Assembly (NCBI GenBank): GCA_014218215.1
Contig: CP043652.1
Coordinates: 4,278,001 to 4,342,000 of the forward strand
Source of the DNA: Geodermatophilaceae bacterium NBWT11
Lineage (GTDB): Bacteria > Actinomycetota > Actinomycetes > Mycobacteriales > Geodermatophilaceae
Direction of reading: 5' to 3'
Length of the DNA stretch: 64,000 nucleotides
Part shown: one piece after another, positions 1 to 64,000 of the stretch
Layout of the letters: every line of letters starts with the position of its first letter
Numbering within the stretch: position 1 is the first letter of the stretch
Notes under the pieces: model-generated
What the model saw: only the letters and a program-made list of their open reading frames with translations
What the model was told of the DNA's origin: nothing
The model's database searches: none
Made by a program: the position numbers and the translations under genes

Positions 1-636
1 GACCTGCTGGTCGTGGGCACGCGGGGCCGCGGCGTGGTCGCCAGCGCGGTGACGGGTTCGGTCGCCCTGCACTGCGTGAGCTCGGCAGCCTGCCCGGTGG
101 TCGTCGTCCCCGAGCCGGGCGGGTGGGCCGATCCCAGCGTGGGCGTCTCCGTGGTCGCCGGGGTCGACGGCTCCGCGCGCTCAGCTGCCGCGGTGGCCTG
201 GGCGGTCGAGGAGGCCGGGCCGCGGGGGAGGGTGACCGCGGTCCGCGCCTACGGGGTGACCGACCTCTGGTACGACCAGTACCGCGCCGTCACGCCCACG
301 ACGGCGGAGCGGGACGCCGCCGAGCTCGCAGCCCTGGAGGAGGGGTTGGCGGGCCTGTTCGAGGCCACGATCGGCGAGCACGCCGAGGTCCACCGGCTCT
401 CCGTCGGTGGCGAGGCGGGCCCGGCGCTGGTGGAGCAGGCCGCCGGGGCCGACCTGCTGGTGGTGGCCAGCCGTGGCCGCGGGGAGTTCCGCGGCCTGGT
501 GCTGGGGTCGGTGGCGCTGTACTGCGTGCTGCACGCGCCCTGCCCGGTGCTGGTGGTCCGGCCCACCGACCGGTCCTGGGCCCCTGGCCGCCTGCGGGCC
601 GCTGGGGTCGCCGCGACCGCCGGGGCGTCGGTGTGA
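1..636 (+). CDS. Universal stress protein, two-domain, 5' end outside window
   Basis: The reading frame is open from base 1, so the start lies upstream of the window; 211 residues are visible. They cover the end of one Usp domain and a complete second one. Both carry the nucleotide-binding loop G-x2-G-x9-G-S (GTRGRG followed by TGSVALH; SRGRG followed by LGSVALY). Usp proteins bind ATP or similar ligands and support survival under stress; in mycobacteria many belong to the DevR dormancy regulon. The stop overlaps the next start by four bases (GTGA), so the two genes are co-transcribed. It is the first of four Usp genes in 6.3 kb around a devRS-like pair. Family is certain; ligand and exact role cannot be read from the sequence. 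Confidence 0.9.
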   Translation, partial: DLLVVGTRGRGVVASAVTGSVALHCVSSAACPVVVVPEPGGWADPSVGVSVVAGVDGSARSAAAVAWAVEEAGPRGRVTAVRAYGVTDLWYDQYRAVTPTTAERDAAELAALEEGLAGLFEATIGEHAEVHRLSVGGEAGPALVEQAAGADLLVVASRGRGEFRGLVLGSVALYCVLHAPCPVLVVRPTDRSWAPGRLRAAGVAATAGASV

Positions 637-890
637 GTGGCTGGTGGGGCGGTCACACGGACGGCTGGGGCGGCATGGGCATGGGGAGCACGGTGCTGGC
701 CGGCCTCCTGCTCGGAGGGCTCCTCCTCGCCATCGCCTGGCTCCTCCTGCGCCGCCCCACGACACCACCGCCGCCCGCGCACGGCGCTCGACCCACCGCG
801 CACGAGGTGCTGGCCGAACGCTTCGCCCAGGGCGACATCGACGAGGAGGAGTACCGCTGGCGGCTGGTCGTGCTGGGGGCCCAGCCGTGA
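633..890 (+). CDS. Small membrane-anchored SHOCT-domain protein
   Basis: An 85-residue protein starting at the GTG that overlaps the upstream Usp stop. A glycine- and tryptophan-rich N-terminus leads into one hydrophobic segment (about residues 19-38), then RR and a proline-rich linker. The C-terminus (about residues 56-83) matches the short SHOCT motif, with VLAERFAQGDID and EEEYRWRL. SHOCT domains are short oligomerisation or attachment modules often found at the ends of small bacterial membrane proteins. Coupling to a Usp suggests a stress-linked membrane role, but nothing in the sequence defines a partner or activity. Confidence 0.8.
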   Translation: MSGWWGGHTDGWGGMGMGSTVLAGLLLGGLLLAIAWLLLRRPTTPPPPAHGARPTAHEVLAERFAQGDIDEEEYRWRLVVLGAQP

Positions 891-1072
891 GACGGGTGCG
901 CACCCGGCGGCGTCCGGCCACGGCGCGAGCCGCGCCACCGAGCCCCCTGACACCCACCGGGTCCGCTGCAGGGCAGCTGAGGACCCCGCCCGGGTACTCC
1001 GGCACTGGTGGTCGGGGAGGCCGCGGGAGCCACTGGTGGTGGCACACCGGACCCACCCGAGGAGCACCAGAC

Positions 1073-1366
1073 ATGACGTCCACCGACGACACCGGACGAC
1101 CGGGAGCGCAGGCCCACGAGACGACCCGGATCCGCGGCGATGCACTCGCCGCGCGGGTGGGAGCCCTCCTGCGCGAGGGCAACGTGCGGCGCATCGTGGT
1201 GAGGGACAGCGTCGGCCACACCGTCATCGAGGTCCCGGTCACGGCCGCGGCAGCGCTCGCCGTGCTGGCTCCCGTGGTGACCGGGGTCGCCGCGTTCGCC
1301 GCCCTGGCCGCGGACTGGCAAGTCGACGTCCACCGGCAGGCCGTGCCGATCGTGAGCCCGGCGTGA
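1073..1366 (+). CDS. DUF4342-like small protein
   Basis: A 97-residue protein starting at ATG after a GAGGAG-type ribosome site. The N-terminal half (RIRGDALAARVGALLREGNVRRIVVRD) is a helical segment typical of DUF4342. It is followed by a basic beta-like stretch and a hydrophobic segment (about residues 59-84, rich in A, V and L). Function of the family is unknown; members are small and often sit with stress or membrane genes. The gene overlaps the next Usp start by four bases, so they are probably translated together. The family assignment comes from remembered sequence pattern, so treat it as likely rather than proven. Confidence 0.65.
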   Translation: MTSTDDTGRPGAQAHETTRIRGDALAARVGALLREGNVRRIVVRDSVGHTVIEVPVTAAAALAVLAPVVTGVAAFAALAADWQVDVHRQAVPIVSPA

Positions 1367-2358
1367 CCGCGCCGCCCGTCGGCCCGCCGCCCCGTCCGCG
1401 GGTCGTCATCGGGGTCGACGACTCACCCGGCGCCCGTGCTGGGCTGCGCTGGGGCCTGCCCGAGGCGGTCCGCCGCGGGGCACGCGTCCAGGTCGTGGCC
1501 GCGTTCACCATCGACCACTACTGGTCGGCGCCCTACATGGCCGGCGCCTTCCCCTACGAGGAGATCCGGGACGACACCGCCCGGCGGGCCCGCCAGGTCG
1601 TCGCCGAGGTCACCGCCGAACTGGTCGCGGCCGGGTCAGCTGGCGTGGACGACCTGACGGTGGACGTCGTGACCGAAGCGGGTTCCCCGGCGCTGGAGCT
1701 GGTCGAGCGCTCGCGCGGTGCCGCCCTGCTGGTGGTGGGCTCCCGGGGGCGCGGCTCGGTGCGGAGCCTGCTGCTGGGGTCGGTGTCCCTGCACTGCGCC
1801 GGGCACGCGCACTCCCCGCTGGTGGTCGTCCCGGCCTCACCCACGGACGCTGTGACCGTGGGCCGCCGGCGGGTGGTCGTCGGCATCGACGGCTCACCGG
1901 CTGCGGCCGCGGCGTTGCTGGCCGCGTTCGCGGCGGCCGCACGTGCCGACGCCGTGGTGGACGTGGTCGCCGCCTACGACGACGGCAGCACCTGGACGTC
2001 GGCCGCGGTGTCGCCACCGTCGTCGGTCGACCTGCGGCGCGCCGCCGAGTCCGCCGCTGCGCGGACGTTGGTGGAGGTCCGGGCGGCCGCGGCGGACCTG
2101 GACCTGCCCGAGGTCCCGGTGCAGCTGCACGTGGTGGTCGGCTCCCCCGGAGAGGCGCTCGTCGCCCGGGCCGTCGGTGCGTGGCTGCTCGTGGTCGGCA
2201 GCCACGGCGCAGGTCAGCTGATGGGGATGGTGCTGGGGTCCGTCGCGCTGCACTGTGCGCTGCACGCGCCGTGCCCGGTGCTGCTCCAGCGCGAGGGTGA
2301 CCGGCCGGGCACCGGTCGTCCGGGACGACGCCACCTCGCCGCGACGGTCGGGCCGTAG
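1363..2358 (+). CDS. Universal stress protein, tandem two-domain
   Basis: A 331-residue protein with two complete Usp domains, about residues 9-150 and 162-318. Each starts with a beta strand ending in the conserved Asp (VVIGVDDSP; VVVGIDGSP) and each has the G-x2-G-x9-G-S nucleotide loop (GSRGRG with LGSVSLH; GSHGAG with LGSVALH). The GTG start overlaps the stop of the DUF4342 gene, which fixes it; the open frame upstream is not coding. The domain layout is that of mycobacterial DosR-regulon Usps such as Rv1996 and Rv2623. Likely ATP-binding and dormancy or redox related by context. No enzymatic residues are evident. Confidence 0.93.
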   Translation: MTAPPVGPPPRPRVVIGVDDSPGARAGLRWGLPEAVRRGARVQVVAAFTIDHYWSAPYMAGAFPYEEIRDDTARRARQVVAEVTAELVAAGSAGVDDLTVDVVTEAGSPALELVERSRGAALLVVGSRGRGSVRSLLLGSVSLHCAGHAHSPLVVVPASPTDAVTVGRRRVVVGIDGSPAAAAALLAAFAAAARADAVVDVVAAYDDGSTWTSAAVSPPSSVDLRRAAESAAARTLVEVRAAAADLDLPEVPVQLHVVVGSPGEALVARAVGAWLLVVGSHGAGQLMGMVLGSVALHCALHAPCPVLLQREGDRPGTGRPGRRHLAATVGP

Positions 2359-2432
2359 CGGCGGGTCGACTCCCGGGGCGAGGGGCCCGGGGGGTCCGGT
2401 GAGGCTCCCGTCCCAGGTCGAGCCGGGGTCCC

Positions 2433-2446
2433 GGGACCTCCGACCC
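2433..2446. promoter_or_regulatory. Possible DevR-box-like site
   Basis: GGGAC, four bases, GACCC: one mismatch from the GGGAC-N4-GTCCC core of the mycobacterial DevR/DosR box. It lies 75 bases before the GTG of the single-domain Usp gene at 2521. In GC-rich DNA such imperfect matches occur by chance; it gains weight only from the devRS pair just downstream. Confidence 0.35.
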
Positions 2447-2520
2447 TGGCCCGGGTGGTCGCCGCCCGACAGCGTGGTCAGCACGCTCCACCGCTGGGGT
2501 GGACGACCGTGAGGAGAACC

Positions 2521-2997
2521 GTGAGCGATGTCCGCGAACACGCCGAGGTGCCCGGTGGGATGGTGGTCGGCCACGACGGCTCGCGGTGCGCGCAGGAGGC
2601 GCTGGCCTGGGCGCTCACCGTGGCCGCCCGTGGGCACTGGCCCGTGCACGTGGTGCGCGCCTGGTCGATGACCAGCTGCCCCCGGCCGGCGTCGGCGACG
2701 CCCGGGTTCGTGCCGCCGCTGGCCGACTGGGAGGCGTCCGTGGCGGCCGAGCTGCGCGGACACGTCGCCGAGGTGCAGGCCGGCCGGGACGTCGAAGTGA
2801 CCTGCCAGGTGGTCCACGCGGCCCCGGCCCGGGCGATGGTCGAGGCCTCGTCCGCGGCCGACCTCGTGGTGGTGGGGGCCCGCGGCCGGGGTGGGTTCCG
2901 GGGCCTGCTCCTGGGCTCGGTGAGCAACCAGGTGGTCGAGCACGCGCACTGCCCGGTGACCGTCGTCCGGTCGGGCACGGCCCGCCCGTCGGGATGA
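2521..2997 (+). CDS. Universal stress protein, single domain
   Basis: A 158-residue protein with one Usp domain: VVGHDGS at the N-terminus, then GARGRG and LGSVSNQVVEHAHCPVTVV forming the nucleotide loop and last strand. The GTG at 2521 is chosen because GAGGAG lies 5-10 bases before it; an in-frame extension would include non-conserved sequence. It precedes the devS-like kinase by 72 bases and could be read with it. Probable stress or dormancy protein; ligand unknown. Confidence 0.92.
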   Translation: MSDVREHAEVPGGMVVGHDGSRCAQEALAWALTVAARGHWPVHVVRAWSMTSCPRPASATPGFVPPLADWEASVAAELRGHVAEVQAGRDVEVTCQVVHAAPARAMVEASSAADLVVVGARGRGGFRGLLLGSVSNQVVEHAHCPVTVVRSGTARPSG

Positions 2998-5421
<2,424 letters not shown>

Positions 5422-5488
5422 CGGTGGAACGGGGTGCCGACGTGGGAGTCCATCCGGTGACCGTAGGTCGTCGGCACGTCTCGCGTCA

Positions 5489-5502
5489 GGGACCAACGTC
5501 CC
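5489..5502. promoter_or_regulatory. Perfect GGGAC-N4-GTCCC palindrome, candidate DevR box
   Basis: GGGAC CAAC GTCCC matches the core of the DosR consensus exactly in both arms and spacing. It lies 67 bases upstream of the devR-like start and 87 bases before the divergent Usp gene, so it could serve autoregulation and Usp activation. Confidence 0.6.
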
Positions 5503-5539
5503 GTCCGCCGGCACGGCGGGACCTGCGACCCCGCTGGAG

Positions 5540-5553
5540 GGGACCGGTGACCC
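5540..5553. promoter_or_regulatory. Second DevR-box-like site before Usp gene
   Basis: GGGAC CGGT GACCC, one mismatch from a perfect dyad, centred 51 bp from the palindrome at 5489 (near five helical turns). It lies 36 bases before the Usp GTG at 5590, where an activator of that gene would sit. Confidence 0.45.
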
Positions 5554-5589
5554 CCCGGCCCTGGAGGGTCCCGACCGCAGGGTCGGGGG

Positions 5590-6315
5590 GTGACGCCAGA
5601 CCCCGACACGGCGCCCCCGCGACCTGGTCCGGTGGTCTGCGGGGTGGACGGCTCGCCCTCGGCCACCGACGCGGCGTGGGCGGCCGCCCGGGCGGCCGCG
5701 TGGCTCGGGGTGGGGTTGCACCTGGTCCGGGCCCTGGAGTGGCCGGCCGCCGGGGTCCCGGGACTGCCGCCGGGCGACGCGGGCCGGGTCGCGGCCCGCC
5801 GGTCCGCCCTCACCGAGCTCTCCCGGCTGGCCGACGCGGTGCAGGTCTCCCACCCCGGGGTCCCGGTCACCGGGGGCCTGACGGACGGGACGGCCGTCGA
5901 CGTCCTCACGTCGGCCGCCGTCGGTGCGTCGCTGCTGGTGGTCGGGGTGCGTGGACACAGCGCGCGGGAGGGCCCCCGTGCCGGGTCCGTCGCGGTGGCC
6001 CTGGCCCGCTCGACACCCGGGCCCCTGCTGGTCCACCGGCAGGCCGCTCCCGGCGCCGACGGGGTGGTCGTCGCCGCCGACGGTGCACCCGGCAGCGCCG
6101 CGCTGTTGGACACCGCGCTGCGCACCACCCGTCCCGGCCTCCAGGCGTGTCAGCGGGTGTCCCGGGTGCCCTCCGGCGCGCTCCTCCTCGAGCTGTCGGC
6201 GACGTCGTCCCTGGCGGTGGTCGGACGCCCGCCGGGAGCCGGGCCGCTGGCAGAGACCACCAGCACGCTGCTGCGCCGGGGGCCGTGCGCGGTGCTCGTC
6301 GTGCCCGTGAGCTGA
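5590..6315 (+). CDS. Universal stress protein with degenerate second domain
   Basis: A 241-residue protein. The first Usp domain (about 12-153) begins [11 protein letters not shown] and has a weakened loop ([20 protein letters not shown]). The second (about 160-240) starts [15 protein letters not shown] but is only about 80 residues and lacks the G-x2-G-x9-G loop, so it probably cannot bind nucleotide. The GTG start follows a G-rich stretch and is the first in-frame start after two DevR-box-like sites. Divergent from the devR-like gene, it is a good candidate target of that regulator. Confidence 0.88.
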
Positions 6316-6347
6316 CCCCCGTCGCCACCGGTGCCCGCCCGGCGACC

Positions 6348-7505
6348 TCAGTAGGAGCGCGGGAGCCGGAGGTCGTGCTGGGCCACGAAGTTCAGGATCA
6401 TCTCCCGGCTCACCGGGGCGATCCGGGAGAACCGGGACGACGTGATCAGCGCGCCGATGCCGGTCTCCTGGCTCAGCCCGGACCCGCCGTGGGTCTGCAC
6501 CGCGGCGTCCACGGCGTGCACCACGGCCTCGGCGGCGGCGTACTTGGCGCTGTTCGCGGCCGACCCGGCGTCCTGCCCGGTGTCGATCAGCCAGGCGGCC
6601 TTGAGCGTCATCAGGCGCGCCAGCTCGACCTCCACCTGCGCGGCGGCCAGCGGGTGCGAGATGCCCTGGTGCGCCCCGATGGGCGTGCCCCAGACCCGGC
6701 GCTCCCGGGCGTGGGCGGCGGCCTTGGTCAGGGCCAGCCGGGCGGTGCCCAGCGAGTAGGCCGCGCCCATGACCCGCTCGGGGTTGAGCCCGGCGAACAA
6801 CTGGGCGATCCCGGCCTCCGGTGCGCCGACCAGGGCGTCCGCGGGCAGCCGGACGTCGTCCAGGAAGAGCTGGAACTGGTGGTCCGGGCTGACCAGTTCC
6901 ATCGGGATCACCGTGCGGCTCAGACCCGGCGCGTCGGTGGGGACGACGAACAGCGCCGGTCGCAGCGTGCCCGTGCCCGCGTCGGCCAGCTTGGCGACGA
7001 CGAGGACCGCGTCGGCGACGTCGACCCCGCTGATCCACACCTTCTGGCCGCTGAGCACCCACTCGTCGCCGTCCCGGCGGGCCACCGTGGTGATCGCGTG
7101 GCTGTTGGACCCGGCGTCGGGCTCGGTGATGGCGAAGGCCATGGTCAGCTGCCCGTCGGCGATGCCCGGCAGCCAGCGGTCGCGCTGCTCGGGGGTGCCG
7201 TACCGGGCGATGACCGTGCCGCAGATGGCCGGGCTGACCACCATCATCAGCAGCGGACAGCCGGCCGCGCCGAGCTCCTCCAGCACGACCGACAGCTCGA
7301 CCAGGCCGCCGCCCCCGCCGCCGTGCTCCTCGGGCAGCGCGACCCCGAGGAACCCGGCCCTGCCGGCCTCGTCCCACAGCGCCTGGACGGTGCCCCCGGT
7401 GCGGGCCTGCTCCAGGTACCAGGCGTGGCCGTACCGGCCGGCCAGGTCCGCCACGGCCGCCCGCAGGTCGCGCAGCTCGTCGCCCTCGTCGAAGTCCAGA
7501 CCCAC
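6348..7505 (-). CDS. Acyl-CoA dehydrogenase family protein
   Basis: A 385-residue flavoenzyme of usual family length. The N-terminal helical domain has [14 protein letters not shown]. The central beta domain has [13 protein letters not shown] and [20 protein letters not shown], and the C-terminal helical domain has [15 protein letters not shown]. Such enzymes oxidise an acyl-CoA at the alpha-beta bond using FAD and pass electrons to ETF. The substrate cannot be read from the sequence, and the catalytic glutamate position is not obvious to me. The gene lies 45 bases downstream of the metal ATPase on the same strand and may be read through from it, though functions look unrelated. Start GTG gives a normal N-terminus ([15 protein letters not shown]). 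Confidence 0.88.
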
Positions 7506-7550
7506 CGCGATCTCCGCTCTCCCCGACGCCCCGTCCTCAGGGGCAGCCTC

Positions 7551-9473
7551 TCAGGCCGCCGGGGCCCAGGCCCGGCGGCGCAGCAGCCGCAGCCCGTTCA
7601 GCGCCACCAGGACGGTGGAGCCCTCGTGGCCGGCGACGCCCAGCGGGAGCGGCAGGTGGCCGACCAGGTCCCAGGTCACGAGGGCGACGACCACCAAGCC
7701 GGCGATCGTCAGGTTCTGCACCACGAGGCGACGGGCCCGGCGGGACAGCTCGACCAGGGCCGGCAGCGTGGCCAGGTCGTCGCGCACGACGACGACGTCG
7801 GCGCTGGAGACCGCCAGGTCCGAGCCGATCCCGCCCATCGCGACCCCGACGTCGGCGGCGGCGAGGGCCGGGGCGTCGTTGACGCCGTCCCCCACGACCA
7901 TGACCCGGTGCCCCCGGGCCTGGAGCTGGCGGACGGCGGCCACCTTGTCCTCGGGCAGGAGGCCGGCCCGCACGTCGGTGATGCCGACGCCCGCGGCCAG
8001 GGACCGAGCGGCCTGCGGGGAGTCGCCGGTGAGCAGCACGGGGGAGTGGCCCAGCGCACCGCGCAGGGCCGCGACGGTGTCGGCCGCGGCGGGGCGGAGC
8101 CGGTCGGCCAGCGCGAGATGCCCCGCCGGCGACCCGTCCACCCGCACCTCGACCACGGTGCGGCCCCGGTCCTGCTCCGCCCGGACCGCACCGGACCCGA
8201 CGGTGTCCTGGGGGGCCGAGACGGTGACCGACCGGCCGGCGACCGTGGCCGAGACACCGCGCCCCACGGCGGCCCGGAAGTCCGCACAGGCCGGGACGGC
8301 GAGACCGCGGTCCCGGGCCGCGGTCACCACGGCGCGACCGATCGGGTGCTCGCTGGGGCCCTCGGCGGCCGCGGCCAGCGCGAGGAGCTCGTCGGGGGAG
8401 CGGTCCCCGGCCGGGAGCACCGCCACGACCGTCGGCGTGCCGTCGGTGAGCGTGCCGGTCTTGTCCACGACGACCGCGGTGACGGTGCCCAGGCCCTCCA
8501 TGGCGACGGCCGAGGTGACCAGCACGCCGTGGCGCCCGGCGGTGGCGATGGCCGACAGCAGCGGGGGCATGGTCGCCAGCACCAGGGCACACGGCGAGGC
8601 GACGATCATGAACGTCATCGCCCGCAGCAGTGCGCTCTGCAGGTCCGCGCCCAGCAGCAGGGGGACGGCGAACAGCGCCAGCGTGGCCACCACCACGCCG
8701 ACGGAGTACCGCTGCTCGACGCGCTCGATGAACAGCTGGGTGCCGGCCTTGGTCTCCGAGGCCTGCTCGACCAGCGCGCCGATCCGGGCCACGACGCTGT
8801 CGTGGGCGGGGACGTCGACCCGGACGGTGAGGGTGCCCGTGCCGTTCACCGTGCCGGCGAACACCGTGTCCCCGACCCGCGCGTCCGCCGGCATCGGCTC
8901 GCCGGTGACCGAGGCCCGGTCGACCTCGGAGGCACCGGCCAGCACCGTGCCGTCGGCGGGCAGCCGGTCCCCGGGGCGCACGAGCACCCGGTCGCCGACG
9001 ACCAGCTCCAGCGCAGGCAGCACCGTCCCCGTGCCGTCGTCGTCCAGCCGGCAGGCCTGCTCGGGGGCGAGCTCGGTCAGCGACCGGACCGCGTCGCGGG
9101 TGCGCCGGGTGGCGAAGGCCTCCAGCGCCCCGGACGTCGCGAACACCACGATCAGCAGCGCCCCGTCGAACACCTGCCCGATGGCCGCGGCTCCGATCGC
9201 GGCGACCACCATCAGCAGGTCGACGTCCAGCGTCCGCTCCCGCAGCGCCTGCCACCCGGCGACCGCGGGCTCCCACCCGCCGGCGACGTAGCAGGCCAGG
9301 TAGACGGCCCAGAAGAGCAGCGCGGGCGCGCCGGCGAGCTGCAGCAGCGCGCCGAGCAGGAACAGGACCAGCGCGGTGGCGGCCCAGCGGACCTCGGACA
9401 GCGTCCAGGCCACCGACAGCCGGGAGGGTGCGGGCTGCGGGTCGGTGGTCCGGGTCAGCGTGGCGGTGGGCAC
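7551..9473 (-). CDS. P1B-4-type metal-exporting ATPase (CtpD/CoaT-like)
   Basis: A 640-residue heavy-metal ATPase without an N-terminal metal-binding domain. It has the actuator loop VTGEPMPAD, the ion-site motif SPCALVLA in the fourth core helix (SPC instead of CPC), DKTGTLT for phosphorylation, GDGVNDAPAL, and HEGST in the last helices. SPC plus HEG[GS]T and no N-terminal HMA domain mark the P1B-4 group, which exports Co2+, Fe2+, Ni2+ or Zn2+ in characterised members. It is divergent from an NmtR-like ArsR gene. I prefer the GTG at 9473 because an ATG at 9494 would lie inside the inverted repeat that is probably the operator; the ATG is the alternative. Confidence 0.9.
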   Translation of the reverse strand: MPTATLTRTTDPQPAPSRLSVAWTLSEVRWAATALVLFLLGALLQLAGAPALLFWAVYLACYVAGGWEPAVAGWQALRERTLDVDLLMVVAAIGAAAIGQVFDGALLIVVFATSGALEAFATRRTRDAVRSLTELAPEQACRLDDDGTGTVLPALELVVGDRVLVRPGDRLPADGTVLAGASEVDRASVTGEPMPADARVGDTVFAGTVNGTGTLTVRVDVPAHDSVVARIGALVEQASETKAGTQLFIERVEQRYSVGVVVATLALFAVPLLLGADLQSALLRAMTFMIVASPCALVLATMPPLLSAIATAGRHGVLVTSAVAMEGLGTVTAVVVDKTGTLTDGTPTVVAVLPAGDRSPDELLALAAAAEGPSEHPIGRAVVTAARDRGLAVPACADFRAAVGRGVSATVAGRSVTVSAPQDTVGSGAVRAEQDRGRTVVEVRVDGSPAGHLALADRLRPAAADTVAALRGALGHSPVLLTGDSPQAARSLAAGVGITDVRAGLLPEDKVAAVRQLQARGHRVMVVGDGVNDAPALAAADVGVAMGGIGSDLAVSSADVVVVRDDLATLPALVELSRRARRLVVQNLTIAGLVVVALVTWDLVGHLPLPLGVAGHEGSTVLVALNGLRLLRRRAWAPAA

Positions 9474-9484
9474 CGGGGCAACGT

Positions 9485-9512
9485 ACCTGCGCATGCGTGA
9501 AGGTGCGCAGGT
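9485..9512. promoter_or_regulatory. Candidate ArsR operator: perfect 9-bp inverted repeat
   Basis: Arms ACCTGCGCA (9485-9493) and TGCGCAGGT (9504-9512) with a 10-base spacer, in the short gap between the divergent metal ATPase and ArsR genes. Placement and symmetry fit a repressor site controlling the ATPase and possibly both genes. Confidence 0.6.
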
Positions 9513-9540
9513 GGTCCGACCCGGTCCTCGACGGCCTCGG

Positions 9541-9546
9541 TAGTCT
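9541..9546 (+). promoter_or_regulatory. -10 element (TAGTCT) for ArsR gene
   Basis: TAGTCT followed by six bases and then the GTG of the ArsR gene, the spacing of a leaderless actinobacterial transcript. Confidence 0.5.
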
Positions 9547-9552
9547 CCGGGG

Positions 9553-9891
9553 GTGCACCAGGGCATCGACGACTTCGACATGCCCGCCCCCGACGACGTG
9601 CGTCGGGCGGCGGACGCGCTGCGCATGCTCGCCGACCCCACCCGGCTGAACATCCTGTGGGCCCTGATGCAGGGCGAGACGTCGGTCGCCTGCCTGGCCG
9701 AGCTCGCCGGCACCAGCCCCACCGCGGTCAGCCAGCACCTGTCCAAGCTGCGGCTGGCCGGCCTGGTCGCCAACCGCCGCGAGGGCACGTTCGTCTTCTA
9801 CGCCCTGGCCGACTCGCACATCGGCGAGCTCGTCCGGCAGGCCCTGTCGCACGCCGACCACCGCACCCGGGACGGCGCGCCCGTCGTCTGA
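9553..9891 (+). CDS. ArsR/SmtB-family metal-sensing repressor, NmtR-like
   Basis: A 112-residue winged-helix repressor: ADALRMLADPTRLNILWAL, then the helix-turn-helix ELAGTSPTAVSQHLSKLRLAGLV and the wing NRREGTFVFYAL. The C-terminal alpha5 helix reads D-S-H then H-A-D-H after ten residues, the D-x-H-x10-H-x2-H metal site of NmtR and the alpha5 sites of CzrA/SmtB. NmtR senses Ni and Co in M. tuberculosis and controls a P1B-4-type ATPase, as the neighbour is here. Expected action: bind DNA without metal, release on metal binding. Co, Ni, Zn and Fe cannot be separated from the sequence. Confidence 0.9.
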   Translation: MHQGIDDFDMPAPDDVRRAADALRMLADPTRLNILWALMQGETSVACLAELAGTSPTAVSQHLSKLRLAGLVANRREGTFVFYALADSHIGELVRQALSHADHRTRDGAPVV

Positions 9892-10001
9892 GCGGCGGCC
9901 GCTGCGCAGCGCACGTTGCGGTGATGTGGCACGGGTCACCGTCGAAGGCCCCGGAACGGCTACGGTCGACGGACTGACCGCTCCCCGGTCCGGAGGTCGC
10001 C

Positions 10002-11216
10002 GTGCCCCTCGTGTCGTCCCTGGTGTCACCCGTCCGGTCCGTCGCTGCCCCCGCCGGGTCGGCCCGCAGCGCGTTCAGCAAGTACCTGGTGCCCGAGGTC
10101 GTCTTCGGGTGGGGCGCGCTGTCCGAGGCCGGGTACGCGGCCCGCCGGCTGGGCGCGCGGAGGCCCTTCGTGGTCACCGACGAGGGCGTGGCCCGGGCCG
10201 GGTGGGCCCGCGAGCTGGCCCGGCACCTGGCCGACGTCGGGCTGGTGGCCACCAGCTGGCAGGAGATGACGCCCAACCCCAAGGACCACGAGGTGGCTGC
10301 CGGGGCGGCGGTCTACCGGGCCAGCGGGTGCGACGTGATCATCGGACTGGGCGGCGGGTCGGTGATCGACGCCGCGAAGGCCATCGCCGTCGTCGCCTCC
10401 AACGGCGGCGAGATCCTGGACTACGAGGGCGTGGACCGGGTCACCGCCGCGATCCCGCCGACCGTCATGTGCCCCACCACGGCGGGCACCGGCGCCGACG
10501 TCTCCCAGTTCGCGGTGATCACCGACACCGCCCGCCGGGTCAAGGCCACCCTCATCGGCCGGGCCCTGGTGCCCGACATCTCCCTCACCGACCCCCGGCT
10601 GCTCACCACCATGCCCGCCGACCTCGCCGCCGCGACCGGCCTGGACGCGCTGACCCACGGGGTGGAGGCCTACGTGTCCCGGGCCGCGGGCCCGCTCACC
10701 GACGTGCACGCCCTGCACGCGATCGGGCTGATCGCCGGCTCGCTGCGCCGCACGCTCACCCACCCCGAGGACGTCGACGCCCGGACGGCGATGGCCCAGG
10801 CCAGTCTCGAGGCCGGGCTGGCGTTCACCAACGCCATCCTGGGCGCGACGCACGCCATGAGCCACCAGGTCGGCGGGCTGCTGGACCTCCCGCACGGGGT
10901 GGTCAACGGCGTGCTGCTGCCGCACGTCATCCGGTTCAACGCCCGCACGGCGCCGGCCCGGTTCGGGGCGGTCGCGCGGGCACTGGGCGTGGACACCACC
11001 GGGATGGCCGCCGGCACCGCGGCCGAGGCCGCCGCCGACGCGGTCGCCGCCCTGGCCGCCGACCTGGGCTGCCCGGCCGGGCTCGCCGAGCTCGGGGTGA
11101 CGGCCGCGGACGTGGAGACGCTGTCGGTGACCACGCTGGCCGACGCCTGCCTGTCCACCAACCCCCGCGACGCCAGCCAGGCCGACGTCGCCGAGCTGTT
11201 CCGGACGGCGATGTGA
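10002..11216 (+). CDS. Iron-containing alcohol dehydrogenase (1,3-propanediol dehydrogenase-like)
   Basis: A 404-residue group III alcohol dehydrogenase. The N-terminal domain has IIGLGGGSVIDAAKAIA for NAD(P) and the middle has CPTTAGTGADVSQFAVI. The metal-site region has D and H in GLDALTHGVEAYVS, then HAMSHQVGG and LPHGVVNGVLLPHV. GTG start after CGGAGG. It overlaps the following kinase gene by four bases. In M. smegmatis the orthologous position beside mnoSR is a 1,3-propanediol dehydrogenase, so short diols or alcohols are plausible substrates. That assignment rests on gene order as I remember it. Confidence 0.87.
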   Translation: MPLVSSLVSPVRSVAAPAGSARSAFSKYLVPEVVFGWGALSEAGYAARRLGARRPFVVTDEGVARAGWARELARHLADVGLVATSWQEMTPNPKDHEVAAGAAVYRASGCDVIIGLGGGSVIDAAKAIAVVASNGGEILDYEGVDRVTAAIPPTVMCPTTAGTGADVSQFAVITDTARRVKATLIGRALVPDISLTDPRLLTTMPADLAAATGLDALTHGVEAYVSRAAGPLTDVHALHAIGLIAGSLRRTLTHPEDVDARTAMAQASLEAGLAFTNAILGATHAMSHQVGGLLDLPHGVVNGVLLPHVIRFNARTAPARFGAVARALGVDTTGMAAGTAAEAAADAVAALAADLGCPAGLAELGVTAADVETLSVTTLADACLSTNPRDASQADVAELFRTAM

Positions 11217-12451
11217 CCGTCGGTGTGCCCGGGATCAGCGAGCTCACCGGGCTGCGCTCGTCCAAGCCCACCTGGTACGCCGAGTACCGGCACTCCGCCG
11301 ACAGCCTGACCCGGGCGCTGGGCTCGCTGGACCGCATCGCGCAGGTGCTGTCGGCCACCGGCCGGGGGGCCGACGCGCTCTGCCGGGCCGTCGTGGACGC
11401 CACCGCCGACCACCTGGGCGCGGCCTGGGTGGTGCTCGCGGTGGCCGAGGACGCGTTGCCGCTGGCGGCCCCCCGGCTGGTCGCCCGGGGGCCGTCCGGT
11501 CAACCGGTGCGGGACCTGGACGACCTGCCCGGCGGGGTCCGCCGATCGGTCGTGGCCGCACTGGCGACGCCCCGGGGCGAGCCGGGTCAGGACGCGGACG
11601 GCGCCGTCGTCGTGCCGCTCGTGGTCGACGGCGAGCAGACCGGCGCGCTGGTCGCCTGGGCCGGGCCCCAGGCCGACGTGACCGCCGCGGACCTGTCGAT
11701 CCTGCGGATCGTGGCCAACCAGTCGGCGGTGGCGCTGCTCAGCGACTCGCTGCTGGCCCAGTCCGAGGCGCTGCGCCGGCAGATCGACGTCGCGGCCCAG
11801 CGCGAGGCCGTCGACGTCGAACGGCACCGGATCGCCCGCGAGCTGCACGACAGCGTCGCCCAGCACGTGCTCTCGGCCGGGATGACGATCGAGTGGTGCC
11901 GGCCCGAGGTGGCCCACCACAGCGAGGTGCACGCCCGGCTCGGGCACGCCAAGGCGCTGACCCGGGAGGCGGTGGAACGGCTGCGGGCGGTCATCCACAC
12001 GCTCTCCAGCGACCACCTGGACGGCGGGTCGCCCGGGCTGCCCGAGCTGCTGGGGCGGTTGCCCGAGCTGCACCCGGTGCCCGGGCTGGAGGTCGCCGTG
12101 CGGGTGGAGGGCCGACCGGTGCCCCTGACGGCGGGGTGCGTGGAGGCCCTGGTCAAGATCGCGACCGAGTGCCTGTTCAACGTGGCCCGGCACGCGGTGG
12201 CGACCCGGTGCACGGTCCGGTTGGCCTACCGCCCCGGGGAGGTGCGGCTCTCGGTCGCCGACGACGGGAGCGGCGACCCGGAGACCCTGCGCCGGTCCCT
12301 GCGCGCCGGGAGCCGGGAGGGGGCGCACCGCGGGCTGCCGAACGCGGTGTCCCGGGCCGCCGAGATCGGGGGCACGCTGCGGTTCGCCCGGGCGCGGATG
12401 GGCGGGGTCCGGGTCGAGGTCCGGGTGCCGGTCGAGGTGCCCGGTGGCTGA
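11213..12451 (+). CDS. mnoS: GAF-domain sensor histidine kinase, MnoS-like
   Basis: A 412-residue soluble kinase: an N-terminal GAF-like domain (about 30-180; AAWVVLAVAED, DLSILRIVANQSAVAL), a HisKA_3 helix with phospho-acceptor H212 in HRIARELHDSVAQH, and a divergent ATPase domain (ATECLFNVARHA, VADDGSG, HRGLPNAVSRA). The stop of the dehydrogenase and this start share GTGA; the next regulator start overlaps its end by eight bases, making a tight three-gene operon. Gene order matches the MnoSR system that controls alcohol and propanediol use in M. smegmatis. The signal sensed is unknown. Name assigned by synteny. Confidence 0.85.
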   Translation: MTVGVPGISELTGLRSSKPTWYAEYRHSADSLTRALGSLDRIAQVLSATGRGADALCRAVVDATADHLGAAWVVLAVAEDALPLAAPRLVARGPSGQPVRDLDDLPGGVRRSVVAALATPRGEPGQDADGAVVVPLVVDGEQTGALVAWAGPQADVTAADLSILRIVANQSAVALLSDSLLAQSEALRRQIDVAAQREAVDVERHRIARELHDSVAQHVLSAGMTIEWCRPEVAHHSEVHARLGHAKALTREAVERLRAVIHTLSSDHLDGGSPGLPELLGRLPELHPVPGLEVAVRVEGRPVPLTAGCVEALVKIATECLFNVARHAVATRCTVRLAYRPGEVRLSVADDGSGDPETLRRSLRAGSREGAHRGLPNAVSRAAEIGGTLRFARARMGGVRVEVRVPVEVPGG

Positions 12452-13088
12452 GGTCATCCGGCTGGTCGTCGTCGACGACCACGCCATCGTCCGGCAGGGG
12501 CTGCGCTCGATCCTGGAGCGCGAGGACGACGTGCGGGTGGTCGGCGAGGCGGCCACCGCCGACGAGGCGCTGGACCTGGTCGCCCGGGAGCGTCCGGACA
12601 TCGTGCTGCTGGACCTCAAGCTGTCCGCCGACTCCGACACCGCCGGGCTGGCGCTGTGCGGGCGGCTCACCGGTCGCGCGCCGGCCCCCGGCGTCCTGGT
12701 GGTGACCACCTTCCTGGACCAGCAGCTGGTGCTCAGCGCCATCCAGGCCGGGGCCCGCGGCTACGTGCTCAAGGACGTCGACGCCGTCTCGCTGGTCGCC
12801 GCGATCCGGGCCGTCCGGCGGGGCGAGTCGGCCTTCGACAGCCACAGCGCGGCCATGGTCGTGCGTTCCCTGGCCGGTGGCCCGCCGGCGGCCGGACCGG
12901 AGCTGACCGCCCGGGAGCAGTCCGTGCTGGCCCTGCTGGCCCGCGGGCTGTCCAACGAGGCGATCGGCCGGGAGCTCTACATCTCGGCGACGACGGCGAA
13001 GTTCCACGTGCGCAACCTCATGCGCAAGCTGTCGGTGTCCCGGCGGGCCGAGGCGGTCTACGCGGGGTCCAAGCTCGGGCTCATCTGA
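12444..13088 (+). CDS. mnoR: NarL-family response regulator, MnoR-like
   Basis: A 214-residue regulator with receiver domain (VVVDDHAIVRQGLRSIL, phosphorylation Asp in IVLLDLKLS, lysine in YVLKD) and a LuxR-type helix-turn-helix (LTAREQSVLALLARGLSNEAIGRELYISATTAKFHVRNLMRKL). It overlaps the kinase gene by eight bases and ends eight bases inside the convergent VWA gene. Expected to be phosphorylated by the adjacent kinase and to control the dehydrogenase genes on both sides. A 15-base direct repeat upstream of the methanol dehydrogenase gene is a possible site. Confidence 0.88.
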   Translation: MAEVIRLVVVDDHAIVRQGLRSILEREDDVRVVGEAATADEALDLVARERPDIVLLDLKLSADSDTAGLALCGRLTGRAPAPGVLVVTTFLDQQLVLSAIQAGARGYVLKDVDAVSLVAAIRAVRRGESAFDSHSAAMVVRSLAGGPPAAGPELTAREQSVLALLARGLSNEAIGRELYISATTAKFHVRNLMRKLSVSRRAEAVYAGSKLGLI

Positions 13089-14583
13089 CCCGGGTGACCA
13101 CGTCGGTGGCCAGTCCCTCCAGCGCCGAGAGGTCGCGGATCACCTCGACCCGGTCGCAGCTGTCGGCGTAGGCCGGCAGGTCGCAGCCGCCCAACGCCCA
13201 GGAGTACCGCGGCTCCGGGGTCAGCCAGATCGTCTCCCGCACCCGGCGGGCCAGGTCGGCGAAGACGTCGACCCGCGGGGAGTTGCCGTTGCCCCGACCG
13301 TCGCCGAGCACCATCAGCGTCGTCCGGCGGGTGAACGCCCCGGCGTGCTCGCGGGCCAGCTTCGCGAACACCGTGCCGTAGTCGCTGGTCGCGTCCACGT
13401 CGATCACGTCCCCGCCGAACACCAGGCCCAGCGCGTGCTCCAGCGGGTGCTCGTCGAACAGGTCGGTGATCTCCACGACGTCGTCGACGAAGGCGAAGGT
13501 GCGCACCTGGGCGAAGAGGTCCTGCAGGGCGTGCACCACGTGCAGGGTGAACCGCGCCGTCGTCCGCACCGAGAGCGACACGTCGGCGACGACGACCAGC
13601 CGCGGTTTGTCCTCGGCCAGCCGGGTGGTCACCGGGCGGAACGGGACACCGTCGTACTTCATGTTCGACCGCATCGTGCGGCTGACGTTGATCCGCCCTC
13701 GGTTCGAGCGCTGTTTCTTGTGCGTCAGCCCCCCGTGCAGGGAGCTCGCCAGCCGGCGCAGCGACTCCTCGATCCGGGCCCGCTCGGCCTCGGTCACCCG
13801 TTGCACCGGGGCGCTGCGCAGCTCGCGTTCCTCGATGGCCAGGTCGGTCATCTCGGCCAGCTTCTGCAGGTGGGCCTGCAGGAGCTCGGGCAGGTCGTCG
13901 ATCACCCCGGCGAGCTGCCGGCGCAGCGCGTCGGCCAGCTCGGGGTCCAGGTCGTCGACCGGGTCGGCCAGCCAGTCGCGCAGCGCCTGCTGCTGGGCCA
14001 CCGACAGCTCGACGTCCAGCTGGGTGCCCCCGGCCCGCACCAGGTCACCGGGCAGCCCCGGGTCGTGCAGCCGGCCCACCTCGACCTGCACGTTCTCCTG
14101 CCCGTCGGCGTTGCCCACCGGCTCGCTGCTGAGCACGATCTGCTGGGTCAGCGAGGCCAGGTCGACCTTGTTGGCCTCCTGGTGCAGGTTGTACTGCTGG
14201 GTGAGGTCCTCGGGCTTGAAGAAGTCCCGGATGTCGACCGGCTTGCCGTGGCTGTGCCCCTGCTCGGGCTCGGCTCCGGGCTCCTGCGACCAGGTCATCT
14301 TCGTCAGGTCGCCGTCGTCGACCAGGTCGTCGTGGGCGTGCCCGTACTCCTCGTCGTCCTCGGCCACCCTGGTCAAGCTGAAGAACTTCGCGAACGTGTC
14401 GGCGAAGACCTCGGTGTCCCGGCGGTCCTTGAGCAGTGCCGCCCCCAGTGCGGCCTCCAGGGCGGCCCGGTCGCTGACCCGGACCGCGGTCGCCGCGGCG
14501 AAGGCGTCCACCGCCTCGGCGGTGGAGATCCGCATGCCGCGCAGCCGCAGCAGCCGGATGAACCGGTGCAGCGCGCCCTCCAT
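13081..14583 (-). CDS. CoxE-like von Willebrand factor A protein
   Basis: A 500-residue protein. The N-terminal helical half begins MEGALHRFIRLLRLRGMRISTAEAVDAF. The C-terminal VWA domain has the metal-ion MIDAS motif D-x-S-x-S in VVVADVSLSVRTT. Two histidine patches lie in the middle (GHAHDD, GHSHGK). MoxR-VWA pairs act as chaperones that insert metals or mature enzymes, as in CoxD/CoxE for CO dehydrogenase and MoxR beside methanol dehydrogenases. Its start overlaps the MoxR stop (TGATG), so they are translationally coupled and probably act on the methanol dehydrogenase upstream. The 3' end overlaps the MnoR-like gene. Confidence 0.87.
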   Translation of the reverse strand: MEGALHRFIRLLRLRGMRISTAEAVDAFAAATAVRVSDRAALEAALGAALLKDRRDTEVFADTFAKFFSLTRVAEDDEEYGHAHDDLVDDGDLTKMTWSQEPGAEPEQGHSHGKPVDIRDFFKPEDLTQQYNLHQEANKVDLASLTQQIVLSSEPVGNADGQENVQVEVGRLHDPGLPGDLVRAGGTQLDVELSVAQQQALRDWLADPVDDLDPELADALRRQLAGVIDDLPELLQAHLQKLAEMTDLAIEERELRSAPVQRVTEAERARIEESLRRLASSLHGGLTHKKQRSNRGRINVSRTMRSNMKYDGVPFRPVTTRLAEDKPRLVVVADVSLSVRTTARFTLHVVHALQDLFAQVRTFAFVDDVVEITDLFDEHPLEHALGLVFGGDVIDVDATSDYGTVFAKLAREHAGAFTRRTTLMVLGDGRGNGNSPRVDVFADLARRVRETIWLTPEPRYSWALGGCDLPAYADSCDRVEVIRDLSALEGLATDVVTRVR

Positions 14584-15809
14584 CAGACCGGACGGCGGCG
14601 GGCGGCGTTCTTCGCACCCCCGCGGTTGGCGAAGGACCGGGCACCCTGGGACGCCGTCACCCCGCGGGTGGTCGGCGGGATCTCCCGGGCGCCGCCGGAC
14701 GTCTCGTTGCCCGACCCGCTGCTCCTCTGGCCGTAGTACTCCTCGTCGTGCCGGCCGGGCCGGTCCTTGGCGGCGCGGACCTGCCTGCCGGCGTCGTCGG
14801 CGGCGTGGTCGTGGGAGTGGCCGCCGTGCGGGTGGTCGTGGTGCCCGTGCTCGTGCTTCTCGGGGACCGTCGCGTTGGGGTCGACCAGGCGGGGGAGGGC
14901 GGCGCGGGAGCGTTCGACGTCCCGCTCGTACTTGGCGACGACCGACACGGTGTCGGCCAGGATGCCGGCCTCGAGCTCGGTGACCCCCAGGACGGCCAGC
15001 GTGCGGGCCCAGTCGATGGTCTCGGAGATGCTCGGCGACTTGCGCAGGTCCAGCCCGCGCAGTCCGCGGACGACGTCGACCAGCTGGCTGGCCGCGGCGT
15101 CGTCCAGGCCGGTCTTCTTGCTGCGCAGGATCTCCAGCTCGCGCTCGGCGTCGGGGTACTCCAGGAACAGGTGCAGGCAGCGGCGCTTGAGCGCCGCGGA
15201 CAGGTCGCGGGTGTTGTTGCTGGTCAGGATCACGTACGGGGCGTGCTCGGCGACGAACGTGCCGATCTCGGGCACCGACACCTGGTACTCGGCCAGCATC
15301 TCCAGCAGCACCGCCTCCAGGGCCTCGTCGGCGCGGTCGACCTCGTCGATGAGCAGCACCACCGGCTCGGGGGAGCGCACGGCCTCCAGCAGGGGACGGG
15401 AGGCCAGGAACCGCTCGGAGAAGAAGGCGCTGTCCTGCTCGGCGACCCGGTCCACCGCCTCGGCCATCGACGTGGTGTCGGTGAGCAGCTCGGCGGCCTT
15501 GTCGCGCAGGATCTGGGTGTAGAGCAGCTGCTTGCCGTAGTCCCACTCGTAGAGCGCCTTGGTCTCGTCTTGCCCCTCGTAGCACTGCAGCCGCAGCAGC
15601 CGCCGGCCCGTGGCCAGGGCGAGGGTCTTGGCCAGCTCGGTCTTGCCGACCCCGGCCGGGCCCTCCAGCAGCAGCGGTTTGCCCAGCCGGCTCATCACGA
15701 ACGTCGTCGTGGCCAGCCGGCGGTCGGTGACGTACCCGTGCTCGGCGAAGGCCGCGGCGACGGCGTCCACGTCGGCGAAGTCGTCGGGTCGGGTGGGTGC
15801 CTCGGTCAT
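14583..15809 (-). CDS. MoxR-family AAA+ ATPase with histidine-rich C-terminal segment
   Basis: A 408-residue AAA+ protein: Walker A GPAGVGKTE (50-58), Walker B VVLLIDEVDRAD (150-161), sensor region ILTSNNTRDLSAALKRRC and the lid region up to about 300. After the AAA core an extension holds nine histidines between 319 and 335 (HEHGHH, HPHGGHSHDH), then a basic tail. This looks like a metal-binding tail, unusual for plain MoxR. It is the second gene of the mno-moxR-VWA operon, whose dehydrogenase is metal-dependent, so a role in metal delivery is plausible but inferred. ATG start follows the twin-palindrome region. Confidence 0.9.
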   Translation of the reverse strand: MTEAPTRPDDFADVDAVAAAFAEHGYVTDRRLATTTFVMSRLGKPLLLEGPAGVGKTELAKTLALATGRRLLRLQCYEGQDETKALYEWDYGKQLLYTQILRDKAAELLTDTTSMAEAVDRVAEQDSAFFSERFLASRPLLEAVRSPEPVVLLIDEVDRADEALEAVLLEMLAEYQVSVPEIGTFVAEHAPYVILTSNNTRDLSAALKRRCLHLFLEYPDAERELEILRSKKTGLDDAAASQLVDVVRGLRGLDLRKSPSISETIDWARTLAVLGVTELEAGILADTVSVVAKYERDVERSRAALPRLVDPNATVPEKHEHGHHDHPHGGHSHDHAADDAGRQVRAAKDRPGRHDEEYYGQRSSGSGNETSGGAREIPPTTRGVTASQGARSFANRGGAKNAARRRPV

Positions 15810-15833
15810 GCGGCGCAGCTCCCGGGTGGGGTT

Positions 15834-15857
15834 GTGCAAAGAGCGCCCTCTTTGCAC
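15834..15857. repeat. Palindrome 1 of a tandem pair
   Basis: Perfect arms GTGCAAAGAG and CTCTTTGCAC around CGCC, in the gap between the methanol dehydrogenase and moxR genes. It would form a stable hairpin in RNA of either strand. See the second copy at 15870. Confidence 0.75.
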
Positions 15858-15869
15858 GGACGGGGCTCG

Positions 15870-15891
15870 TGCAAAAAGGGCGCTTTTTGCA
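15870..15891. repeat. Palindrome 2 of a tandem pair
   Basis: Perfect arms TGCAAAAAG and CTTTTTGCA around GGCG, 12 bases after the first palindrome and of the same design (TGCAAA-x-AG, four G/C bases, CT-x-TTTGCA). Could attenuate transcription between mno and moxR, protect mRNA ends or be a dispersed repeat family. Confidence 0.75.
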
Positions 15892-15934
15892 GGAGGGGGG
15901 TGGGGCGGCCGCGGGGGCCGCCCCACCCGACGGC

Positions 15935-17227
15935 TCAGGAGAGGAGGTCGTCCAGGTCGCCGTTCATGCAGTGGTCGACCACCGGGCGCACGGTCTCGAA
16001 CGTGCACTCCTTGGGGTTGCCGGGGGTGCAGGCGTCGCCGAGCACGTGCCGGGTGATCCGGTCGACGTCGGCGTCGTCCCCGGTGATGACCTTCGCGTTC
16101 TCGTAGAACGCGGTCGGGCCGGTGCCCAGCCGGTTCTTGGAGTAGCTGTCCTTCGTGACGTCGGTGAACCTCTCGGTGATGCCGACGTCGCGCAGCAGCC
16201 TGATCGCCGCGGCCAGGGCGGCGTCGGCAGCCTGGACGTCGGTCATCCCGTACGTGTCCACGCCCATCGCGGCGCCCATCTCGGCGAAGCGCTTGTAGTG
16301 GGTGGGCATGTTGAACGCCCAGACCCGGGGCAGCGCGATCGCGTTGTTCAGCCCGTGGTGGGTGTCGTAGAAGGCGCTCACCGCGTGGCTGATCGAGTGG
16401 ATGATCCCGAGCCCACCGGAGTTGAAGGCCTGGGCGGCGATGTACTGGGCGTGCATCATGCCCTCGCGGCCCTTGAGGTCCTGGCCGTTCCAGACCGCCT
16501 GGCGCAGGTTCTCCGCGGTCAGCTTGATGGCGTAGAGGGCGTTGCCCAGTGACGGCGGGAAGTCCAGCCGGCTGACGTAGGGCTCCGAGGCGTGCGCTAG
16601 GACGTCGAAGCCGCACTGCGCGGTGTAGTCGACCGGGCAGTCGTAGTAGAGGACCGGGTCGTCGATGGCCAGCGTGGTCACCGAGGTGTCGTCGAAGGCG
16701 ACGTACTTGTGCGGGTTGTCCGGGTCGGTCGTGGTGTCGGTGATGACGTAGGCCCAGGAGGTCTCCGAGCCGGTGCCGGCGGTGGTGGAGACGGCGATGT
16801 GCGGCGGGTTCTTGGGGTTCTCGCTCTGGTTGAACCCCTCGAACTCGTTGACGCTGCGGCCGTCGTGGGCGACCGAGATGCGGGCGCCCTTGCAGGCGTC
16901 GTGCGAGGAGCCGCCACCGATGGAGACGAAGCTGTCGCAGTCGTTCTCCTGGTACAGCTTCACGGCGTCCATGACGTTGTAGTCCTTGGGGTTGGACTCC
17001 ACCTGGTCGTAGACGACGACGTCGAGGCCGTGCCACTTCATCGACTCGGAGATCTTCTCCACGATGGTCGTGCCGCGCAGGCCCGAGGTCATGACCAGGG
17101 TCTTCTTGAACCCCAGCTTGAGCGCCTCGGGGCCGATCAGCTCGTGCGCGCCCGGGCCGAGCATGGCCCGGGGGAACGGGTGGAACTCCTTGATCGGGAA
17201 CGGCTTGAGCAGTTCTTCGACCTGCAT
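15935..17227 (-). CDS. mno: NDMA-dependent methanol dehydrogenase (Mno/Mdo/ThcE family)
   Basis: A 430-residue enzyme of the actinobacterial NDMA-dependent branch of iron alcohol dehydrogenases, with the characteristic N-terminus ending in FPIKEFHPFPRAMLGPGAHE. It has SIGGGSSHDACKG and STTAGTGSETS, with metal ligands in GFDVLAHASEPYVS and the H-rich stretch HSISHAVSAFYDTHHGLNNA. Family members oxidise methanol or other primary alcohols with a tightly bound nicotinamide and, as shown for the mycobacterial enzyme, need mycofactocin as electron acceptor. ATG start after GAGGA/AAGGA. It leads an operon with MoxR and VWA partners. Methanol versus longer alcohols or formaldehyde dismutation cannot be decided here. 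Confidence 0.92.
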   Translation of the reverse strand: MQVEELLKPFPIKEFHPFPRAMLGPGAHELIGPEALKLGFKKTLVMTSGLRGTTIVEKISESMKWHGLDVVVYDQVESNPKDYNVMDAVKLYQENDCDSFVSIGGGSSHDACKGARISVAHDGRSVNEFEGFNQSENPKNPPHIAVSTTAGTGSETSWAYVITDTTTDPDNPHKYVAFDDTSVTTLAIDDPVLYYDCPVDYTAQCGFDVLAHASEPYVSRLDFPPSLGNALYAIKLTAENLRQAVWNGQDLKGREGMMHAQYIAAQAFNSGGLGIIHSISHAVSAFYDTHHGLNNAIALPRVWAFNMPTHYKRFAEMGAAMGVDTYGMTDVQAADAALAAAIRLLRDVGITERFTDVTKDSYSKNRLGTGPTAFYENAKVITGDDADVDRITRHVLGDACTPGNPKECTFETVRPVVDHCMNGDLDDLLS

Positions 17228-17343
17228 GGGTGGGTCCTTCCTCGTCGGGCGGCGGTGCCTGAGTCGGGGCCGAACGTAGGGCGGGGGTCACACCCCGGAC
17301 AGGGTCCCGGCGCAGGTGCGACCGACCGGGGCGGCAGGTCGGC

Positions 17344-17380
17344 CCGGTCGGGCAGGGCGACCTGTCCGGTCGGGCAGGGC
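17344..17380. repeat. Direct repeat upstream of mno
   Basis: CCGGTCGGGCAGGGC occurs at 17344-17358 and again at 17366-17380, 22 bases apart (about two helical turns), 117-153 bases before the dehydrogenase ATG. The spacing suits a dimeric regulator such as the MnoR-like protein; it could also serve the divergent gene at 17456. Confidence 0.45.
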
Positions 17381-17455
17381 CCCCTCCCGGGGGTGGACAC
17401 GGTGTCCGCCCCGGGGTGGATGTGCCCAGCTCGGGCCCTGGGTGACGATCACGGG

Positions 17456-18079
17456 GTGCTCCTGGAGACCAGTCCCACCGACCGCCCTCCCGTGGCCCGG
17501 CTCGCGACCTGGCCGGCCGCGGTGCTCGTGGGCACCGCCGTCGGGGCGCTGACCTCACCGGCCCAGACCCTGCTGGGCGACACGGTGCTGTCCGGTCTGA
17601 CCAACGCGGTCGGGCCCTGGCTGCTGGCCCCCTTCGCCCTCGGCGCCCGCGCCCGGTCGACGCGGGCCGCCGTGCTGGTGGGCGTGCTGTCCTGCGTCGC
17701 CCAGGTCGCCGGCTACTACGCCGTGTCGGCCGCCCGCGGGTTCGCCGTGTACGCCCCCACCGTGGCCGAGTGGGTCGTGGCCGGGGTCGTCGGCGGTGCC
17801 GTCCTGGGCGTCGCGGGCCGCTCGTGGCGGACCACCACCGGACGGTGGCGAGGCCTGGGCGCCGCGCTGCTGGTCGCGGCCTGGCTGGCCGAGGGGATCG
17901 GGGTGTTCGGTCTGCTGCTCGGCTACGCGGGGTCGGCGGTGGTGTCCTGCGTCGTCGGGGTCGCCCTCGCCGTCGGACTGGGGCGGCACGGGCGTCAGCA
18001 CCGTGCGCTGCTGGGCTGGCTGCTGCCGGCCCTCGCCGCCGGTGCCCTGGGCTTCGGCGTCCTCCTGGCCGTGCTGTGA
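17456..18079 (+). CDS. Integral membrane protein (DUF6518-like)
   Basis: A 207-residue membrane protein with about six to seven hydrophobic segments (for example [93 protein letters not shown]). The repeated small-residue helices and the YYAVSAARGF element resemble the DUF6518 family, whose function is unknown. Its stop overlaps the beta-lactamase start by four bases, so they form an operon. The GTG start is inferred; a shorter upstream choice is not excluded. Confidence 0.72.
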   Translation: MLLETSPTDRPPVARLATWPAAVLVGTAVGALTSPAQTLLGDTVLSGLTNAVGPWLLAPFALGARARSTRAAVLVGVLSCVAQVAGYYAVSAARGFAVYAPTVAEWVVAGVVGGAVLGVAGRSWRTTTGRWRGLGAALLVAAWLAEGIGVFGLLLGYAGSAVVSCVVGVALAVGLGRHGRQHRALLGWLLPALAAGALGFGVLLAVL

Positions 18080-18993
18080 GCCGGCTGCGACCGCTCGTCC
18101 TCGCCGCCGGGGTCCTGCTCGCGGCCGGGTGCGGCGGTACCGGTCCGGCACCGGACCCGACCGCCTCGGCCTCGACCTCCTCGACGGCTCCGTCGGCCCC
18201 GGCGCCGGCCGCGCTCGCCGGCGTGGCCGACCTGGAGGTGGCCCACGGCGCCCGGGTCGGCGCGTGGGTGCTGGACACCGGCACCGGGCAGGTGCTCGAG
18301 CACCGCGCCGACGAGCGGTTCGCGCACGCCTCGGTGCTCAAGCTGCTGCTCGTGGGGCTGGTGCTCGACCGGGTCACCGACGCCGAGCTGGACGCCGTCG
18401 TCCCGATCGAGGCCGACGACGTCCTGGAGTACGCGCCGGTGACCTCTGAGCACGTGGGCACCGGTCTGCCGCTCCGGGAGGTCATGGAGGCCGCCATCGT
18501 GGTCAGTGACAACACCGCCGCCAACCTGCTGATCGAGCGGCTCGGCGGCCCGGCCGCGGTGCAGGCCGCCGTCGGGGAGCTGGGCAACGAGGTCACGGAC
18601 GTCGACCGCACCGAACCCGACCTCAACGAGGCCACCCCGGGCGACCCGCGGGACACCAGCACCCCGGCGGCCCTGGGTGCCTCGATCGAGCAGCTGGTGC
18701 TCGGTGACGTGCTCCCCGCCGACCGCCGGGCCCTCCTCGGGCAGTGGCTGCGGGACAACACCACCGGCGACGCGGCGATCCGGGCCGGGGTGCCGGCCGG
18801 CTGGGCGGTGGGGGACAAGACGGGCAGCGGCGGGTACGGCACGCGCAACGACGCCGGGGTCGTCTGGCCCGCCGACGGAGGAGCACCGCTGGTCGTCGTC
18901 CTGCTCACCGACCGGGGCACGGCCGGGGCCACCTCCGACGACGGTCTGCTGGCCGACGTCACGCGCCTGGTGGTGGCGCAGTCGGGGAGGTGA
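18076..18993 (+). CDS. Class A beta-lactamase, lipoprotein
   Basis: A 305-residue secreted enzyme with a lipoprotein signal (lipobox LLAAGC, Cys19) and a Ser/Thr/Pro-rich linker to about 45. All class A landmarks are present: S86-x-x-K89 (SVLK), S144-D145-N146, the omega-loop Glu E180 and N184 in RTEPDLNEATPGD, and K248-T249-G250. It should be an active serine beta-lactamase anchored outside the membrane, acting on penicillin- or cephalosporin-type drugs or peptidoglycan-like substrates. Four-base overlap with the membrane protein upstream. The spectrum cannot be read from sequence. Confidence 0.93.
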   Translation: MSRLRPLVLAAGVLLAAGCGGTGPAPDPTASASTSSTAPSAPAPAALAGVADLEVAHGARVGAWVLDTGTGQVLEHRADERFAHASVLKLLLVGLVLDRVTDAELDAVVPIEADDVLEYAPVTSEHVGTGLPLREVMEAAIVVSDNTAANLLIERLGGPAAVQAAVGELGNEVTDVDRTEPDLNEATPGDPRDTSTPAALGASIEQLVLGDVLPADRRALLGQWLRDNTTGDAAIRAGVPAGWAVGDKTGSGGYGTRNDAGVVWPADGGAPLVVVLLTDRGTAGATSDDGLLADVTRLVVAQSGR

Positions 18994-19017
18994 GCCGGCC
19001 CTGGCACAGTCACGGGG

Positions 19018-19443
19018 GTGAGCGACGTCGTCCGCCCCGGACCGCTCCGGTGGCTCTGGTACGCCCTGGGCGGTGGGCTGCCCGCACGGCACCGGACGTG
19101 GGTCCTGCACGACACGACCACCCGCACCTGGGCGGTGCGGCACGTGGTCCGCGCCCTGGTGCAGATGGCGGTGCCCGTCCTGGTGCTGCTCCTCCTGGTC
19201 CCCGGCCCGTTCTGGATCCGCGGCATGGCCGCCCTGGGCGGCGTCGTCCTCGGGTTGATCTTCTCGCTGGCCTACATGCCGGAGACCACCGAGCACCGGC
19301 TGGTCAAGGCCGGCTACCCCGGGGGGACCGGGGTGCGGGCCCACGAGGTGGCCCAGCGGGAACGCCAGGAAGCCGAGTCGGTCCGCCGTCGGAGCGCAGC
19401 GGCGAAGCGCGCCCGGCGGTACCGCGAGCGCCACGGGGGCTGA
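19018..19443 (+). CDS. DUF5313-like small membrane protein
   Basis: A 141-residue protein: short N-terminal stretch with RPGPLRWLWYALGGGLP, a soluble segment HRTWVLHDTTTRTWAVRHVVR, two membrane segments (about 56-72 and 76-92), and a highly basic, coiled-coil-like tail (RERQEAESVRRRSAAAKRARRYRERHGG). This pattern is that of DUF5313, an actinobacterial family of unknown function. GTG start 24 bases after the beta-lactamase stop. Confidence 0.75.
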   Translation: MSDVVRPGPLRWLWYALGGGLPARHRTWVLHDTTTRTWAVRHVVRALVQMAVPVLVLLLLVPGPFWIRGMAALGGVVLGLIFSLAYMPETTEHRLVKAGYPGGTGVRAHEVAQRERQEAESVRRRSAAAKRARRYRERHGG

Positions 19444-19480
19444 CCCGCGCGCACGCGGCGTCGCTATCGGACCCGCGCAC

Positions 19481-19486
19481 TAGGTT
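19481..19486 (+). promoter_or_regulatory. -10 element (TAGGTT) of the conserved block
   Basis: TAGGTT, seven bases, then GTG at 19494: leaderless spacing. It supports the upstream GTG rather than the GTG at 19515 as start of the phosphatidyltransferase. Confidence 0.5.
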
Positions 19487-19493
19487 GGGCGCC

Positions 19494-20150
19494 GTGGCAG
19501 GGGGTGGGGACGACGTGACGCGCACCGACGGCCGGCCCGGGGGTGCCCCGGCACCGTCCCGGGACGAGCTCGGCGACGCGGTCTGGACCATCCCCAACGC
19601 GCTGTCGGCGCTGCGGCTGCTCGGCGTCCCGCTGTTCCTGTGGCTCCTGCTGGGCCCGCAGGCCGACGGCTGGGCCGTCGTCGTCCTCATGGTCTCCGGC
19701 GCCACCGACTGGTTGGACGGCAAGCTCGCCCGCGCCCTGGGCCAGTCGAGCAAGCTCGGGGCGCTGCTGGACCCCGCGGCCGACCGGCTCTACATCGTGG
19801 CCACCCTGGTCGCCTTCGTGATCCGCGACGTCGTGCCGTTCTGGGTGGTCGCGCTGCTGGTGGGCCGCGAGGTGGTGCTGGCCGTCGTCCTGCTGGTGCT
19901 GCGCGCGTACGGCTGGCCGCCCCTGCAGGTGCACTACCTGGGCAAGGCCGCCACCTTCCTCCTGCTGTACGCCTTCCCCCTGCTGCTGCTGGCCGACGGG
20001 GTGGGGCCGCTCGCCGCGGTGGTGGCGCCGGTCGGGTACGCCCTGACCGTCTGGGGGACGGCGCTCTACCTGCTCGCTGCCGTGCTCTACGTCGTGCAGG
20101 CCGCCGGCCTGGTGCGGCAGAGCCGGGCCGAGGCCCGGGTGCAGCGGTGA
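19494..20150 (+). CDS. CDP-alcohol phosphatidyltransferase (PgsA-like)
   Basis: A 218-residue membrane enzyme with the family motif D-G-x2-A-R-x8-G-x3-D-x3-D in DWLDGKLARALGQSSKLGALLDPAADR and four to five membrane segments. Such enzymes join CDP-diacylglycerol to glycerol phosphate, inositol phosphate or another polyol. The position equals that of PgsA2 (Rv1822) in M. tuberculosis, first gene of the DUF881-gcvH-garA-gcvP block. The substrate is not certain. GTG 19494 is chosen from the -10 spacing; GTG 19515 would remove seven residues. Overlaps the next gene by four bases. Confidence 0.88.
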   Translation: MAGGGDDVTRTDGRPGGAPAPSRDELGDAVWTIPNALSALRLLGVPLFLWLLLGPQADGWAVVVLMVSGATDWLDGKLARALGQSSKLGALLDPAADRLYIVATLVAFVIRDVVPFWVVALLVGREVVLAVVLLVLRAYGWPPLQVHYLGKAATFLLLYAFPLLLLADGVGPLAAVVAPVGYALTVWGTALYLLAAVLYVVQAAGLVRQSRAEARVQR

Positions 20151-21127
20151 GCGCGCCGCCCCGCCAGCCCCGCTCGATCCCGCGGTCGCTGGGCGCCTCG
20201 CTGCTGGACCAGGTGCTCGCCGAGACCGTCGACCCGGCCTACGCCCAGGCCGCCCAGGCGAAGCAGGCGCGCCGGAAGGCGGCGCTGGCCGCGCACGCCA
20301 GCCGGGTCCGGGTCGCCGAGGCGCAGGGCGAGCCGGTGCCGGCCCGGCCCCGGGAACCAGGACGCCGCCGCGGACAGGTGCTGGTGGCGGTGACCATGGT
20401 GCTGGCCGGTCTGCTCGCCGCGCTCACGTACACCGAGGCCTCCACCGGCGCCGAGGGCCGCGAGCAGATCCGAGAACGGCTCGTCGCCGACATCGACACC
20501 GAGTCCCAGGCCACCGACGACCTGGTCGAGCAGCTGGGCGCCCTGCAGACCAGTGTCGCCGCGGCCCGGGACGAGACCCTGGCCGCCTCCACGGTGGGCC
20601 AGCTCGCGCTCGAGGAGCTCCAGGTCGCCGAGACCGGCGCCGCGGCGCTCCCGGTGCGCGGCCCCGGTCTGGTGGTCACCCTCGGCAACCCGCTGCCCTC
20701 GGCCGACGACGACCCGGTCGGCGGCACCGCCACCACCGACCCGGTCGCCCAGGTGCTCGACCGGGACCTGCAGCAGCTGGTGAACGCCCTGTGGGCGGCC
20801 GGTGCCGAGGCGGTCTCGATCAACGGCCAGCGGCTGGGCCCGACCACCGCGATCCGGCAGGCCGGTGGGGCGATCCTGGTCGACTTCCGCCCGGTCACCA
20901 GCCCCTACGAGGTCTCCGCGATCGGCGACCCCGACCAGCTCAACAACGGGTTCCTCTCCTCCCCGGAGGCGGCCGCCCTGGCCCAGCTCGAGGTCACCTA
21001 CGACCTGGTCTTCACGTTCAACCGCTCCGACGACCTCGAGCTGCCCGCCGCCAGCAGCGCCGAGCTGCGCGCCGCCACCCCGCTCGACCCCGCCGACCCG
21101 CCCCCGACCAGCGACGACGGAGACTGA
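20147..21127 (+). CDS. DUF881 family membrane-anchored protein (first copy)
   Basis: A 326-residue protein: basic cytoplasmic N-terminus (about 1-75, with QAKQARRKAALAAHASR), one membrane helix (VLVAVTMVLAGLLAALTYT), an external coiled-coil-like helix (REQIRERLVADIDTESQATDDLVEQLGALQTSV), then the DUF881 fold (GPGLVVTLGNP; DLQQLVNALWAAGAEAVSINGQRL; YEVSAIGDPDQL). Corresponds to Rv1823. The family is of unknown function, conserved beside division and sporulation genes in Gram-positives; the fold resembles YlxW/YlxX. Tail is Pro/Asp rich. Confidence 0.88.
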   Translation: MSAPPRQPRSIPRSLGASLLDQVLAETVDPAYAQAAQAKQARRKAALAAHASRVRVAEAQGEPVPARPREPGRRRGQVLVAVTMVLAGLLAALTYTEASTGAEGREQIRERLVADIDTESQATDDLVEQLGALQTSVAAARDETLAASTVGQLALEELQVAETGAAALPVRGPGLVVTLGNPLPSADDDPVGGTATTDPVAQVLDRDLQQLVNALWAAGAEAVSINGQRLGPTTAIRQAGGAILVDFRPVTSPYEVSAIGDPDQLNNGFLSSPEAAALAQLEVTYDLVFTFNRSDDLELPAASSAELRAATPLDPADPPPTSDDGD

Positions 21128-21132
21128 CCCCC

Positions 21133-21465
21133 GTGATCCCGATCCTCGGCCTCGCGGTCGGCGTGGTGCTCGGCCTGCTGCTGGACCCCAGCGTCCCGGT
21201 GTGGCTGCAGCCCTACCTGCCGATCGCCGTCGTCGCCGCGCTGGACGCGGTGTTCGGTGGCATCCGGGCCCGTTTCGACGGCATCTTCGACGCCAAGGTG
21301 TTCGTGGTGTCCTTCGTGTCCAACGTCGTGGTCGCCGCGCTCATCGTCTTCCTCGGCGACCAGCTCGGGGTCGGCGCCCAGCTGTCCACGGCCGTCGTCG
21401 TCGTCCTGGGCATCCGGATCTTCGGCAACGCGGCCGCCATCCGCCGGCACCTGTTCCGGGCGTGA
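21133..21465 (+). CDS. sbp: Small basic protein Sbp (DUF1290)
   Basis: A 110-residue membrane protein with three hydrophobic stretches and the family signature GLAVGVVLGLLLDP, then YLPIAVVAALDAVFGGIRARFDGIFDAKVFVVSFVSNV and ending GIRIFGNAAAIRRHLF. Equivalent to Rv1824 and B. subtilis Sbp, found between ftsZ-linked and DUF881 genes. The length is normal for the family. Function unknown; sandwiched by two DUF881 proteins, suggesting one membrane complex. Confidence 0.9.
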   Translation: MIPILGLAVGVVLGLLLDPSVPVWLQPYLPIAVVAALDAVFGGIRARFDGIFDAKVFVVSFVSNVVVAALIVFLGDQLGVGAQLSTAVVVVLGIRIFGNAAAIRRHLFRA

Positions 21466-21475
21466 GGAGGCTGCG

Positions 21476-22261
21476 ATGACCGACCGACCCGTCGACGACG
21501 AGGCCCTCGAGGAGCCCCCGACCGGGGACCCGCTCGTCGAGGACGACCGCTCGACCTGGCAACGGCTGCGCGAGGGACGACGCGACCGGCTCGCCGCGGC
21601 GCTCATCGGCGTCCTCACCCTGCTGCTGGGCTTCGCCTTCGCCGTCCAGGTGCGCAGCACCGGCACCCCGGAGGCACTGGCCGGCGCCCGGGAGGAGGAC
21701 CTGGTCAGCATCCTGGACGACGTCAACGCCCGCGAGGAACGGCTGCGCGAGCAGATCTCCGAGCAGCGCACCGCTCTGGAGCAGCTCACCGACTCCGACA
21801 GCCAGGGCGCCACGGCGCTGGCCGAGGCGCAGCAGCGGGCCACCGCGCTGGGCATCCTGAACGGCACCATCGCCGCCGAGGGCCCCGGGATCACCCTCAC
21901 CGTGCTCGACCCCGACGGCACCGTCCCCCCGTCGGCGCTGCTCAACGCCATCCAGGAACTGCGCGGCGCCGGAGCCGAGACCATGCAGGTCGACGACGTG
22001 CGCATCGGGGTCAGCAGCGCCGTCACCGGCACCGCCGGCGACCTGCGCATCGACGGGCAGGCGGTCCAGGCGCCCTACACCGTCGTCGCCATCGGGTCGG
22101 CCCAGGACCTCGCCACCGCGATGGGCATCCCCGGCGGGGTGAGCGCCCTGGTGCGCCGCGAGGGCGGAGAGGTGAGGATCGAGCAGTCCGACGAGGTCGT
22201 GGTCGACGCCCTCCGGGTGCTCGACGAGCCCCAGTACGCCGAGCCCGACGACGGCGGCTGA
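21476..22261 (+). CDS. DUF881 family membrane-anchored protein (second copy)
   Basis: A 261-residue paralogue of the gene at 20147: acidic N-terminus (about 1-35), one membrane helix (AALIGVLTLLLGFAFAVQV), a coiled-coil-prone helix (VNAREERLREQISEQRTALEQLTDS) and the DUF881 domain (GPGITLTVLDPDGTVPPSALLNAIQELRGAGAETMQVDDVRI; YTVVAIGSAQDLATAMGIPGGV). Corresponds to Rv1825. ATG after GAGGAG. The two DUF881 proteins differ in charge of their cytoplasmic tails (basic versus acidic), which might allow pairing. Confidence 0.88.
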   Translation: MTDRPVDDEALEEPPTGDPLVEDDRSTWQRLREGRRDRLAAALIGVLTLLLGFAFAVQVRSTGTPEALAGAREEDLVSILDDVNAREERLREQISEQRTALEQLTDSDSQGATALAEAQQRATALGILNGTIAAEGPGITLTVLDPDGTVPPSALLNAIQELRGAGAETMQVDDVRIGVSSAVTGTAGDLRIDGQAVQAPYTVVAIGSAQDLATAMGIPGGVSALVRREGGEVRIEQSDEVVVDALRVLDEPQYAEPDDGG

Positions 22262-22333
22262 CCGCAGGACCCCAGCAGGACCAGCACCACCCCCGTGCCC
22301 GCCGCGAGACCCCGAGATGATGGAGTTGCCGCC

Positions 22334-22738
22334 ATGGCCACGCCCGACGACCGCCGATACACCGACCAGCACGAGTGGGCCCAGGTCCAGGGCACGGCCG
22401 GCGCCGCCACCGTCGTCCGCATCGGCATCACCGACCACGCCCAGGACGCCCTCGGGGACATCGTCTTCGTGCAGCTGCCCGACGTGGGGGAGGCCGTGAC
22501 CGTCGGCAACCCCATCGGCGAGGTCGAGTCCACCAAGAGCGTCTCCGACGTCTACGCGCCGCTGGCAGGCACCGTGAGCGCCCGCAACGACGCGCTGGCC
22601 GACACCCCCGAGACGGTCAACTCCGACCCGTACGGCGAGGGCTGGCTGATCGAGATCGAGGTCACCGGCGACGACGGCGACCCCACTGAGGCGCTGCTGG
22701 ACGCCGTCGCTTACCAGGCACTCGTCGAACAGGGTTGA
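22334..22738 (+). CDS. gcvH: Glycine cleavage system H protein
   Basis: A 134-residue lipoyl carrier. The lipoylated lysine is K68 in EVESTKSVSDVYAPLAGTV; other family blocks are YTDQHEWAQ, GITDHAQDALGDIVFVQLP and GWLIEIEV. It shuttles the methylamine intermediate between the P, T and L proteins. gcvP lies 2.9 kb downstream, with garA, ftsR, bfn and a MerR gene between, as in M. tuberculosis (Rv1826-Rv1832). gcvT is not in the window. Confidence 0.97.
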   Translation: MATPDDRRYTDQHEWAQVQGTAGAATVVRIGITDHAQDALGDIVFVQLPDVGEAVTVGNPIGEVESTKSVSDVYAPLAGTVSARNDALADTPETVNSDPYGEGWLIEIEVTGDDGDPTEALLDAVAYQALVEQG

Positions 22739-22902
22739 CGGCCCCGTCGCAGCACCTGCGGGAGCTGCGATCACTATGCTCGCCACGCCGGACCCGGACC
22801 CCCGGGCGAGGCCCGCGACGGGCCACCCGGCCCGTCGTCCGTCGGCCGGTCGCGGACTGCAACGTCCGCGGCGGTGCCGCCTGCTCACCGGAGGAGACAC
22901 CC

Positions 22903-23421
22903 GTGCACTGCACTCGCTGTGGACACCAGAACCCCGAGGGCAGTCGCTTCTGTGCGCAGTGCGGCTCCGCCCTCTCCCCGGAGCGCGTCGGCGAGTCGAC
23001 CAGCGTGATCCCCAAGATCGGCAGCGAGGACTCCGGCGAGGTGCCCGAGGTCGTCGAGTCCCCGGCCGACGCCCACGCCGGCGCGGTGGAGTCCCTCCCC
23101 GCGGGCTCCGCGCTCCTGGTCGTCAAGCGCGGCCCGAACGCCGGCAGCCGGTTCCTCCTCGACCAGGAGGTCACCACCGCCGGTCGGCACCCCGACAGCG
23201 ACATCTTCCTCGACGACGTGACGGTGAGCCGTCGGCACGTGGAGTTCCACCGCGAGGGCGGCGGCTTCACGGTGCACGACGTCGGCAGCCTGAACGGCAC
23301 CTACGTCAACCGCGAGCCGGTCGACGTCGCCTCCCTGGCCGGCGGCGACGAGGTGCAGATCGGCAAGTTCCGACTGGTCTACCTGACCGGGCCGCGCACC
23401 GGCGAGCCCGCCTCGTCGTGA
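22903..23421 (+). CDS. garA: GarA/OdhI-like FHA protein with N-terminal zinc ribbon
   Basis: A 172-residue protein. Residues 3-20 form a zinc ribbon (C3-x2-C6, C17-x2-C20). Residues 31-36 (ESTSVI) correspond to the phosphorylated ETTSVF segment of mycobacterial GarA. Residues about 70-163 form the FHA domain, nearly the GarA sequence as I recall it (VVKRGPNAGSRFLLDQ, AGRHPDSDIFLDDVTVSRRHVEF, SLNGTYVNREPVD, VQIGKFRLVYL). GarA/OdhI inhibits 2-oxoglutarate dehydrogenase and glutamate dehydrogenase until phosphorylated by PknG or PknB. T33 aligns with T22 of GarA (PknB site), but T21 (PknG site) is S32. GTG after GAGGAG. The next gene overlaps by four bases. Confidence 0.92.
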   Translation: MHCTRCGHQNPEGSRFCAQCGSALSPERVGESTSVIPKIGSEDSGEVPEVVESPADAHAGAVESLPAGSALLVVKRGPNAGSRFLLDQEVTTAGRHPDSDIFLDDVTVSRRHVEFHREGGGFTVHDVGSLNGTYVNREPVDVASLAGGDEVQIGKFRLVYLTGPRTGEPASS

Positions 23422-24212
23422 CCGCGGCGCCCCGGCCCGACCAGGGGGCGCCCGGGTCCGGTGCCGACACCCAGCCGCGGCTGACCATCGGCGAGGTCCT
23501 GGCGACCCTGCGTGGGGAGTTCCCCGACGTGACGATCTCCAAGATCCGCTACCTCGAGGCCGAGGACCTGGTCCACCCGCAGCGCACGCCGTCCGGCTAT
23601 CGGAAGTTCTCCTCCGCCGACGTCGCCCGGTTGCGCTACGTGCTGGCCTCCCAGCGGGACCACTACCTCCCGCTGCGGGTCATCAAGGACCAGCTCGACG
23701 CCCTCGACCGCGGCGAGCCCCCGGTCGACGGCACCACCCGGGTCACCGGCCGGCCACCGGTGCCCGAGGCCGGACCCGGGCCGACCGAGGTCGACGAGCC
23801 CGAGCCGGCCGTGGACGACGTGGTCGGCAGCGAGCCGCTGGAGGCCGAGGCCTTCGGTGCCGCCGCCGGCCTCACGCCCGACCAGCTGGCCGACTGCGTG
23901 CAGTACGGCCTGCTGACCCCCGGGGCCGACGGCCGGCACCCGGTCGCCGACCTGCCGGTCGCCCGGGCCGCCGGTGGGCTGGCCCGGCACGGCATCGAGG
24001 CCCGGCACCTGCGGGTGTACCGGTCCGCCGCCGAGCGCGAGGCCGTGCTGCTGGAGCAGGTCGTGGCACCGGTGCTGCGCGGACGCACCGGCGAGGCGCG
24101 CACCGCCGCCGCCGACACCCTGCGCGAGCTGGCCGCCCTGTCGGCCCAGCTGCACACGGCGCTGCTGGACACCCGGCTGCGCGAGGTGCTCGGGCCCGAC
24201 CTCGGCGACTGA
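23418..24212 (+). CDS. ftsR: MerR-type transcription regulator FtsR (Rv1828-like)
   Basis: A 264-residue protein. The N-terminal MerR helix-turn-helix (about 18-75) has LTIGEVLATLRGEFPDVTISKIRYLEAEDLVHPQRTPSGYRKFSSADVARLRYVL. A proline- and acid-rich linker follows (about 100-140), then a C-terminal helical domain. This is the layout of Rv1828 and of C. glutamicum FtsR, which binds the ftsZ promoter and supports division. Directly after garA with GTGA overlap, as in other actinobacteria. Assignment by motif plus synteny is strong; the regulon here is unknown. Confidence 0.88.
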   Translation: MTAAPRPDQGAPGSGADTQPRLTIGEVLATLRGEFPDVTISKIRYLEAEDLVHPQRTPSGYRKFSSADVARLRYVLASQRDHYLPLRVIKDQLDALDRGEPPVDGTTRVTGRPPVPEAGPGPTEVDEPEPAVDDVVGSEPLEAEAFGAAAGLTPDQLADCVQYGLLTPGADGRHPVADLPVARAAGGLARHGIEARHLRVYRSAAEREAVLLEQVVAPVLRGRTGEARTAAADTLRELAALSAQLHTALLDTRLREVLGPDLGD

Positions 24213-24287
24213 GCCCGGGCGTACCGTCAGCAGCCGAGCCCGACGGATCTCCGACCGGGAGCCGACCACCACCGCGGAGGGAACACC

Positions 24288-24776
24288 GTGCAGGAACTGC
24301 GAGTCGTCGGCGTCCGGGTCGAACTGCCCGGCAACCAGCCCATCCTCCTGCTGAAGGAGACCCAGGGGGAGCGGTACCTCCCCATCTGGATCGGTGCGGT
24401 CGAGGCCGCGGCCATCGCCTTCGAGCAGCAGGGCGTCCGGCCGGCCCGGCCGATGACCCACGACCTGCTCCGCGAGGTGGTCACCGCCCTGGGCGCCAGC
24501 CTGGAGGCCGTGCACATCACCGAGATGCGGGACGGGATCTACATCGCCGAGCTGGTGTTCGGGGACGAGCGCACCGTGAGCGCCCGCCCGTCGGACGCCG
24601 TCGCCCTCGCGGTCCGCACCGGTGCCCCGATCTACGGCGCCGAGCAGCTGCTCGACGAGGTGGGCATCGAGATCCCGGACGAGCAGGAGGACGAGGTCGA
24701 GAAGTTCCGCGAGTTCCTCGACCAGATCAGCCCCGAGGACTTCGAGGCCGGCTCGGGATCGGGCCCCACGTCCTGA
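24288..24776 (+). CDS. Bifunctional nuclease family protein (DUF151)
   Basis: A 162-residue protein. The BFN domain runs through MQELRVVGVRVELPGNQPILLLKE, YLPIWIGAVEAAAIAFEQQG, RPMTHDLLREVVTALGA and ARPSDAVALAVRTGAPIYGAEQLLDEVGI, then an acidic C-terminus (EQEDEVEKFREFLDQISPEDFE). Orthologue of Rv1829. Plant BFN members have DNase and RNase activity; bacterial members are uncharacterised or stress linked. GTG start; TACCGT 65 bases upstream could be its -10. A hairpin terminator follows. Confidence 0.9.
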   Translation: MQELRVVGVRVELPGNQPILLLKETQGERYLPIWIGAVEAAAIAFEQQGVRPARPMTHDLLREVVTALGASLEAVHITEMRDGIYIAELVFGDERTVSARPSDAVALAVRTGAPIYGAEQLLDEVGIEIPDEQEDEVEKFREFLDQISPEDFEAGSGSGPTS

Positions 24777-24780
24777 CTGC

Positions 24781-24800
24781 GGGTGGTCGGACGACCACCC
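24781..24800 (+). terminator. Hairpin after the bifunctional nuclease gene
   Basis: Perfect 9-base arms GGGTGGTCG and CGACCACCC with a two-base centre, four bases after the stop. No T-tract, as usual for actinobacterial terminators. Confidence 0.6.
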
Positions 24801-24867
24801 GGTGCCGCCTCAGGTCACGGTCAGGTCACCCTCTCGGGTGAGCTGGTCGACACGCCGTCGCCCTCGG

Positions 24868-24896
24868 TTGACCGCCCCCCGGGGCGGGCCTAGGTT
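24868..24896 (+). promoter_or_regulatory. SigA-type promoter for the ResR-like MerR gene
   Basis: TTGACC (24868-24873), a 17-base spacer, then TAGGTT (24891-24896): a near-consensus housekeeping promoter. The mRNA leader to the GTG at 24993 would be about 90 bases and contains a direct repeat. Confidence 0.65.
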
Positions 24897-24912
24897 CAGC
24901 GAACGACCCCGG

Positions 24913-24937
24913 TGTGACTCACACGGATGTGACTCAC
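24913..24937. repeat. Direct repeat TGTGACTCAC x2
   Basis: Copies at 24913-24922 and 24928-24937, 15 bases apart, just downstream of the probable transcription start of the MerR gene. Position fits an autoregulatory or road-block site; the binder is unknown. Confidence 0.5.
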
Positions 24938-24992
24938 GGGCAGCACGGCGACCGACCCGCCTCCGGGTCGGCGCGACGAGGAGGACGCTGAC

Positions 24993-25562
24993 GTGAGCGA
25001 TCAGAGCAGCGGCGCACAGGGCCAGCTGTTCACCGACGCAGCAGTCGGCGCCCCCTCCTACGACGAGGCCGACAGCGAAGCCTTCGGGTACCGCGGTCCC
25101 ACGGCGTGTGCCGCCGCTGGGATCACCTATCGGCAGTTGGACTACTGGGCGAGAACAGGTCTGCTGGCTCCGTCGGTGCGCACCGCCACCGGGTCGGGCA
25201 CCCAGCGCCTCTACAGCTTCCGCGACATCCTCGTGCTCAAGGTCGTCAAGCGTCTGCTGGACACCGGGGTCTCGCTGCAGAACATCCGCAAGGCCGTCGA
25301 CCACCTGCGCACCCGCGGGGTCAAGGACCTGGCCAACATCACGCTGCTCTCCGATGGTGCGACCGTCTACGAGTGCACCTCCGCCGAGGAGGTCGTGGAC
25401 CTGCTCGCCGGTGGCCAGGGCGTCTTCGGGATCGCCGTCTCCGGCGCGCTGCGGGAGCTCTCCGGTGAGCTCGCCGAGCTGCCCGCCGAGCGCCTGGACG
25501 GCGGGATCACCGACGCCGACGACGAGCTCTCCGCCCGTCGCCGACGCCGCGCGACAGCCTGA
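24993..25562 (+). CDS. MerR-family regulator, ResR/McdR (Rv1830)-like
   Basis: A 189-residue regulator. After a non-conserved N-terminus (1-30) the MerR helix-turn-helix (about 31-105) has YRGPTACAAAGITYRQLDYWARTGLLAPS, GSGTQRLYSFRDILVLKVVKRLLDTGVSLQNIRKAVDHLR. The C-terminal domain has ITLLSDGATVYECTSAEEVVDLLAGGQGVFGIAVSGALREL, and the tail is basic (RRRRRA). Placement between the bifunctional nuclease and gcvP equals Rv1830, called ResR or McdR, which affects growth, division and antibiotic recovery in M. tuberculosis. GTG follows GAGGAGGACGCTGAC. It has its own promoter and a possible operator repeat. Confidence 0.88.
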   Translation: MSDQSSGAQGQLFTDAAVGAPSYDEADSEAFGYRGPTACAAAGITYRQLDYWARTGLLAPSVRTATGSGTQRLYSFRDILVLKVVKRLLDTGVSLQNIRKAVDHLRTRGVKDLANITLLSDGATVYECTSAEEVVDLLAGGQGVFGIAVSGALRELSGELAELPAERLDGGITDADDELSARRRRRATA

Positions 25563-25581
25563 GCTGAACCGCGCGCGCTGG

Positions 25582-25587
25582 TAGCGT
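25582..25587 (+). promoter_or_regulatory. -10 element (TAGCGT) for gcvP
   Basis: TAGCGT, seven bases, then GTG at 25595. The spacing suggests a leaderless gcvP message and selects this GTG over the one at 25586. Confidence 0.45.
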
Positions 25588-25594
25588 GCGAGCA

Positions 25595-28594
25595 GTGGCT
25601 GACCGTGCACAGAACGCCCTGGTTCCCCTGACCGGCTCGCTCCCCACGCTGGCCGACCTGCAGCCGCGGGGGGCGTTCGCCGCCCGGCACATCGGTCCCC
25701 GCCCGGCCGACACGCAGGCCATGCTGGCCGCCGTCGGACACGACTCGCTGGCCGCCCTCGTCGACGCCTGCGTGCCCGAGGTCGTCCGCGACCGGGCCGC
25801 GCTGGACCTGCCGGAGGCCCTCGGTGAGGCCGAGGTGCTGGCTGCGCTGCGCGAGCGGGCCGCCGAGAACGAGGTCTTCACCTCGATGATCGGCCTGGGC
25901 TACTCCGGCACGTCCACCCCGTCGGTCATCCAGCGCACCATCCTGGAGAACCCGGCCTGGTACACCGCGTACACGCCCTACCAGCCCGAGATCAGCCAGG
26001 GCCGGCTCGAGGCGCTGATCAACTTCCAGACGACGGTGGCCGACCTGACGGGGTTGCCCGTCGCCGGGGCCTCGATGCTCGATGAGGCCACCGCCGCCGC
26101 CGAGGCGATGACCCTGGTCCGCCGGGCCGGCCGCGCCAAGCCCGACGCCGTCTTCGTCGTCGACGCCGACACGCTGCCGCAGACCCTCGCGGTGCTGCAG
26201 ACCCGGGCCGAGCCGCTGGGCATCGCACTGCACGTCGCCGACCTGACCGAGGGCTGGCCGACCGACCTGCCCGAGGCCGGCGCGTTCGGCGTGCTGATTG
26301 CCTACCCGGGCGCCTCCGGCGCGCTGCGCGACCACCGGGCCCTGGCCACCGCCGCGCACGAGGCGGGGGCGGCCGTCGTCGTCGCAGCCGACCTGCTGGC
26401 CCTCACCCTGGTCGAGGCACCGGGGGAGTGGGGCGCCGACGTCGCCTGCGGCACCACCCAGCGCTTCGGCGTCCCGATGGCCTACGGCGGCCCGCACGCT
26501 GGCTACCTCTCGGTCCGCGAGGGCCTGGCCCGTCAGCTGCCCGGCCGTCTGGTCGGGGTGTCGGTCGACGCCGACGGCGACGTCGCCTACCGGCTGGCCC
26601 TGCAGACCCGCGAGCAGCACATCCGCCGGGAGAAGGCCACCAGCAACATCTGCACCGCCCAGGTCCTGCTCGCCGTCATCGCCGGGGCGTACGCGGTCTA
26701 CCACGGTCCCGACGGGCTGGCCGCGATCGCGGCGCGCACGCACCGGTCGGCGACCACGCTGGCCGGCTGGCTGCGCACCGGCGGGGTCGACGTCGTCCAC
26801 GAGCACTTCTTCGACACCGTGCTGGCCTCGGTGCCCGGCCGGGCGTCCGACGTCGTGGCCGCGGCCGCCCAGCGTCGGGTCAACCTGCGCCGGGTGGACG
26901 CCGACACCGTGGCCGTGGCCTGCGACGAGACCACCTCGGTGGACACCCTGCGCCTGGTCGCCGAGGCCTTCGGCGTCGAGGCCGGGTCGTTGGACGACGC
27001 CACCGACGCGCTGCCGGGGACCATCCGGCGGGAGAGCGCCTACCTCACCCACCCGGTGTTCCACACCCACCGCAGCGAGACCGCGATGCTGCGCTACCTG
27101 CGCTCGCTCAGCGACAAGGACCTCGCGCTGGACCGCACGATGATCCCGTTGGGCTCCTGCACGATGAAGCTCAACGCCGCCACCGAGATGGCCGCGATCA
27201 CCTGGCCCGAGTTCGCCGGGCTGCACCCGTTCGCGCCGGTCGAGCAGGCCCGTGGGTACGCCCGGATGATCGAGGAGCTGTGCACCGGGCTGGCCGAGAT
27301 CACCGGCTACGCCGCGGTGAGCGTGCAGCCCAACGCCGGCTCGCAGGGCGAGTTCGCCGGTCTGCTGGCCATCCGCGGCTACCACCAGTCCCGGGGGGAC
27401 GACCAGCGCGACGTCTGCCTGATCCCGTCGTCCGCACACGGCACGAACGCGGCGTCGGCGGTCATGGCCGGCATGCGCGTCGTCGTGGTGGCCTGCGACG
27501 ACCAGGGCAACGTCGACGTCGAGGACCTGCGCGCCAAGGTCGAGCAGCACGCCGACCGGCTGGCTGCGCTGATGATCACCTACCCGTCCACGCACGGGGT
27601 GTTCGAGACCGCGGTCGGCGACATCTGCGCCGCCGTGCACGACGCCGGTGGTCAGGTCTACGTCGACGGCGCGAACCTCAACGCGCTGGTCGGGCTGGCC
27701 CGCCCGGGCCGGTTCGGTGCCGACGTGAGCCACCTCAACCTGCACAAGACGTTCTGCATCCCGCACGGCGGCGGTGGCCCCGGCGTGGGCCCGATCGGCG
27801 TCGGTGCGCACCTGGTGCCGTTCCTGCCCGGCCACCCGCTGGTCGAGACCGGCGGCACCGGGCCGGCGGTCTCCGGGGCGCCCTTCGGGTCGGCCGGCAT
27901 CCTGCCGATCTCCTGGGCCTACCTGCGGCTGATGGGTCCCGACGGGCTCACCCGGGCCACCGAGCACGCGATCCTCGCCGCCAACTACGTGGCCGCCCGA
28001 CTGCGCGAGCACTTCCCGGTGCTCTACACCGGCGCCGACGGCCTGGTCGCCCACGAGTGCATCCTCGACATCCGGCCGATCACCAGGGCCACCGGCGTCA
28101 CCAACGACGACATCGCCAAGCGGCTCGTCGACTACGGGTTCCACGCCCCGACCATGAGCTTCCCGGTCAACGGCACGCTGATGGTCGAGCCGACCGAGAG
28201 CGAGGACAAGGGCGAGCTGGACCGCTTCGTCGACGCCATGGTCGCCATCCGGGGCGAGATCGCGAAGGTGGAGTCCGGTGAGTTCGACGCCACCGACAAC
28301 CCGCTGCGCAACGCCCCGCACACCCTGGCGATGCTGGCTCGCGACTGGGACAAGCCCTACTCGCGGGAGACCGCGGTCTACCCGGTGCCCGGTCTCGTCG
28401 GCCGGTCCTACCTGTCTCCCGTGCGCCGGATCGACGGTGCCTACGGCGACCGCAACCTGGTCTGCTCCTGCCCGTCCCCGGAGGCCTTCGAGGACGTCGA
28501 GCCCCGTGCCGTGCCGCAGGCCGACGCCGACCCCGAGGGCGTCGGCGAGACCGAGACCTCCGGGGTCGACCGGCCGGTGGCAGCGCAGGCCTGA
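25595..28594 (+). CDS. gcvP: Glycine dehydrogenase (decarboxylating), P protein
   Basis: A 999-residue single-chain P protein: two homologous halves fused, as in most bacteria with long GcvP. The N-terminal half has [61 protein letters not shown]. The C-terminal half carries the PLP lysine K718 in [17 protein letters not shown], preceded by [11 protein letters not shown]. It decarboxylates glycine and loads the methylamine on GcvH, encoded 2.9 kb upstream. GTG 25595 gives MADRAQNAL and fits the -10. A strong hairpin follows the stop. Confidence 0.97.
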
Positions 28595-28603
28595 GCCGCC
28601 GTC

Positions 28604-28643
28604 CGGTGGGGTGAGCCGCGGTCCACCGCGGCTCACCCCACCG
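28604..28643. terminator. Large bidirectional hairpin between gcvP and pepP
   Basis: Perfect 19-base arms (28604-28622 and 28625-28643, beginning CGGTGGGG and ending CCCCACCG) around two bases, nine bases after the gcvP stop and ten before the convergent peptidase stop. Functions for both strands; no T-tract. Confidence 0.75.
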
Positions 28644-28652
28644 CAGCGCGGC

Positions 28653-30095
28653 TCAACCCTGGGCGGAGGCCATCCACGCGACCAGGTCGTCGCCGTCGGT
28701 GGGCAGCGCGTCGGACAGCACCCGGGCGGCGCCGTCGGTGACCACGACGTCATCCTCGATGCGGACGGCGAGCCCGCGCAGCTCGGCGGGCACGGTGCGG
28801 TCGTTGACCTGGAAGTACAGCCCCGGCTCGACGGTGAGGGCGTGCCCGGGCTGCAGCGTGGTGGCCAGGTACTCCGCCCCCTCGATCGCGGCGCAGTCGT
28901 GCACGTCGAGCCCGAGCAGGTGGCTGGTCGAGTGCAGGGTGTACCGCCGGTGGGCGCCGGCGCCGGGGCGGGTGAGGTCCTCGTGCAGGGCGTCGTCGGC
29001 CGACCAGTCGATCAGCCCCCAGCGGTGCAGGTGGTCGGCCAGCACCCACTGCGCGGCGCGGTGGGCGGCGAGGAAGGCGTTCCCGGCCCGCACCTCGCCG
29101 ATCCCGGCCAGGTGCGCCTCCCGGACGGCGTCGTAGACCCGACGCTGCACGGGGGTCCAGGTGCCCGACACCGGCATGGTGCGGGTGACGTCGGCGGTGT
29201 ACATCGACGTCGTCTCCACGCCCATGTCGGCCAGCAGCAGCTGTCCCGGGCGGATGTCGCCGTCGACCGGCGCCCAGTGCAGCGAGGTCCCGTTGGCCCC
29301 GGCCGCGACGATCGAGGAGTACCCGACGTCGTTGCCCTCCAGCCGGGCCCGGCGCCAGAAGGTGCCCTCGAGCCAGCGTTCGCCCCGGCGGCCGTCCCCG
29401 GCCAGCAGCGCGGGCAGCTCGGCGACGACGTCGGCGAACCCGCGGGCGGTGGCCGCGCAGGCCTCGGCGAGCCGGTCGACCTCCCAGTCGTCCTTGACCG
29501 CACGCAGCCGGTCCAGCGCCCGGACCAGCTCGGTGGACGCGGCCCCGGGGCGCAGCGCGTCGACGTCGGCGTCCACGCCGGCCAGCAGGTGCACGTCGCC
29601 GGCGGCAGCCAGCGCCGAGGCCAGCTCGGTGCGCGGCCGCACGGCCACCTCCAGGCGCTGTGCGGTCGCCCCGGCCGACGCGATGCCCCCCACCCAGACA
29701 GCACCCTCACGGCGGTCGGTGAAGTAGGTCAGCGTGCCCGGGCCGGCCGAGGGCAGCAGGAAGACGGTGGCCTCGCCGGCGGGGGAGAGCACCAGCACCG
29801 CGCCCTCGGCCTGGTCGCCGGTCAGCCAGGTGTAGGCGCTGGCGGCCCGGAACGGGTAGACGGTGTCGTTGGCGCGCACCGGTGCCGTGCCGGCCGGGAC
29901 GACGACGGTGCGACCGGGCAGCGCCCGCAGCAGGGCGGCCCGGTGCGCCGCGGCGGCCTCGGCGGCACCGTCGACCGCGGGGTGCCCGGTGACCGGCTCG
30001 GGGTCCCAGCCCTCGGTCAGCGTCGTCTGGACCCACGGGCCGAAGGGCTGGTCGTGCGGGGCTCGGCGGGTGGCGGCGTCGGCGGGCTCGGTCAT
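28653..30095 (-). CDS. pepP: Xaa-Pro aminopeptidase (M24 family)
   Basis: A 480-residue metallopeptidase. The N-terminal creatinase-like domain has ANDTVYPFRAASAYTWLTGD and RLRAVKDDWEVDRLAEAC. The catalytic pita-bread domain has the dinuclear metal residues in LLADMGVETTSMYTADVTRTMPV (two Asp), SHLLGLDVHD (His), ALTVEPGLYF (Glu) and VRIEDDVVVTDG (Glu). It removes N-terminal residues before proline. ATG start; convergent with gcvP. Complete and of normal length. Confidence 0.93.
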   Translation of the reverse strand: MTEPADAATRRAPHDQPFGPWVQTTLTEGWDPEPVTGHPAVDGAAEAAAAHRAALLRALPGRTVVVPAGTAPVRANDTVYPFRAASAYTWLTGDQAEGAVLVLSPAGEATVFLLPSAGPGTLTYFTDRREGAVWVGGIASAGATAQRLEVAVRPRTELASALAAAGDVHLLAGVDADVDALRPGAASTELVRALDRLRAVKDDWEVDRLAEACAATARGFADVVAELPALLAGDGRRGERWLEGTFWRRARLEGNDVGYSSIVAAGANGTSLHWAPVDGDIRPGQLLLADMGVETTSMYTADVTRTMPVSGTWTPVQRRVYDAVREAHLAGIGEVRAGNAFLAAHRAAQWVLADHLHRWGLIDWSADDALHEDLTRPGAGAHRRYTLHSTSHLLGLDVHDCAAIEGAEYLATTLQPGHALTVEPGLYFQVNDRTVPAELRGLAVRIEDDVVVTDGAARVLSDALPTDGDDLVAWMASAQG

Positions 30096-30111
30096 GCCCC
30101 CAGTCTGCCCG

Positions 30112-30993
30112 TCAGCCCCCGGGCGCCACGAACACGCAGAAGGGGTGACCGGCGGGGTCGGCGTACACGAACAGCGGTTCCTCGGGGTCGTCGCTGCGGT
30201 CCGCCCGCAGCACCGCGCCCAGCTCCAGGGCACGCCGGTCGACGGCCCGCAGGCCGTCGAGGTCCGGCACGGTGCAGTCCAGGTGCAGCTGCATCGGCAC
30301 CTCGTCGTCCGGCCAGGTGCTGGGGGTGAGCACGGCGACCCGCTGGAAGGCGAGGTCGACTGCGCCCGCCGGGCCGCGCAGCACCAGCCAGTCGGGGTCC
30401 TCGTGGGCCACGGGCTCGTCGCCGGGGCGGTACTCGTAGCCGAGCAGCTGACGGTAGAACTCGGCCAACCCACGGACGTCGGTGCCGTCGAGGACGACCT
30501 GACGGACGGTGGGGCCGAGCGGCTCACGAAGGCGCAGCTGCGCGGCGTAGGCGCCGAGGGAGCGCTGGTAGCGGGGGAGGTGCGGGGCGAGGGCGCCGAG
30601 GGCGAGACCCAGGGCCTCGCGCTCCCGTCCGAGGTCGGCCAGGCAGAGCGCCAGGAACCCCCGGACGGCGTCGCTCAGCTCGTCGGCGGGCTCAGCGAGC
30701 TCGGCGGTGAGCAGCTCGACCCCCTCCGCGGCCCGACCGACGTTCCGCAGCGAGCTGGCCAGTTGCACCGACGACCGACGGCGCCGCAGGCCGGTCAGCC
30801 CCAGGGTCCGGGCCTCCTCGTACAGCTCGACCGCCCGGGCCGGGTGGCCGGTCGAGTCGTGGGCGCAGGCGAGCTCGAAGACCCCCGCACCGTCCCCGGT
30901 CGGGCACTGCCCGGCCAGCACGGTGACCCGGTCCAGGAACCCGGGCGCCTCGGGGTCGGCCCACTCCTGCGCCACCTGCTGGTCCCAGTCCAC
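30112..30993 (-). CDS. TPR-like domain fused to a glyoxalase/VOC domain
   Basis: A 293-residue protein. The N-terminal half (about 1-165) is helical and resembles tetratricopeptide repeat family TPR_5 (VFELACAHDSTGHPARAVELYEEARTLGL; RRRSSVQLASSLRNVGRAAEGVELL). The C-terminal half (about 170-293) is a VOC/glyoxalase-like domain (VRQVVLDGTDVRGLAEFYRQLLGYEYRPGDE; MQLHLDCTVPDLDGLRAVDRRALELGA; PLFVYADPAGHPFCVFVAPGG). GTG 30993 is chosen because CAGGGT lies six bases upstream; an ATG 45 bases earlier adds MCPLAPSTG. Neighbours do not define a role. VOC fused to TPR may be a substrate-binding regulator rather than a lyase. Confidence 0.8.
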   Translation of the reverse strand: MDWDQQVAQEWADPEAPGFLDRVTVLAGQCPTGDGAGVFELACAHDSTGHPARAVELYEEARTLGLTGLRRRRSSVQLASSLRNVGRAAEGVELLTAELAEPADELSDAVRGFLALCLADLGREREALGLALGALAPHLPRYQRSLGAYAAQLRLREPLGPTVRQVVLDGTDVRGLAEFYRQLLGYEYRPGDEPVAHEDPDWLVLRGPAGAVDLAFQRVAVLTPSTWPDDEVPMQLHLDCTVPDLDGLRAVDRRALELGAVLRADRSDDPEEPLFVYADPAGHPFCVFVAPGG

Positions 30994-31118
30994 GCCCCGA
31001 CCCTGCCGGACACCGGTCGACGGCGCCAAGGGGCACATGTCCAGGCCTCCGGCCTGCAGGGCACCCCGCAGGCCCGCGGCCGGTGGTGCCGGGTGCGGCG
31101 GCCTGGCAGGGTGCCGGC

Positions 31119-31544
31119 ATGCGTCCCGTCGTCTCGCTGGTCACCCTGGGGGTGGGCGACCTGGCCCGCGCCCGTGCCTTCTACGCCGCACTGGGGTGGC
31201 GGGAGTCCAGCCAGTCCACCGACGACGTCGCGTTCCTCGCCGGCGCCGGCACGCACCTGGGGCTGTGGTCCCGGGCCTCGCTGGCCGAGGACTCCGAGGT
31301 GCACGAGGACGCCGGTGGGTGGGGCGGGGTCACGCTGGCACACAACGTCGAGACCCCGGCCCACGTGGACGTGGTCCTCGCCGAGGCCGAGGCAGCCGGC
31401 GGGACGGTGCTCCGGCGCGGTGCCGCCACGTTCTGGGGCGGGTACAACGGCGTCTTCGCCGACCCGGACGGACACCGCTGGGAGGTCGCGCACAACCCGG
31501 ACTGGCCCCTGGACGACGAGGGCCGGGCCCAGCTGCCCGACTGA
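31119..31544 (+). CDS. VOC/glyoxalase superfamily protein
   Basis: A 141-residue single VOC domain with paired beta-alpha-beta-beta-beta units: PVVSLVTLGVGDLARARAFYAALGWRE and VETPAHVDVVLAEAEAAGGTVLRRGAATFWGGYNGVFADPDGHRWEVAHNPDW. It resembles uncharacterised glyoxalase or antibiotic-resistance-like proteins. ATG start after CAGGGT plus six bases. Divergent from the TPR-VOC fusion gene 125 bases away. Confidence 0.85.
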   Translation: MRPVVSLVTLGVGDLARARAFYAALGWRESSQSTDDVAFLAGAGTHLGLWSRASLAEDSEVHEDAGGWGGVTLAHNVETPAHVDVVLAEAEAAGGTVLRRGAATFWGGYNGVFADPDGHRWEVAHNPDWPLDDEGRAQLPD

Positions 31545-31553
31545 GCCCGGGGC

Positions 31554-32516
31554 TCAGAGCTTGCGCAGCAGGACCTTGCGCACCGAGTGGTCCTGGGCCT
31601 TCTGCAGCACCAACCGGGCCCGGGAACGCGTCGGGGCGATGTTGGTGCGCAGGTTGGGGCCGTTGGTGGCCGCCCAGATCCCGCGCGCGGTGGCGGTGGC
31701 CTCGGCATCGGTCAGGTCGGCGAAGCGGTGGAAGTAGGCGGCCTCGTCCTGGAACGCCGTCCGGCGCAGGGCCAGGAACCGCTCGACGTACCACTCCTCG
31801 ATGTCGTGCTCGGCGGCGTCGACGTAGACGGAGAAGTCGAAGAAGTCCGACAGGAACACCTCCGGCACCCGGCCGTCGGTGCGGCTGCCGGCCTGCAGCA
31901 CGTTGAGGCCCTCGACGACGAGCACGTCGGGGTGCTCCACGGTCTGCCGCTGGTCGCGCAGCACGTCGTAGGACTGGTGGGAGTAGAGCGGGGCGCTGAC
32001 CTCGCCGCGGCCGCTCTTCACGTCGGCCAGGAAGCGGAGCAGACCCCGGCGGTCGTAGGTCTCCGGGAAGCCCTTGCGGCCCAGCTGCCCGCGGGACTCG
32101 AGCACCGCGTTGGGGTGCAGGAAGCCGTCGGTGGTCACCAGGTCGACCCGGGGGGTGTCCGGCTGGGCGGCGAGGAGGGCCTGCAGCAGCCGGGCCGTCG
32201 TGCTCTTGCCCACCGCGACGCTCCCGGCGACGGCGATCACGTAGGGCACCTTGGCCGTGCTGGCCCCGAGGAACTGCGACTGCGCGGTCCACAGCCGCCG
32301 GCTGGCCGCGACGTGGAGGGCCAGCAGGCGGGCCAGCGGCAGGTACACCGTGGCGACCTCGTCGAGGTCGATCCGGTCACCGAGGGTGGCCAGCTCGGCG
32401 ACCTGCCCGGCGTCCAGGGGCAGCTCGGACCCGGCTGCCAGGGCCCGCCACGTCGCGCGGTCGTAGGCCGCGTAGGGCGAGGGATGGCTCCTGGCACCGA
32501 CCGTCACGGCGCCCAT
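31554..32516 (-). CDS. coaA: Type I pantothenate kinase
   Basis: A 320-residue kinase with P-loop GSVAVGKS (98-105), [55 protein letters not shown] and a C-terminal RANL-like region. It phosphorylates pantothenate in the first step of CoA synthesis and is normally feedback inhibited by CoA. ATG start; divergent from an acetyltransferase gene. Length is normal for the bacterial CoaA family. Confidence 0.96.
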
Positions 32517-32595
32517 GGTGCCGTCCGCCTCCCGGGTGCCCCCCGACCGGGTCGTCCAGGACGTCTCCTGGGACGTCGTGCCGGACGGGCGCGTC

Positions 32596-32601
32596 TAGGG
32601 T
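32596..32601 (+). promoter_or_regulatory. -10 element (TAGGGT) for acetyltransferase gene
   Basis: TAGGGT, six bases, then GTG at 32608, leaderless spacing. Confidence 0.45.
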
Positions 32602-32607
32602 GCGGGG

Positions 32608-33435
32608 GTGCCCTCGCGCCCGGACCTGCTGGACCTCCTCGAGCGGTACTTCGCCCTCTCCCCGGTGCCCGACGGACCGGTCCTGGGCGTCGGCGCGCTC
32701 GACGTCCCGGTCGGGACCCCGGAGTGGCCGCACCCGGCCCGGCCCCGCCCCGGCGTCGGGCCGGTGCCCATCGACGACGTCCGGGCCGCCCTGGCCGCCC
32801 AGGTCGAGGCCGGGCTTCCCGAGGCCGTCGAGTGGTTCGCCGAGCGCAACCCCGGCCTGTCCCAGGCGGCCCGGTCGGCCGGGCTGCACGTCGACGAGCT
32901 GCCCCTGCTGCTGGCCGCCGACCCGCTGGAGGTGCTGCTGCCCCCGGGGGTGCGGTTCTTCCTCGTCGGCGCCGAGGACCCCCAGCTGGCCACCTACCAG
33001 CGGTTGGCCCAGCTCGCCTTCACCGTCCCGGCCGGCTCCGTGGCCGGTGAGGCGACGGCCACCCCCACCGGGACGGCGCCCGACCGGATGGTCGACCCGC
33101 CCCAGCCCACCGACGTGCTCCGTGAGCGCATCGCCGCCGGACGCACCGTGCTGATGATCGCGGTGGAGGACGGCGAGACCGTCGCCGTCGGCTCGCACCA
33201 GCCGGTCGACGTCGAGGGGACCGAGGTCAGCGAGATCGTCGGGGTGGCCACCCTGCCGCGCTTCCGCGGCCGGGGGATGGGTGCCGGCCTGGCCTCGGCG
33301 TTGGTGGAGCACGCCCGGGAGACCGCGGCGCAGGTGTTCCTGTCCGCCGGGGACCACGACGTCGCCCGCGTCTACGAGCGCGTCGGCTTCGCCCGGATCG
33401 GCACGACGTTCGTCGCCGAGCCGGCCGGCGACTGA
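32608..33435 (+). CDS. GNAT-family N-acetyltransferase
   Basis: A 275-residue protein. The N-terminal half (about 1-145) is not recognised but is well conserved in style, with a short hydrophobic centre. The C-terminal GNAT fold has VSEIVGVATLPRFRGRGMGAGLASALVEHAR (acetyl-CoA loop R-G-R-G-M-G) and VFLSAGDHDVARVYERVGFARIGT. The acceptor substrate is unknown. Divergent from coaA, so both may be tied to CoA supply, but that is only neighbourhood. Confidence 0.85.
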   Translation: MPSRPDLLDLLERYFALSPVPDGPVLGVGALDVPVGTPEWPHPARPRPGVGPVPIDDVRAALAAQVEAGLPEAVEWFAERNPGLSQAARSAGLHVDELPLLLAADPLEVLLPPGVRFFLVGAEDPQLATYQRLAQLAFTVPAGSVAGEATATPTGTAPDRMVDPPQPTDVLRERIAAGRTVLMIAVEDGETVAVGSHQPVDVEGTEVSEIVGVATLPRFRGRGMGAGLASALVEHARETAAQVFLSAGDHDVARVYERVGFARIGTTFVAEPAGD

Positions 33436-33436
33436 C

Positions 33437-34309
33437 TCAGCCGCGCAGCGCCGCGGCGGCCGCGTCGACGGCGGCCCGGCCGACGTCCCACCCGGCGCCG
33501 GTGGGCGTCCGGCTGAGCAGCACGACGACCTCGCCGTCGACGACCCCGACGGAGTGCAGGTCACGAGCGCCGTCCACGCAGCACATCCAGCCCTGCTTGG
33601 CGGCGATGGCGCCGGGCGCACCCGGGGCCATCAACCCGAAGGACTGGTCGAACCCGTCGGCACCGGCCGGGGTGGCCAGGGCCAGCCAGAAGCGCATCGT
33701 GGTCGCGTCGGCCGGGTCGGCGGTCACCGACAGCGCGGACAGGAAGCGGGCCACGTCGGCGGCGGTCGTGACGGTCTCGCCCCACTGGCCGGGGTCGGCC
33801 GGACCGGCGGTGCCGGTGAGCCCGTAGCGGGTCGCGACGTCGGTGACCATCTGGGTGCCGCCCCAGCGGTCCCAGGCGGTGCTCATCGCCGGGTCGTCGG
33901 AGGTGACGAGCATCGACATGAGGAGCTGACGGTCGGCCGTGGTGAGCGTCAGCGCACCCGTGCGCGCCCGGTGCAGGACGTCCTCGACGACGAAGAGCTT
34001 GGACAGCGACGCGGTGTAGAACGGCTCGTCGGCAAGGGCGTTCGCGACCGGGGAGGACGTCCGGTCGGCCAGAGCCACCGCACCGTCCGCGGTCTGGAGC
34101 GGGGCGACGACGACGGCGAGGGCCCCGCTGGTGCCGGACGCGGCGACGCTGGCGGCGAAGGCCGCGTCGGCCGCGGACACCGCGGTGCTCGTCGCGACGC
34201 CGACGCGGGCCTGGGCCGGTGCGGCGAACGCGACGCTGAGCGACAGGGCCACGACAGCGAGCGAGGACGCGCCCCATCGCTGGGAACGCGTCCTCGGTCG
34301 TCGTGTCAT
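33437..34309 (-). CDS. Secreted serine hydrolase of the beta-lactamase class A fold
   Basis: A 290-residue protein with a Sec signal peptide (basic MTRRPRTRSQRW, hydrophobic SLAVVALSLSVAFAAPAQA). It has the nucleophile motif S101-L-S-K104 and S137-D138-D139 where class A enzymes have S-D-N, and AAKQGW near the end where KTG is expected. The loss of N and the K-Q-G variant suggest it is not a standard beta-lactamase; a DD-peptidase-like, esterase or cell-wall role is possible. Its stop lies 1 base after the end of the convergent acetyltransferase gene. Confidence 0.85.
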   Translation of the reverse strand: MTRRPRTRSQRWGASSLAVVALSLSVAFAAPAQARVGVATSTAVSAADAAFAASVAASGTSGALAVVVAPLQTADGAVALADRTSSPVANALADEPFYTASLSKLFVVEDVLHRARTGALTLTTADRQLLMSMLVTSDDPAMSTAWDRWGGTQMVTDVATRYGLTGTAGPADPGQWGETVTTAADVARFLSALSVTADPADATTMRFWLALATPAGADGFDQSFGLMAPGAPGAIAAKQGWMCCVDGARDLHSVGVVDGEVVVLLSRTPTGAGWDVGRAAVDAAAAALRG

Positions 34310-34386
34310 GAACGCTCAACTACCCGCAGGAAGCGGCATTCACACAGGTCCATCAGGTGTCCGGCACGTCACGGCCGGGTGTCGGG

Positions 34387-34920
34387 TCAGCCGACCTCGT
34401 AGGTCGGCACCAGCACGGCACGGGCCAGGGTGTGGCTGAACAGGTTGAAGCCCAGGAACGCCGGGGTGGCCTCGGCCGGGACGCCGAGGTCGTCGGTGTC
34501 CAGGGCGTGCACGACGACGTAGTAGCGGTGCGGGCCGTGTCCGGCCGGGGGAGCGGCACCCACGAAGCCCGCGAAGCCCGCGTCGTTCTTCAGCTGCACC
34601 GCACCCCCGGGCAGACCGCCGTCGGCGGCGCCGCTGTCCAGGCTGGTGACCGAGGCCGGGATGCCGGCGACGGCCCAGTGCCAGAAGCCGCTGCCGGTGG
34701 GGGCGTCGGGGTCGTAGACGGTGACGGCGAAGCCCTTGGTCTCCTCGGGGAACTCCGACCAGGACAGCTGGGGCGAGCGGTCCTCGCCGTCCAGGCCCAT
34801 CTTGCCGCTGACCAGCTCGCGGCCGACCGGCGTCCCGTCACTGAGGTCGGTGCTCGTGACGGCGAACTCGGGGACCTGGGGGAGGAAGTCGTAGGGGTTC
34901 GGCGGGGTGGGGCGGGCCAT
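34387..34920 (-). CDS. YbhB/YbcL family PEBP-like protein
   Basis: A 177-residue phosphatidylethanolamine-binding-protein fold member with [45 protein letters not shown] (the D-P-D-A-P and W-H-W signature) and [11 protein letters not shown]. No signal peptide, so cytoplasmic. ATG after GAGGAG. Function in bacteria is unclear; the related Raf kinase inhibitor proteins bind small anionic ligands. Confidence 0.93.
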
Positions 34921-35047
34921 GAACTGCTCCTCGGTCGGGCGGATCGGTCGTGCCCAACCTAGGAGCCCTGCGACCGGGACGCAGATCGGAGCCGACCCGC
35001 CGGGGTGACCTGCGACTCTCCGGCGGGTCGGGGGGTCCCCGGACCCG

Positions 35048-35053
35048 TACCGT
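35048..35053 (+). promoter_or_regulatory. -10 element (TACCGT) of HAD-GH65 operon
   Basis: TACCGT, six bases, then GTG at 35060, leaderless spacing. Confidence 0.45.
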
Positions 35054-35059
35054 CGGCGC

Positions 35060-35791
35060 GTGCTCGGACTCCCTGACTCCATCCGCGCCTGCCTGTTCGA
35101 CCTGGACGGAGTGCTGACGCGGACCGCGACGGTGCACCAGGCGGCCTGGAAGCGCACCTTCGACGAGTTCCTGCGCGCCCGGGACCCGCAGGCCCGTGAG
35201 TTCAGCGCCGAGGACTACAACCGCTTCGTCGACGGCAAGCCCCGCGCGGACGGCGTCCGCGACTTCCTCGCCTCCCGCGAGATCGACCTGCCCGAGGGCT
35301 CCGCCGACGACGGGCCGGACGCCCAGACGGTGCAGGGTGTGGCCACCCGGAAGAACGACCTGGTGCAGACCGAGCTCGACGAGCACGGGGTCGAGGTCTA
35401 CGACGGTTCGATCCGCTACCTGCACGCCGTCCGCGAGGCCGGCCTGGCCGTCGCCGTCGTCACCGCCTCGGCGAACGGGGAGAAGGTGATCGCCGCTGCC
35501 GGCTTCGCCGACCTGGTCGACGCCCGCATCGACGGCGTCGTCACAGCCCGGGAGGGTTACCGCGGCAAGCCCGCACCCGACACCTTCCTGGCCGGGGCGC
35601 GTGCGCTGGGGGTGGAGCCCTCGGCCGCGGTGGTGTTCGAGGACGCCCAGTCCGGGGTGGCCGCCGGCCGTGCCGGGGAGTTCGGCTACGTGGTCGGCGT
35701 GGACCGGGTCGGGCAGGCCGACGCCCTGCGCGAGCACGGTGCCGACGTCGTCGTGCAGGACCTCGACGAGCTGCTGGAGGACCCGAAGTGA
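35060..35791 (+). CDS. HAD-family beta-phosphoglucomutase-like enzyme
   Basis: A 243-residue HAD phosphatase or mutase: catalytic [11 protein letters not shown], a four-helix cap ([26 protein letters not shown]), [26 protein letters not shown] and [16 protein letters not shown]. The cap residues and gene order (directly before a GH65 phosphorylase with a four-base overlap) fit beta-phosphoglucomutase, which turns beta-glucose-1-phosphate into glucose-6-phosphate. Confidence 0.9.
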
Positions 35792-38157
35792 CCGAGGGGC
35801 GCGCGCACTTCCCGATCGAGCCCTGGTCGCTCACCGAGGTCGGCATCGACCACGACAGCCTGGCGGTCAACGAGTCGGTGTTCGCGCTGGCCAACGGGCA
35901 CATCGGCATGCGCGGCACGCTGGAGGAGGGGGAGCCCGGCGTCGTCCCCGGCACCTACCTCAACGGCTTCTTCGAGGAGCGGCCGCTGCCCTACGCCGAG
36001 GCCGGCTACGGCTTCCCCGAGGAGGGCCAGACCGTCGTCAACGTGACCGACGGCAAGCTCATCCGGCTGCTGGTGGGGGACTCCCCGCTGGACCTGGACT
36101 ACGGCGAGATCGTCAAGCACACCCGCACGCTCGACCTGCGGGCCGGGGTCCTGAAGCGGTGCACCGAGTGGCGCTCGCCGAACGGCCGGACCGTCGAGGT
36201 GAGCAGCACCCGGCTGGTGTCGCTGACCCGCCGGGCGATCGCCGCGATCGAGTACGAGGTCCGGTGCACCGACGACGGGGGCGACCTGTACGTCGCCATC
36301 CAGTCCGACCTCCTGGCCAACGAGGTGGTGGAGAACTCCGGGTCCGACGACCCGCGGGCCGCCGCCGCCCTGCGCAGGCCGCTGCAGTCCGAGCAGCACG
36401 TGGGCCGCGGCCGGCACGCCGTGCTCGTGCACCAGACGAAGACCAGCAGGCTGCGGATGGCCGCGGGCATGGACCACGAGGTGCAGACCCCCGACAGCGC
36501 CAGCGAGGACCTCGAGGTCTCCGCCGACCTCGCCCGGTACACCCTGGCCGCCCGGCTGCCGGCCGGGTCGCGGCTGCGGATGGTCAAGTACCTGGCCTAC
36601 GGCTGGTCGTCCCGCCGGTCCTCGGCCGCCGTCCGCGACCAGGTGGAGGGCGCGCTCAGCATCGCCAAGCTCGCCGGGTGGGACCGCCTGGTGAGCGAGC
36701 AGCGCGAGCTGCTGGACCAGCACTGGGCCCAGGCCGACGTCGTCATCGAGGGCGACGACGAGCTGCAGCAGGCCGTGCGCGTCGGCATGTTCCACGTCCT
36801 GCAGGCCGGGCTGCGCGCCGAACGCCAGCCCATCCCGGCCAAGGGCCTCACCGGGCCCGGCTACGACGGGCACACGTTCTGGGACACCGAGACCTACGTC
36901 CTCCCGGTGCTCACCTACACCGCCCCCGAGGCCGTCCGGGACGCGTTGATCTGGCGCTGGTCGACCCTGGACCTGGCCCGCGCCCGCGCGGCCGAGCTCG
37001 GCCACGAGGGGGCCGCCTTCCCGTGGCGGACCATCCGCGGTGAGGAGACCAGCGGCTACTGGCCCGCCGGCACCGCGGCCTTCCACGTCAACGCCGACAT
37101 CGCCGACGCCGTCGCCCGCTACCAGGCGGCCACCCGGGACGAGGTGTTCGAGGCCCAGTACGGCGTCGAGCTGCTGGTCGAGACGGCCCGGCTGTGGGCC
37201 TCGCTGGGCCACTTCGACGACGGGCGGGGCTTCCGGATCGACGGGGTCACCGGGCCCGACGAGTACACCGCCGTGGTCGACAACAACGTCTACACCAACC
37301 TCATGGCCCAGCGGAACCTGCGCGAGGCCGCCGCCGCGGTCGGCCGCCACCCCGACGTCGGCGGCCGGCTGCGGGTCACCGACGAGGAGCTGGACCTGTG
37401 GTCGCGGGCCGCCGAGGCCATGCGCATCCCGTTCGACACCGAGCTCGGCGTGCACATGACCAGCGAGGGGTTCACCCGTCACCAGGAGTGGGACTTCGAG
37501 GGCACCGACCCCCAGAAGTACCCGCTCCTGCTGCACTTCCCCTACTTCGAGATCTACCGCAAGCAGGTCGTGAAGCAGGCCGACCTCGTCATGGCCCTGC
37601 ACCTGCGCGGGGACCACTTCACCCACGAGGAGAAGGTGGCCGACTTCGCCTACTACGAGGCCCGCACCGTGCGGGACTCCTCGCTGTCGGCGGCCCAGCA
37701 GGCGGTGGTGGCCGCCGAGTGCGGGCACCTGGAGCTGGCCCACGACTACTGGGGCGAGGCCGCGCTGACCGACCTGCAGAACCTGCACGGCAACTCCGGG
37801 CACGGCCTGCACATCGCCTCGCTCGCCGGCGGCTGGACCGTCGCCGTCGCCGGGTTCGGCGGCATGCGCGACCACGACGGGAAGCTGACCTTCGCTCCCC
37901 GGCTGCCCCCGCGGCTGACCGGCCTGGCGTTCCGCATGGTGTTCCAGGGCCGCTGCCTGCGGGTGCGGGTCACCCAGCAGGACGTGACCTACCGCCTACT
38001 GGACGGCGAGGACCTGGAGATCGGCCACCACGGCGAGGTCGTCACCGTCGGCAGCGAGGACCTGGTGCTCCCGGTCCCGCCGGCGCCCCCGGTCGAGCCG
38101 GTCCGCCAGCCGGCGCACTGCGCCCCCCGCCGCCGGGGGCGCCCGGCGACTAGGTGA
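35788..38157 (+). CDS. Glycoside hydrolase family 65 phosphorylase
   Basis: A 789-residue GH65 enzyme. N-terminal domain (WSLTEVGIDHDSLAVNESVFALANGHIGMRGTLEEGEPG), (alpha/alpha)6 catalytic barrel with GYDGHTFWDTETYVLPVLTYTAPE and the catalytic glutamate in VTGPDEYTAVVDNNVYTN, and FPYFEIYRKQVVKQADLV for phosphate and sugar binding. GH65 members phosphorolyse maltose, trehalose, kojibiose or nigerose; the specificity is not readable here. With the adjacent beta-phosphoglucomutase it forms a two-enzyme disaccharide route to glucose-6-phosphate. Ends eight bases inside the convergent protease gene. Confidence 0.95.
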   Translation: MTEGRAHFPIEPWSLTEVGIDHDSLAVNESVFALANGHIGMRGTLEEGEPGVVPGTYLNGFFEERPLPYAEAGYGFPEEGQTVVNVTDGKLIRLLVGDSPLDLDYGEIVKHTRTLDLRAGVLKRCTEWRSPNGRTVEVSSTRLVSLTRRAIAAIEYEVRCTDDGGDLYVAIQSDLLANEVVENSGSDDPRAAAALRRPLQSEQHVGRGRHAVLVHQTKTSRLRMAAGMDHEVQTPDSASEDLEVSADLARYTLAARLPAGSRLRMVKYLAYGWSSRRSSAAVRDQVEGALSIAKLAGWDRLVSEQRELLDQHWAQADVVIEGDDELQQAVRVGMFHVLQAGLRAERQPIPAKGLTGPGYDGHTFWDTETYVLPVLTYTAPEAVRDALIWRWSTLDLARARAAELGHEGAAFPWRTIRGEETSGYWPAGTAAFHVNADIADAVARYQAATRDEVFEAQYGVELLVETARLWASLGHFDDGRGFRIDGVTGPDEYTAVVDNNVYTNLMAQRNLREAAAAVGRHPDVGGRLRVTDEELDLWSRAAEAMRIPFDTELGVHMTSEGFTRHQEWDFEGTDPQKYPLLLHFPYFEIYRKQVVKQADLVMALHLRGDHFTHEEKVADFAYYEARTVRDSSLSAAQQAVVAAECGHLELAHDYWGEAALTDLQNLHGNSGHGLHIASLAGGWTVAVAGFGGMRDHDGKLTFAPRLPPRLTGLAFRMVFQGRCLRVRVTQQDVTYRLLDGEDLEIGHHGEVVTVGSEDLVLPVPPAPPVEPVRQPAHCAPRRRGRPATR

Positions 38158-38845
38158 GCAGCCAGCGGGAGCCCAGGGCCAGCGCGCCCAGGTCGACGAC
38201 CAGGAACGCGCCCACCCAGACCAGCCCGGGCACCCGGGTGAGCCGGGCCAGCTGGTCGGCGTCGCTGTCCGGGGTCGGACGGCGACGCCGCTTGGCCTGC
38301 AGCTCCCACACCGTGCGCGGTGCGGCCAGCAACAGGAACCAGACGACGACGTGGGCGAACGCCGACTGCCAGGTCACCGGCAGCCACCAGGTGGCGGCGA
38401 AGACCAGCGCGCCGGTGACCAGGACCGACCACAGGCCGTAGAGGTTGCGGATCTGCAGCAGCAGCAGGGCCAGCAGGACCAGCAGCAGCCAGAGCGCGCC
38501 GATGGCGTGCCCGGCCCCGAGCAGGGCGGCCGCCCCGAGCCCCAGCAGACCTGCTCCGACGTAGCCGGCGAAGGCGGTCACCACCATCCCGGGCCCGGTG
38601 GGCCGACCGGCCGACACGGTCACCCCGGAGGTGTCCGAGTGCAGCCGGATCCCGGCCAGCCGACGTCCGGTGAGCAGGGCCGCGACGCCGTGCGCGCCCT
38701 CGTGGGCGATCGTCACCGCGTTGCGGCTGAGCCGCCACAGGTCCCGCTGCAGCACCAGCGCCAGGGCGAGGAGGGCGGCTGCGGCCAGCACCCAGCCCGG
38801 CAGCGGGGGAGAGGTGGCACTGACCCGGGCCCAGAACTCGCTCAT
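38150..38845 (-). CDS. M50-like membrane metalloprotease family protein
   Basis: A 231-residue membrane protein with about six hydrophobic segments. The zinc motif H-E-x2-H appears as HEGAH in SRNAVTIAHEGAHGVAALLTGRR, and later GYVGAGLLGLG. This is the M50B-like group, intramembrane peptidases with short sequence. ATG 38845 gives MSEFWARVS; a GTG 48 bases earlier is possible. Substrate unknown. Overlaps the GH65 gene tail to tail by eight bases. Confidence 0.8.
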   Translation of the reverse strand: MSEFWARVSATSPPLPGWVLAAAALLALALVLQRDLWRLSRNAVTIAHEGAHGVAALLTGRRLAGIRLHSDTSGVTVSAGRPTGPGMVVTAFAGYVGAGLLGLGAAALLGAGHAIGALWLLLVLLALLLLQIRNLYGLWSVLVTGALVFAATWWLPVTWQSAFAHVVVWFLLLAAPRTVWELQAKRRRRPTPDSDADQLARLTRVPGLVWVGAFLVVDLGALALGSRWLLT

Positions 38846-38922
38846 CACGGTCCAGCCGACCACACCGGGCTGTGTGCGCGACGTGACACGCACAGGACAC
38901 GAGCGGCGAGGACCCTGGGGGC

Positions 38923-39525
38923 GTGAGCTCCAGCCCCGTCGAGACCCTCCCGGTGACCGTCTCGTTCACCCGCCGCGCCGACCCCGCGCACGCGACCGAG
39001 ATGACCGCGTGGATCCGGTCGGGCCTGACCATGGCCGAGTCCTTCCCCGGGTTCCTCGGCGGCGGGTGGGTGCGCCCGCGGCACGGCTCGGACGAGTGGC
39101 ACATGCTCTGCCGCTTCGACTCCCCGGCCACCCTGGCGGCCTGGGACGACAGCACCGAACGCGCCTGGTGGCTGGGGTCGGCCCAGGGGCTGGCGCAGAC
39201 CACCCGGACCGAGAAGCGCACCGGCATCGAGGGCTGGTTCGACCCGCCGGCGTCCACCGAGGCGGTCGACGTCCCCGGACCGGCGGTGGCCGCGCCCCCG
39301 CCACGGTGGAAGCAGGCCACCACCATCTGGCTGGTCTTCTTCCCGCTCAACCTGCTGGCCACGGTCACCCTGGGCGCGCTGCTGGCCGACGTGTTCGTCG
39401 TCGTCCGGGTGGCGCTGGTGACGTTGACCCTCACCCCGCTGATGACCTACCTGCTCCTGCCGTGGATCACCCGCCGCCTGGAGTGGTGGCTGCAGGGCCG
39501 ACACTGGCGCGACCGGCGCGGCTGA
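38923..39525 (+). CDS. Antibiotic-biosynthesis-monooxygenase-like protein with two membrane segments
   Basis: A 200-residue protein. Residues about 8-100 form an ABM-like ferredoxin-fold domain (VTVSFTRRADPAHATEMTAWIRSGLTMAESFPGFLGGGWVRP; WHMLCRFDSPATLAAWDDS). A Pro/Ala linker leads to two hydrophobic segments (about 128-170) and a short basic tail. Such fusions are common in actinobacteria; the ligand is unknown. GTG start. Confidence 0.75.
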   Translation: MSSSPVETLPVTVSFTRRADPAHATEMTAWIRSGLTMAESFPGFLGGGWVRPRHGSDEWHMLCRFDSPATLAAWDDSTERAWWLGSAQGLAQTTRTEKRTGIEGWFDPPASTEAVDVPGPAVAAPPPRWKQATTIWLVFFPLNLLATVTLGALLADVFVVVRVALVTLTLTPLMTYLLLPWITRRLEWWLQGRHWRDRRG

Positions 39526-39554
39526 ACCTGGGGGCTGCCCGGGTAGGCCCCGGC

Positions 39555-39920
39555 ATGGCCACCACCGAGAACGCCCGCGTCCCCGCCTCCACCGTGCCGC
39601 CCGGCGCCGTCGCCCGCGCCGGTGACTCCGCCGTCGGCAACGCCGACGGTGAGCTGTTCGCCGTCTCCCGCCGCTGCCGGCACCAGCTCGCCGACCTGTC
39701 CCGCGGCAGCGTGGACGCCGCCGGGTGCCTGGTCTGCCCGTGGCACGGCGCCCGCTACGACGTCACCGACGGGACGATGGTCTCCGGCCCCCGTGGCTTC
39801 TTCGGCTACCACGGCCCGGTGCCCGGCTACAGCGGCCTCATCCGGTTGGTCGGGCGGGTCCTGCCGCTGAAGGTCCGCCGCGCGGTCCGTCGCGGGGACG
39901 ACGTCGTCGTCGAGGACTGA
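39555..39920 (+). CDS. Rieske 2Fe-2S domain protein
   Basis: A 121-residue protein carrying one Rieske cluster: C41-x-H43 (CRH) and C61-x2-H64 (CPWH), with the box sequence GARYDVTDGTMVSGPRGFF. The length fits a stand-alone ferredoxin-type Rieske protein. No oxygenase or reductase lies nearby, so its partner is unknown. ATG after TAGGCC plus five bases. Confidence 0.88.
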   Translation: MATTENARVPASTVPPGAVARAGDSAVGNADGELFAVSRRCRHQLADLSRGSVDAAGCLVCPWHGARYDVTDGTMVSGPRGFFGYHGPVPGYSGLIRLVGRVLPLKVRRAVRRGDDVVVED

Positions 39921-39997
39921 CCCCGGCCCACGGAGCCGGGCGGTCAGGCAGGATGGGCCCGCCGCTCGAACAGTCGGGTGGCCCCGAGGAGGCCTGC

Positions 39998-40693
39998 GTG
40001 ACCGCCCCGCCGATCGACCCGTCTCCCGTCCTGCTCTACGACGCCCAGCGGGACAGCCACCACGCCCGCCCCCGGTGGCGCGGTTCGCTGCACGCGGTGT
40101 GGTGCGTGCTGTCCCTGGCCGCCGGGATCCCACTGGTGATCGCGGCCGAGGACGGCGCCGAGACCCTGGGCGTGGCCGTCTACGTCGCTGCGCTCGTCGG
40201 CCTCTTCGGCACCAGCGCGGCCTACCACCGGGGCACCTGGACGCCCACGGCCCGGCGGGTGATGCAGCGCCTGGACCAGACGATGATCACCGTCCTGGTC
40301 GCCGGGACGGCCACGCCGATCGCGCTGCTGGCCGTGCGCGGGACCGCCGGCACCCTGCTGCTGGGGCTGATCTGGACCTGCGCCCTGAGCGCCATCGTGC
40401 TGCACCTGTTCTTCCTGCAGGTGCCCGAGCTGCTCATGGGCGGGGTGTTCGTCGGGCTGGGCCTGGTCTCCGCGCTCGGCCTGCCCGCGCTGTGGGACAC
40501 CGCCGGGCACGCCGCCGGCTGGTTGGTGCTCGGCGGGGGAGCGCTGTACATCGCCGGTGCCGTGGGCTTCCACCTGCGCCGACCCGACCCGCGGCCGCTG
40601 GTGTTCGGCTACCACGAGGTCTTCCACGTCTGGGTGTGCGTCGCGGCCTCCTGCCACTTCGCCGCCATCGCGCTGCTGGTGGCCGCCCGATGA
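39998..40693 (+). CDS. Hemolysin III family protein (PAQR, YqfA-like)
   Basis: A 231-residue seven-helix membrane protein. Family marks: WRGSLHAVWCVLSLAAGIPLV, GTSAAYHRGTW, RRVMQRLDQTMITVLVAGTATPIALL and the zinc-binding region FGYHEVFHVWVCVAASCHFAAI. PAQR homologues in bacteria have weak evidence as hydrolases or hemolysins. GTG start after a GAGGAGG stretch. ATGA overlap with the next acyltransferase. Confidence 0.93.
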   Translation: MTAPPIDPSPVLLYDAQRDSHHARPRWRGSLHAVWCVLSLAAGIPLVIAAEDGAETLGVAVYVAALVGLFGTSAAYHRGTWTPTARRVMQRLDQTMITVLVAGTATPIALLAVRGTAGTLLLGLIWTCALSAIVLHLFFLQVPELLMGGVFVGLGLVSALGLPALWDTAGHAAGWLVLGGGALYIAGAVGFHLRRPDPRPLVFGYHEVFHVWVCVAASCHFAAIALLVAAR

Positions 40694-41373
40694 GGCTGCC
40701 GTGGGCGTACCGGACCGTGATGACCGCGGGCACCCCGGCCGTGCGCTGGTGGGGGCGGCTGCGGGTCGAGGGCCTGGAGCACGTGCCCGCGCAGGGCCCG
40801 GTCGTGCTGATGGCCAACCACGACAGCGCCTGGGACCCGGTGGTCGTCGGCATCGCCGCGGCCGGCCGGCGTCAGGTGCGTGCGCTGGCCAAGGACACGT
40901 TGTGGAAGAACAAGGCCGTGGCCTGGGTGCTCGACCACATGGGCCAGATCCCGGTCAGCCGGGGCCGCGGCGACGCAGCGGCGCTGGCCACCGCGGTGGG
41001 CGTGCTGGAGGGCGGGGGCTGCATCGGCGTCTTCCCCGAGGGCACCGTCTCCCGCGGCCGCACGATGAAGGTGTTCAGCGGCGCCGGCCGGCTCGCCCAG
41101 GCGGTGCCCGGGACGCCCGTGGTGGGGGTGCGGATCCTTGGCTCCACCGACGTCGTCCGGTTCCCGAAGCGGCCACGGATCAGCGTGACGTTCTTCCCAC
41201 CGGTGCAGCCGGAGCCGGGGGAGTCCGCCCTGGGGCTCACCCGGCGGGTCGTGGCCGAGGTCCGCTCCACGGCCCCGCCGCAGCTCCCCGGTCGGGCCAA
41301 GGCGCAGGCGAAGTTCCGGCAGCTGGTCGCCGAGCACGACGCGAAGCGGGCGGCGGACCCGAAGGCGGGCTGA
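40690..41373 (+). CDS. 1-acyl-sn-glycerol-3-phosphate acyltransferase-like (PlsC family)
   Basis: A 227-residue acyltransferase with N-H-x4-D (NHDSAWD), GQIPVSRGRGDAAAL and F-P-E-G-T-V-S. Residues are typical of lysophosphatidate acyltransferase or a related lipid enzyme. Co-transcribed with the hemolysin III gene through ATGA overlap. Two other PlsC-family genes lie in this window (46445, 60703). Confidence 0.9.
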   Translation: MRLPWAYRTVMTAGTPAVRWWGRLRVEGLEHVPAQGPVVLMANHDSAWDPVVVGIAAAGRRQVRALAKDTLWKNKAVAWVLDHMGQIPVSRGRGDAAALATAVGVLEGGGCIGVFPEGTVSRGRTMKVFSGAGRLAQAVPGTPVVGVRILGSTDVVRFPKRPRISVTFFPPVQPEPGESALGLTRRVVAEVRSTAPPQLPGRAKAQAKFRQLVAEHDAKRAADPKAG

Positions 41374-41379
41374 GGCGGC

Positions 41380-41721
41380 TCAGAGCATGCTGAGCCCCGG
41401 CACCGCGAGGACGACCACGGCGGGCAGCACCAGCGCGAGCAGCACCACCGGCCAGTGGCCGGGGCGCCCGCGGCGGAGCAGCGAGTGCACGGTCCCCGCG
41501 GTGCCGAGCAGGCCCAGCGCGACCGCGTCGGCCACCCAGGTGCGGACGGCGGCGTCGGTCACCCGTGCGCTGCCCTCGACCACCAGGAACACCCCCAGCC
41601 AGTTGACCAGCATCGCGGCCAGCACCACCGTCACGGCCGAGGCCAGCAGCGCCTGGACGAGCCGGTCGGCGGTGCCGGGCCAGGGGGAGCGGGTGGCGGC
41701 GGGCAGCGGTGTCGTGGTCAC
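41380..41721 (-). CDS. Small integral membrane protein, hypothetical
   Basis: A 113-residue protein with three hydrophobic segments (VQALLASAVTVVLAAMLVNWLGVFLVV; VADAVALGLLGTAG; WPVVLLALVLPAVVVLAV). GTG at 41721 gives MTTTPLPAATRSPW; an earlier GTG is possible. No recognised family; role unknown. Confidence 0.6.
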   Translation of the reverse strand: MTTTPLPAATRSPWPGTADRLVQALLASAVTVVLAAMLVNWLGVFLVVEGSARVTDAAVRTWVADAVALGLLGTAGTVHSLLRRGRPGHWPVVLLALVLPAVVVLAVPGLSML

Positions 41722-41841
41722 GGGTCCACCCTGGTGGGGAGAGCCTCGTCGACCCACCGGGTGACTACTCAGCCCCGGGACTGTCGGTGGCCCGGCCTAC
41801 GGTGACCCCCGACACAGCCACCGCCCCCTGAGGAGCCCACC

Positions 41842-42390
41842 GTGACCACGCTGACCGACCGACCGAACACCGCCCTGCTGGTGATCGACGTGCAGAACGG
41901 CGTCGTCACCGGCGCCCACGACCGGGACGCCGTCGTCGGCGCCATCGCGGGGCTGGTGGACGCCGCCCGCGCCGCGGCGGTGCCGGTGGTGTGGGTGCAG
42001 CACGCCGACGAGGGCATGACGCAGGGGAGTGACGCCTGGCAGGTCGTCCCGGAGCTGCAGCCCGCCGACGCCGAGCCGCGGGTGCTCAAGCGCTTCGGCG
42101 ACTCCTTCGAGGCCACCGACCTGGAGGACGTGCTGGCCGGGGCGCAGGTCGGCCGGCTGGTGGTCACCGGGGCGCAGACCGACGCGTGCATCCGCTCGAC
42201 GATCCACGGCGCCTTCACCCGGGGCTACGACGTGACGCTGGTGGGCGACGGGCACACCACCGAGGACCTCACCGCCCACGGCGCTCCCGCTCCGGGGGAC
42301 GTCATCGCGCACACCAACCTCTACTGGGGCTTCCAGTCGGCGCCCGGGCGGACGGCGTCCGTGGTGCCGGCGGTGGAGGTGGCCTTCTGA
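41842..42390 (+). CDS. Isochorismatase-like cysteine hydrolase
   Basis: A 182-residue hydrolase with the catalytic triad: Asp in LLVIDVQNG, Lys in RVLKRFGDSFEATDLEDVL, and Cys in VVTGAQTDACIRSTIHGAF, a cis-peptide Gly-Ala before it. Such enzymes cleave isochorismate, nicotinamide, N-carbamoyl compounds or similar amides; the substrate cannot be read. GTG follows GAGGAG. TACGGT upstream is a possible -10. An acetyltransferase gene begins two bases after its stop. Confidence 0.9.
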   Translation: MTTLTDRPNTALLVIDVQNGVVTGAHDRDAVVGAIAGLVDAARAAAVPVVWVQHADEGMTQGSDAWQVVPELQPADAEPRVLKRFGDSFEATDLEDVLAGAQVGRLVVTGAQTDACIRSTIHGAFTRGYDVTLVGDGHTTEDLTAHGAPAPGDVIAHTNLYWGFQSAPGRTASVVPAVEVAF

Positions 42391-42392
42391 CG

Positions 42393-42911
42393 GTGCACGT
42401 CCGACCGCGAGCGGGAGCGGACCTCCCCGGGCTGCTGGCGATCCTGCAGCGCAGTCACGAGCTGCACGCCTACCCGGTTCGGGCGTCGGTGGTGCGGGCG
42501 GACTGGCTGGCCCTGCCGACCGAGCTGATGGGCGCCGTCGCCGAGCACGCGGGACGGGTGGTCGGGCACGTGGCCCTGCACCCGGCGGACGGCCCGGGGC
42601 ACGACGCGGGGGAGCAGCTGGCGGCGCAGCGGTGGGCGGCGGCCACCGGCGTGCCCGTGTCGCAGCTCGCGGTGGTGTCCCGGCTGGTGACCGAGGGCTC
42701 GGTACGCGGCGCCGGGTCGGCCCTGCTGGCCCACGCGGTGCGGGTGGCCGGGAGTCTGGGCCGCGTCCCGGTGCTGCTGGTCGAGCCGGAGGCCGACGCC
42801 CGCGGCTTCTACCGGCGGCGCGGGTGGCGCGAGATCGGCACCGCCCGGCAGCGGTGGGGCGAGCACACCGTCGACGCGGTGCTGATGGTGGTGGGGGAGC
42901 AGGCAGACTGA
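42393..42911 (+). CDS. GNAT-family N-acetyltransferase
   Basis: A 172-residue GNAT protein: VSQLAVVSRLVTEGSVRGAGSALLAHAVRVA (acetyl-CoA loop R-G-A-G) and VLLVEPEADARGFYRRRGWREIG. Starts at GTG two bases after the isochorismatase stop, so coupled to it. Substrate unknown. Confidence 0.85.
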   Translation: MHVRPRAGADLPGLLAILQRSHELHAYPVRASVVRADWLALPTELMGAVAEHAGRVVGHVALHPADGPGHDAGEQLAAQRWAAATGVPVSQLAVVSRLVTEGSVRGAGSALLAHAVRVAGSLGRVPVLLVEPEADARGFYRRRGWREIGTARQRWGEHTVDAVLMVVGEQAD

Positions 42912-42915
42912 CCGG

Positions 42916-43377
42916 GTGTTCCGCATCGCCTTCCACGAGCCGCGGATCCCGCCCAACACCGGCAACGCCATCCGGCTCGTCGCCGCCACCGGCGCGCAGC
43001 TGCACCTGATCGGTCCGCTGGGGTTCGACCTCTCCGACGCCAAGCTGCGCCGGGCCGGCCTGGACTACCACGACCTGGCCTCGGTGACGGTGCACGAGGG
43101 GCTGCCGGACTTCCTCGACGCGGTGCCCGGAGCGCGGGTGTTCGCCTTCACCGCCGCCGCCACGACCCGGCACACCGACATCGCCTACGTGCCCGGCGAC
43201 GTGCTCCTGTTCGGCCCCGAACCCACCGGGCTGGACCCCGACGTCCTCGCGCACCCGCGGGTGACCGACCTCGTCCGGCTGCCGATGCTGGCCGGTCGAC
43301 GCTCGCTGAACCTGTCCAACGCCGCGGCCATCGCCGCCTACGAGGCCTGGCGGCAGCACGACTTCGCCGGCTCCTGA
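42916..43377 (+). CDS. trmL: tRNA (cytidine(34)-2'-O)-methyltransferase TrmL
   Basis: A 153-residue SPOUT methyltransferase: FHEPRIPPNTGNAIRLVAATGAQLHLIGPLGF, DLSDAKLRRAGLDYHD, LLFGPEPTGL and the knot region LPMLAGRRSLNLSNAAAIAAYEAWRQ. It methylates the wobble ribose of tRNA-Leu. The GTG start lies four bases after the acetyltransferase stop. Confidence 0.95.
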   Translation: MFRIAFHEPRIPPNTGNAIRLVAATGAQLHLIGPLGFDLSDAKLRRAGLDYHDLASVTVHEGLPDFLDAVPGARVFAFTAAATTRHTDIAYVPGDVLLFGPEPTGLDPDVLAHPRVTDLVRLPMLAGRRSLNLSNAAAIAAYEAWRQHDFAGS

Positions 43378-43408
43378 GGCCGGGGGCAGCGCCCCGGACG
43401 GGCGTCAC

Positions 43409-43414
43409 TAGATT
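43409..43414 (+). promoter_or_regulatory. -10 element (TAGATT) of dapA-family gene
   Basis: TAGATT, six bases, then GTG at 43421, leaderless spacing. Confidence 0.5.
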
Positions 43415-43420
43415 GCCCGC

Positions 43421-44389
43421 GTGGAGTCCGCCCCCCGCTTCGGCCGCCTGCTGACCGCGATCGCCACGGCCTTCGACGCCGACGGTGCGGTCGACCTCGA
43501 CGCCACGGCCCGCATCGCGCGACACGTCGTGGACACCGGCAGCGACGGGGTCGTGGTCTCCGGCACCACCGGGGAGGCGCCGACCACCCTGGTCCCCGAG
43601 GACGGCGCGATCCTCGCCGCCGTCCGCGAGGCGGTGGGGGACCGGGCGACGGTGGTCGCCGGGGTGGGCACGAACAGCACGGCGCACTCCGTGGAGATCG
43701 CCGAGCAGGCCGCCCGGGTCGGGGCCGACGGTCTGCTGGTCGTCACGCCGTACTACAACAAGCCCAGCCAGCGGGGGGTCCTCGAGCACGTGCGCACCGT
43801 CGCCGCGGTCAGCGACCTCCCGGTGATGCTGTACGACGTCCCCGGTCGCACCGGGGCGTCCATCGCGCTGGACACCTACGCCGCGGCCCGGGAGATCGAG
43901 AACGTGGTGGCCGTCAAGGACGCCACCGGGGCACCCGCCCACGCGGCCCGGCTGGTCGACCTGGGGTACGAGGTCTGGTGCGGCGACGACAGCCTGACCC
44001 TGGGGTACCTGGCCTACGGGGCGGTCGGCCTGGTCAGCGTCGTCGCCCACGCGGCCGGTCGCGAGCTGCGGGAGATGATCGAGGCGTTCCTGGCCGGGGA
44101 CCACGGGCGCGCCCTGGCCCTGCACACCCGGCTGCTCCCGGCCTTCGACGCCGTCATGGGGGTGCCGAACTACGGGGCGACCACGGCAAAGGCGGCACTG
44201 CAGCTGCTCGGGGTGCTCGAGGACCGGCGCGTGCGGTTGCCGCTGGTCGAGCTGGACGACGACGAGGTCGCGGCCCTGCGGGCCGGGTTGCAGACCGCCG
44301 GGCTGCTGAGCGGTCCGCGCCCGTCGGACGGCCCGAACGAGCTGGACCCGTGGTGGGGCACCTACCGGGGACTCGCCGCCGACCAGTGA
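43421..44389 (+). CDS. dapA: 4-hydroxy-tetrahydrodipicolinate synthase family protein
   Basis: A 322-residue class I aldolase-fold enzyme: GTTGE (48-52), Y138 in LYDVPGRTG with R143 and the Schiff-base lysine K166 in NVVAVKDATG. All DapA catalytic residues (T, Y, K, R) are present, so dihydrodipicolinate synthase for lysine and diaminopimelate synthesis is the leading call. The C-terminus is longer and acidic (LVELDDDEVAALRAGL), ending PNELDPWWGTYRGLAADQ. dapB is not next to it, so another DapA-family lyase is not excluded. Confidence 0.85.
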   Translation: MESAPRFGRLLTAIATAFDADGAVDLDATARIARHVVDTGSDGVVVSGTTGEAPTTLVPEDGAILAAVREAVGDRATVVAGVGTNSTAHSVEIAEQAARVGADGLLVVTPYYNKPSQRGVLEHVRTVAAVSDLPVMLYDVPGRTGASIALDTYAAAREIENVVAVKDATGAPAHAARLVDLGYEVWCGDDSLTLGYLAYGAVGLVSVVAHAAGRELREMIEAFLAGDHGRALALHTRLLPAFDAVMGVPNYGATTAKAALQLLGVLEDRRVRLPLVELDDDEVAALRAGLQTAGLLSGPRPSDGPNELDPWWGTYRGLAADQ

Positions 44390-44806
44390 CCCCGCACGGG
44401 GTCCGGGTCGCCGCCTGCCGGTACCACCACGGCAGCTGACCGCAGGGAGGGGCCCGATAGGTGCAGGTTGACATAATGTCGATTATCGGCGCGAAGGGAC
44501 GGCCTGCAGACAGGGGTCCCAGCGGCGTCCTGCAGTCCGCCAGAGTGCAGGTGTCGTCGTTGCGGACGGCGCGTCGTCGCGTGTCGACGACCGCAACTGC
44601 GCAACGGAGCCCCCAGCCTGGATGTCCGGTGCCCGCTGCGGCGCCCTCGGGGCCGCCTCCGCCCGGTCTCGTGGGCCACGGTCGCCGGCCGTCGGACTCC
44701 CCTCCACCCACCGCCACCTGTCGTATTGCGTCAGGGTGACGTAAGCACCGGTGTCGGGTCGGGTGTCGGCGAGCCGGTCGGCTGCGCGGTCGCATAAGGT
44801 CCGCAC
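44390..44806. other. Intergenic region with dyads, no gene seen
   Basis: 417 bases without a convincing gene on either strand. It holds an unusually AT-rich patch at 44468-44488: TTGACA overlapping the palindrome GACATAATGTC (44470-44480) and CGATTATCG (44480-44488). A second dyad lies at 44726-44744, TTGCGTCA and TGACGTAA around GGG (one mismatch). They look like regulator sites for dapA or the lipoprotein gene, but no regulator gene is adjacent. Confidence 0.5.
44795..44800 (+). promoter_or_regulatory. -10 element (TAAGGT) for small lipoprotein
   Basis: TAAGGT, six bases, then ATG at 44807, leaderless spacing. Confidence 0.5.
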
Positions 44807-45049
44807 ATGCAGATCCGCCGTCCCGTCGTCTCCGTCCTCGCCGCACTGGCCCTCCTCGGCGCCGGCGGTGCACTGACCGGGTGCAGCGACACCGACGGTC
44901 TGGGTCAGCGCACCGGCACGCCGAAGGACGACACGAACAACACCTCGGGCAACGACCCGTCCAGCGTCGAGCAGGGCAGCGTCTACAACCACGGCAACGA
45001 GATCCCGGGCACCGGGGCCGAGAACGCCGAGGGTGGCGGCGTCGGCTGA
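44807..45049 (+). CDS. Small hypothetical lipoprotein
   Basis: An 80-residue protein with a lipoprotein signal (MQIRRP, hydrophobic VVSVLAALALLGAGGALTGC) and a short, flexible, acidic tail rich in G, N, D and S. No domain recognised. A strong hairpin terminator follows 20 bases after the stop. Role unknown. Confidence 0.75.
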   Translation: MQIRRPVVSVLAALALLGAGGALTGCSDTDGLGQRTGTPKDDTNNTSGNDPSSVEQGSVYNHGNEIPGTGAENAEGGGVG

Positions 45050-45068
45050 CCCGGCCGCACAGACCCGA

Positions 45069-45107
45069 ACAGCGCCCGTTCCGTCACACTGACGGAACGG
45101 GCGCTGT
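45069..45107. terminator. Strong hairpin terminator
   Basis: Perfect 18-base arms (45069-45086 and 45090-45107, ACAGCGCCCG and CGGGCGCTGT at the ends) with loop CAC, between the lipoprotein gene and the convergent zinc-finger gene. Confidence 0.8.
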
Positions 45108-45125
45108 CGTGTGTCCAGGGCGGGT

Positions 45126-45575
45126 TCAGCCGGCGTTGCGGCCGGAGAGCCAGAGCTTGTCCAGCCGACCGGTGGAGCGGACCAGCTCGGCGAGTGCCTT
45201 CTCCAGGTCGGCCTTCGTCGGCTTCTCCCCCATGAGCGTCTGCACGTCCTCCAGGGCGCAGCGCAGCTGGAACAGCCGGTCCTGCAGCCCGTCGAGCTCC
45301 GAGCGGGTCACCAGGACGACGTCCGGGCTCAACCCCGCCTTGGCCGTCGCCGAGCGCTGCTCGTAGGCGCGCTGGCGGCAGGCCTGGCCGCAGTACAACC
45401 GCGGCCGTCCCACGGACTCCTGGGCGGGCAGCACGCTGCGGCACCAGCCACACCGTCGTTCCTCCGCCGTCGTCGACCGACGTCGCGGACGACGGGTCGT
45501 GCCCGCGCCCACCGGGTCGGTGCCGGGGATCGTCACGGCCACGCCCTCGGGCGCCGCCACCTGCTCTGCCACCAC
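45126..45575 (-). CDS. Hypothetical zinc-ribbon protein
   Basis: A 149-residue protein. Basic N-terminal stretch, then a zinc-finger pattern C-x2-C (CGWC) followed by C-x3-C (CGQAC) within RRCGWCRSVLPAQESVGRPRLYCGQACRQRAYEQR, and a C-terminal helical, coiled-coil-like half (LDGLQDRLFQLRCALEDVQTLMGEKPTKADLEKALAELV). The finger resembles those of actinobacterial DNA-associated hypothetical proteins. GTG 45575 is chosen because TACGGT (minus strand) is seven bases upstream. Confidence 0.75.
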   Translation of the reverse strand: MVAEQVAAPEGVAVTIPGTDPVGAGTTRRPRRRSTTAEERRCGWCRSVLPAQESVGRPRLYCGQACRQRAYEQRSATAKAGLSPDVVLVTRSELDGLQDRLFQLRCALEDVQTLMGEKPTKADLEKALAELVRSTGRLDKLWLSGRNAG

Positions 45576-45582
45576 GCCGCGA

Positions 45583-45588
45583 ACCGTA
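45583..45588 (-). promoter_or_regulatory. -10 element (TACGGT) for zinc-ribbon gene
   Basis: TACGGT on the minus strand, seven bases before GTG at 45575, leaderless spacing. Confidence 0.45.
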
Positions 45589-45659
45589 GACCGGCAGGTG
45601 GCACCGCCCCACAGGACACGCCCAGGCACCCCCGCTCAGCGCGCCCCGGACACCCGCCC

Positions 45660-45665
45660 TAGCGT
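45660..45665 (+). promoter_or_regulatory. -10 element (TAGCGT) of glpQ-plsC-MFS-tdk run
   Basis: TAGCGT, six bases, then GTG at 45672. First gene of a run of four overlapping genes. Confidence 0.5.
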
Positions 45666-45671
45666 GTTCGC

Positions 45672-46448
45672 GTGCCCGGCTCGCGCTTCCCCTTCCTCGA
45701 CAGCGAGACCCCGCTGGCCATGGCGCACCGCGGTGGCGCCATCGAGCACGTCGAGAACACGTTGCCGGCCTTCGAGGCGTGCGTCGCGCTGGGCTACCGC
45801 TACCTGGAGACCGACGTGCGGGTCACCGCCGACGGCGTCCTGGTCGCCTTCCACGACCCGACCCTGGACCGGGTGACCGACCAGACCGGCCGGGTCGACG
45901 CCCGGCCCTGGCGGGAGGTGCGGACGGCGCTGATCGGTGGCCGCGAGCCCGTCGTCGCGCTGGAGGACCTGCTGACCGCCTGGCCCGACGTCCGGTTCAA
46001 CCTCGACGTCAAGGCCGCCGGGGTGCTCGCGCCCCTGGCGAAGCTGGTGCGGCGCACCGGCACGCTGCACCGCATCTGCCTGGCCTCCTTCTCCGACGCC
46101 CGGATCGCGGCCGCCCGGCGGCTGCTGGGTCCGGAGCTGTGCACGTCGCTGGGGCCCAAGGGCGTGGCGGCCCTGCGGCTGTCGTCGTACTCCCCGCGCG
46201 CCGCCGGGCTGGTGCGCATCCAGGCCGGTTGCGCCCAGGTGCCGCTGCACCTCGGCGGGCGGCCGCTGGTCGACGAGCGCTTCATCGCCGCAGCCCACGA
46301 ACGGAGCCTGCAGGTGCACGTGTGGACCGTCGACGACGCCCAGGAGGCGGACCGGATGCTCGACATGGGGGTGGACGGCGTGATGACCGACCGCCCGGCG
46401 ATGCTGCGCGAGGTCCTCGACGCCCGCGGCCAGTGGACCGGCCGGTGA
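45672..46448 (+). CDS. Glycerophosphodiester phosphodiesterase
   Basis: A 258-residue TIM-barrel GDPD: AMAHRGGAIEHVENTLPAFEACVALGYRYLETDVRVTADGVLVAFHDPTLDRVTD (H-R-G and the E-x-D, H-D pairs) and QVHVWTVDDAQEADRMLDMGVDGVMTDRPAML. It hydrolyses glycerophosphodiesters to glycerol-3-phosphate and an alcohol. No signal peptide, so cytoplasmic. GTGA overlap with the acyltransferase that follows. Confidence 0.95.
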   Translation: MPGSRFPFLDSETPLAMAHRGGAIEHVENTLPAFEACVALGYRYLETDVRVTADGVLVAFHDPTLDRVTDQTGRVDARPWREVRTALIGGREPVVALEDLLTAWPDVRFNLDVKAAGVLAPLAKLVRRTGTLHRICLASFSDARIAAARRLLGPELCTSLGPKGVAALRLSSYSPRAAGLVRIQAGCAQVPLHLGGRPLVDERFIAAAHERSLQVHVWTVDDAQEADRMLDMGVDGVMTDRPAMLREVLDARGQWTGR

Positions 46449-47404
46449 GCCGCCCGTCGTGGAAGCAGCGGCTGCTCGCCTGGGAGCCCCGCTGGCCCGC
46501 GGTGCCGGCGGACCTGGCCGACCAGGTGGGTGAGGACGACCCCGCCTGGTTCGCCCGGGAGCTCGCGGTGGCCGCCACCCCGCCCTGGTGGTTCTGGCGG
46601 TTCCTGCTGCACACGGTGTCCCCCGCCGTGCCGCTGTTCGGCCGGTTGCAGATCACCGGGTCGGTGTCCCGGGAGCTGCTGGACGGCCCGCTGATCCTGG
46701 CCGCCAACCACATCGGGGACTACGACAGCTTCGTGATGGGCGCCAGCCTGCACTCGCTGGGCATCACCCCCCGGTTCATGGCGGCCAAGGGCATCATCAC
46801 CGCTCCCCTGGTGGGCCCGGTGCTGGAGCGCTCCGGGGGCATCCGGGTCGATCGCGGCACCGACGTCGCCGCCCGGGCGCTGAAGGTGGTGGAGGAGGCG
46901 CTGGCCCGGGGTGGACACGTGGCCCTGTTCCCCGAGGGCCGGGTGGGGCTCACCCCCGACGGCTGGCCGGAGAAGGGCCGCACCGGGCTGGCCCGCCTCG
47001 CCCTGAGCACCCGGGTGCCGGTGCTCCCGATCAGCCAGTGGGGCGCGCACGAGGTGCTCGCCTACGGCAACGACCGGACCAAGCTGCGGACGGCGGCGTC
47101 CGCGCTGTGGCGTCAACCTGCACTGAAGGTCCACGTCGGCCCCCCGGTCCCCCTCGACGACCTCGAGCTCAGCAGGGTCGGGGACGCGAACAAGGCCCGT
47201 ACCCGGATCAACGCCGCGATCACCCGTGGCCTGGCCCCGCTGCGGGCACACGAGCCGGCCGACCGGATCCTCTTCCACGACCCCACCCGTCCGGTCCGGG
47301 CCACCGCGGCGTTCCCGGGCGGGGTGGTCCCCGACGACGTCCCGGGCGCGTCGGAGCCCGCCGCTGGACCTGAGCGCTCGGCGGCTGACACCCTGCGCCG
47401 GTGA
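46445..47404 (+). CDS. Lysophospholipid acyltransferase (PlsC family)
   Basis: A 319-residue acyltransferase with N-H-x4-D (NHIGDYD), GGIRVDRGTDVAAR and F-P-E-G-R, longer than usual through an N-terminal and a C-terminal extension. Neighbouring glycerophosphodiesterase suggests phospholipid turnover. Overlaps both neighbours by four bases. Confidence 0.9.
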   Translation: MSRPSWKQRLLAWEPRWPAVPADLADQVGEDDPAWFARELAVAATPPWWFWRFLLHTVSPAVPLFGRLQITGSVSRELLDGPLILAANHIGDYDSFVMGASLHSLGITPRFMAAKGIITAPLVGPVLERSGGIRVDRGTDVAARALKVVEEALARGGHVALFPEGRVGLTPDGWPEKGRTGLARLALSTRVPVLPISQWGAHEVLAYGNDRTKLRTAASALWRQPALKVHVGPPVPLDDLELSRVGDANKARTRINAAITRGLAPLRAHEPADRILFHDPTRPVRATAAFPGGVVPDDVPGASEPAAGPERSAADTLRR

Positions 47405-48747
47405 CCGACTCCCGCACGGTGGACACCCCGGCCCCGGACGCCGAGCTGCGCCGCGAACGCTTCGGTTGGTACTCCTACGACTGGGCGATGTCGGTCTTCA
47501 ACACCTCCGTCACCACCGTCTTCCTCGGCCCCTACCTGACCTCGGTGGCCGAGGACGCCGCCGGCCCCGACGGGCGGCTGGGGTTCCTCGGGCTGTCCAT
47601 CCCCCCGGGCAGCTGGTTCTCCTACGTGCTGTCGTTCTCCGTCGTCCTGCAGGTGCTGGTGCTGCCGCTGACCGGGGCGGTGGCCGACCGGACCGGGAGG
47701 AAGCGCCAGCTGCTGGCCGGGTTCGCCGCCCTGGGTGCGGTGTCGACCACCGGGCTGTTCTTCGTCGCCGACGGCCGCTACCTGCTGGGCGCGCTGTTGT
47801 TCGTGGTGGCCAACGTCAGCTTCGGCGCGGCCACCGTCGTCTACTACTCCTGGCTGCCCGACCTGGCCGGACCCGACGAGCGCGACGCGGTGTCGAGCAG
47901 GGGGTGGGCGTTCGGCTACGTCGGGGGCGCGCTGCTGCTGGCCGTGCACCTGGGGCTCGTGCTGGGGGCGCCCTCGCTGGGGCTCACCACGGGCGAGGCC
48001 GTCCGGATCTGCCTGGCCAGCGCCGGGCTCTGGTGGGGCGCGTTCACGCTGTTCACCGTCTCTCGGCTGCGCGACCGCCCGGTGCCCGCCTCGCACCGGC
48101 GTCCCGGAGGCGGGTTCCGGCAGCTGGGCCGGACCATGAAGGAGATGCGGGCCTTCCCGCTCACGCTGTGGTTCCTGGGTGCCTACCTGCTGTTCAACGA
48201 CGGGGTGCAGACCGTCATCTCGCTGTCGGCGACCTACGCCACCGAGGAGCTGGGCCTGGAGCAGTCGGTGCTCACCGGCGCGATCCTGATGGTCCAGGTG
48301 GTGGCCGTGGCCGGCGCCCTGGGCCTGGGGCGGGTGGCGGCCCGGTACGGGGCGAAGCGGACGGTGCTCGGGTGCCTGGTGGCCTGGACGGCGGTGCTGG
48401 TCGCCGCCTTCTACCTGCAGGAGGGCGCGGTCGCGCAGTTCTACGCCCTCGCGGCGGTCATCGGCCTGGTGCAGGGCGGCACCCAGGCGCTGTCCCGTTC
48501 GCTGTTCAGCCACCTGATCCCACCGGGCAAGGAGGCCGAGTACTACGGCTTCTACGAGATCAGCGACCGGGGCACCTCCTGGCTGGGCCCGCTGGCGTTC
48601 GGACTGACCTACCAGCTCACCGGCTCCTACCGGTACGCGATCATCAGCCTGGTGGTCTTCTTCGTCCTGGGCTTCCTCGCCCTCGCCCGGCTCCCGATGC
48701 GTCGCGCGGTGATCGCGGCCGGCAACACCCCGCCGGAGCGGCTGTGA
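47401..48747 (+). CDS. MFS transporter, UMF1/Atg22-like
   Basis: A 448-residue protein with about twelve hydrophobic helices. N-terminal WYSYDWAMSVFNTSVTTVFLGPYLTS is characteristic of the UMF1 (Atg22-like) subfamily, and GGTQALSRSLFSHLIPPGKEAEYYGFYEISDRGTSWLGP is its conserved second-half block. Bacterial members are uncharacterised exporters or amino acid transporters. GTGA overlap on both sides. Confidence 0.9.
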   Translation: MTDSRTVDTPAPDAELRRERFGWYSYDWAMSVFNTSVTTVFLGPYLTSVAEDAAGPDGRLGFLGLSIPPGSWFSYVLSFSVVLQVLVLPLTGAVADRTGRKRQLLAGFAALGAVSTTGLFFVADGRYLLGALLFVVANVSFGAATVVYYSWLPDLAGPDERDAVSSRGWAFGYVGGALLLAVHLGLVLGAPSLGLTTGEAVRICLASAGLWWGAFTLFTVSRLRDRPVPASHRRPGGGFRQLGRTMKEMRAFPLTLWFLGAYLLFNDGVQTVISLSATYATEELGLEQSVLTGAILMVQVVAVAGALGLGRVAARYGAKRTVLGCLVAWTAVLVAAFYLQEGAVAQFYALAAVIGLVQGGTQALSRSLFSHLIPPGKEAEYYGFYEISDRGTSWLGPLAFGLTYQLTGSYRYAIISLVVFFVLGFLALARLPMRRAVIAAGNTPPERL

Positions 48748-49490
48748 ACCCGCCGCTCCCGCCGTTCGTCGTCCCGGCGTCCGGTGACCGCCGGCGGCAC
48801 GCCGCCCCGGCGCACCTGACGTTCTTCCACGGTCCGATGGACTGTGGGAAGTCCACCCTGGCGCTGCAGGTGGACCACAACCAGAGCCGGCAGGGCCGGC
48901 ACGGTCTGCGGCTCACCCAGGGCGACCGGTCGGCCGCGCCCCGGATCAGCAGCCGGGTGGGGCTCAGCCGGGACGCCGTCGAGGTGGACGGCGACACCGA
49001 CGTCCGGCTGCTGGTGCGCGACCGCTGGGCCGACGGGCACCGGGTGGACTACGTGATCGTCGACGAGGCCCAGTTCCTCACCGGCCCCCAGGTGGAGCAG
49101 CTGGCCGAGCTGGTCGACGAGTCGCACGTCGACGTCTACGCCTTCGGGCTGACGACCGACTTCCGGGCCGAGCTGTTCACCGGCACCCGCCGGCTGTTCG
49201 AGCTCGCCGACGACGTGCAGCGCATCCAGGTCGAGGTGCTGTGCTGGTGCGGGCTCCCCGGCCTGCTCAACGCCCGGGTCGTCGACGGCGCCATGGTGCG
49301 CGAGGGCGAGACGGTGGTCGTCGCCGACACCGTGGCCTCGGCCCCGCAGAAGGCCCCCGACGAGGTCCGCTACCAGGTGCTCTGCCGGCGACACCACGTC
49401 AACGGGCAGCTCGGCCCGACCCCCACCGGGCCGGGTCAGCTCACCCTGTCCGGGTCTCCCCTGGCCGACGGCGAGGTGTCCGTGCGATGA
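48744..49490 (+). CDS. tdk: Thymidine kinase (TK1 type)
   Basis: A 248-residue kinase with P-loop GPMDCGKST, VDYVIVDEAQFLTGPQVEQLAELVD, VYAFGLTTDFRAELFTGTRRLFELAD and the zinc and lasso region with CWC (about 165) and CRRHH near the C-terminus. The P-loop has Cys where TK1 proteins often have Ser or Thr. An extension of about 24 residues precedes the P-loop region. It phosphorylates thymidine for salvage. GTGA overlap with the MFS gene. Confidence 0.92.
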   Translation: MNPPLPPFVVPASGDRRRHAAPAHLTFFHGPMDCGKSTLALQVDHNQSRQGRHGLRLTQGDRSAAPRISSRVGLSRDAVEVDGDTDVRLLVRDRWADGHRVDYVIVDEAQFLTGPQVEQLAELVDESHVDVYAFGLTTDFRAELFTGTRRLFELADDVQRIQVEVLCWCGLPGLLNARVVDGAMVREGETVVVADTVASAPQKAPDEVRYQVLCRRHHVNGQLGPTPTGPGQLTLSGSPLADGEVSVR

Positions 49491-49507
49491 TGGGCGACTG
49501 ACGAGAC

Positions 49508-49533
49508 GGAATCTCCGTCCGACTTCCGTCGTT
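49508..49533 (+). promoter_or_regulatory. SigR/SigH-type promoter of rbpA
   Basis: GGAAT (49508-49512), exactly 18 bases, then GTT (49531-49533): the SigR (SigH in mycobacteria) consensus. In Streptomyces rbpA is a known SigR target. The leader to the ATG would be about 110 bases. Confidence 0.7.
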
Positions 49534-49647
49534 GATCCCATCGGTCCCCCCGGGTGACACCTCCACGACTCCGTGCCGTGGACGCGTGCCCCGGCCCCGG
49601 TGGGCGACCGTGCACGGACCGACACGAGCAGGAGAGGACGGTGGACC

Positions 49648-49992
49648 ATGGGTGAGCGATCCCTCCGCGGCAGCCGACTGGGCAGCGTCAGCTACGAGAC
49701 CGAGCGCAACACGGCGCCGATCGAGCGGCAGTACGCCGAGTACCGGTGCACGCAGGGCCACGTGGTCACGGTGCCCTTCGCCGACGACGCAGAGCTCCCG
49801 GACACCTGGGAGTGCAAGTACGACGGTGCTTCGGCCAAGCTGGTCGGTGGCGCCGAGCCGGCCCCCAAGAAGGTCAAGCCCCCGCGCACGCACTGGGACA
49901 TGCTCCTGGAGCGTCGCTCGGTCGACGACCTCGAGGAGGTCCTGGCCGAGCGCCTCGACGTGCTGAAGAGCCGGCGCACCAAGGTCAGCTGA
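49648..49992 (+). CDS. rbpA: RNA polymerase-binding protein RbpA
   Basis: A 114-residue protein: N-terminal tail with GERSLRGSRLGSVSYETERNTAP, zinc-binding core YRCTQGHVVTVPFADDAELPDTWECKYDG, basic linker (PAPKKVKPPRTHWDMLLERRS) and the sigma-interacting helix VDDLEEVLAERLDVLKSRR. It binds SigA and core polymerase to help open promoters. ATG after GGAGAGGA. Strong terminator follows; gene order with fxsA and ppm is as in M. tuberculosis Rv2050-Rv2053. Confidence 0.97.
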   Translation: MGERSLRGSRLGSVSYETERNTAPIERQYAEYRCTQGHVVTVPFADDAELPDTWECKYDGASAKLVGGAEPAPKKVKPPRTHWDMLLERRSVDDLEEVLAERLDVLKSRRTKVS

Positions 49993-50003
49993 GCACCGAC
50001 ACC

Positions 50004-50040
50004 GAACGGCCCCCCGGAGCACTGCTCCGGGGGGCCGTTC
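50004..50040. terminator. Strong hairpin between rbpA and fxsA
   Basis: Inverted repeat of 18 bases (50004-50021 and 50023-50040), with ends GAACGGCCCC and GGGGCCGTTC, between the convergent genes rbpA and fxsA, so usable by both. Confidence 0.8.
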
Positions 50041-50048
50041 TGCGTCCG

Positions 50049-50537
50049 TCAGCGGGGGTCGTCGACCACGGTCCCCTCGATGACCGCCGGCCCCCGGGTG
50101 CTGGTCGTGCGAACGGTGGGGTCCACCTCGGCCGTCCGCTCGCTGCGCACGTGCACCGGCCCGCGGGCCCGGTCGGGCAGCCGACGCAGCACCAGCGAGG
50201 TGATCAGCGCCCGGGGCAGTCGCCGGGTGCCGGGCAGCAGGCACAGCAGCCCCAGCAGGTCACCGATGAAGCCGGGCAGGATCATGAACAGCCCGCCCGC
50301 GGCGATCAGCCCGGCGTCGCCCAGCACGGTGCCCGGGGCGCGGTGCTCCTGGGCCCGCAGCCGCAGCTCGGTGAGCGTCTTGGTGCCCTGCTTGGCCAGC
50401 AGCACCCAGCCCAGCACGCTGGTGGCGATGGTCGCCAGGACCGTCCAGCCCACGCCGATCCAGGCCGCCACGGCGATGAACACCAGCACCTCGGCCAGGG
50501 CACCCAGGCCCAGGATGGTGCGCAGTCGGCTCGACAT
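50049..50537 (-). CDS. fxsA: FxsA family membrane protein
   Basis: A 162-residue protein with the FxsA pattern: four hydrophobic segments, EVLVFIAVAAWIGVGWTVLATIATSVLGWVLLAKQG, GDAGLIAAGGLFMILPGFIGDLLGLLCLLPGTR, then a soluble tail. E. coli FxsA suppresses phage T7 exclusion by F plasmid; the cellular role is unclear. ATG after a GAGAGGGAGAAG region. Confidence 0.93.
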   Translation of the reverse strand: MSSRLRTILGLGALAEVLVFIAVAAWIGVGWTVLATIATSVLGWVLLAKQGTKTLTELRLRAQEHRAPGTVLGDAGLIAAGGLFMILPGFIGDLLGLLCLLPGTRRLPRALITSLVLRRLPDRARGPVHVRSERTAEVDPTVRTTSTRGPAVIEGTVVDDPR

Positions 50538-50566
50538 CTTCTCCCTCTCTCCGGTCACCGGGGAGG

Positions 50567-51352
50567 TCAGCGACCTCCGGCGACCTGCGACCGTGCCGGC
50601 ACGGGTCGGGGGACCCTGCCGGGCAGCCGGTCGGCCACCCGGTCGAGCAGACCCCACCAGGTCACCCGTGCCAGTGCCTCTCCAACGATCGAGGAGCTCA
50701 TCTTGCTCCTGCCGGCGGCACGTTCGGTGAAGACGATCGGCACCTCGACCACCCGGGCCCCGCTGCGGACCGCCCGCCAGGCCCAGTCGACCTGGAAGCA
50801 GTAGCCCTGCGAGGCCACCTCGTCGAAGGGCAGCCGGTCCAACAGCTCGGCCCGGACCGCCCGGAAGCCCCCGGTGGCGTCGGTCAGCGGCAGCCGCAGG
50901 GCGCGCCGGGTGTAGACGTTGCCCACCCGGGAGATGGCCAGCCGGAACCACGGCCAGTCCTCCACGCGCCCCCCGGGGAGGTAGCGCGAACCCAGCACGA
51001 GGTCGGCGTCGGCGAGGGCGGTCAGCAGGTCGGGGAGCTGCTCGGGCGGGTGTGACCCGTCGGCGTCCATCTCCACGACGACCGGCCACCCGTGCTCGCG
51101 CGCCCAGGCGAAGCCGGCCACGTAGGCCGGGCCCAACCCGGCCTTCTCGGTGCGGTGCAGCACGTGCACCCGCTCGTCGGCGGCAGCCAGCGCGTCGGCG
51201 AGCGCGCCGGTGCCGTCGGGTGACCCGTCGTCGACGACCAGGGCGTGCGCGGCCGGGACGGCGGCGTGCAGCCGCGCCAGCACGGGCGCCAGGCTCTCGA
51301 CCTCGTTGTAGGTGGGGACGACGACCAGGACGCCGTCTCGCGCGGGGCTCAC
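50567..51352 (-). CDS. ppm: Polyprenol monophosphomannose synthase
   Basis: A 261-residue GT2 glycosyltransferase: VVVPTYNEVESLAPVLARL, ALVVDDGSPDGTGALADAL, VEMDADGSHPPEQLP (D-x-D), LVLGSRYLPGGRVEDWPW, TDATGGFRAVR. It transfers mannose from GDP-mannose to polyprenyl phosphate, feeding lipoglycan and glycoprotein synthesis. In M. tuberculosis this domain is fused to Lnt as Ppm1 (Rv2051c); here they are separate genes with a GTGA overlap. Confidence 0.95.
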   Translation of the reverse strand: MSPARDGVLVVVPTYNEVESLAPVLARLHAAVPAAHALVVDDGSPDGTGALADALAAADERVHVLHRTEKAGLGPAYVAGFAWAREHGWPVVVEMDADGSHPPEQLPDLLTALADADLVLGSRYLPGGRVEDWPWFRLAISRVGNVYTRRALRLPLTDATGGFRAVRAELLDRLPFDEVASQGYCFQVDWAWRAVRSGARVVEVPIVFTERAAGRSKMSSSIVGEALARVTWWGLLDRVADRLPGRVPRPVPARSQVAGGR

Positions 51353-52965
51353 GCCTGCGTTCGACGTGCGGCCCGGCGGCGGATGACCCCAGAGCCGGCC
51401 AGCACCAGGACCGAGCCGACCCCGAGGGCGGTGAGCACCCACTCCGGGCCGGCGTCCAGCCGCGAGGCCAGGGTCTGGCCGTCCCGCTGGGCGATGTCCT
51501 CGACGAAGACGTCGGGGGTGAACAGCTCCGAGCTGCGGACCAGGGTGCCGTCGGGGGCGATGACCGCGCTGATCCCGCTGGTGGAGGCCATCACCACCGA
51601 GCGGCCGGTCTCCACCGCGCGCAGCCGGCCCATCGCGAGCTGCTGGGGGCTCTCGTCGGAGAACCCGAAGGTCGCGTTGTTGGTCTGCACCACCAGCATC
51701 GTGGCGCCGCCGTCCACGACGTCGTGCACGAGGCCGTCGTAGGCGACCTCGAAGCAGATGACGTCCCCGACGGTGGAGCCGGCGATCTGCAGCGTGCCCA
51801 CCTCGTCGCCGGCGGCGAAGTCGTTGCGCACCAGGTCGACCTGGGAGCTGAAGAAGCGGAAGAAGGACCGGTACGGGATGTACTCGGCGAAGGGCACCGG
51901 GTGCCGCTTGACGTAGGTCTGGCCCGGCCCGGTCTCGGGGTCCCAGACGATGGCGGTGTTGGAGATGAACTCCCCCGGCCCGCTGACCACCGCCCCGACC
52001 AGGATCGGGGCGTCGATCGCCCGGGCGGCCCGGTCGATCGCGGCCGCGGCGTCGGCGTTGAGGTAGGGGTCGATGTCGGAGCTGTTCTCCGGCCACACCA
52101 CGAGGTCGGGCTGGTCCTGGTCGCCGGCAGCCACCGCGGCGGCGAGGTCCAGGGTCTGCTGCACGTGGTTGTCCAGGACCGCGCGGCGCTGGGCGTTGAA
52201 GTCCAGGCCGGCGCGGGGCACGTTGCCCTGCACCACGGCGACGGTCTGCGTCGGTCCGCCCTCAGTGAGCGAGGACCCGGCCAGCGGCAGCGACGAGAGC
52301 AGCCCGAGCGACGGCACGGCGATCGCGCCCACGACGGCGAGGACCGCGACCTTCCGCCCGCTCCCCCGCCGGCCGCGGCGCACCAGCGCGAGGACGGCGG
52401 CCGCCAGCAGCGTGCCGGTCAACGCCACCGCGAAGGACACCAGCGGCACCCCGCCCCAGGCGGCGAGCCCGGTGAACGGACCGTCGGCCTGGCTGAAGCC
52501 CAGGCGTCCCCAGGGGAAGCCACCGAAGGGCCAGCGGCCGCGGACGGCCTCCTGACCGACCCACAGCGCCGCGGCCCAGAACGGCCAGCCCCGCGCGCGT
52601 GAGGTGAGCGCCAGCGCCCCACCCAGGACCGCGACGTACAGGGACTCGGTGGTCGCCAGCGCCAGCCAGGGGAACGAGCCGACGTAGATGCCGGTCCAGG
52701 ACAGCAGCGGGACGAAGAAGACCAGGCCGGTGACCAGGCCGAGCCACAGCCCGGTGCGCACCCGGACGCCCCGGACGGCCAGGGACAGCGCCATCGGGCC
52801 CAGGACGGCCAGCCCGGTCAGGTCCCAGCCCGGGAAGGCGAGGAACAGCGCGCCACCACCGAGGGTCGCCAGCAGGGTGCGGCCGAGCAGGCCGATCCCG
52901 CGACGGCTGGTCCGCTGCTCGTCCTCGGGCGGGCGTGCCGCCTGGACCGTGCCGGTCGCCACCAC
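51349..52965 (-). CDS. lnt: Apolipoprotein N-acyltransferase
   Basis: A 538-residue membrane enzyme: about seven hydrophobic segments in the first half, then a nitrilase domain with the catalytic residues E (VVWPENSSD), K (YVKRHPVPFAEYIPYRSFFR) and C (VICFEVAYDG). It adds the third acyl chain to lipoproteins. The start is unclear: GTG 52965 (or 52962) gives normal length; an ATG at 53067 would add 34 low-complexity residues. Overlaps ppm by four bases and probably works with it at the membrane. Confidence 0.9.
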   Translation of the reverse strand: MVATGTVQAARPPEDEQRTSRRGIGLLGRTLLATLGGGALFLAFPGWDLTGLAVLGPMALSLAVRGVRVRTGLWLGLVTGLVFFVPLLSWTGIYVGSFPWLALATTESLYVAVLGGALALTSRARGWPFWAAALWVGQEAVRGRWPFGGFPWGRLGFSQADGPFTGLAAWGGVPLVSFAVALTGTLLAAAVLALVRRGRRGSGRKVAVLAVVGAIAVPSLGLLSSLPLAGSSLTEGGPTQTVAVVQGNVPRAGLDFNAQRRAVLDNHVQQTLDLAAAVAAGDQDQPDLVVWPENSSDIDPYLNADAAAAIDRAARAIDAPILVGAVVSGPGEFISNTAIVWDPETGPGQTYVKRHPVPFAEYIPYRSFFRFFSSQVDLVRNDFAAGDEVGTLQIAGSTVGDVICFEVAYDGLVHDVVDGGATMLVVQTNNATFGFSDESPQQLAMGRLRAVETGRSVVMASTSGISAVIAPDGTLVRSSELFTPDVFVEDIAQRDGQTLASRLDAGPEWVLTALGVGSVLVLAGSGVIRRRAARRTQA

Positions 52966-53318
52966 TCCGGCACCCGCCCCCGTTCGTGTCCACCCCGCCG
53001 CCGGCGGGGACGTGGACCACAGGCCGGTGGGCCGGGTCCGGGCCGCGGTTGCGGCCGGACCCAGCATCCCACCCGTCCGGCGGGGCGTCCGGCACCCGGT
53101 GGCGGCACCCCGCACCTTCGGGCCGCCGGGGCGGACGCCGGCTGCGTCCGTACCCGCCGTTGTCTGGTGGCGCGGGGTGCCGCCCGGGTGGTCCCGAGAC
53201 GCCTCGGGGCCGTTCGTGCTGCGGGGTCAGACCCTAGGGAACGGAGCGGGCCCCGGACAGGCCATCGGTACAGCAGCGGCACGCCGTGACCGAACCGTTA
53301 CATCGGCTGTACCGGAGG
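52966..53318. other. Gap between lnt and kal, no gene seen
   Basis: 353 bases upstream of lnt and downstream of kal, both on the minus strand. It holds only extended open frames of very biased composition. Part may be an N-terminal extension of lnt (ATG at 53067); otherwise I see no supported gene, hairpin or promoter. Confidence 0.5.
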
Positions 53319-53711
53319 TCACGCACCGGTCGCGGGGACGACGAGGGCAGCGGTCGCCTCCACCACCCGCAGTGGCGGGTCCAGCACGGTGGCCGCCGAC
53401 GCGCCGCGGGACGGGTCGGCCCGGGCCACCACGTCGGCCCAGCACCGCAGTTCGCGGCTGCGTCGGCCGACCCGGACGACCTCGCACGAGGCCTCCAGCA
53501 CGTCCCCGGCCTGCACCGGGGCGAGGAAGCGGACCTCGGAGTAGCCGGCCAGCAGGCCCTCGTCGCCGTCCCCGACGATCGCTACCTCGGTGGCGACGTC
53601 GCCGAACAGGCCCAGCGTGTAGGCGCCGTCCACCAGCGAGCCGCCGTAGTGCGCGTGGGCGTACGGCACGTAGCGGCGGTGGGTGACGGTCAACCCGACG
53701 GTTGCACTCAT
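53319..53711 (-). CDS. kal: 3-aminobutyryl-CoA ammonia lyase (Kal), hotdog fold
   Basis: A 130-residue hotdog-fold protein: TVTHRRYVPYAHAHYGGSLVDGAYTLGLFGDVATEVAIV, LAGYSEVRFLAPVQAGDVLEASCEVVRVGRRSRELRCWADVVAR. Length and hotdog type fit Kal, which releases ammonia from L-3-aminobutyryl-CoA to give crotonyl-CoA at the end of lysine fermentation. It is the last gene of the kdd-amidohydrolase-kamD-kamE operon, with ATGA overlap to kamE. A generic acyl-CoA thioesterase is the alternative, but context favours Kal. Confidence 0.85.
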   Translation of the reverse strand: MSATVGLTVTHRRYVPYAHAHYGGSLVDGAYTLGLFGDVATEVAIVGDGDEGLLAGYSEVRFLAPVQAGDVLEASCEVVRVGRRSRELRCWADVVARADPSRGASAATVLDPPLRVVEATAALVVPATGA

Positions 53712-54448
53712 GCTGCCTCTCCCGACGGGATCAGGGCGGAGACGAGGTAGGAGGCCACCTCGCCGGGGGTGGTGCCGCGGCCGAAGACCTTGTCCACGCC
53801 GAGCTCGCGGGCCATGGCCGGGTCGAAGCGCGGCCCGCCGACGACGAGCAGCGGCCGGTCCTCCCCCATCGCCTCGCGGAAGGCGCCGGCCAGCTCGCGG
53901 GTGTTGCGCAGGTGCGCGTCCTTCTGGGTCACGACCTGGCTGACCAGCACGGCGTCGGCGCGGGCGGCGCGGGCCTGGCCGACCAGCTCGGGCACGGTGA
54001 CCTGGGCGCCGAGGTTGGCGACGTCCATCTCCCGGTAGTACTCCAGGCCCTTCTCCCCCGCGAAGCCCTTGAGGTTGAGGATCGCGTCGATGCCCACGGT
54101 GTGGGCGTCGGTGCCGATGCAGGCGCCCATGACCACGAGCTTGCGGTGCAGCCGGGTCTTGATCACCCCGTTGACCTCGCTGGGGCTGAGCAGCGGGTAG
54201 GCCCGCTCCTCGACCTCGACGGCGTCCAGGTCGACCAGGTGGGACACCGAGCCGTAGACGACGAAGAACGTGTAGCCGGTGCCGATGCCGTGGCTGTGCA
54301 CCACCATCGCGGGGCTGATGCCCATCTTGGTGGCCAGCTGCAGCGCCGCGCCCTCGGCCCTGGGCCCCGGCGGCACCGGGAGGGTGAACGACGTCTGGAT
54401 CATCCCGTCGCCGGTGGTGTCGCCGTAGGGCCGGACGATGCTGCTCAC
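53708..54448 (-). CDS. kamE: Lysine 5,6-aminomutase beta subunit
   Basis: A 246-residue cobalamin-binding subunit. D114-A-H116-x2-G119 gives the base-off B12 motif (H116 the cobalt ligand), and the PLP-lysine should be K127 in LNLKGFAGEKG, eleven residues after the histidine as in the clostridial enzyme. VVGGPRF and a glycine-rich end complete the Rossmann fold. GTG overlaps the kamD stop by four bases. With KamD it moves the terminal amino group of beta-lysine to C5 using adenosylcobalamin and PLP. Confidence 0.95.
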   Translation of the reverse strand: MSSIVRPYGDTTGDGMIQTSFTLPVPPGPRAEGAALQLATKMGISPAMVVHSHGIGTGYTFFVVYGSVSHLVDLDAVEVEERAYPLLSPSEVNGVIKTRLHRKLVVMGACIGTDAHTVGIDAILNLKGFAGEKGLEYYREMDVANLGAQVTVPELVGQARAARADAVLVSQVVTQKDAHLRNTRELAGAFREAMGEDRPLLVVGGPRFDPAMARELGVDKVFGRGTTPGEVASYLVSALIPSGEAA

Positions 54449-56016
54449 AGCGCTGCCTCCATGAGCTCGGTGGCGGGGTCGAGGTGGCCCGGCGCCTTCA
54501 CGACCACGCCGTCCAGGCCCTTGCCGCGGTCGGCCGGACGCCTGGTGATGCCGAACGTGCCGGCCGCGATGGAGGGCAGCAGGCCGTCGGTGGTGATCCG
54601 CTCCAGCAGCTCGACGGCTTCGCCGAGGACGGTGTGCGCGCGGGTGTCGATGAACCCGCCCGGCGGCGGGGCGAAGTCCTCCCCCAGTCCCCCGGCGGCG
54701 TCCAGCACGTAGCGCACGTTGCGCAGGGCCAGGTCCCGGTCGGAGAGCCACGGGGTCACGACGGCCTCGGTCATCATCCCGACCAGCAGGATCGACTGGT
54801 CGGTGAGCATCCCGGCCAGGTTGAAGAACCCGTCGAGCAGGTAGCCGCCGAACACGTCCCCGGTCATGTGCTTGGTGGGCGGCATCCACTTGAGCGGGGC
54901 GTCGGGGAACAGCGAGCGGGCCAGCATCGCGTGCGCCAGCTCGAGCCGGAAGGACTCCGGCACCGTCGGGTTGATCTCGAAGGCGTGGCCCAGGCCCAGC
55001 TGCCAGTCCTCGAGGCCGGCCTCGCGGGCGAACCGCTCGTTGAGCAGCTGGCTGACCGTGACGGTGTGCGCCTCGTCGACGGCGTCGGCGGTGGTGAGGT
55101 AGTTGTCCTCGCCGGTGTTGATGATGATCCCGGCGCGGGCGTGCACCATCCGGCTGAACCGCTGGTCGACGAAGGTGCGGATCGGGTTGATGTCGCGGAA
55201 GAGGATCCCGTACATCGCGTCGTTCAACATCATGTCCAGCCGCTCGAGCCCGGCCAGAGCGGCGATCTCGGGCATGCAGAGCCCCGAGGCGTAGTTCGTG
55301 AGCCGGACGTAGCGGCCGAGCTCCGCGCTCACCTCGTCCAGGGCGGCCCGCATGAGCCGGAAGTTCTCCTGGGTGGCGTACGTGCCGGCGTACCCGGTGC
55401 GGGTGGCGCCCTCGGGCACGTAGTCCAGCAGCGACTGCCCGGTGGAGCGGATGACGGCGATGACGTCGGCCCCGGCGCGTGCGGCCGCCTGGGCCTGCGG
55501 GATGTCCTCGTAGATGTCGCCGGTGGCCACGATCAGGTAGATCCAGGGACGGCGGGGCGGGTCGCCGTGGGTGGCCACCAGCTCCTCCCGCCGGCGGCGG
55601 GCGTCGTCCACCCGGGAGAGACCGGCACCGACGGCGGCGAGCGCGGCCTCACGGGCCCGCTCCTCGTCCCCGCCGGTGGGCACCTCGAAGCGGGCGGTGC
55701 CCGCGCCGACCTGCTCGGCGACGTCCTGCACGGTCGCGGCCGCACCCGAGGCGATCGCGTGCCAGACCGGCAGCGCCACGCCGTGCTCCAGCCCCACCTG
55801 CTCGCGGACGACGTCCACCACCCGGTTCACCCAGGGGATCTCGCCCTCCCCGGTCACCGGATCGGTGCCCTCGAGGCCGGCCAGCCGCAGCACGGCGCGC
55901 TCGACGGAGACGGTGGTGTGCTTCCCGGCCAGGTCGATCACCGGTTGGGCGGCCTGCTCGGCCAGCTCGCGGGCCCGGGTGACCAGGCCCGGGTCCAGGG
56001 TCAGACGGGCGCTCAC
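54445..56016 (-). CDS. kamD: Lysine 5,6-aminomutase alpha subunit
   Basis: A 523-residue subunit of normal length: KHTTVSVERAVLRLAGLEG, YLIVATGDIYEDIPQAQAAARAGADVIAVIRSTGQSLLDYVPEGATRTGYAGTYATQENFRLMR, LTNYASGLCMPEIAALAGLERLDMMLNDAMYGILFRDINPIRTFVDQRFSR, LKWMPPTKHMTGDVF. It is the catalytic TIM-barrel part of D-ornithine/lysine aminomutases. GTG after GAGGAG. Its start overlaps the amidohydrolase stop by four bases. Confidence 0.96.
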   Translation of the reverse strand: MSARLTLDPGLVTRARELAEQAAQPVIDLAGKHTTVSVERAVLRLAGLEGTDPVTGEGEIPWVNRVVDVVREQVGLEHGVALPVWHAIASGAAATVQDVAEQVGAGTARFEVPTGGDEERAREAALAAVGAGLSRVDDARRRREELVATHGDPPRRPWIYLIVATGDIYEDIPQAQAAARAGADVIAVIRSTGQSLLDYVPEGATRTGYAGTYATQENFRLMRAALDEVSAELGRYVRLTNYASGLCMPEIAALAGLERLDMMLNDAMYGILFRDINPIRTFVDQRFSRMVHARAGIIINTGEDNYLTTADAVDEAHTVTVSQLLNERFAREAGLEDWQLGLGHAFEINPTVPESFRLELAHAMLARSLFPDAPLKWMPPTKHMTGDVFGGYLLDGFFNLAGMLTDQSILLVGMMTEAVVTPWLSDRDLALRNVRYVLDAAGGLGEDFAPPPGGFIDTRAHTVLGEAVELLERITTDGLLPSIAAGTFGITRRPADRGKGLDGVVVKAPGHLDPATELMEAAL

Positions 56017-57527
56017 GGCTCTCCTCGGACGGCGTGGCCACCGACGAGCAGGCCACGGCAGGTGGGCCGGGCGCGCTCGGCGAGCACCCCGGACAGGGTC
56101 AGGTCGGTGGCCCACAGCGCCAGGTGCGCCGGAGCTCCGACGGCCAGGGGGCCGTCGCGGTGCTCGGCGCGGGCGGCGTGCCAGCCGCCGTGGGTCGCTG
56201 CGTCGTAGGCGTCGAAGGGGCGCAGTCCGGCGCCGGGGGTGCGGTGGTCGACGGCGGCGTGCACCCCGCCCCAGGGGTCCAGCGGGGTGACCGGGGCGTC
56301 GGAGCCCAGCGCGATCGCCACCCCGCCGTCGGACAGGTCGGCCAGCGGGTTGCAGGCCAGCGCCCGCTCCACGCCCAGGCGCTCGGCGTACATGCCGCCG
56401 TCCCCGCCCCAGGCGGCGTCGAAGGCCGGCTGGACGCTGGCGACCATCCCCCAGCGGCGCATCTCCTCGATGGCGTCGACCGACACCATCTCGACGTGCT
56501 CGAGCCGGTGCCGGCACGCCCGGACGGCGTCGCGGCCCAGCTGCTCCCCCACCGCGGCGACGGCGGCGAGCACCTGGTCGACCGCGGCGTCCCCGATGCA
56601 GTGGAACCCGGCCTGCACTCCGGCGGCGGTGCAGGCACGCACGTGCTCGACCAGCTGGGCGGTCTCGAAGCGCAGCACGCCCGAGGTGTCGGGCCGGTCG
56701 GTGTACGGGGTGGACAGCGCCGCGGTGTGCGAGCCGAACGCGCCGTCGCAGAACAGGTCGCCCCCGGCGCCGGCCAGGTCCAGCTCGCGGACGACGTCCA
56801 GCCCGCCGCGCTCGGACAGCTCCCCCCACCAGCCGAGCACCAGCGGGCCCGGGGCCCGGCGGGACAGCTGCAGCAGCCCGGCGAGGTCCTCGGCGCTGGA
56901 CACCTCGGGGCCGGCCATCTCGTGCACGCAGCCGATGCCCAGGTCGGCGGCGAGGTCGAGGGTGGCGCGCTGGGCGGTGGTGCGTTGGCCCGGGTCCACG
57001 GCGCCGTAGGCGGCCTGCCGGGCGGCGTGGTGGGCGTCCAGGCGCAGCTGGCCGTCGGCGGAGTACCCGGGCAGCGCGGTGATGCCCGGGATCCGGTCGA
57101 GCAGCGCGGTGGACACGGTCGCGGAGTGCACGTCGACCCGGGCGAGGTAGGCCGGCCGGTCCCCCACCACGGCGTCCAGGTCGTGCCGGGTGAGTGCGCG
57201 GCCCTCGGGCCAGTCGTTCTCCTCCCAGCCGGTCCCCAGCACGATGCCGCTGCGGTGCCGGGCCACGTGCGCGGCGACCGCCGCCAGCGCCGACCGCAGG
57301 CTGTCCGCCCCGTGCAGGTCCAGCCCGGTCAGGGCCAGCCCGGTGGCGGTGGCGTGCACGTGGGCGTCGACGAACGCCGGGGTGAGCAGGGCGCCGCCGC
57401 CGTCCAGGGTCCGGTCCGCCGTCGGGGCGTCGGCGGACGGCCCGACCCAGGCGATCGCGCCGTCGACGACGTGCAGGGCCCGGCCGCGGGCGTCCCCGAC
57501 GGTGACGTCGCCGATCAGGAGCGACAT
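56013..57527 (-). CDS. Amidohydrolase, YtcJ-like metal-dependent
   Basis: A 504-residue amidohydrolase of the YtcJ/Amidohydro_3 group: metal ligands in FVDAHVHATATG (H-x-H), GTGWEENDWPEGRALTRHDLD, DLFCDGAFGSHTAAL, GFHCIGDAAVDQVLAAV, HRLEHVEMVSVDAI, QPAFDAAWGG and ALGSDAPVTPLDPWGGVHAAVD. Substrates for this group are mostly unknown amides or carbamates. It sits inside the lysine-degradation operon between kdd and kamD, coupled to both by overlaps, which is unusual and suggests an extra step or entry compound. Confidence 0.9.
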   Translation of the reverse strand: MSLLIGDVTVGDARGRALHVVDGAIAWVGPSADAPTADRTLDGGGALLTPAFVDAHVHATATGLALTGLDLHGADSLRSALAAVAAHVARHRSGIVLGTGWEENDWPEGRALTRHDLDAVVGDRPAYLARVDVHSATVSTALLDRIPGITALPGYSADGQLRLDAHHAARQAAYGAVDPGQRTTAQRATLDLAADLGIGCVHEMAGPEVSSAEDLAGLLQLSRRAPGPLVLGWWGELSERGGLDVVRELDLAGAGGDLFCDGAFGSHTAALSTPYTDRPDTSGVLRFETAQLVEHVRACTAAGVQAGFHCIGDAAVDQVLAAVAAVGEQLGRDAVRACRHRLEHVEMVSVDAIEEMRRWGMVASVQPAFDAAWGGDGGMYAERLGVERALACNPLADLSDGGVAIALGSDAPVTPLDPWGGVHAAVDHRTPGAGLRPFDAYDAATHGGWHAARAEHRDGPLAVGAPAHLALWATDLTLSGVLAERARPTCRGLLVGGHAVRGEP

Positions 57528-58546
57528 CAGTGGACGCGCGGGTCGATCAGGGCCCGCACGCCGGGGGTCCGGCGGTACAGGTCCAGGGCCAGGGCGGCGT
57601 GCCCCGGCGTGTAGCCGTTCCCGATCAGCATGGTCACGTCCGCTGCCATCCCCTCGGCGCCCAGGGCCGCCCCCGGGAAGGAGGTGGCCATGGAGAAGAA
57701 GACCACGGTGCCGCCGTCGGCCGTCGCGAGGACCGCGCCGTGTTCGGCCCCGGCCACGTCCACGCAGACCACGGTCACGTCGACCGGGTCGCCGACCGCC
57801 GCGGCGACGGCCAGCGGGTCGGTGGCGTCGGCGACGACGACCTCGTCGGCCAGCCCGGCCGCCCGCAGCGCGGTGGCCTCCTGCTCGGTGCGGACGACGC
57901 CGACCAGCCGGTGGGCGTGGGCGTCCCGGGCCGCGGCCAGCGACAGGCAGCCGGACTTCCCGGCGGCACCGATCACCGCGACCGACGACCCCCGCCGGAC
58001 CACGCGCTCGGTGGCCGCCGGGGCCCCGCACACGTCGAGCACCGCCAGCGCCACGTTCTCCGGCAGGTCCTCGGGGAGCACGGCGGCGATGGACCGGGCG
58101 AAGAGCACCGCGGTGCCGGTGGTGGGCACCTGCTCGCCGAGCCCGTCCCAGCGCTCGAGGCCGTCGGTGATCCGCAGCGGGGTCAGCGTCAGCGACACCA
58201 GGGTGGCCACCCGGTCGCCGACGGCCAGGCCCAGCGGGGAGTCGTCGCCCACTTCGGCGACCCGACCGATGAGCATCCCGCCGGAGCCGGTGACGGGGTT
58301 CTGCATCTTGCCGCGCCGGCCCACGATCTCCAGCACGGCGGCCCGCACCGCGTCGCCGTCCCCTGCGTGGGCCTCGCCGAGCTGCCGGAAGGACGCCGCG
58401 TCGAGGTTGAGCCGCTCGACGTCGATGCGCACCTCGTCGCGGCCGGTCGGGGCATCGGGGTCCAGCCGGTGCGCGGCCTGGGGCAGCACGCCCACCGGCT
58501 CGAGCACCCGGTGCACGCCCAGTGCCCGCTCTGCCGCCGTCGTCAC
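57527..58546 (-). CDS. kdd: L-erythro-3,5-diaminohexanoate dehydrogenase
   Basis: A 339-residue NAD(P) enzyme of the Kdd family: GVHRVLEPVGVLPQAAHRLD, RLNLDAASFRQL, GRRGKMQNPVTGSGGMLIGRVAEVG, VIGAAGKSGCLSLAAARD (dinucleotide loop), GTVVFFSMATSFPGAALGAEGMAADVTMLIGNGY. GTG 58546 is preferred because GAGGAGTTCCAG precedes it; an upstream GTG at 58609 would lie inside the divergent promoter. It oxidises 3,5-diaminohexanoate to 3-keto-5-aminohexanoate. Confidence 0.93.
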   Translation of the reverse strand: MTTAAERALGVHRVLEPVGVLPQAAHRLDPDAPTGRDEVRIDVERLNLDAASFRQLGEAHAGDGDAVRAAVLEIVGRRGKMQNPVTGSGGMLIGRVAEVGDDSPLGLAVGDRVATLVSLTLTPLRITDGLERWDGLGEQVPTTGTAVLFARSIAAVLPEDLPENVALAVLDVCGAPAATERVVRRGSSVAVIGAAGKSGCLSLAAARDAHAHRLVGVVRTEQEATALRAAGLADEVVVADATDPLAVAAAVGDPVDVTVVCVDVAGAEHGAVLATADGGTVVFFSMATSFPGAALGAEGMAADVTMLIGNGYTPGHAALALDLYRRTPGVRALIDPRVH

Positions 58547-58583
58547 CTGGAACTCCTCGTCGTCACTGGTGCTGAACACGGAG

Positions 58584-58589
58584 AACCTA
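58584..58589 (-). promoter_or_regulatory. -10 element (TAGGTT) of kdd operon
   Basis: TAGGTT on the minus strand, just downstream of the GAAAC-N4-GTTTC dyad, 38 bases before the kdd GTG. Confidence 0.5.
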
Positions 58590-58593
58590 TCGC

Positions 58594-58607
58594 GAAACTC
58601 ACGTTTC
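58594..58607. promoter_or_regulatory. Palindrome GAAAC-N4-GTTTC, candidate operator of lysine genes
   Basis: Perfect dyad of five-base arms around TCAC. It overlaps the likely -35 region of kdd and lies just upstream of the kamA -10 (58624), so one repressor could control both directions. The regulator is not in the window. Confidence 0.6.
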
Positions 58608-58623
58608 ACCGAACGATCTCCCG

Positions 58624-58629
58624 TAGGGT
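58624..58629 (+). promoter_or_regulatory. -10 element (TAGGGT) of kamA
   Basis: TAGGGT 48 bases before the kamA GTG, 16 bases after the dyad at 58594-58607. Confidence 0.45.
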
Positions 58630-58676
58630 GTCGGAGTCGCCACCGGAAGTGCCGGTCGCACCCGCAGGAGGACGTC

Positions 58677-60083
58677 GTGCTGGAGCAGCCCTACGAGTAC
58701 ACCGCCCGGGAGCTCGTCGAGCCCGACTGGCGTCGGCTGCCCGGGTTCGCCGACGTGACGGCGGAGCAGTGGCGCAGCGCCCAGTGGCAGCGGGTCAACT
58801 GCGTGAAGAACCTGCGTCAGCTGCGCGGGGTCTACGGCGACCTGCTCGACGAGTCCTTCTTCGCCGACGTCGAGGCCGACCAGGCCGGCCGCGCCACGAT
58901 GTCGCTGCTGCTGCCCCCGCAGATGCTCAACACCATGGTCCCGGCGGCGGTCCCGACCACCGCGGCGATGCTGGCCGACCCGGTGCGCCGCTACATGCTC
59001 CCGGTGGCGTCGGACCGGCTGCCCGGGGCCGCCGCCAGCCACCCCTACGCCGCCCGGGACTCCCTGCACGAGCACGAGATGTGGGCCGTCGAGGGCCTCA
59101 CCCACCGCTACCCCACCAAGGTGCTCGCCGAGCTGCTCCCCACCTGCCCCCAGTACTGCGGGCACTGCACCCGGATGGACCTCGTCGGCAACTCCACCCC
59201 GGCGGTCACCAAGCTGAAGTTCGACCTCAAGCCGGTCGACCGGCAGGCCGAGATGCTGGCCTACCTGCGGGCCACCCCCGGCGTCCGGGACGTCGTGGTC
59301 TCCGGCGGTGACGTCGCCAACCTGCCGTTCAAGAACCTCGAGGCGTTCGTCTCCGGCCTGCTGGAGATCGACTCCGTCCGCGACATCCGGCTGGCCACCA
59401 AGGCGCTGATGGGGATGCCGCAGCACTGGCTGCAGGACGACGTCGTCGCCGGGATGACCCGGCTGGCGACGACGGCGCGGTCGCGCGGGGTGTCCCTCGC
59501 CGTCCACACGCACGTCAACGCCGCCCAGTCGGTCACCCCGCTGGTGGCCGAGGCCGCCCAGGCGATGCTGGCCGCCGGCGTGCGCGACGTGCGCAACCAG
59601 GGCGTCCTGTTGCACGGGGTCAACGACACCGCCGGCCAGCTGCTGGACCTGTGCTTCGCGCTGCTGGACGGTGCCGGTGTCACGCCCTACTACTTCTACA
59701 TGTGCGACATGATCCCCTCGGCCGAGCACTGGCGGGTGCCGCTGTCGGTGGCGCAGACCCTGCAGCACGACCTGATGGGCTACCTGCCCGGCTTCGCCAC
59801 CCCGCGGATCGTCTGCGACGTGCCCTACGTCGGAAAGCGCTGGGTGCACCAGGTCGCCGAGTACGACCGCGAGCGCGGGATCAGCTACTGGACCAAGAAC
59901 TACCGCACCGGCATCGAGCGCACCGACGAGGCCGCGCTGGACCGCCGCTACACCTACTACGACCCGATCCCCTCGCTCCCGGCGTCCGGCCGGCAGTGGT
60001 GGGCCGACCGCGCCGTCGACCCGGTGGCCGCCGACGCCGCAGCGGTGGCCTCCCGCGAGGCCTCCCTGGCCCAGCTGTCCTGA
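58677..60083 (+). CDS. kamA: Lysine 2,3-aminomutase family radical SAM enzyme
   Basis: A 468-residue protein. Radical SAM cluster C157-x3-C161-x2-C164 in CPQYCGHC, VVSGGDVANLPFKNLEAF, IRLATKALMGMPQHWL, VHTHVNAAQSVTPLV, RNQGVLLHGVNDTAGQLLDL, YYFYMCDMIPSAEHWRVPL and YVGKRW, whose lysine probably binds PLP. It converts L-lysine to beta-lysine, feeding KamDE. The sequence is that of the actinobacterial branch, with longer N- and C-terminal parts than the clostridial enzyme. GTG follows GGAGG. Confidence 0.92.
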   Translation: MLEQPYEYTARELVEPDWRRLPGFADVTAEQWRSAQWQRVNCVKNLRQLRGVYGDLLDESFFADVEADQAGRATMSLLLPPQMLNTMVPAAVPTTAAMLADPVRRYMLPVASDRLPGAAASHPYAARDSLHEHEMWAVEGLTHRYPTKVLAELLPTCPQYCGHCTRMDLVGNSTPAVTKLKFDLKPVDRQAEMLAYLRATPGVRDVVVSGGDVANLPFKNLEAFVSGLLEIDSVRDIRLATKALMGMPQHWLQDDVVAGMTRLATTARSRGVSLAVHTHVNAAQSVTPLVAEAAQAMLAAGVRDVRNQGVLLHGVNDTAGQLLDLCFALLDGAGVTPYYFYMCDMIPSAEHWRVPLSVAQTLQHDLMGYLPGFATPRIVCDVPYVGKRWVHQVAEYDRERGISYWTKNYRTGIERTDEAALDRRYTYYDPIPSLPASGRQWWADRAVDPVAADAAAVASREASLAQLS

Positions 60084-60119
60084 CCCCCCTCCCCTCTTTC
60101 CCCTCCCCCCTCCGGCCGG

Positions 60120-60187
60120 TGATCATGGGGTCGTTGCCAGGTGACACGCCGCCCGTCGGCGAGTCTCCGACATCCACCCCATGATCA
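60120..60187. repeat. Inverted repeat TGATCATGGGGT, 44-base interior
   Basis: Arms TGATCATGGGGT (60120-60131) and ACCCCATGATCA (60176-60187) enclose 44 bases of GC-rich sequence between kamA and an acetyltransferase gene. It looks like a small dispersed repeat or a terminator-like hairpin; no ORF inside. Confidence 0.6.
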
Positions 60188-60203
60188 TCGGGAGGTGTGT
60201 GCC

Positions 60204-60716
60204 GTGGAGCTGGTGAGGACCGGGCGGCTCCTCGTGCGGGCGTGGACCTCGTCCGAGGACGACCTCGCGCGGCTCGCCGACCTGTACGGGCGCGCCGAGG
60301 TGACCCGGTGGTTGTCCGGGCCGCCGGCCGGTGGGGTGCAGGCGATGCTCGAGCGGTGGGCGGCGGTGCACGCGGCCGATCCACGGGCGGGGTGCTGGGC
60401 GGTGCAGCCGCTGGACGGCTCCCCGGTGGCCGGCACGGTGCTGCTCAAGCCGTTGCCGGCCGGGGACGGCGAGTTCGAGGTGGGCTGGCACTTCCACCCG
60501 GACAGCTGGGGTCGCGGGTACGCCACCGAGGCGGCCGCGGCCGTCGTCCCGCGCGCGTTCGAGGACGGGCTGCCCGAGGTGTTCGCCGTGGTGCGGCCGG
60601 GGAACGAGCCGTCGCTGGCGGTGTGCCGGCGGCTGGGGATGACCCCGCTGGGCCGGACGACGCGGTGGTACGGGGTGGAGTGCGAGGCGTTCCGGCTGGG
60701 GTCTAGCTCCTCCTGA
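60204..60716 (+). CDS. GNAT-family N-acetyltransferase
   Basis: A 170-residue RimJ-like acetyltransferase: ELVRTGRLLVRAWTSSEDDLARLADLYGRAEVTRWLSGPP, GEFEVGWHFHPDSWGRGYATEAAAAVVPRAFE and AVVRPGNEPSLAVCRRLGMTPLGRTTRWYG. GTG 60204 follows GGGAGG. Acceptor unknown; the nearby lysine genes raise the idea of a beta-lysine or diamine acetyltransferase, but this is only position. Overlaps the convergent acyltransferase gene by 14 bases. Confidence 0.9.
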   Translation: MELVRTGRLLVRAWTSSEDDLARLADLYGRAEVTRWLSGPPAGGVQAMLERWAAVHAADPRAGCWAVQPLDGSPVAGTVLLKPLPAGDGEFEVGWHFHPDSWGRGYATEAAAAVVPRAFEDGLPEVFAVVRPGNEPSLAVCRRLGMTPLGRTTRWYGVECEAFRLGSSSS

Positions 60717-61551
60717 ACCGCTGGACCAGGGACCTGCGCGGAGCCTTGGTCGCAGTGCCGTTGACGTCGTGGACGTCCAGCTCGTGGGCCTCCTCCGGCG
60801 TCGGTGCGGTGCCGCCGAGGTGGGTGGGGAGCCACCAGCGGTCGGTGTCGTCGGCGGGGACGTCCGGGTAGCTGCGCTGGGCCTCGGCGAGCAGCTCCTC
60901 CATCGCGGCCTTGGTGCGGCGCAGCACGGCCTGGGTCCTCTCCCCCTCGGCCGGCACGATCGGCTCACCGAGCAGCACCGTCACCGGGATGCCCCGGCGG
61001 AAGACGGGCCGGCGGGCCTTGGTGGCGATCCGGTGTCCGCCCCAGACCGCGGCCGGGATGACGGGCACCCCGGCCTTCACGGCCATCCGGGCGGCTCCGG
61101 CCTTGAGCTCCTGGACGGTGAACGAGCTGGAGATGGTGGCCTCGGGGAAGACCCCGACCACCTTGCCTGCCTGCAACGCGCGCACCGCCACGTCGAAGGC
61201 GGCAGCGCCGGCGCGCCGGTCGACCGGGATGTGCTGCATGGCCCGCATGGACGGCCCGGAGACCCGGCTGTCGAACACCGAGGCCTTGGCCATGAACCGC
61301 ACCAGCCGGCGCTGCGGCAGGGCGGCCAGGCCCAGGTAGGTGAAGTCGAAGTAGCTCACGTGGTTGCTGGCGATCACCGCCCCGCCGGTGGTGGGCAGGT
61401 TCTCCTGACCGCGGACGTCGAACCGGAAGCCGAAGACACGGAACACCACCAGGAAGGCGCGGACGACGATCCGGTAGGGCCTGTCCCGGGGGTCGGGCCG
61501 GTTGCCGAAGAGGTCGCGGCGGACGACGTCACGCCAGCTGGCCGTGTACAT
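60703..61551 (-). CDS. 1-acylglycerol-3-phosphate acyltransferase-like (PlsC family)
   Basis: A 282-residue acyltransferase: RGQENLPTTGGAVIASNHVSYFDFTYL (N-H-x4-D), MQHIPVDRRAGAAAFDVAVRAL, GVFPEATIS (A where most have G in F-P-E-G-T), VIPAAVWGGHRIATK. The C-terminal tail (from about 225) is longer and ends basic (APRRSLVQRFRRS). Lipid acylation is likely, substrate unknown. Confidence 0.92.
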   Translation of the reverse strand: MYTASWRDVVRRDLFGNRPDPRDRPYRIVVRAFLVVFRVFGFRFDVRGQENLPTTGGAVIASNHVSYFDFTYLGLAALPQRRLVRFMAKASVFDSRVSGPSMRAMQHIPVDRRAGAAAFDVAVRALQAGKVVGVFPEATISSSFTVQELKAGAARMAVKAGVPVIPAAVWGGHRIATKARRPVFRRGIPVTVLLGEPIVPAEGERTQAVLRRTKAAMEELLAEAQRSYPDVPADDTDRWWLPTHLGGTAPTPEEAHELDVHDVNGTATKAPRRSLVQRFRRS

Positions 61552-61613
61552 GCGCGGACCCTAACCGGGTCCGGGCCACCGGCCAGGACCGGCACGGGCC
61601 CGTTCCGGGCGGC

Positions 61614-63731
61614 TCAGCACAGCGACAGCTGCTCGGGCTCCTCCACCTCGACGACCGTCACCGGCCGGTCGGGCAGCGACCCGGCCGGGAAGCTGGCCGC
61701 GTCGTCCCCGGGCAGCCCCCCGACCCCGCGGGCCACTCCCCCGGTGTGGCTGTCCAGCCCGTGCGCGGCGAGCATCGGGGCGACCCGGGCCGAGAGCCAC
61801 TGCCGGTAGTCCGCGGGCACGTAGGCGCCCCGCCCGTACAGCGCCCTGTACCGGCTGACCAGGCGAGGGTGCTCCCGGGACAGCCAGGTGGTGAACCACT
61901 CCCGCGCCCCGGGTCGCAGGTGCAGCGGCACCACCGTGATCCCGGTGGCACCGGCCTCGGCGACGGCCGCGATGGCCTTCTCCAGGTGGTCGCGCTGGTC
62001 GGTGAGCCCCGGCAGGACCGGGGCGAGGAACACCCCGCACGGCAGCCCGGCGTCCCGGATGCGGCGGACCAGCTCCAGGCGCGCCTTCGGGGTCGGCACA
62101 CCGGGTTCCAGCGAGCGGTGCAGGTCGTCGTCCCAGATGGCCAGCGAGACGCCCATCCCGATCGGCACGTCCCTGCTGGCAGCGGCCAGCAGCGGCAGGT
62201 CGCGCTGGGCCAGCGTGCCCTTGGTGAGGATCGAGAACGGGGTGCCCGACCGCGCCAGGGCCTCGATCACCGGCGGCATCAGCCGGTAGCGGCCCTCGGC
62301 GCGCTGGTAGGGGTCGGTGTTGGTGCCCAGCGCCACGTGCTCGCGCTTCCAGGACGCCCGGCCCAGCTCGCGCCGCAGCACCTCGGCGATGTTGGTCTTG
62401 ACCACGATCTCCTGGTCGAAGTCAGCCCCGGTGTCCAGCTCCAGCCACTCGTGGGTGCCGCGGGCGAAGCAGTTGTGGCTGACCACCCCGTTGGCGATGA
62501 AGTCGCCGGTACCGGTGGTGATGTCGTACATGGGCAGCTCGAGGCCCAGAGGCTCGACCGAGGCGACCCGGAGATCGGCATCGCTCTTGATGGCGATGCC
62601 GTCGACGGAGCACTTGCGGCGGGTGGCCGGGTCCACCAGGTGGATGAAGCGCATGTGCTCCCGCAGGCCGCCGCGCAGACGGACGTACCCCAACCCGTTG
62701 GCGCGCTCGCGGTCCTCCCGGACGACGTCGAAGCCGAAGGCGCGGAAGGCCTCCTCGGTGTGTCGCAGGATCTCCGGATCGCAGTTGGCGACCCGCAGCA
62801 CGCCCGCACTCCGAGACCCCTCGGCGTCGAAGACCCCGGCGAGGAAGCCCCGGTGCCACTCCTCGCTCGGTGCGTCAGGCCAGGCCACCAGCTCGCCGAT
62901 GCGGTCGTGGTCTGCTGTGCGCTGCGTCCGGATGGCGGTCATGGGCCGACGGACGTCGGTCCCTGCCGTGAACTGGAACCGGTCGGTCCGAACACCCTCC
63001 TCGGCCAACATCGCCTGCGCTCGGTCCAGCGCCTCGACGTCGGCCAAGGCCAGTCGAAAACGGTGGACGACTCGCGTCCTCCCTCCCGGGCCCGCGTACT
63101 CGTAGCGCCCTCGAGTCGCGTCGCCACGGATCATGCCGGCGAGGTAGCCCCGTCGGTGGTCGTCGCAGGACTTGGGTGTCTCGGCGGTCAGCCCGAACCC
63201 GAGGAGCGAGTCGTTCGGGGTGAGGTGCGGCCGCCGGTCAGCTCCGGACGTGGCGCCGGTGACGTGTTTCCAGCCACGGTTGGTGAGGAAGCGGTGGTCG
63301 CCGCTGGCCACGAGTTCGGTCCCGTCGTGCAGCCGCACCCGGTGCCCGGGCTTGCGCGTGCTCCAGTGCGCCAGCACCTCGGTGGTCACGTACCGGCGGT
63401 AGGACCCCACGACCTCGGTGCCGATGATCTGGTCGCCGACCCGCAGGTCGGCGATCCGTCTGGTCCGGCCGTCCGCCATCAGGATGGCCGTGTCCCCCGT
63501 TAGGCAGTACACGCACGCGTGGGAGCAGCCCCGGAACGTGTTGATCGTGTAGGCGAAGGGCATGGCCGAGCCCTTGGGCACGGCGTTCAGCGCGGACTTG
63601 GAGCGCACCTCGTGCAGGGTGAGGCCGGGGAACTCGGGCACCTGGAGGCTGCGCAGCAGGCCGGCCACGGTGGGCAGCCCGGGGAGCGTCTCGGGCTCCA
63701 CGAGGTCGAGCCGTTGGGCGTCCCATCGCAT
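61614..63731 (-). CDS. Rv2578c-family radical SAM protein interrupted by an intein
   Basis: The 705-residue precursor has N-extein 1-75, intein 76-420 and C-extein 421-705; splicing gives about 360 residues. N-extein: MRWDAQRLDL, KSALNAVPKGSAMPFAYTINTFRGCSHACVY. C-extein: CFARGTHEWLELDTGADFDQEIVVKTNIAEVL, ALGTNTDPYQRAEG, FSILTKGTLAQRDLPLL. After splicing, the cluster motif C69-x3-C73-x2-C is rebuilt only when C421 joins Y75. The family is spore-photoproduct-lyase-like and uncharacterised. The ATG at 63731 is chosen as start; an earlier GTG adds six residues. Confidence 0.92.
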   Translation of the reverse strand: MRWDAQRLDLVEPETLPGLPTVAGLLRSLQVPEFPGLTLHEVRSKSALNAVPKGSAMPFAYTINTFRGCSHACVYCLTGDTAILMADGRTRRIADLRVGDQIIGTEVVGSYRRYVTTEVLAHWSTRKPGHRVRLHDGTELVASGDHRFLTNRGWKHVTGATSGADRRPHLTPNDSLLGFGLTAETPKSCDDHRRGYLAGMIRGDATRGRYEYAGPGGRTRVVHRFRLALADVEALDRAQAMLAEEGVRTDRFQFTAGTDVRRPMTAIRTQRTADHDRIGELVAWPDAPSEEWHRGFLAGVFDAEGSRSAGVLRVANCDPEILRHTEEAFRAFGFDVVREDRERANGLGYVRLRGGLREHMRFIHLVDPATRRKCSVDGIAIKSDADLRVASVEPLGLELPMYDITTGTGDFIANGVVSHNCFARGTHEWLELDTGADFDQEIVVKTNIAEVLRRELGRASWKREHVALGTNTDPYQRAEGRYRLMPPVIEALARSGTPFSILTKGTLAQRDLPLLAAASRDVPIGMGVSLAIWDDDLHRSLEPGVPTPKARLELVRRIRDAGLPCGVFLAPVLPGLTDQRDHLEKAIAAVAEAGATGITVVPLHLRPGAREWFTTWLSREHPRLVSRYRALYGRGAYVPADYRQWLSARVAPMLAAHGLDSHTGGVARGVGGLPGDDAASFPAGSLPDRPVTVVEVEEPEQLSLC
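62472..63506 (-). mobile_element. Intein with LAGLIDADG homing endonuclease
   Basis: 345 residues. Starts C1-L-T-G-D-T (block A), block B DGTELVASGDHRFLT (H71), then a DOD endonuclease with block C RGYLAGMIRGDA (119-130) and block E RGFLAGVFDAEG (219-230); both keep the catalytic acid (D128-129 region and E229). Ends with MYDITT and DFIANGVVSHN (blocks F and G), followed by the +1 Cys. All splicing residues are present, so it should splice and the endonuclease could be active. Base composition appears somewhat less GC-rich than the flanks. Confidence 0.9.
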
Positions 63732-63794
63732 GACCCCAGTCGAACACACGTTCGGGCCGATGTCGACGTGCCGGGCCGACCTGTGGACGAACGG

Positions 63795-64000
63795 TCAGGC
63801 CGGCGGTTCCCCGACGTCCAGCCTCGTGACGAGCCCGTCGACGACGGTCAGGGTGTGCTGCACCGTGGTGTCGGACAGCAGGTCGCCGTCGGCGTCGCGC
63901 ACGACCTGGTGCACCGTCACCTCGACGAGGCCGCTGACCCGGCGCACCACCACGGGTGTCACCTGCAGCCGCACCACGCGAGCCTGGTCCCGCAGGTGCG
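63795..64000 (-). CDS. C-terminal part of a hypothetical protein (possible SnoaL-like/NTF2 fold)
   Basis: The reading frame is open to the window end, so only about 67 C-terminal residues are seen: RVVRLQVTPVVVRRVSGLVEVTVHQVVRDADGDLLSDTTVQHTLTVVDGLVTRLDVGEPPA. Alternating beta strands ending in a short HTLTVVDGLVTRLDV resemble the last strands of SnoaL/NTF2-like proteins. The start is outside the window. Family is a guess. Confidence 0.55.
   Translation of the reverse strand, partial: HLRDQARVVRLQVTPVVVRRVSGLVEVTVHQVVRDADGDLLSDTTVQHTLTVVDGLVTRLDVGEPPA

Follow-up and report, generated by a model that had tools for sequence, protein, structure and literature searches.

Does an intein that splits the cluster-binding cysteine motif of a radical SAM enzyme serve its host as a switch, or does it merely live there? 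The question is raised by a gene in a 64,000-nucleotide stretch of the chromosome of Geodermatophilaceae bacterium NBWT11 (hereafter, the window), in which an intein separates the second cluster cysteine from the third. We consider it very likely that this is a selfish class 1 intein with a LAGLIDADG homing endonuclease (HEN), which cycles at the third-cysteine site of Rv2578c-type enzymes. The distribution of the element and the constraint on the enzyme agree better with selfish homing than with a gate that is conserved.

The precursor (Table 1) matches the NCBIfam profile NF038136, ‘intein-containing Rv2578c family radical SAM protein’, with 855.3 bits (cut-off, 700), from residue 1 to 660 and over the complete profile (1–574 of 574), such that extein and intein are both covered; a match to NF038135 reaches 505.6 bits (cut-off, 430). 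The element is therefore already catalogued, as a member of NF038136. The intein N-terminal model TIGR01445 starts at residue 76 (29.7 bits; cut-off, 24.5) and the C-terminal model TIGR01443 ends at residue 421 (17.5 bits; cut-off, 15.6). Two Pfam models score under their cut-offs: Intein_splicing (25.3 versus 35.8 bits) and, by a small margin, LAGLIDADG_3 (PF14528; 21.4 versus 22.5 bits). A search of solved structures with the window sequence alone gave no match, and a profile of the precursors weakly matched LAGLIDADG enzymes of solved structure (1dq3, 8e-6; I-DmoI) as well as Hint inteins and NifB (0.006). A structure model from A2 (the window plus 11 loci of named records) has a mean pLDDT of 61.6 and a pTM of 0.47, with pLDDT below 50 at residues 68–82 and 399–437; these are the two splice junctions, where the geometry of C73, C76 and C421 is unreadable. 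Near the intein gene lies a lysine-breakdown cluster (window 54445-60083) that includes a KamA-like radical SAM protein (57630-60083, +; 157 bits, under the cut-off of 199), 3,5-diaminohexanoate dehydrogenase (57527-58609, -) and lysine 5,6-aminomutase alpha (54445-56829, -).

Table 1. Features of the intein-containing gene, in window positions (aa, amino acids of the precursor; intein residues in intein numbering where so marked)
Feature	Position	Strand	Evidence or conservation
Precursor CDS, intein-containing Rv2578c-family radical SAM protein, 705 aa; ATG at 63731, stop at 61614	61614..63731	-	NF038136 match
N-extein, aa 1-75, C-terminal end RGCSHACVY	63507..63731	-	
Intein, aa 76-420 (345 aa), CLTGDT...VVSHN	62472..63506	-	TIGR01445 from aa 76, TIGR01443 to aa 421
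C-extein, aa 421-705, N-terminal end CFARGTHEW; radical SAM domain PF04055	61614..62471	-	
C69, cluster cysteine 1	63525..63527	-	
C73, cluster cysteine 2, splice-junction position -3	63513..63515	-	
C76, intein Cys1, in the precursor register of the third cluster cysteine	63504..63506	-	Cys1 in 48/48 alleles
C421, +1 nucleophile and third cluster cysteine of the mature enzyme	62469..62471	-	+1 Cys in 48/48 alleles
Block B His (intein H71)	63294..63296	-	31/31 full-length inteins
LAGLIDADG motif 1, YLAGMIRGDA, acid D129 (intein)	63117..63146	-	D129 in 31/31
LAGLIDADG motif 2, FLAGVFDAEG, acid E229 (intein)	62817..62846	-	E229 in 28/31
Block F Asp (intein D328)	62523..62525	-	31/31
Penultimate His and terminal Asn (intein H344-N345)	62472..62477	-	31/31

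The junctions read RGCSHACVY / CLTGDT ... VVSHN / CFARGTHEW. The predicted spliced product contains CSHACVYC, that is, a contiguous triad, and the adjacency of Y75 and C421 requires splicing. The insertion is exact: in the intein-free relative G081 (locus L101), which belongs to the same genus, the flanks are identical at 214 of 225 and 440 of 464 nucleotides and the insert is absent, with an extein 95% identical to that of the window over 689 nucleotides (654/689). An earlier sequence-only reading of this DNA had placed the intein directly after C69-x3-C73-V-Y and had taken the +1 residue, C421, as the third cluster cysteine; both are confirmed. Of the 50 intein-free relatives, 49 have a contiguous CX3CX2C (47 found by script, L072 and L082 by reading). 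The remaining one, L081 (G050), has lost the motif: besides the intein it lacks, in frame, the part of the extein that carries the three cluster cysteines, possibly through imprecise loss or an assembly fault.

Class 1 inteins are recognized by a Cys or Ser at position 1, a block B Thr-x-x-His, a block F Asp, a His-Asn end and a +1 nucleophile. In intein numbering, the window element has Cys1, S68-x-x-H71, D328, H344-N345 and a +1 Cys, which makes it a class 1 intein with Ser (S68) for Thr in block B, and its two LAGLIDADG motifs with one acid each (D129 and E229) mark it as a carrier of a LAGLIDADG homing endonuclease. Some of these residue roles are described in a review (PMC10663303). C1, H71, D328, H344, N345 and D129 occur in all 31 full-length inteins of the bacterial family, including that of the window; the second LAGLIDADG acid is missing in three of the 31, and the HN end is kept in all 45 in-frame inteins of the family. 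The splicing ends and both endonuclease acids, described earlier as intact, are indeed so (C1, H71, D328, H344-N345, C+1, D129 and E229). We rejected a dead intein, as the catalytic residues are intact, and infer that the window intein splices and cuts today and that its splicing is constitutive.

The sequence-only reading also held that the enzyme cannot bind its cluster without splicing, a claim that is weakened by a feature it overlooked. The unspliced precursor itself reads C69-x3-C73-x2-C76, with intein Cys1 filling the place of the third cysteine. This precursor CX3CX2C is complete in 48/48 intein alleles of the family and in 30/30 inserts fetched from other families, because any Cys1 intein inserted before the third cysteine copies the motif. 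Loss of cluster binding by the precursor is plausible, as the active site for splicing should hold Cys1 and the intein interrupts the radical SAM protein, although the letters of the sequence give no guarantee of it.

That reading had further proposed a comparison of intein presence among relatives, which we carried out. The enzyme was matched in 104 of 112 genomes of the bacterial family, of which 99 were taken (G067, G071, G075, G096 and G098, with partial or weak matches, were left out), and 98 loci were parsed across both extein halves, with G016, which is split over two contigs, uncounted. An insert at exactly this bond is present in 48 of the 98 parsed alleles and absent from 50, among them same-genus G081. 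The 48 comprise 31 full-length inteins (thirty of 345 amino acids and one of 344), 14 that are shortened in frame and three that are frameshifted. The in-frame mini-inteins span 138–273 amino acids, with deletions at differing places and the endonuclease region partly or wholly gone; Geodermatophilus chilensis (L190) has a 190-amino-acid intein, like that of G044. The three frameshifted alleles (L034, L036 and L037) are all in draft genomes, and their frameshifts may be true decay or sequencing error.

Inteins are common in this bacterial family, as the intein N-terminal model matches 64 of 96 sampled genomes once or more. The only other such match in the genome of the window is in the DnaG primase (G000:C1:3590540-3590749; L213, 835-3210, +), where the intein interrupts the CHC2 zinc finger and is followed immediately by a cysteine (FHC / LAGET ... 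LTGN / CFGC; junction by eye) that we take to be a metal ligand. Each of the two inteins of this genome thus stands just ahead of a cysteine that probably binds metal.

Mapped on a tree built from 95 extein rows (L081, L101 and L102 were left out), presence and absence of the intein take 34 changes; shuffled labels average 32.0, and 413 of the 500 shuffles need 34 or fewer. Intein presence has no detectable phylogenetic signal on this tree. The count of 34 is likely to be too high because the tree is weakly resolved, with 21 of 92 inner branches starred, and the starred branches force at least 17 changes. The 14 mini-inteins need 14 changes. The tree of the inteins themselves follows genera (45 rows; 10 changes versus 27.9 when shuffled, and 8 on the matching extein tree), and intein distances correlate with extein distances (465 pairs; Mantel r 0.65; 0 of 2,000 permutations as high). 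Long-distance jumps within the family are therefore unseen, and exchange must be mostly among close relatives, or else much of the pattern is loss. The intein appears to have long resided at this site in these genera, while close relatives repeatedly gained and lost it. We rejected a recent long-distance arrival in the family, as intein distances track extein distances and the intein groups with its own genus.

Among 86 same-genus pairs of 345-amino-acid inteins, the median dN/dS is 0.16 for the splicing part, 0.21 for the HEN part and 0.12 for the extein, medians that are rough owing to the high dS of many pairs. The constraint on the HEN part, together with the turnover of presence and absence, supports the earlier suggestion of a mobile element. 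In ungapped codon comparisons (60 N-extein and 150 C-extein codons), the extein dN/dS is 0.162 for pairs of empty alleles (194 pairs), 0.140 for mixed pairs (390) and 0.118 for pairs of intein alleles (179). Constraint on the enzyme is similar whether the intein is present or absent, which argues that the intein alleles splice; relaxed selection on the enzyme after intein gain was rejected for the same similarity. Synonymous divergence is in excess for the inteins in 84 of the 86 pairs, which could reflect separate acquisitions and is confounded by their weaker codon bias (GC3 of 0.874 versus 0.943). Phe occupies position +2 in 45 of 48 intein alleles and in 33 of the 49 empty alleles (p 0.0016 by Fisher's test, with kinship uncorrected), an excess that may reflect the endonuclease target or a preference in splicing.

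We propose that the site suits homing, and that imprecise loss is costly, because the DNA is conserved for coding the cluster motif and the encoded third cysteine supplies the +1 nucleophile. The endonuclease would copy the element into intein-free alleles and splicing would restore CX3CX2C; later, the HEN would decay or an empty allele would replace the element.

Turnover is not universal, as is seen in the wider class. The enzyme scored over the cut-off in 158 of 394 genomes of a class sample, from which 40 chosen regions were read and 30 automatic loci parsed (some genomes twice). An intein is present in two of five genomes of genus g83 and in both of g78, and all 23 genomes read from genus g38 are empty. 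In genus g56, a 152-amino-acid intein without LAGLIDADG motifs is found in all 12 sampled genomes, and this endonuclease-less form appears to be fixed there. The usual GDT after Cys1 is replaced by GYA or GHA in all 12 (L133-L144). The g56 intein could have been domesticated, that is, kept since it regulates or stabilizes the enzyme, a reading that we hold to be unlikely. Its uniform length in 12/12 genomes would agree with domestication, as would a ratio of median dN to median dS of 0.26, a 4-fold divergence 1.07 times that of the extein, close to what vertical inheritance would give, and a GC3 of 0.967 versus 0.970. However, selection for splicing should by itself be enough to maintain a mini-intein that is not lost precisely, and the dN/dS of the g56 intein is above that of the extein (0.26 versus 0.14).

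A gate used by the host, as the sequence-only reading suggested, is a possible reading, a legitimate one on chemical grounds and with published precedent, but its distribution is unfavourable: only 48 of 98 alleles have the intein, their spread shows no detectable phylogenetic signal, and constraint on the enzyme is similar where the intein is absent. In its redox form, C73 (position −3) and Cys1 would join in a disulfide under oxidation and block the first splicing step, as in the MoaA intein of Pyrococcus abyssi, such that an oxygen-sensitive enzyme would mature only in a reduced cell. We regard this as rather unlikely. The spacing speaks for it, with Cys-3, Cys1 and Cys+1 in 48/48 alleles. 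Against it, the enzyme conserves Cys-3 for its own need, intein or none, so that this residue is no sign of a switch; 50 of the 98 parsed alleles do without the intein, in no detectable phylogenetic order; and the cytosol is normally reducing. By analogy with the disulfide trap of MoaA, the redox idea nevertheless seems chemically reasonable, and two reviews state that a disulfide between an N-extein cysteine of MoaA and Cys1 controls splicing (PMC10663303, PMC3922620).

Quite improbable, in our view, is a gate in which the precursor CX3CX2C (C69, C73 and Cys1) binds an iron–sulfur cluster or a metal and ties up Cys1, such that splicing and cluster loading would compete. The motif is complete in every intein allele of the family and every fetched insert from other families (48/48 and 30/30), but any Cys1 intein at this place copies it, so its completeness is perhaps meaningless, and Cys1 is expected to be in the Hint active site. 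That the window intein is a dying element that no longer splices or cuts is more improbable still: decay does occur in the family, with three of 48 alleles frameshifted and 14 having lost the HEN in part or whole, yet the window copy keeps its splicing residues and both acids, and the exteins of intein alleles are still constrained.

Inteins precede the same cysteine elsewhere as well. We scanned genome contigs for a triad of cysteines, the first two encoded by TGT, that runs into an intein start and obtained 31 stretches, of which 17 are intein junctions by inspection and 14 are chance-like; the C-terminal junction was in the same frame for 15 of the 17 (exceptions, L180 and L187). Twelve of the 17 are Rv2578c- or PA0069-type enzymes (seven by NCBIfam scan, five by sequence); their hosts are Actinobacteria, a gammaproteobacterium, a deltaproteobacterium, Omnitrophota, Trueperaceae and Myxococcales. 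Another four are AmrS (TIGR04337; two scanned, both over the cut-off, and two by sequence), and one is a PapB-like SPASM protein (72.5 bits versus a cut-off of 340). Two further cases were found apart from the scan pattern. The Tes intein model NF045703 matches an intein-free Tes-like archaeal gene up to position 157 and resumes at 611, which by arithmetic on the profile coordinates is the third cysteine of CNLSCWYC. In P. abyssi MoaA, itself a radical SAM enzyme, the Cys-3/Cys1 arrangement would fit only the spacing from second to third cysteine. The third radical SAM cysteine is thus a recurrent intein niche; as the scan required a third cysteine, it shows recurrence, and a preference over the first or second is beyond its reach.

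The AmrS, PapB-like and Tes inteins likewise stand directly before the third triad cysteine, but their exteins differ from that of the window. The three AmrS inteins tested end in KN/CQN and gave no match to the window intein by blastp at E 0.01; one AmrS intein (L191) weakly matches two relatives of the window intein, L173 (8e-4) and L192 (0.007). In seven PA0069-type loci (L173, L175, L178, L188, L192, L194 and L202), six of them outside Actinobacteria, the intein is 45–64% identical to that of the window and the C-extein only 34–40%; L188 was typed without an NCBIfam scan and has a C-extein of only 64 amino acids, and L178 and L194 fall slightly short of the PA0069 cut-off. Within the family, by contrast, the intein is not the more similar part (69 versus 74% for L021 and 77 versus 78% for L190), and of eight Rv2578c-type actinobacterial comparisons, seven have the C-extein ahead (for example, L021 and, with 52 versus 64%, L199), the exception being L165, with 61 versus 53%. 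Because of this reversal, the intein has probably been transferred between distant hosts, into the homologous site. We sought a phage source, and no relative of intein A1 was confirmed among viral contigs.

We see a small chance that the third-cysteine niche extends across the superfamily as a shared checkpoint, in which oxidation, a metal or a nascent cluster on the decoy CX3CX2C would stall splicing in unrelated radical SAM enzymes, and which some hosts would have fixed as a HEN-less mini-intein. Cys-3, Cys1 and Cys+1 would then coincide with two true cluster ligands and one mimic. The recurrence before the same cluster cysteine and the published redox-trapped case make this a concrete hypothesis for the whole superfamily, and a literature search by title returned no work on radical SAM triad inteins as a class. 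At a single catalytic site, one bacterial family displays the stages of the life cycle (empty, full, endonuclease lost and broken), and turnover is so high that intein presence cannot be predicted from where an allele falls on the extein tree; the natural allele pairs of this family make ‘selfish or regulatory’ a testable question.

Among known systems, NF038136 is the same enzyme family, matched over its full length, and the window protein differs from it in nothing of substance. The original work on redox trapping of the P. abyssi MoaA intein is reportedly that of Callahan et al. 2011. That intein has the same spacing of Cys-3 and Cys1 as the 48/48 alleles here, but it interrupts a different enzyme, and the trapping is reported for MoaA. 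According to a 2023 review, a disulfide between the N-extein cysteine and Cys1 blocks the MoaA intein and reduction releases it (PMC10663303); a 2014 review gives the cysteine as −3 (PMC3922620). The SufB intein of Mycobacterium tuberculosis, with splicing that is reported to be oxidation-sensitive (PMC6195587), likewise sits in a protein of an iron–sulfur pathway, although SufB is a scaffold protein, unlike the radical SAM enzyme here. The homing cycle, its asynchronous course and precise loss by recombination with empty alleles (PMC1654191), the preference of inteins for conserved sites (PMC2814812) and the coexistence of intein-free and intein-bearing alleles in Halobacteria (PMC4071816) have all been described.
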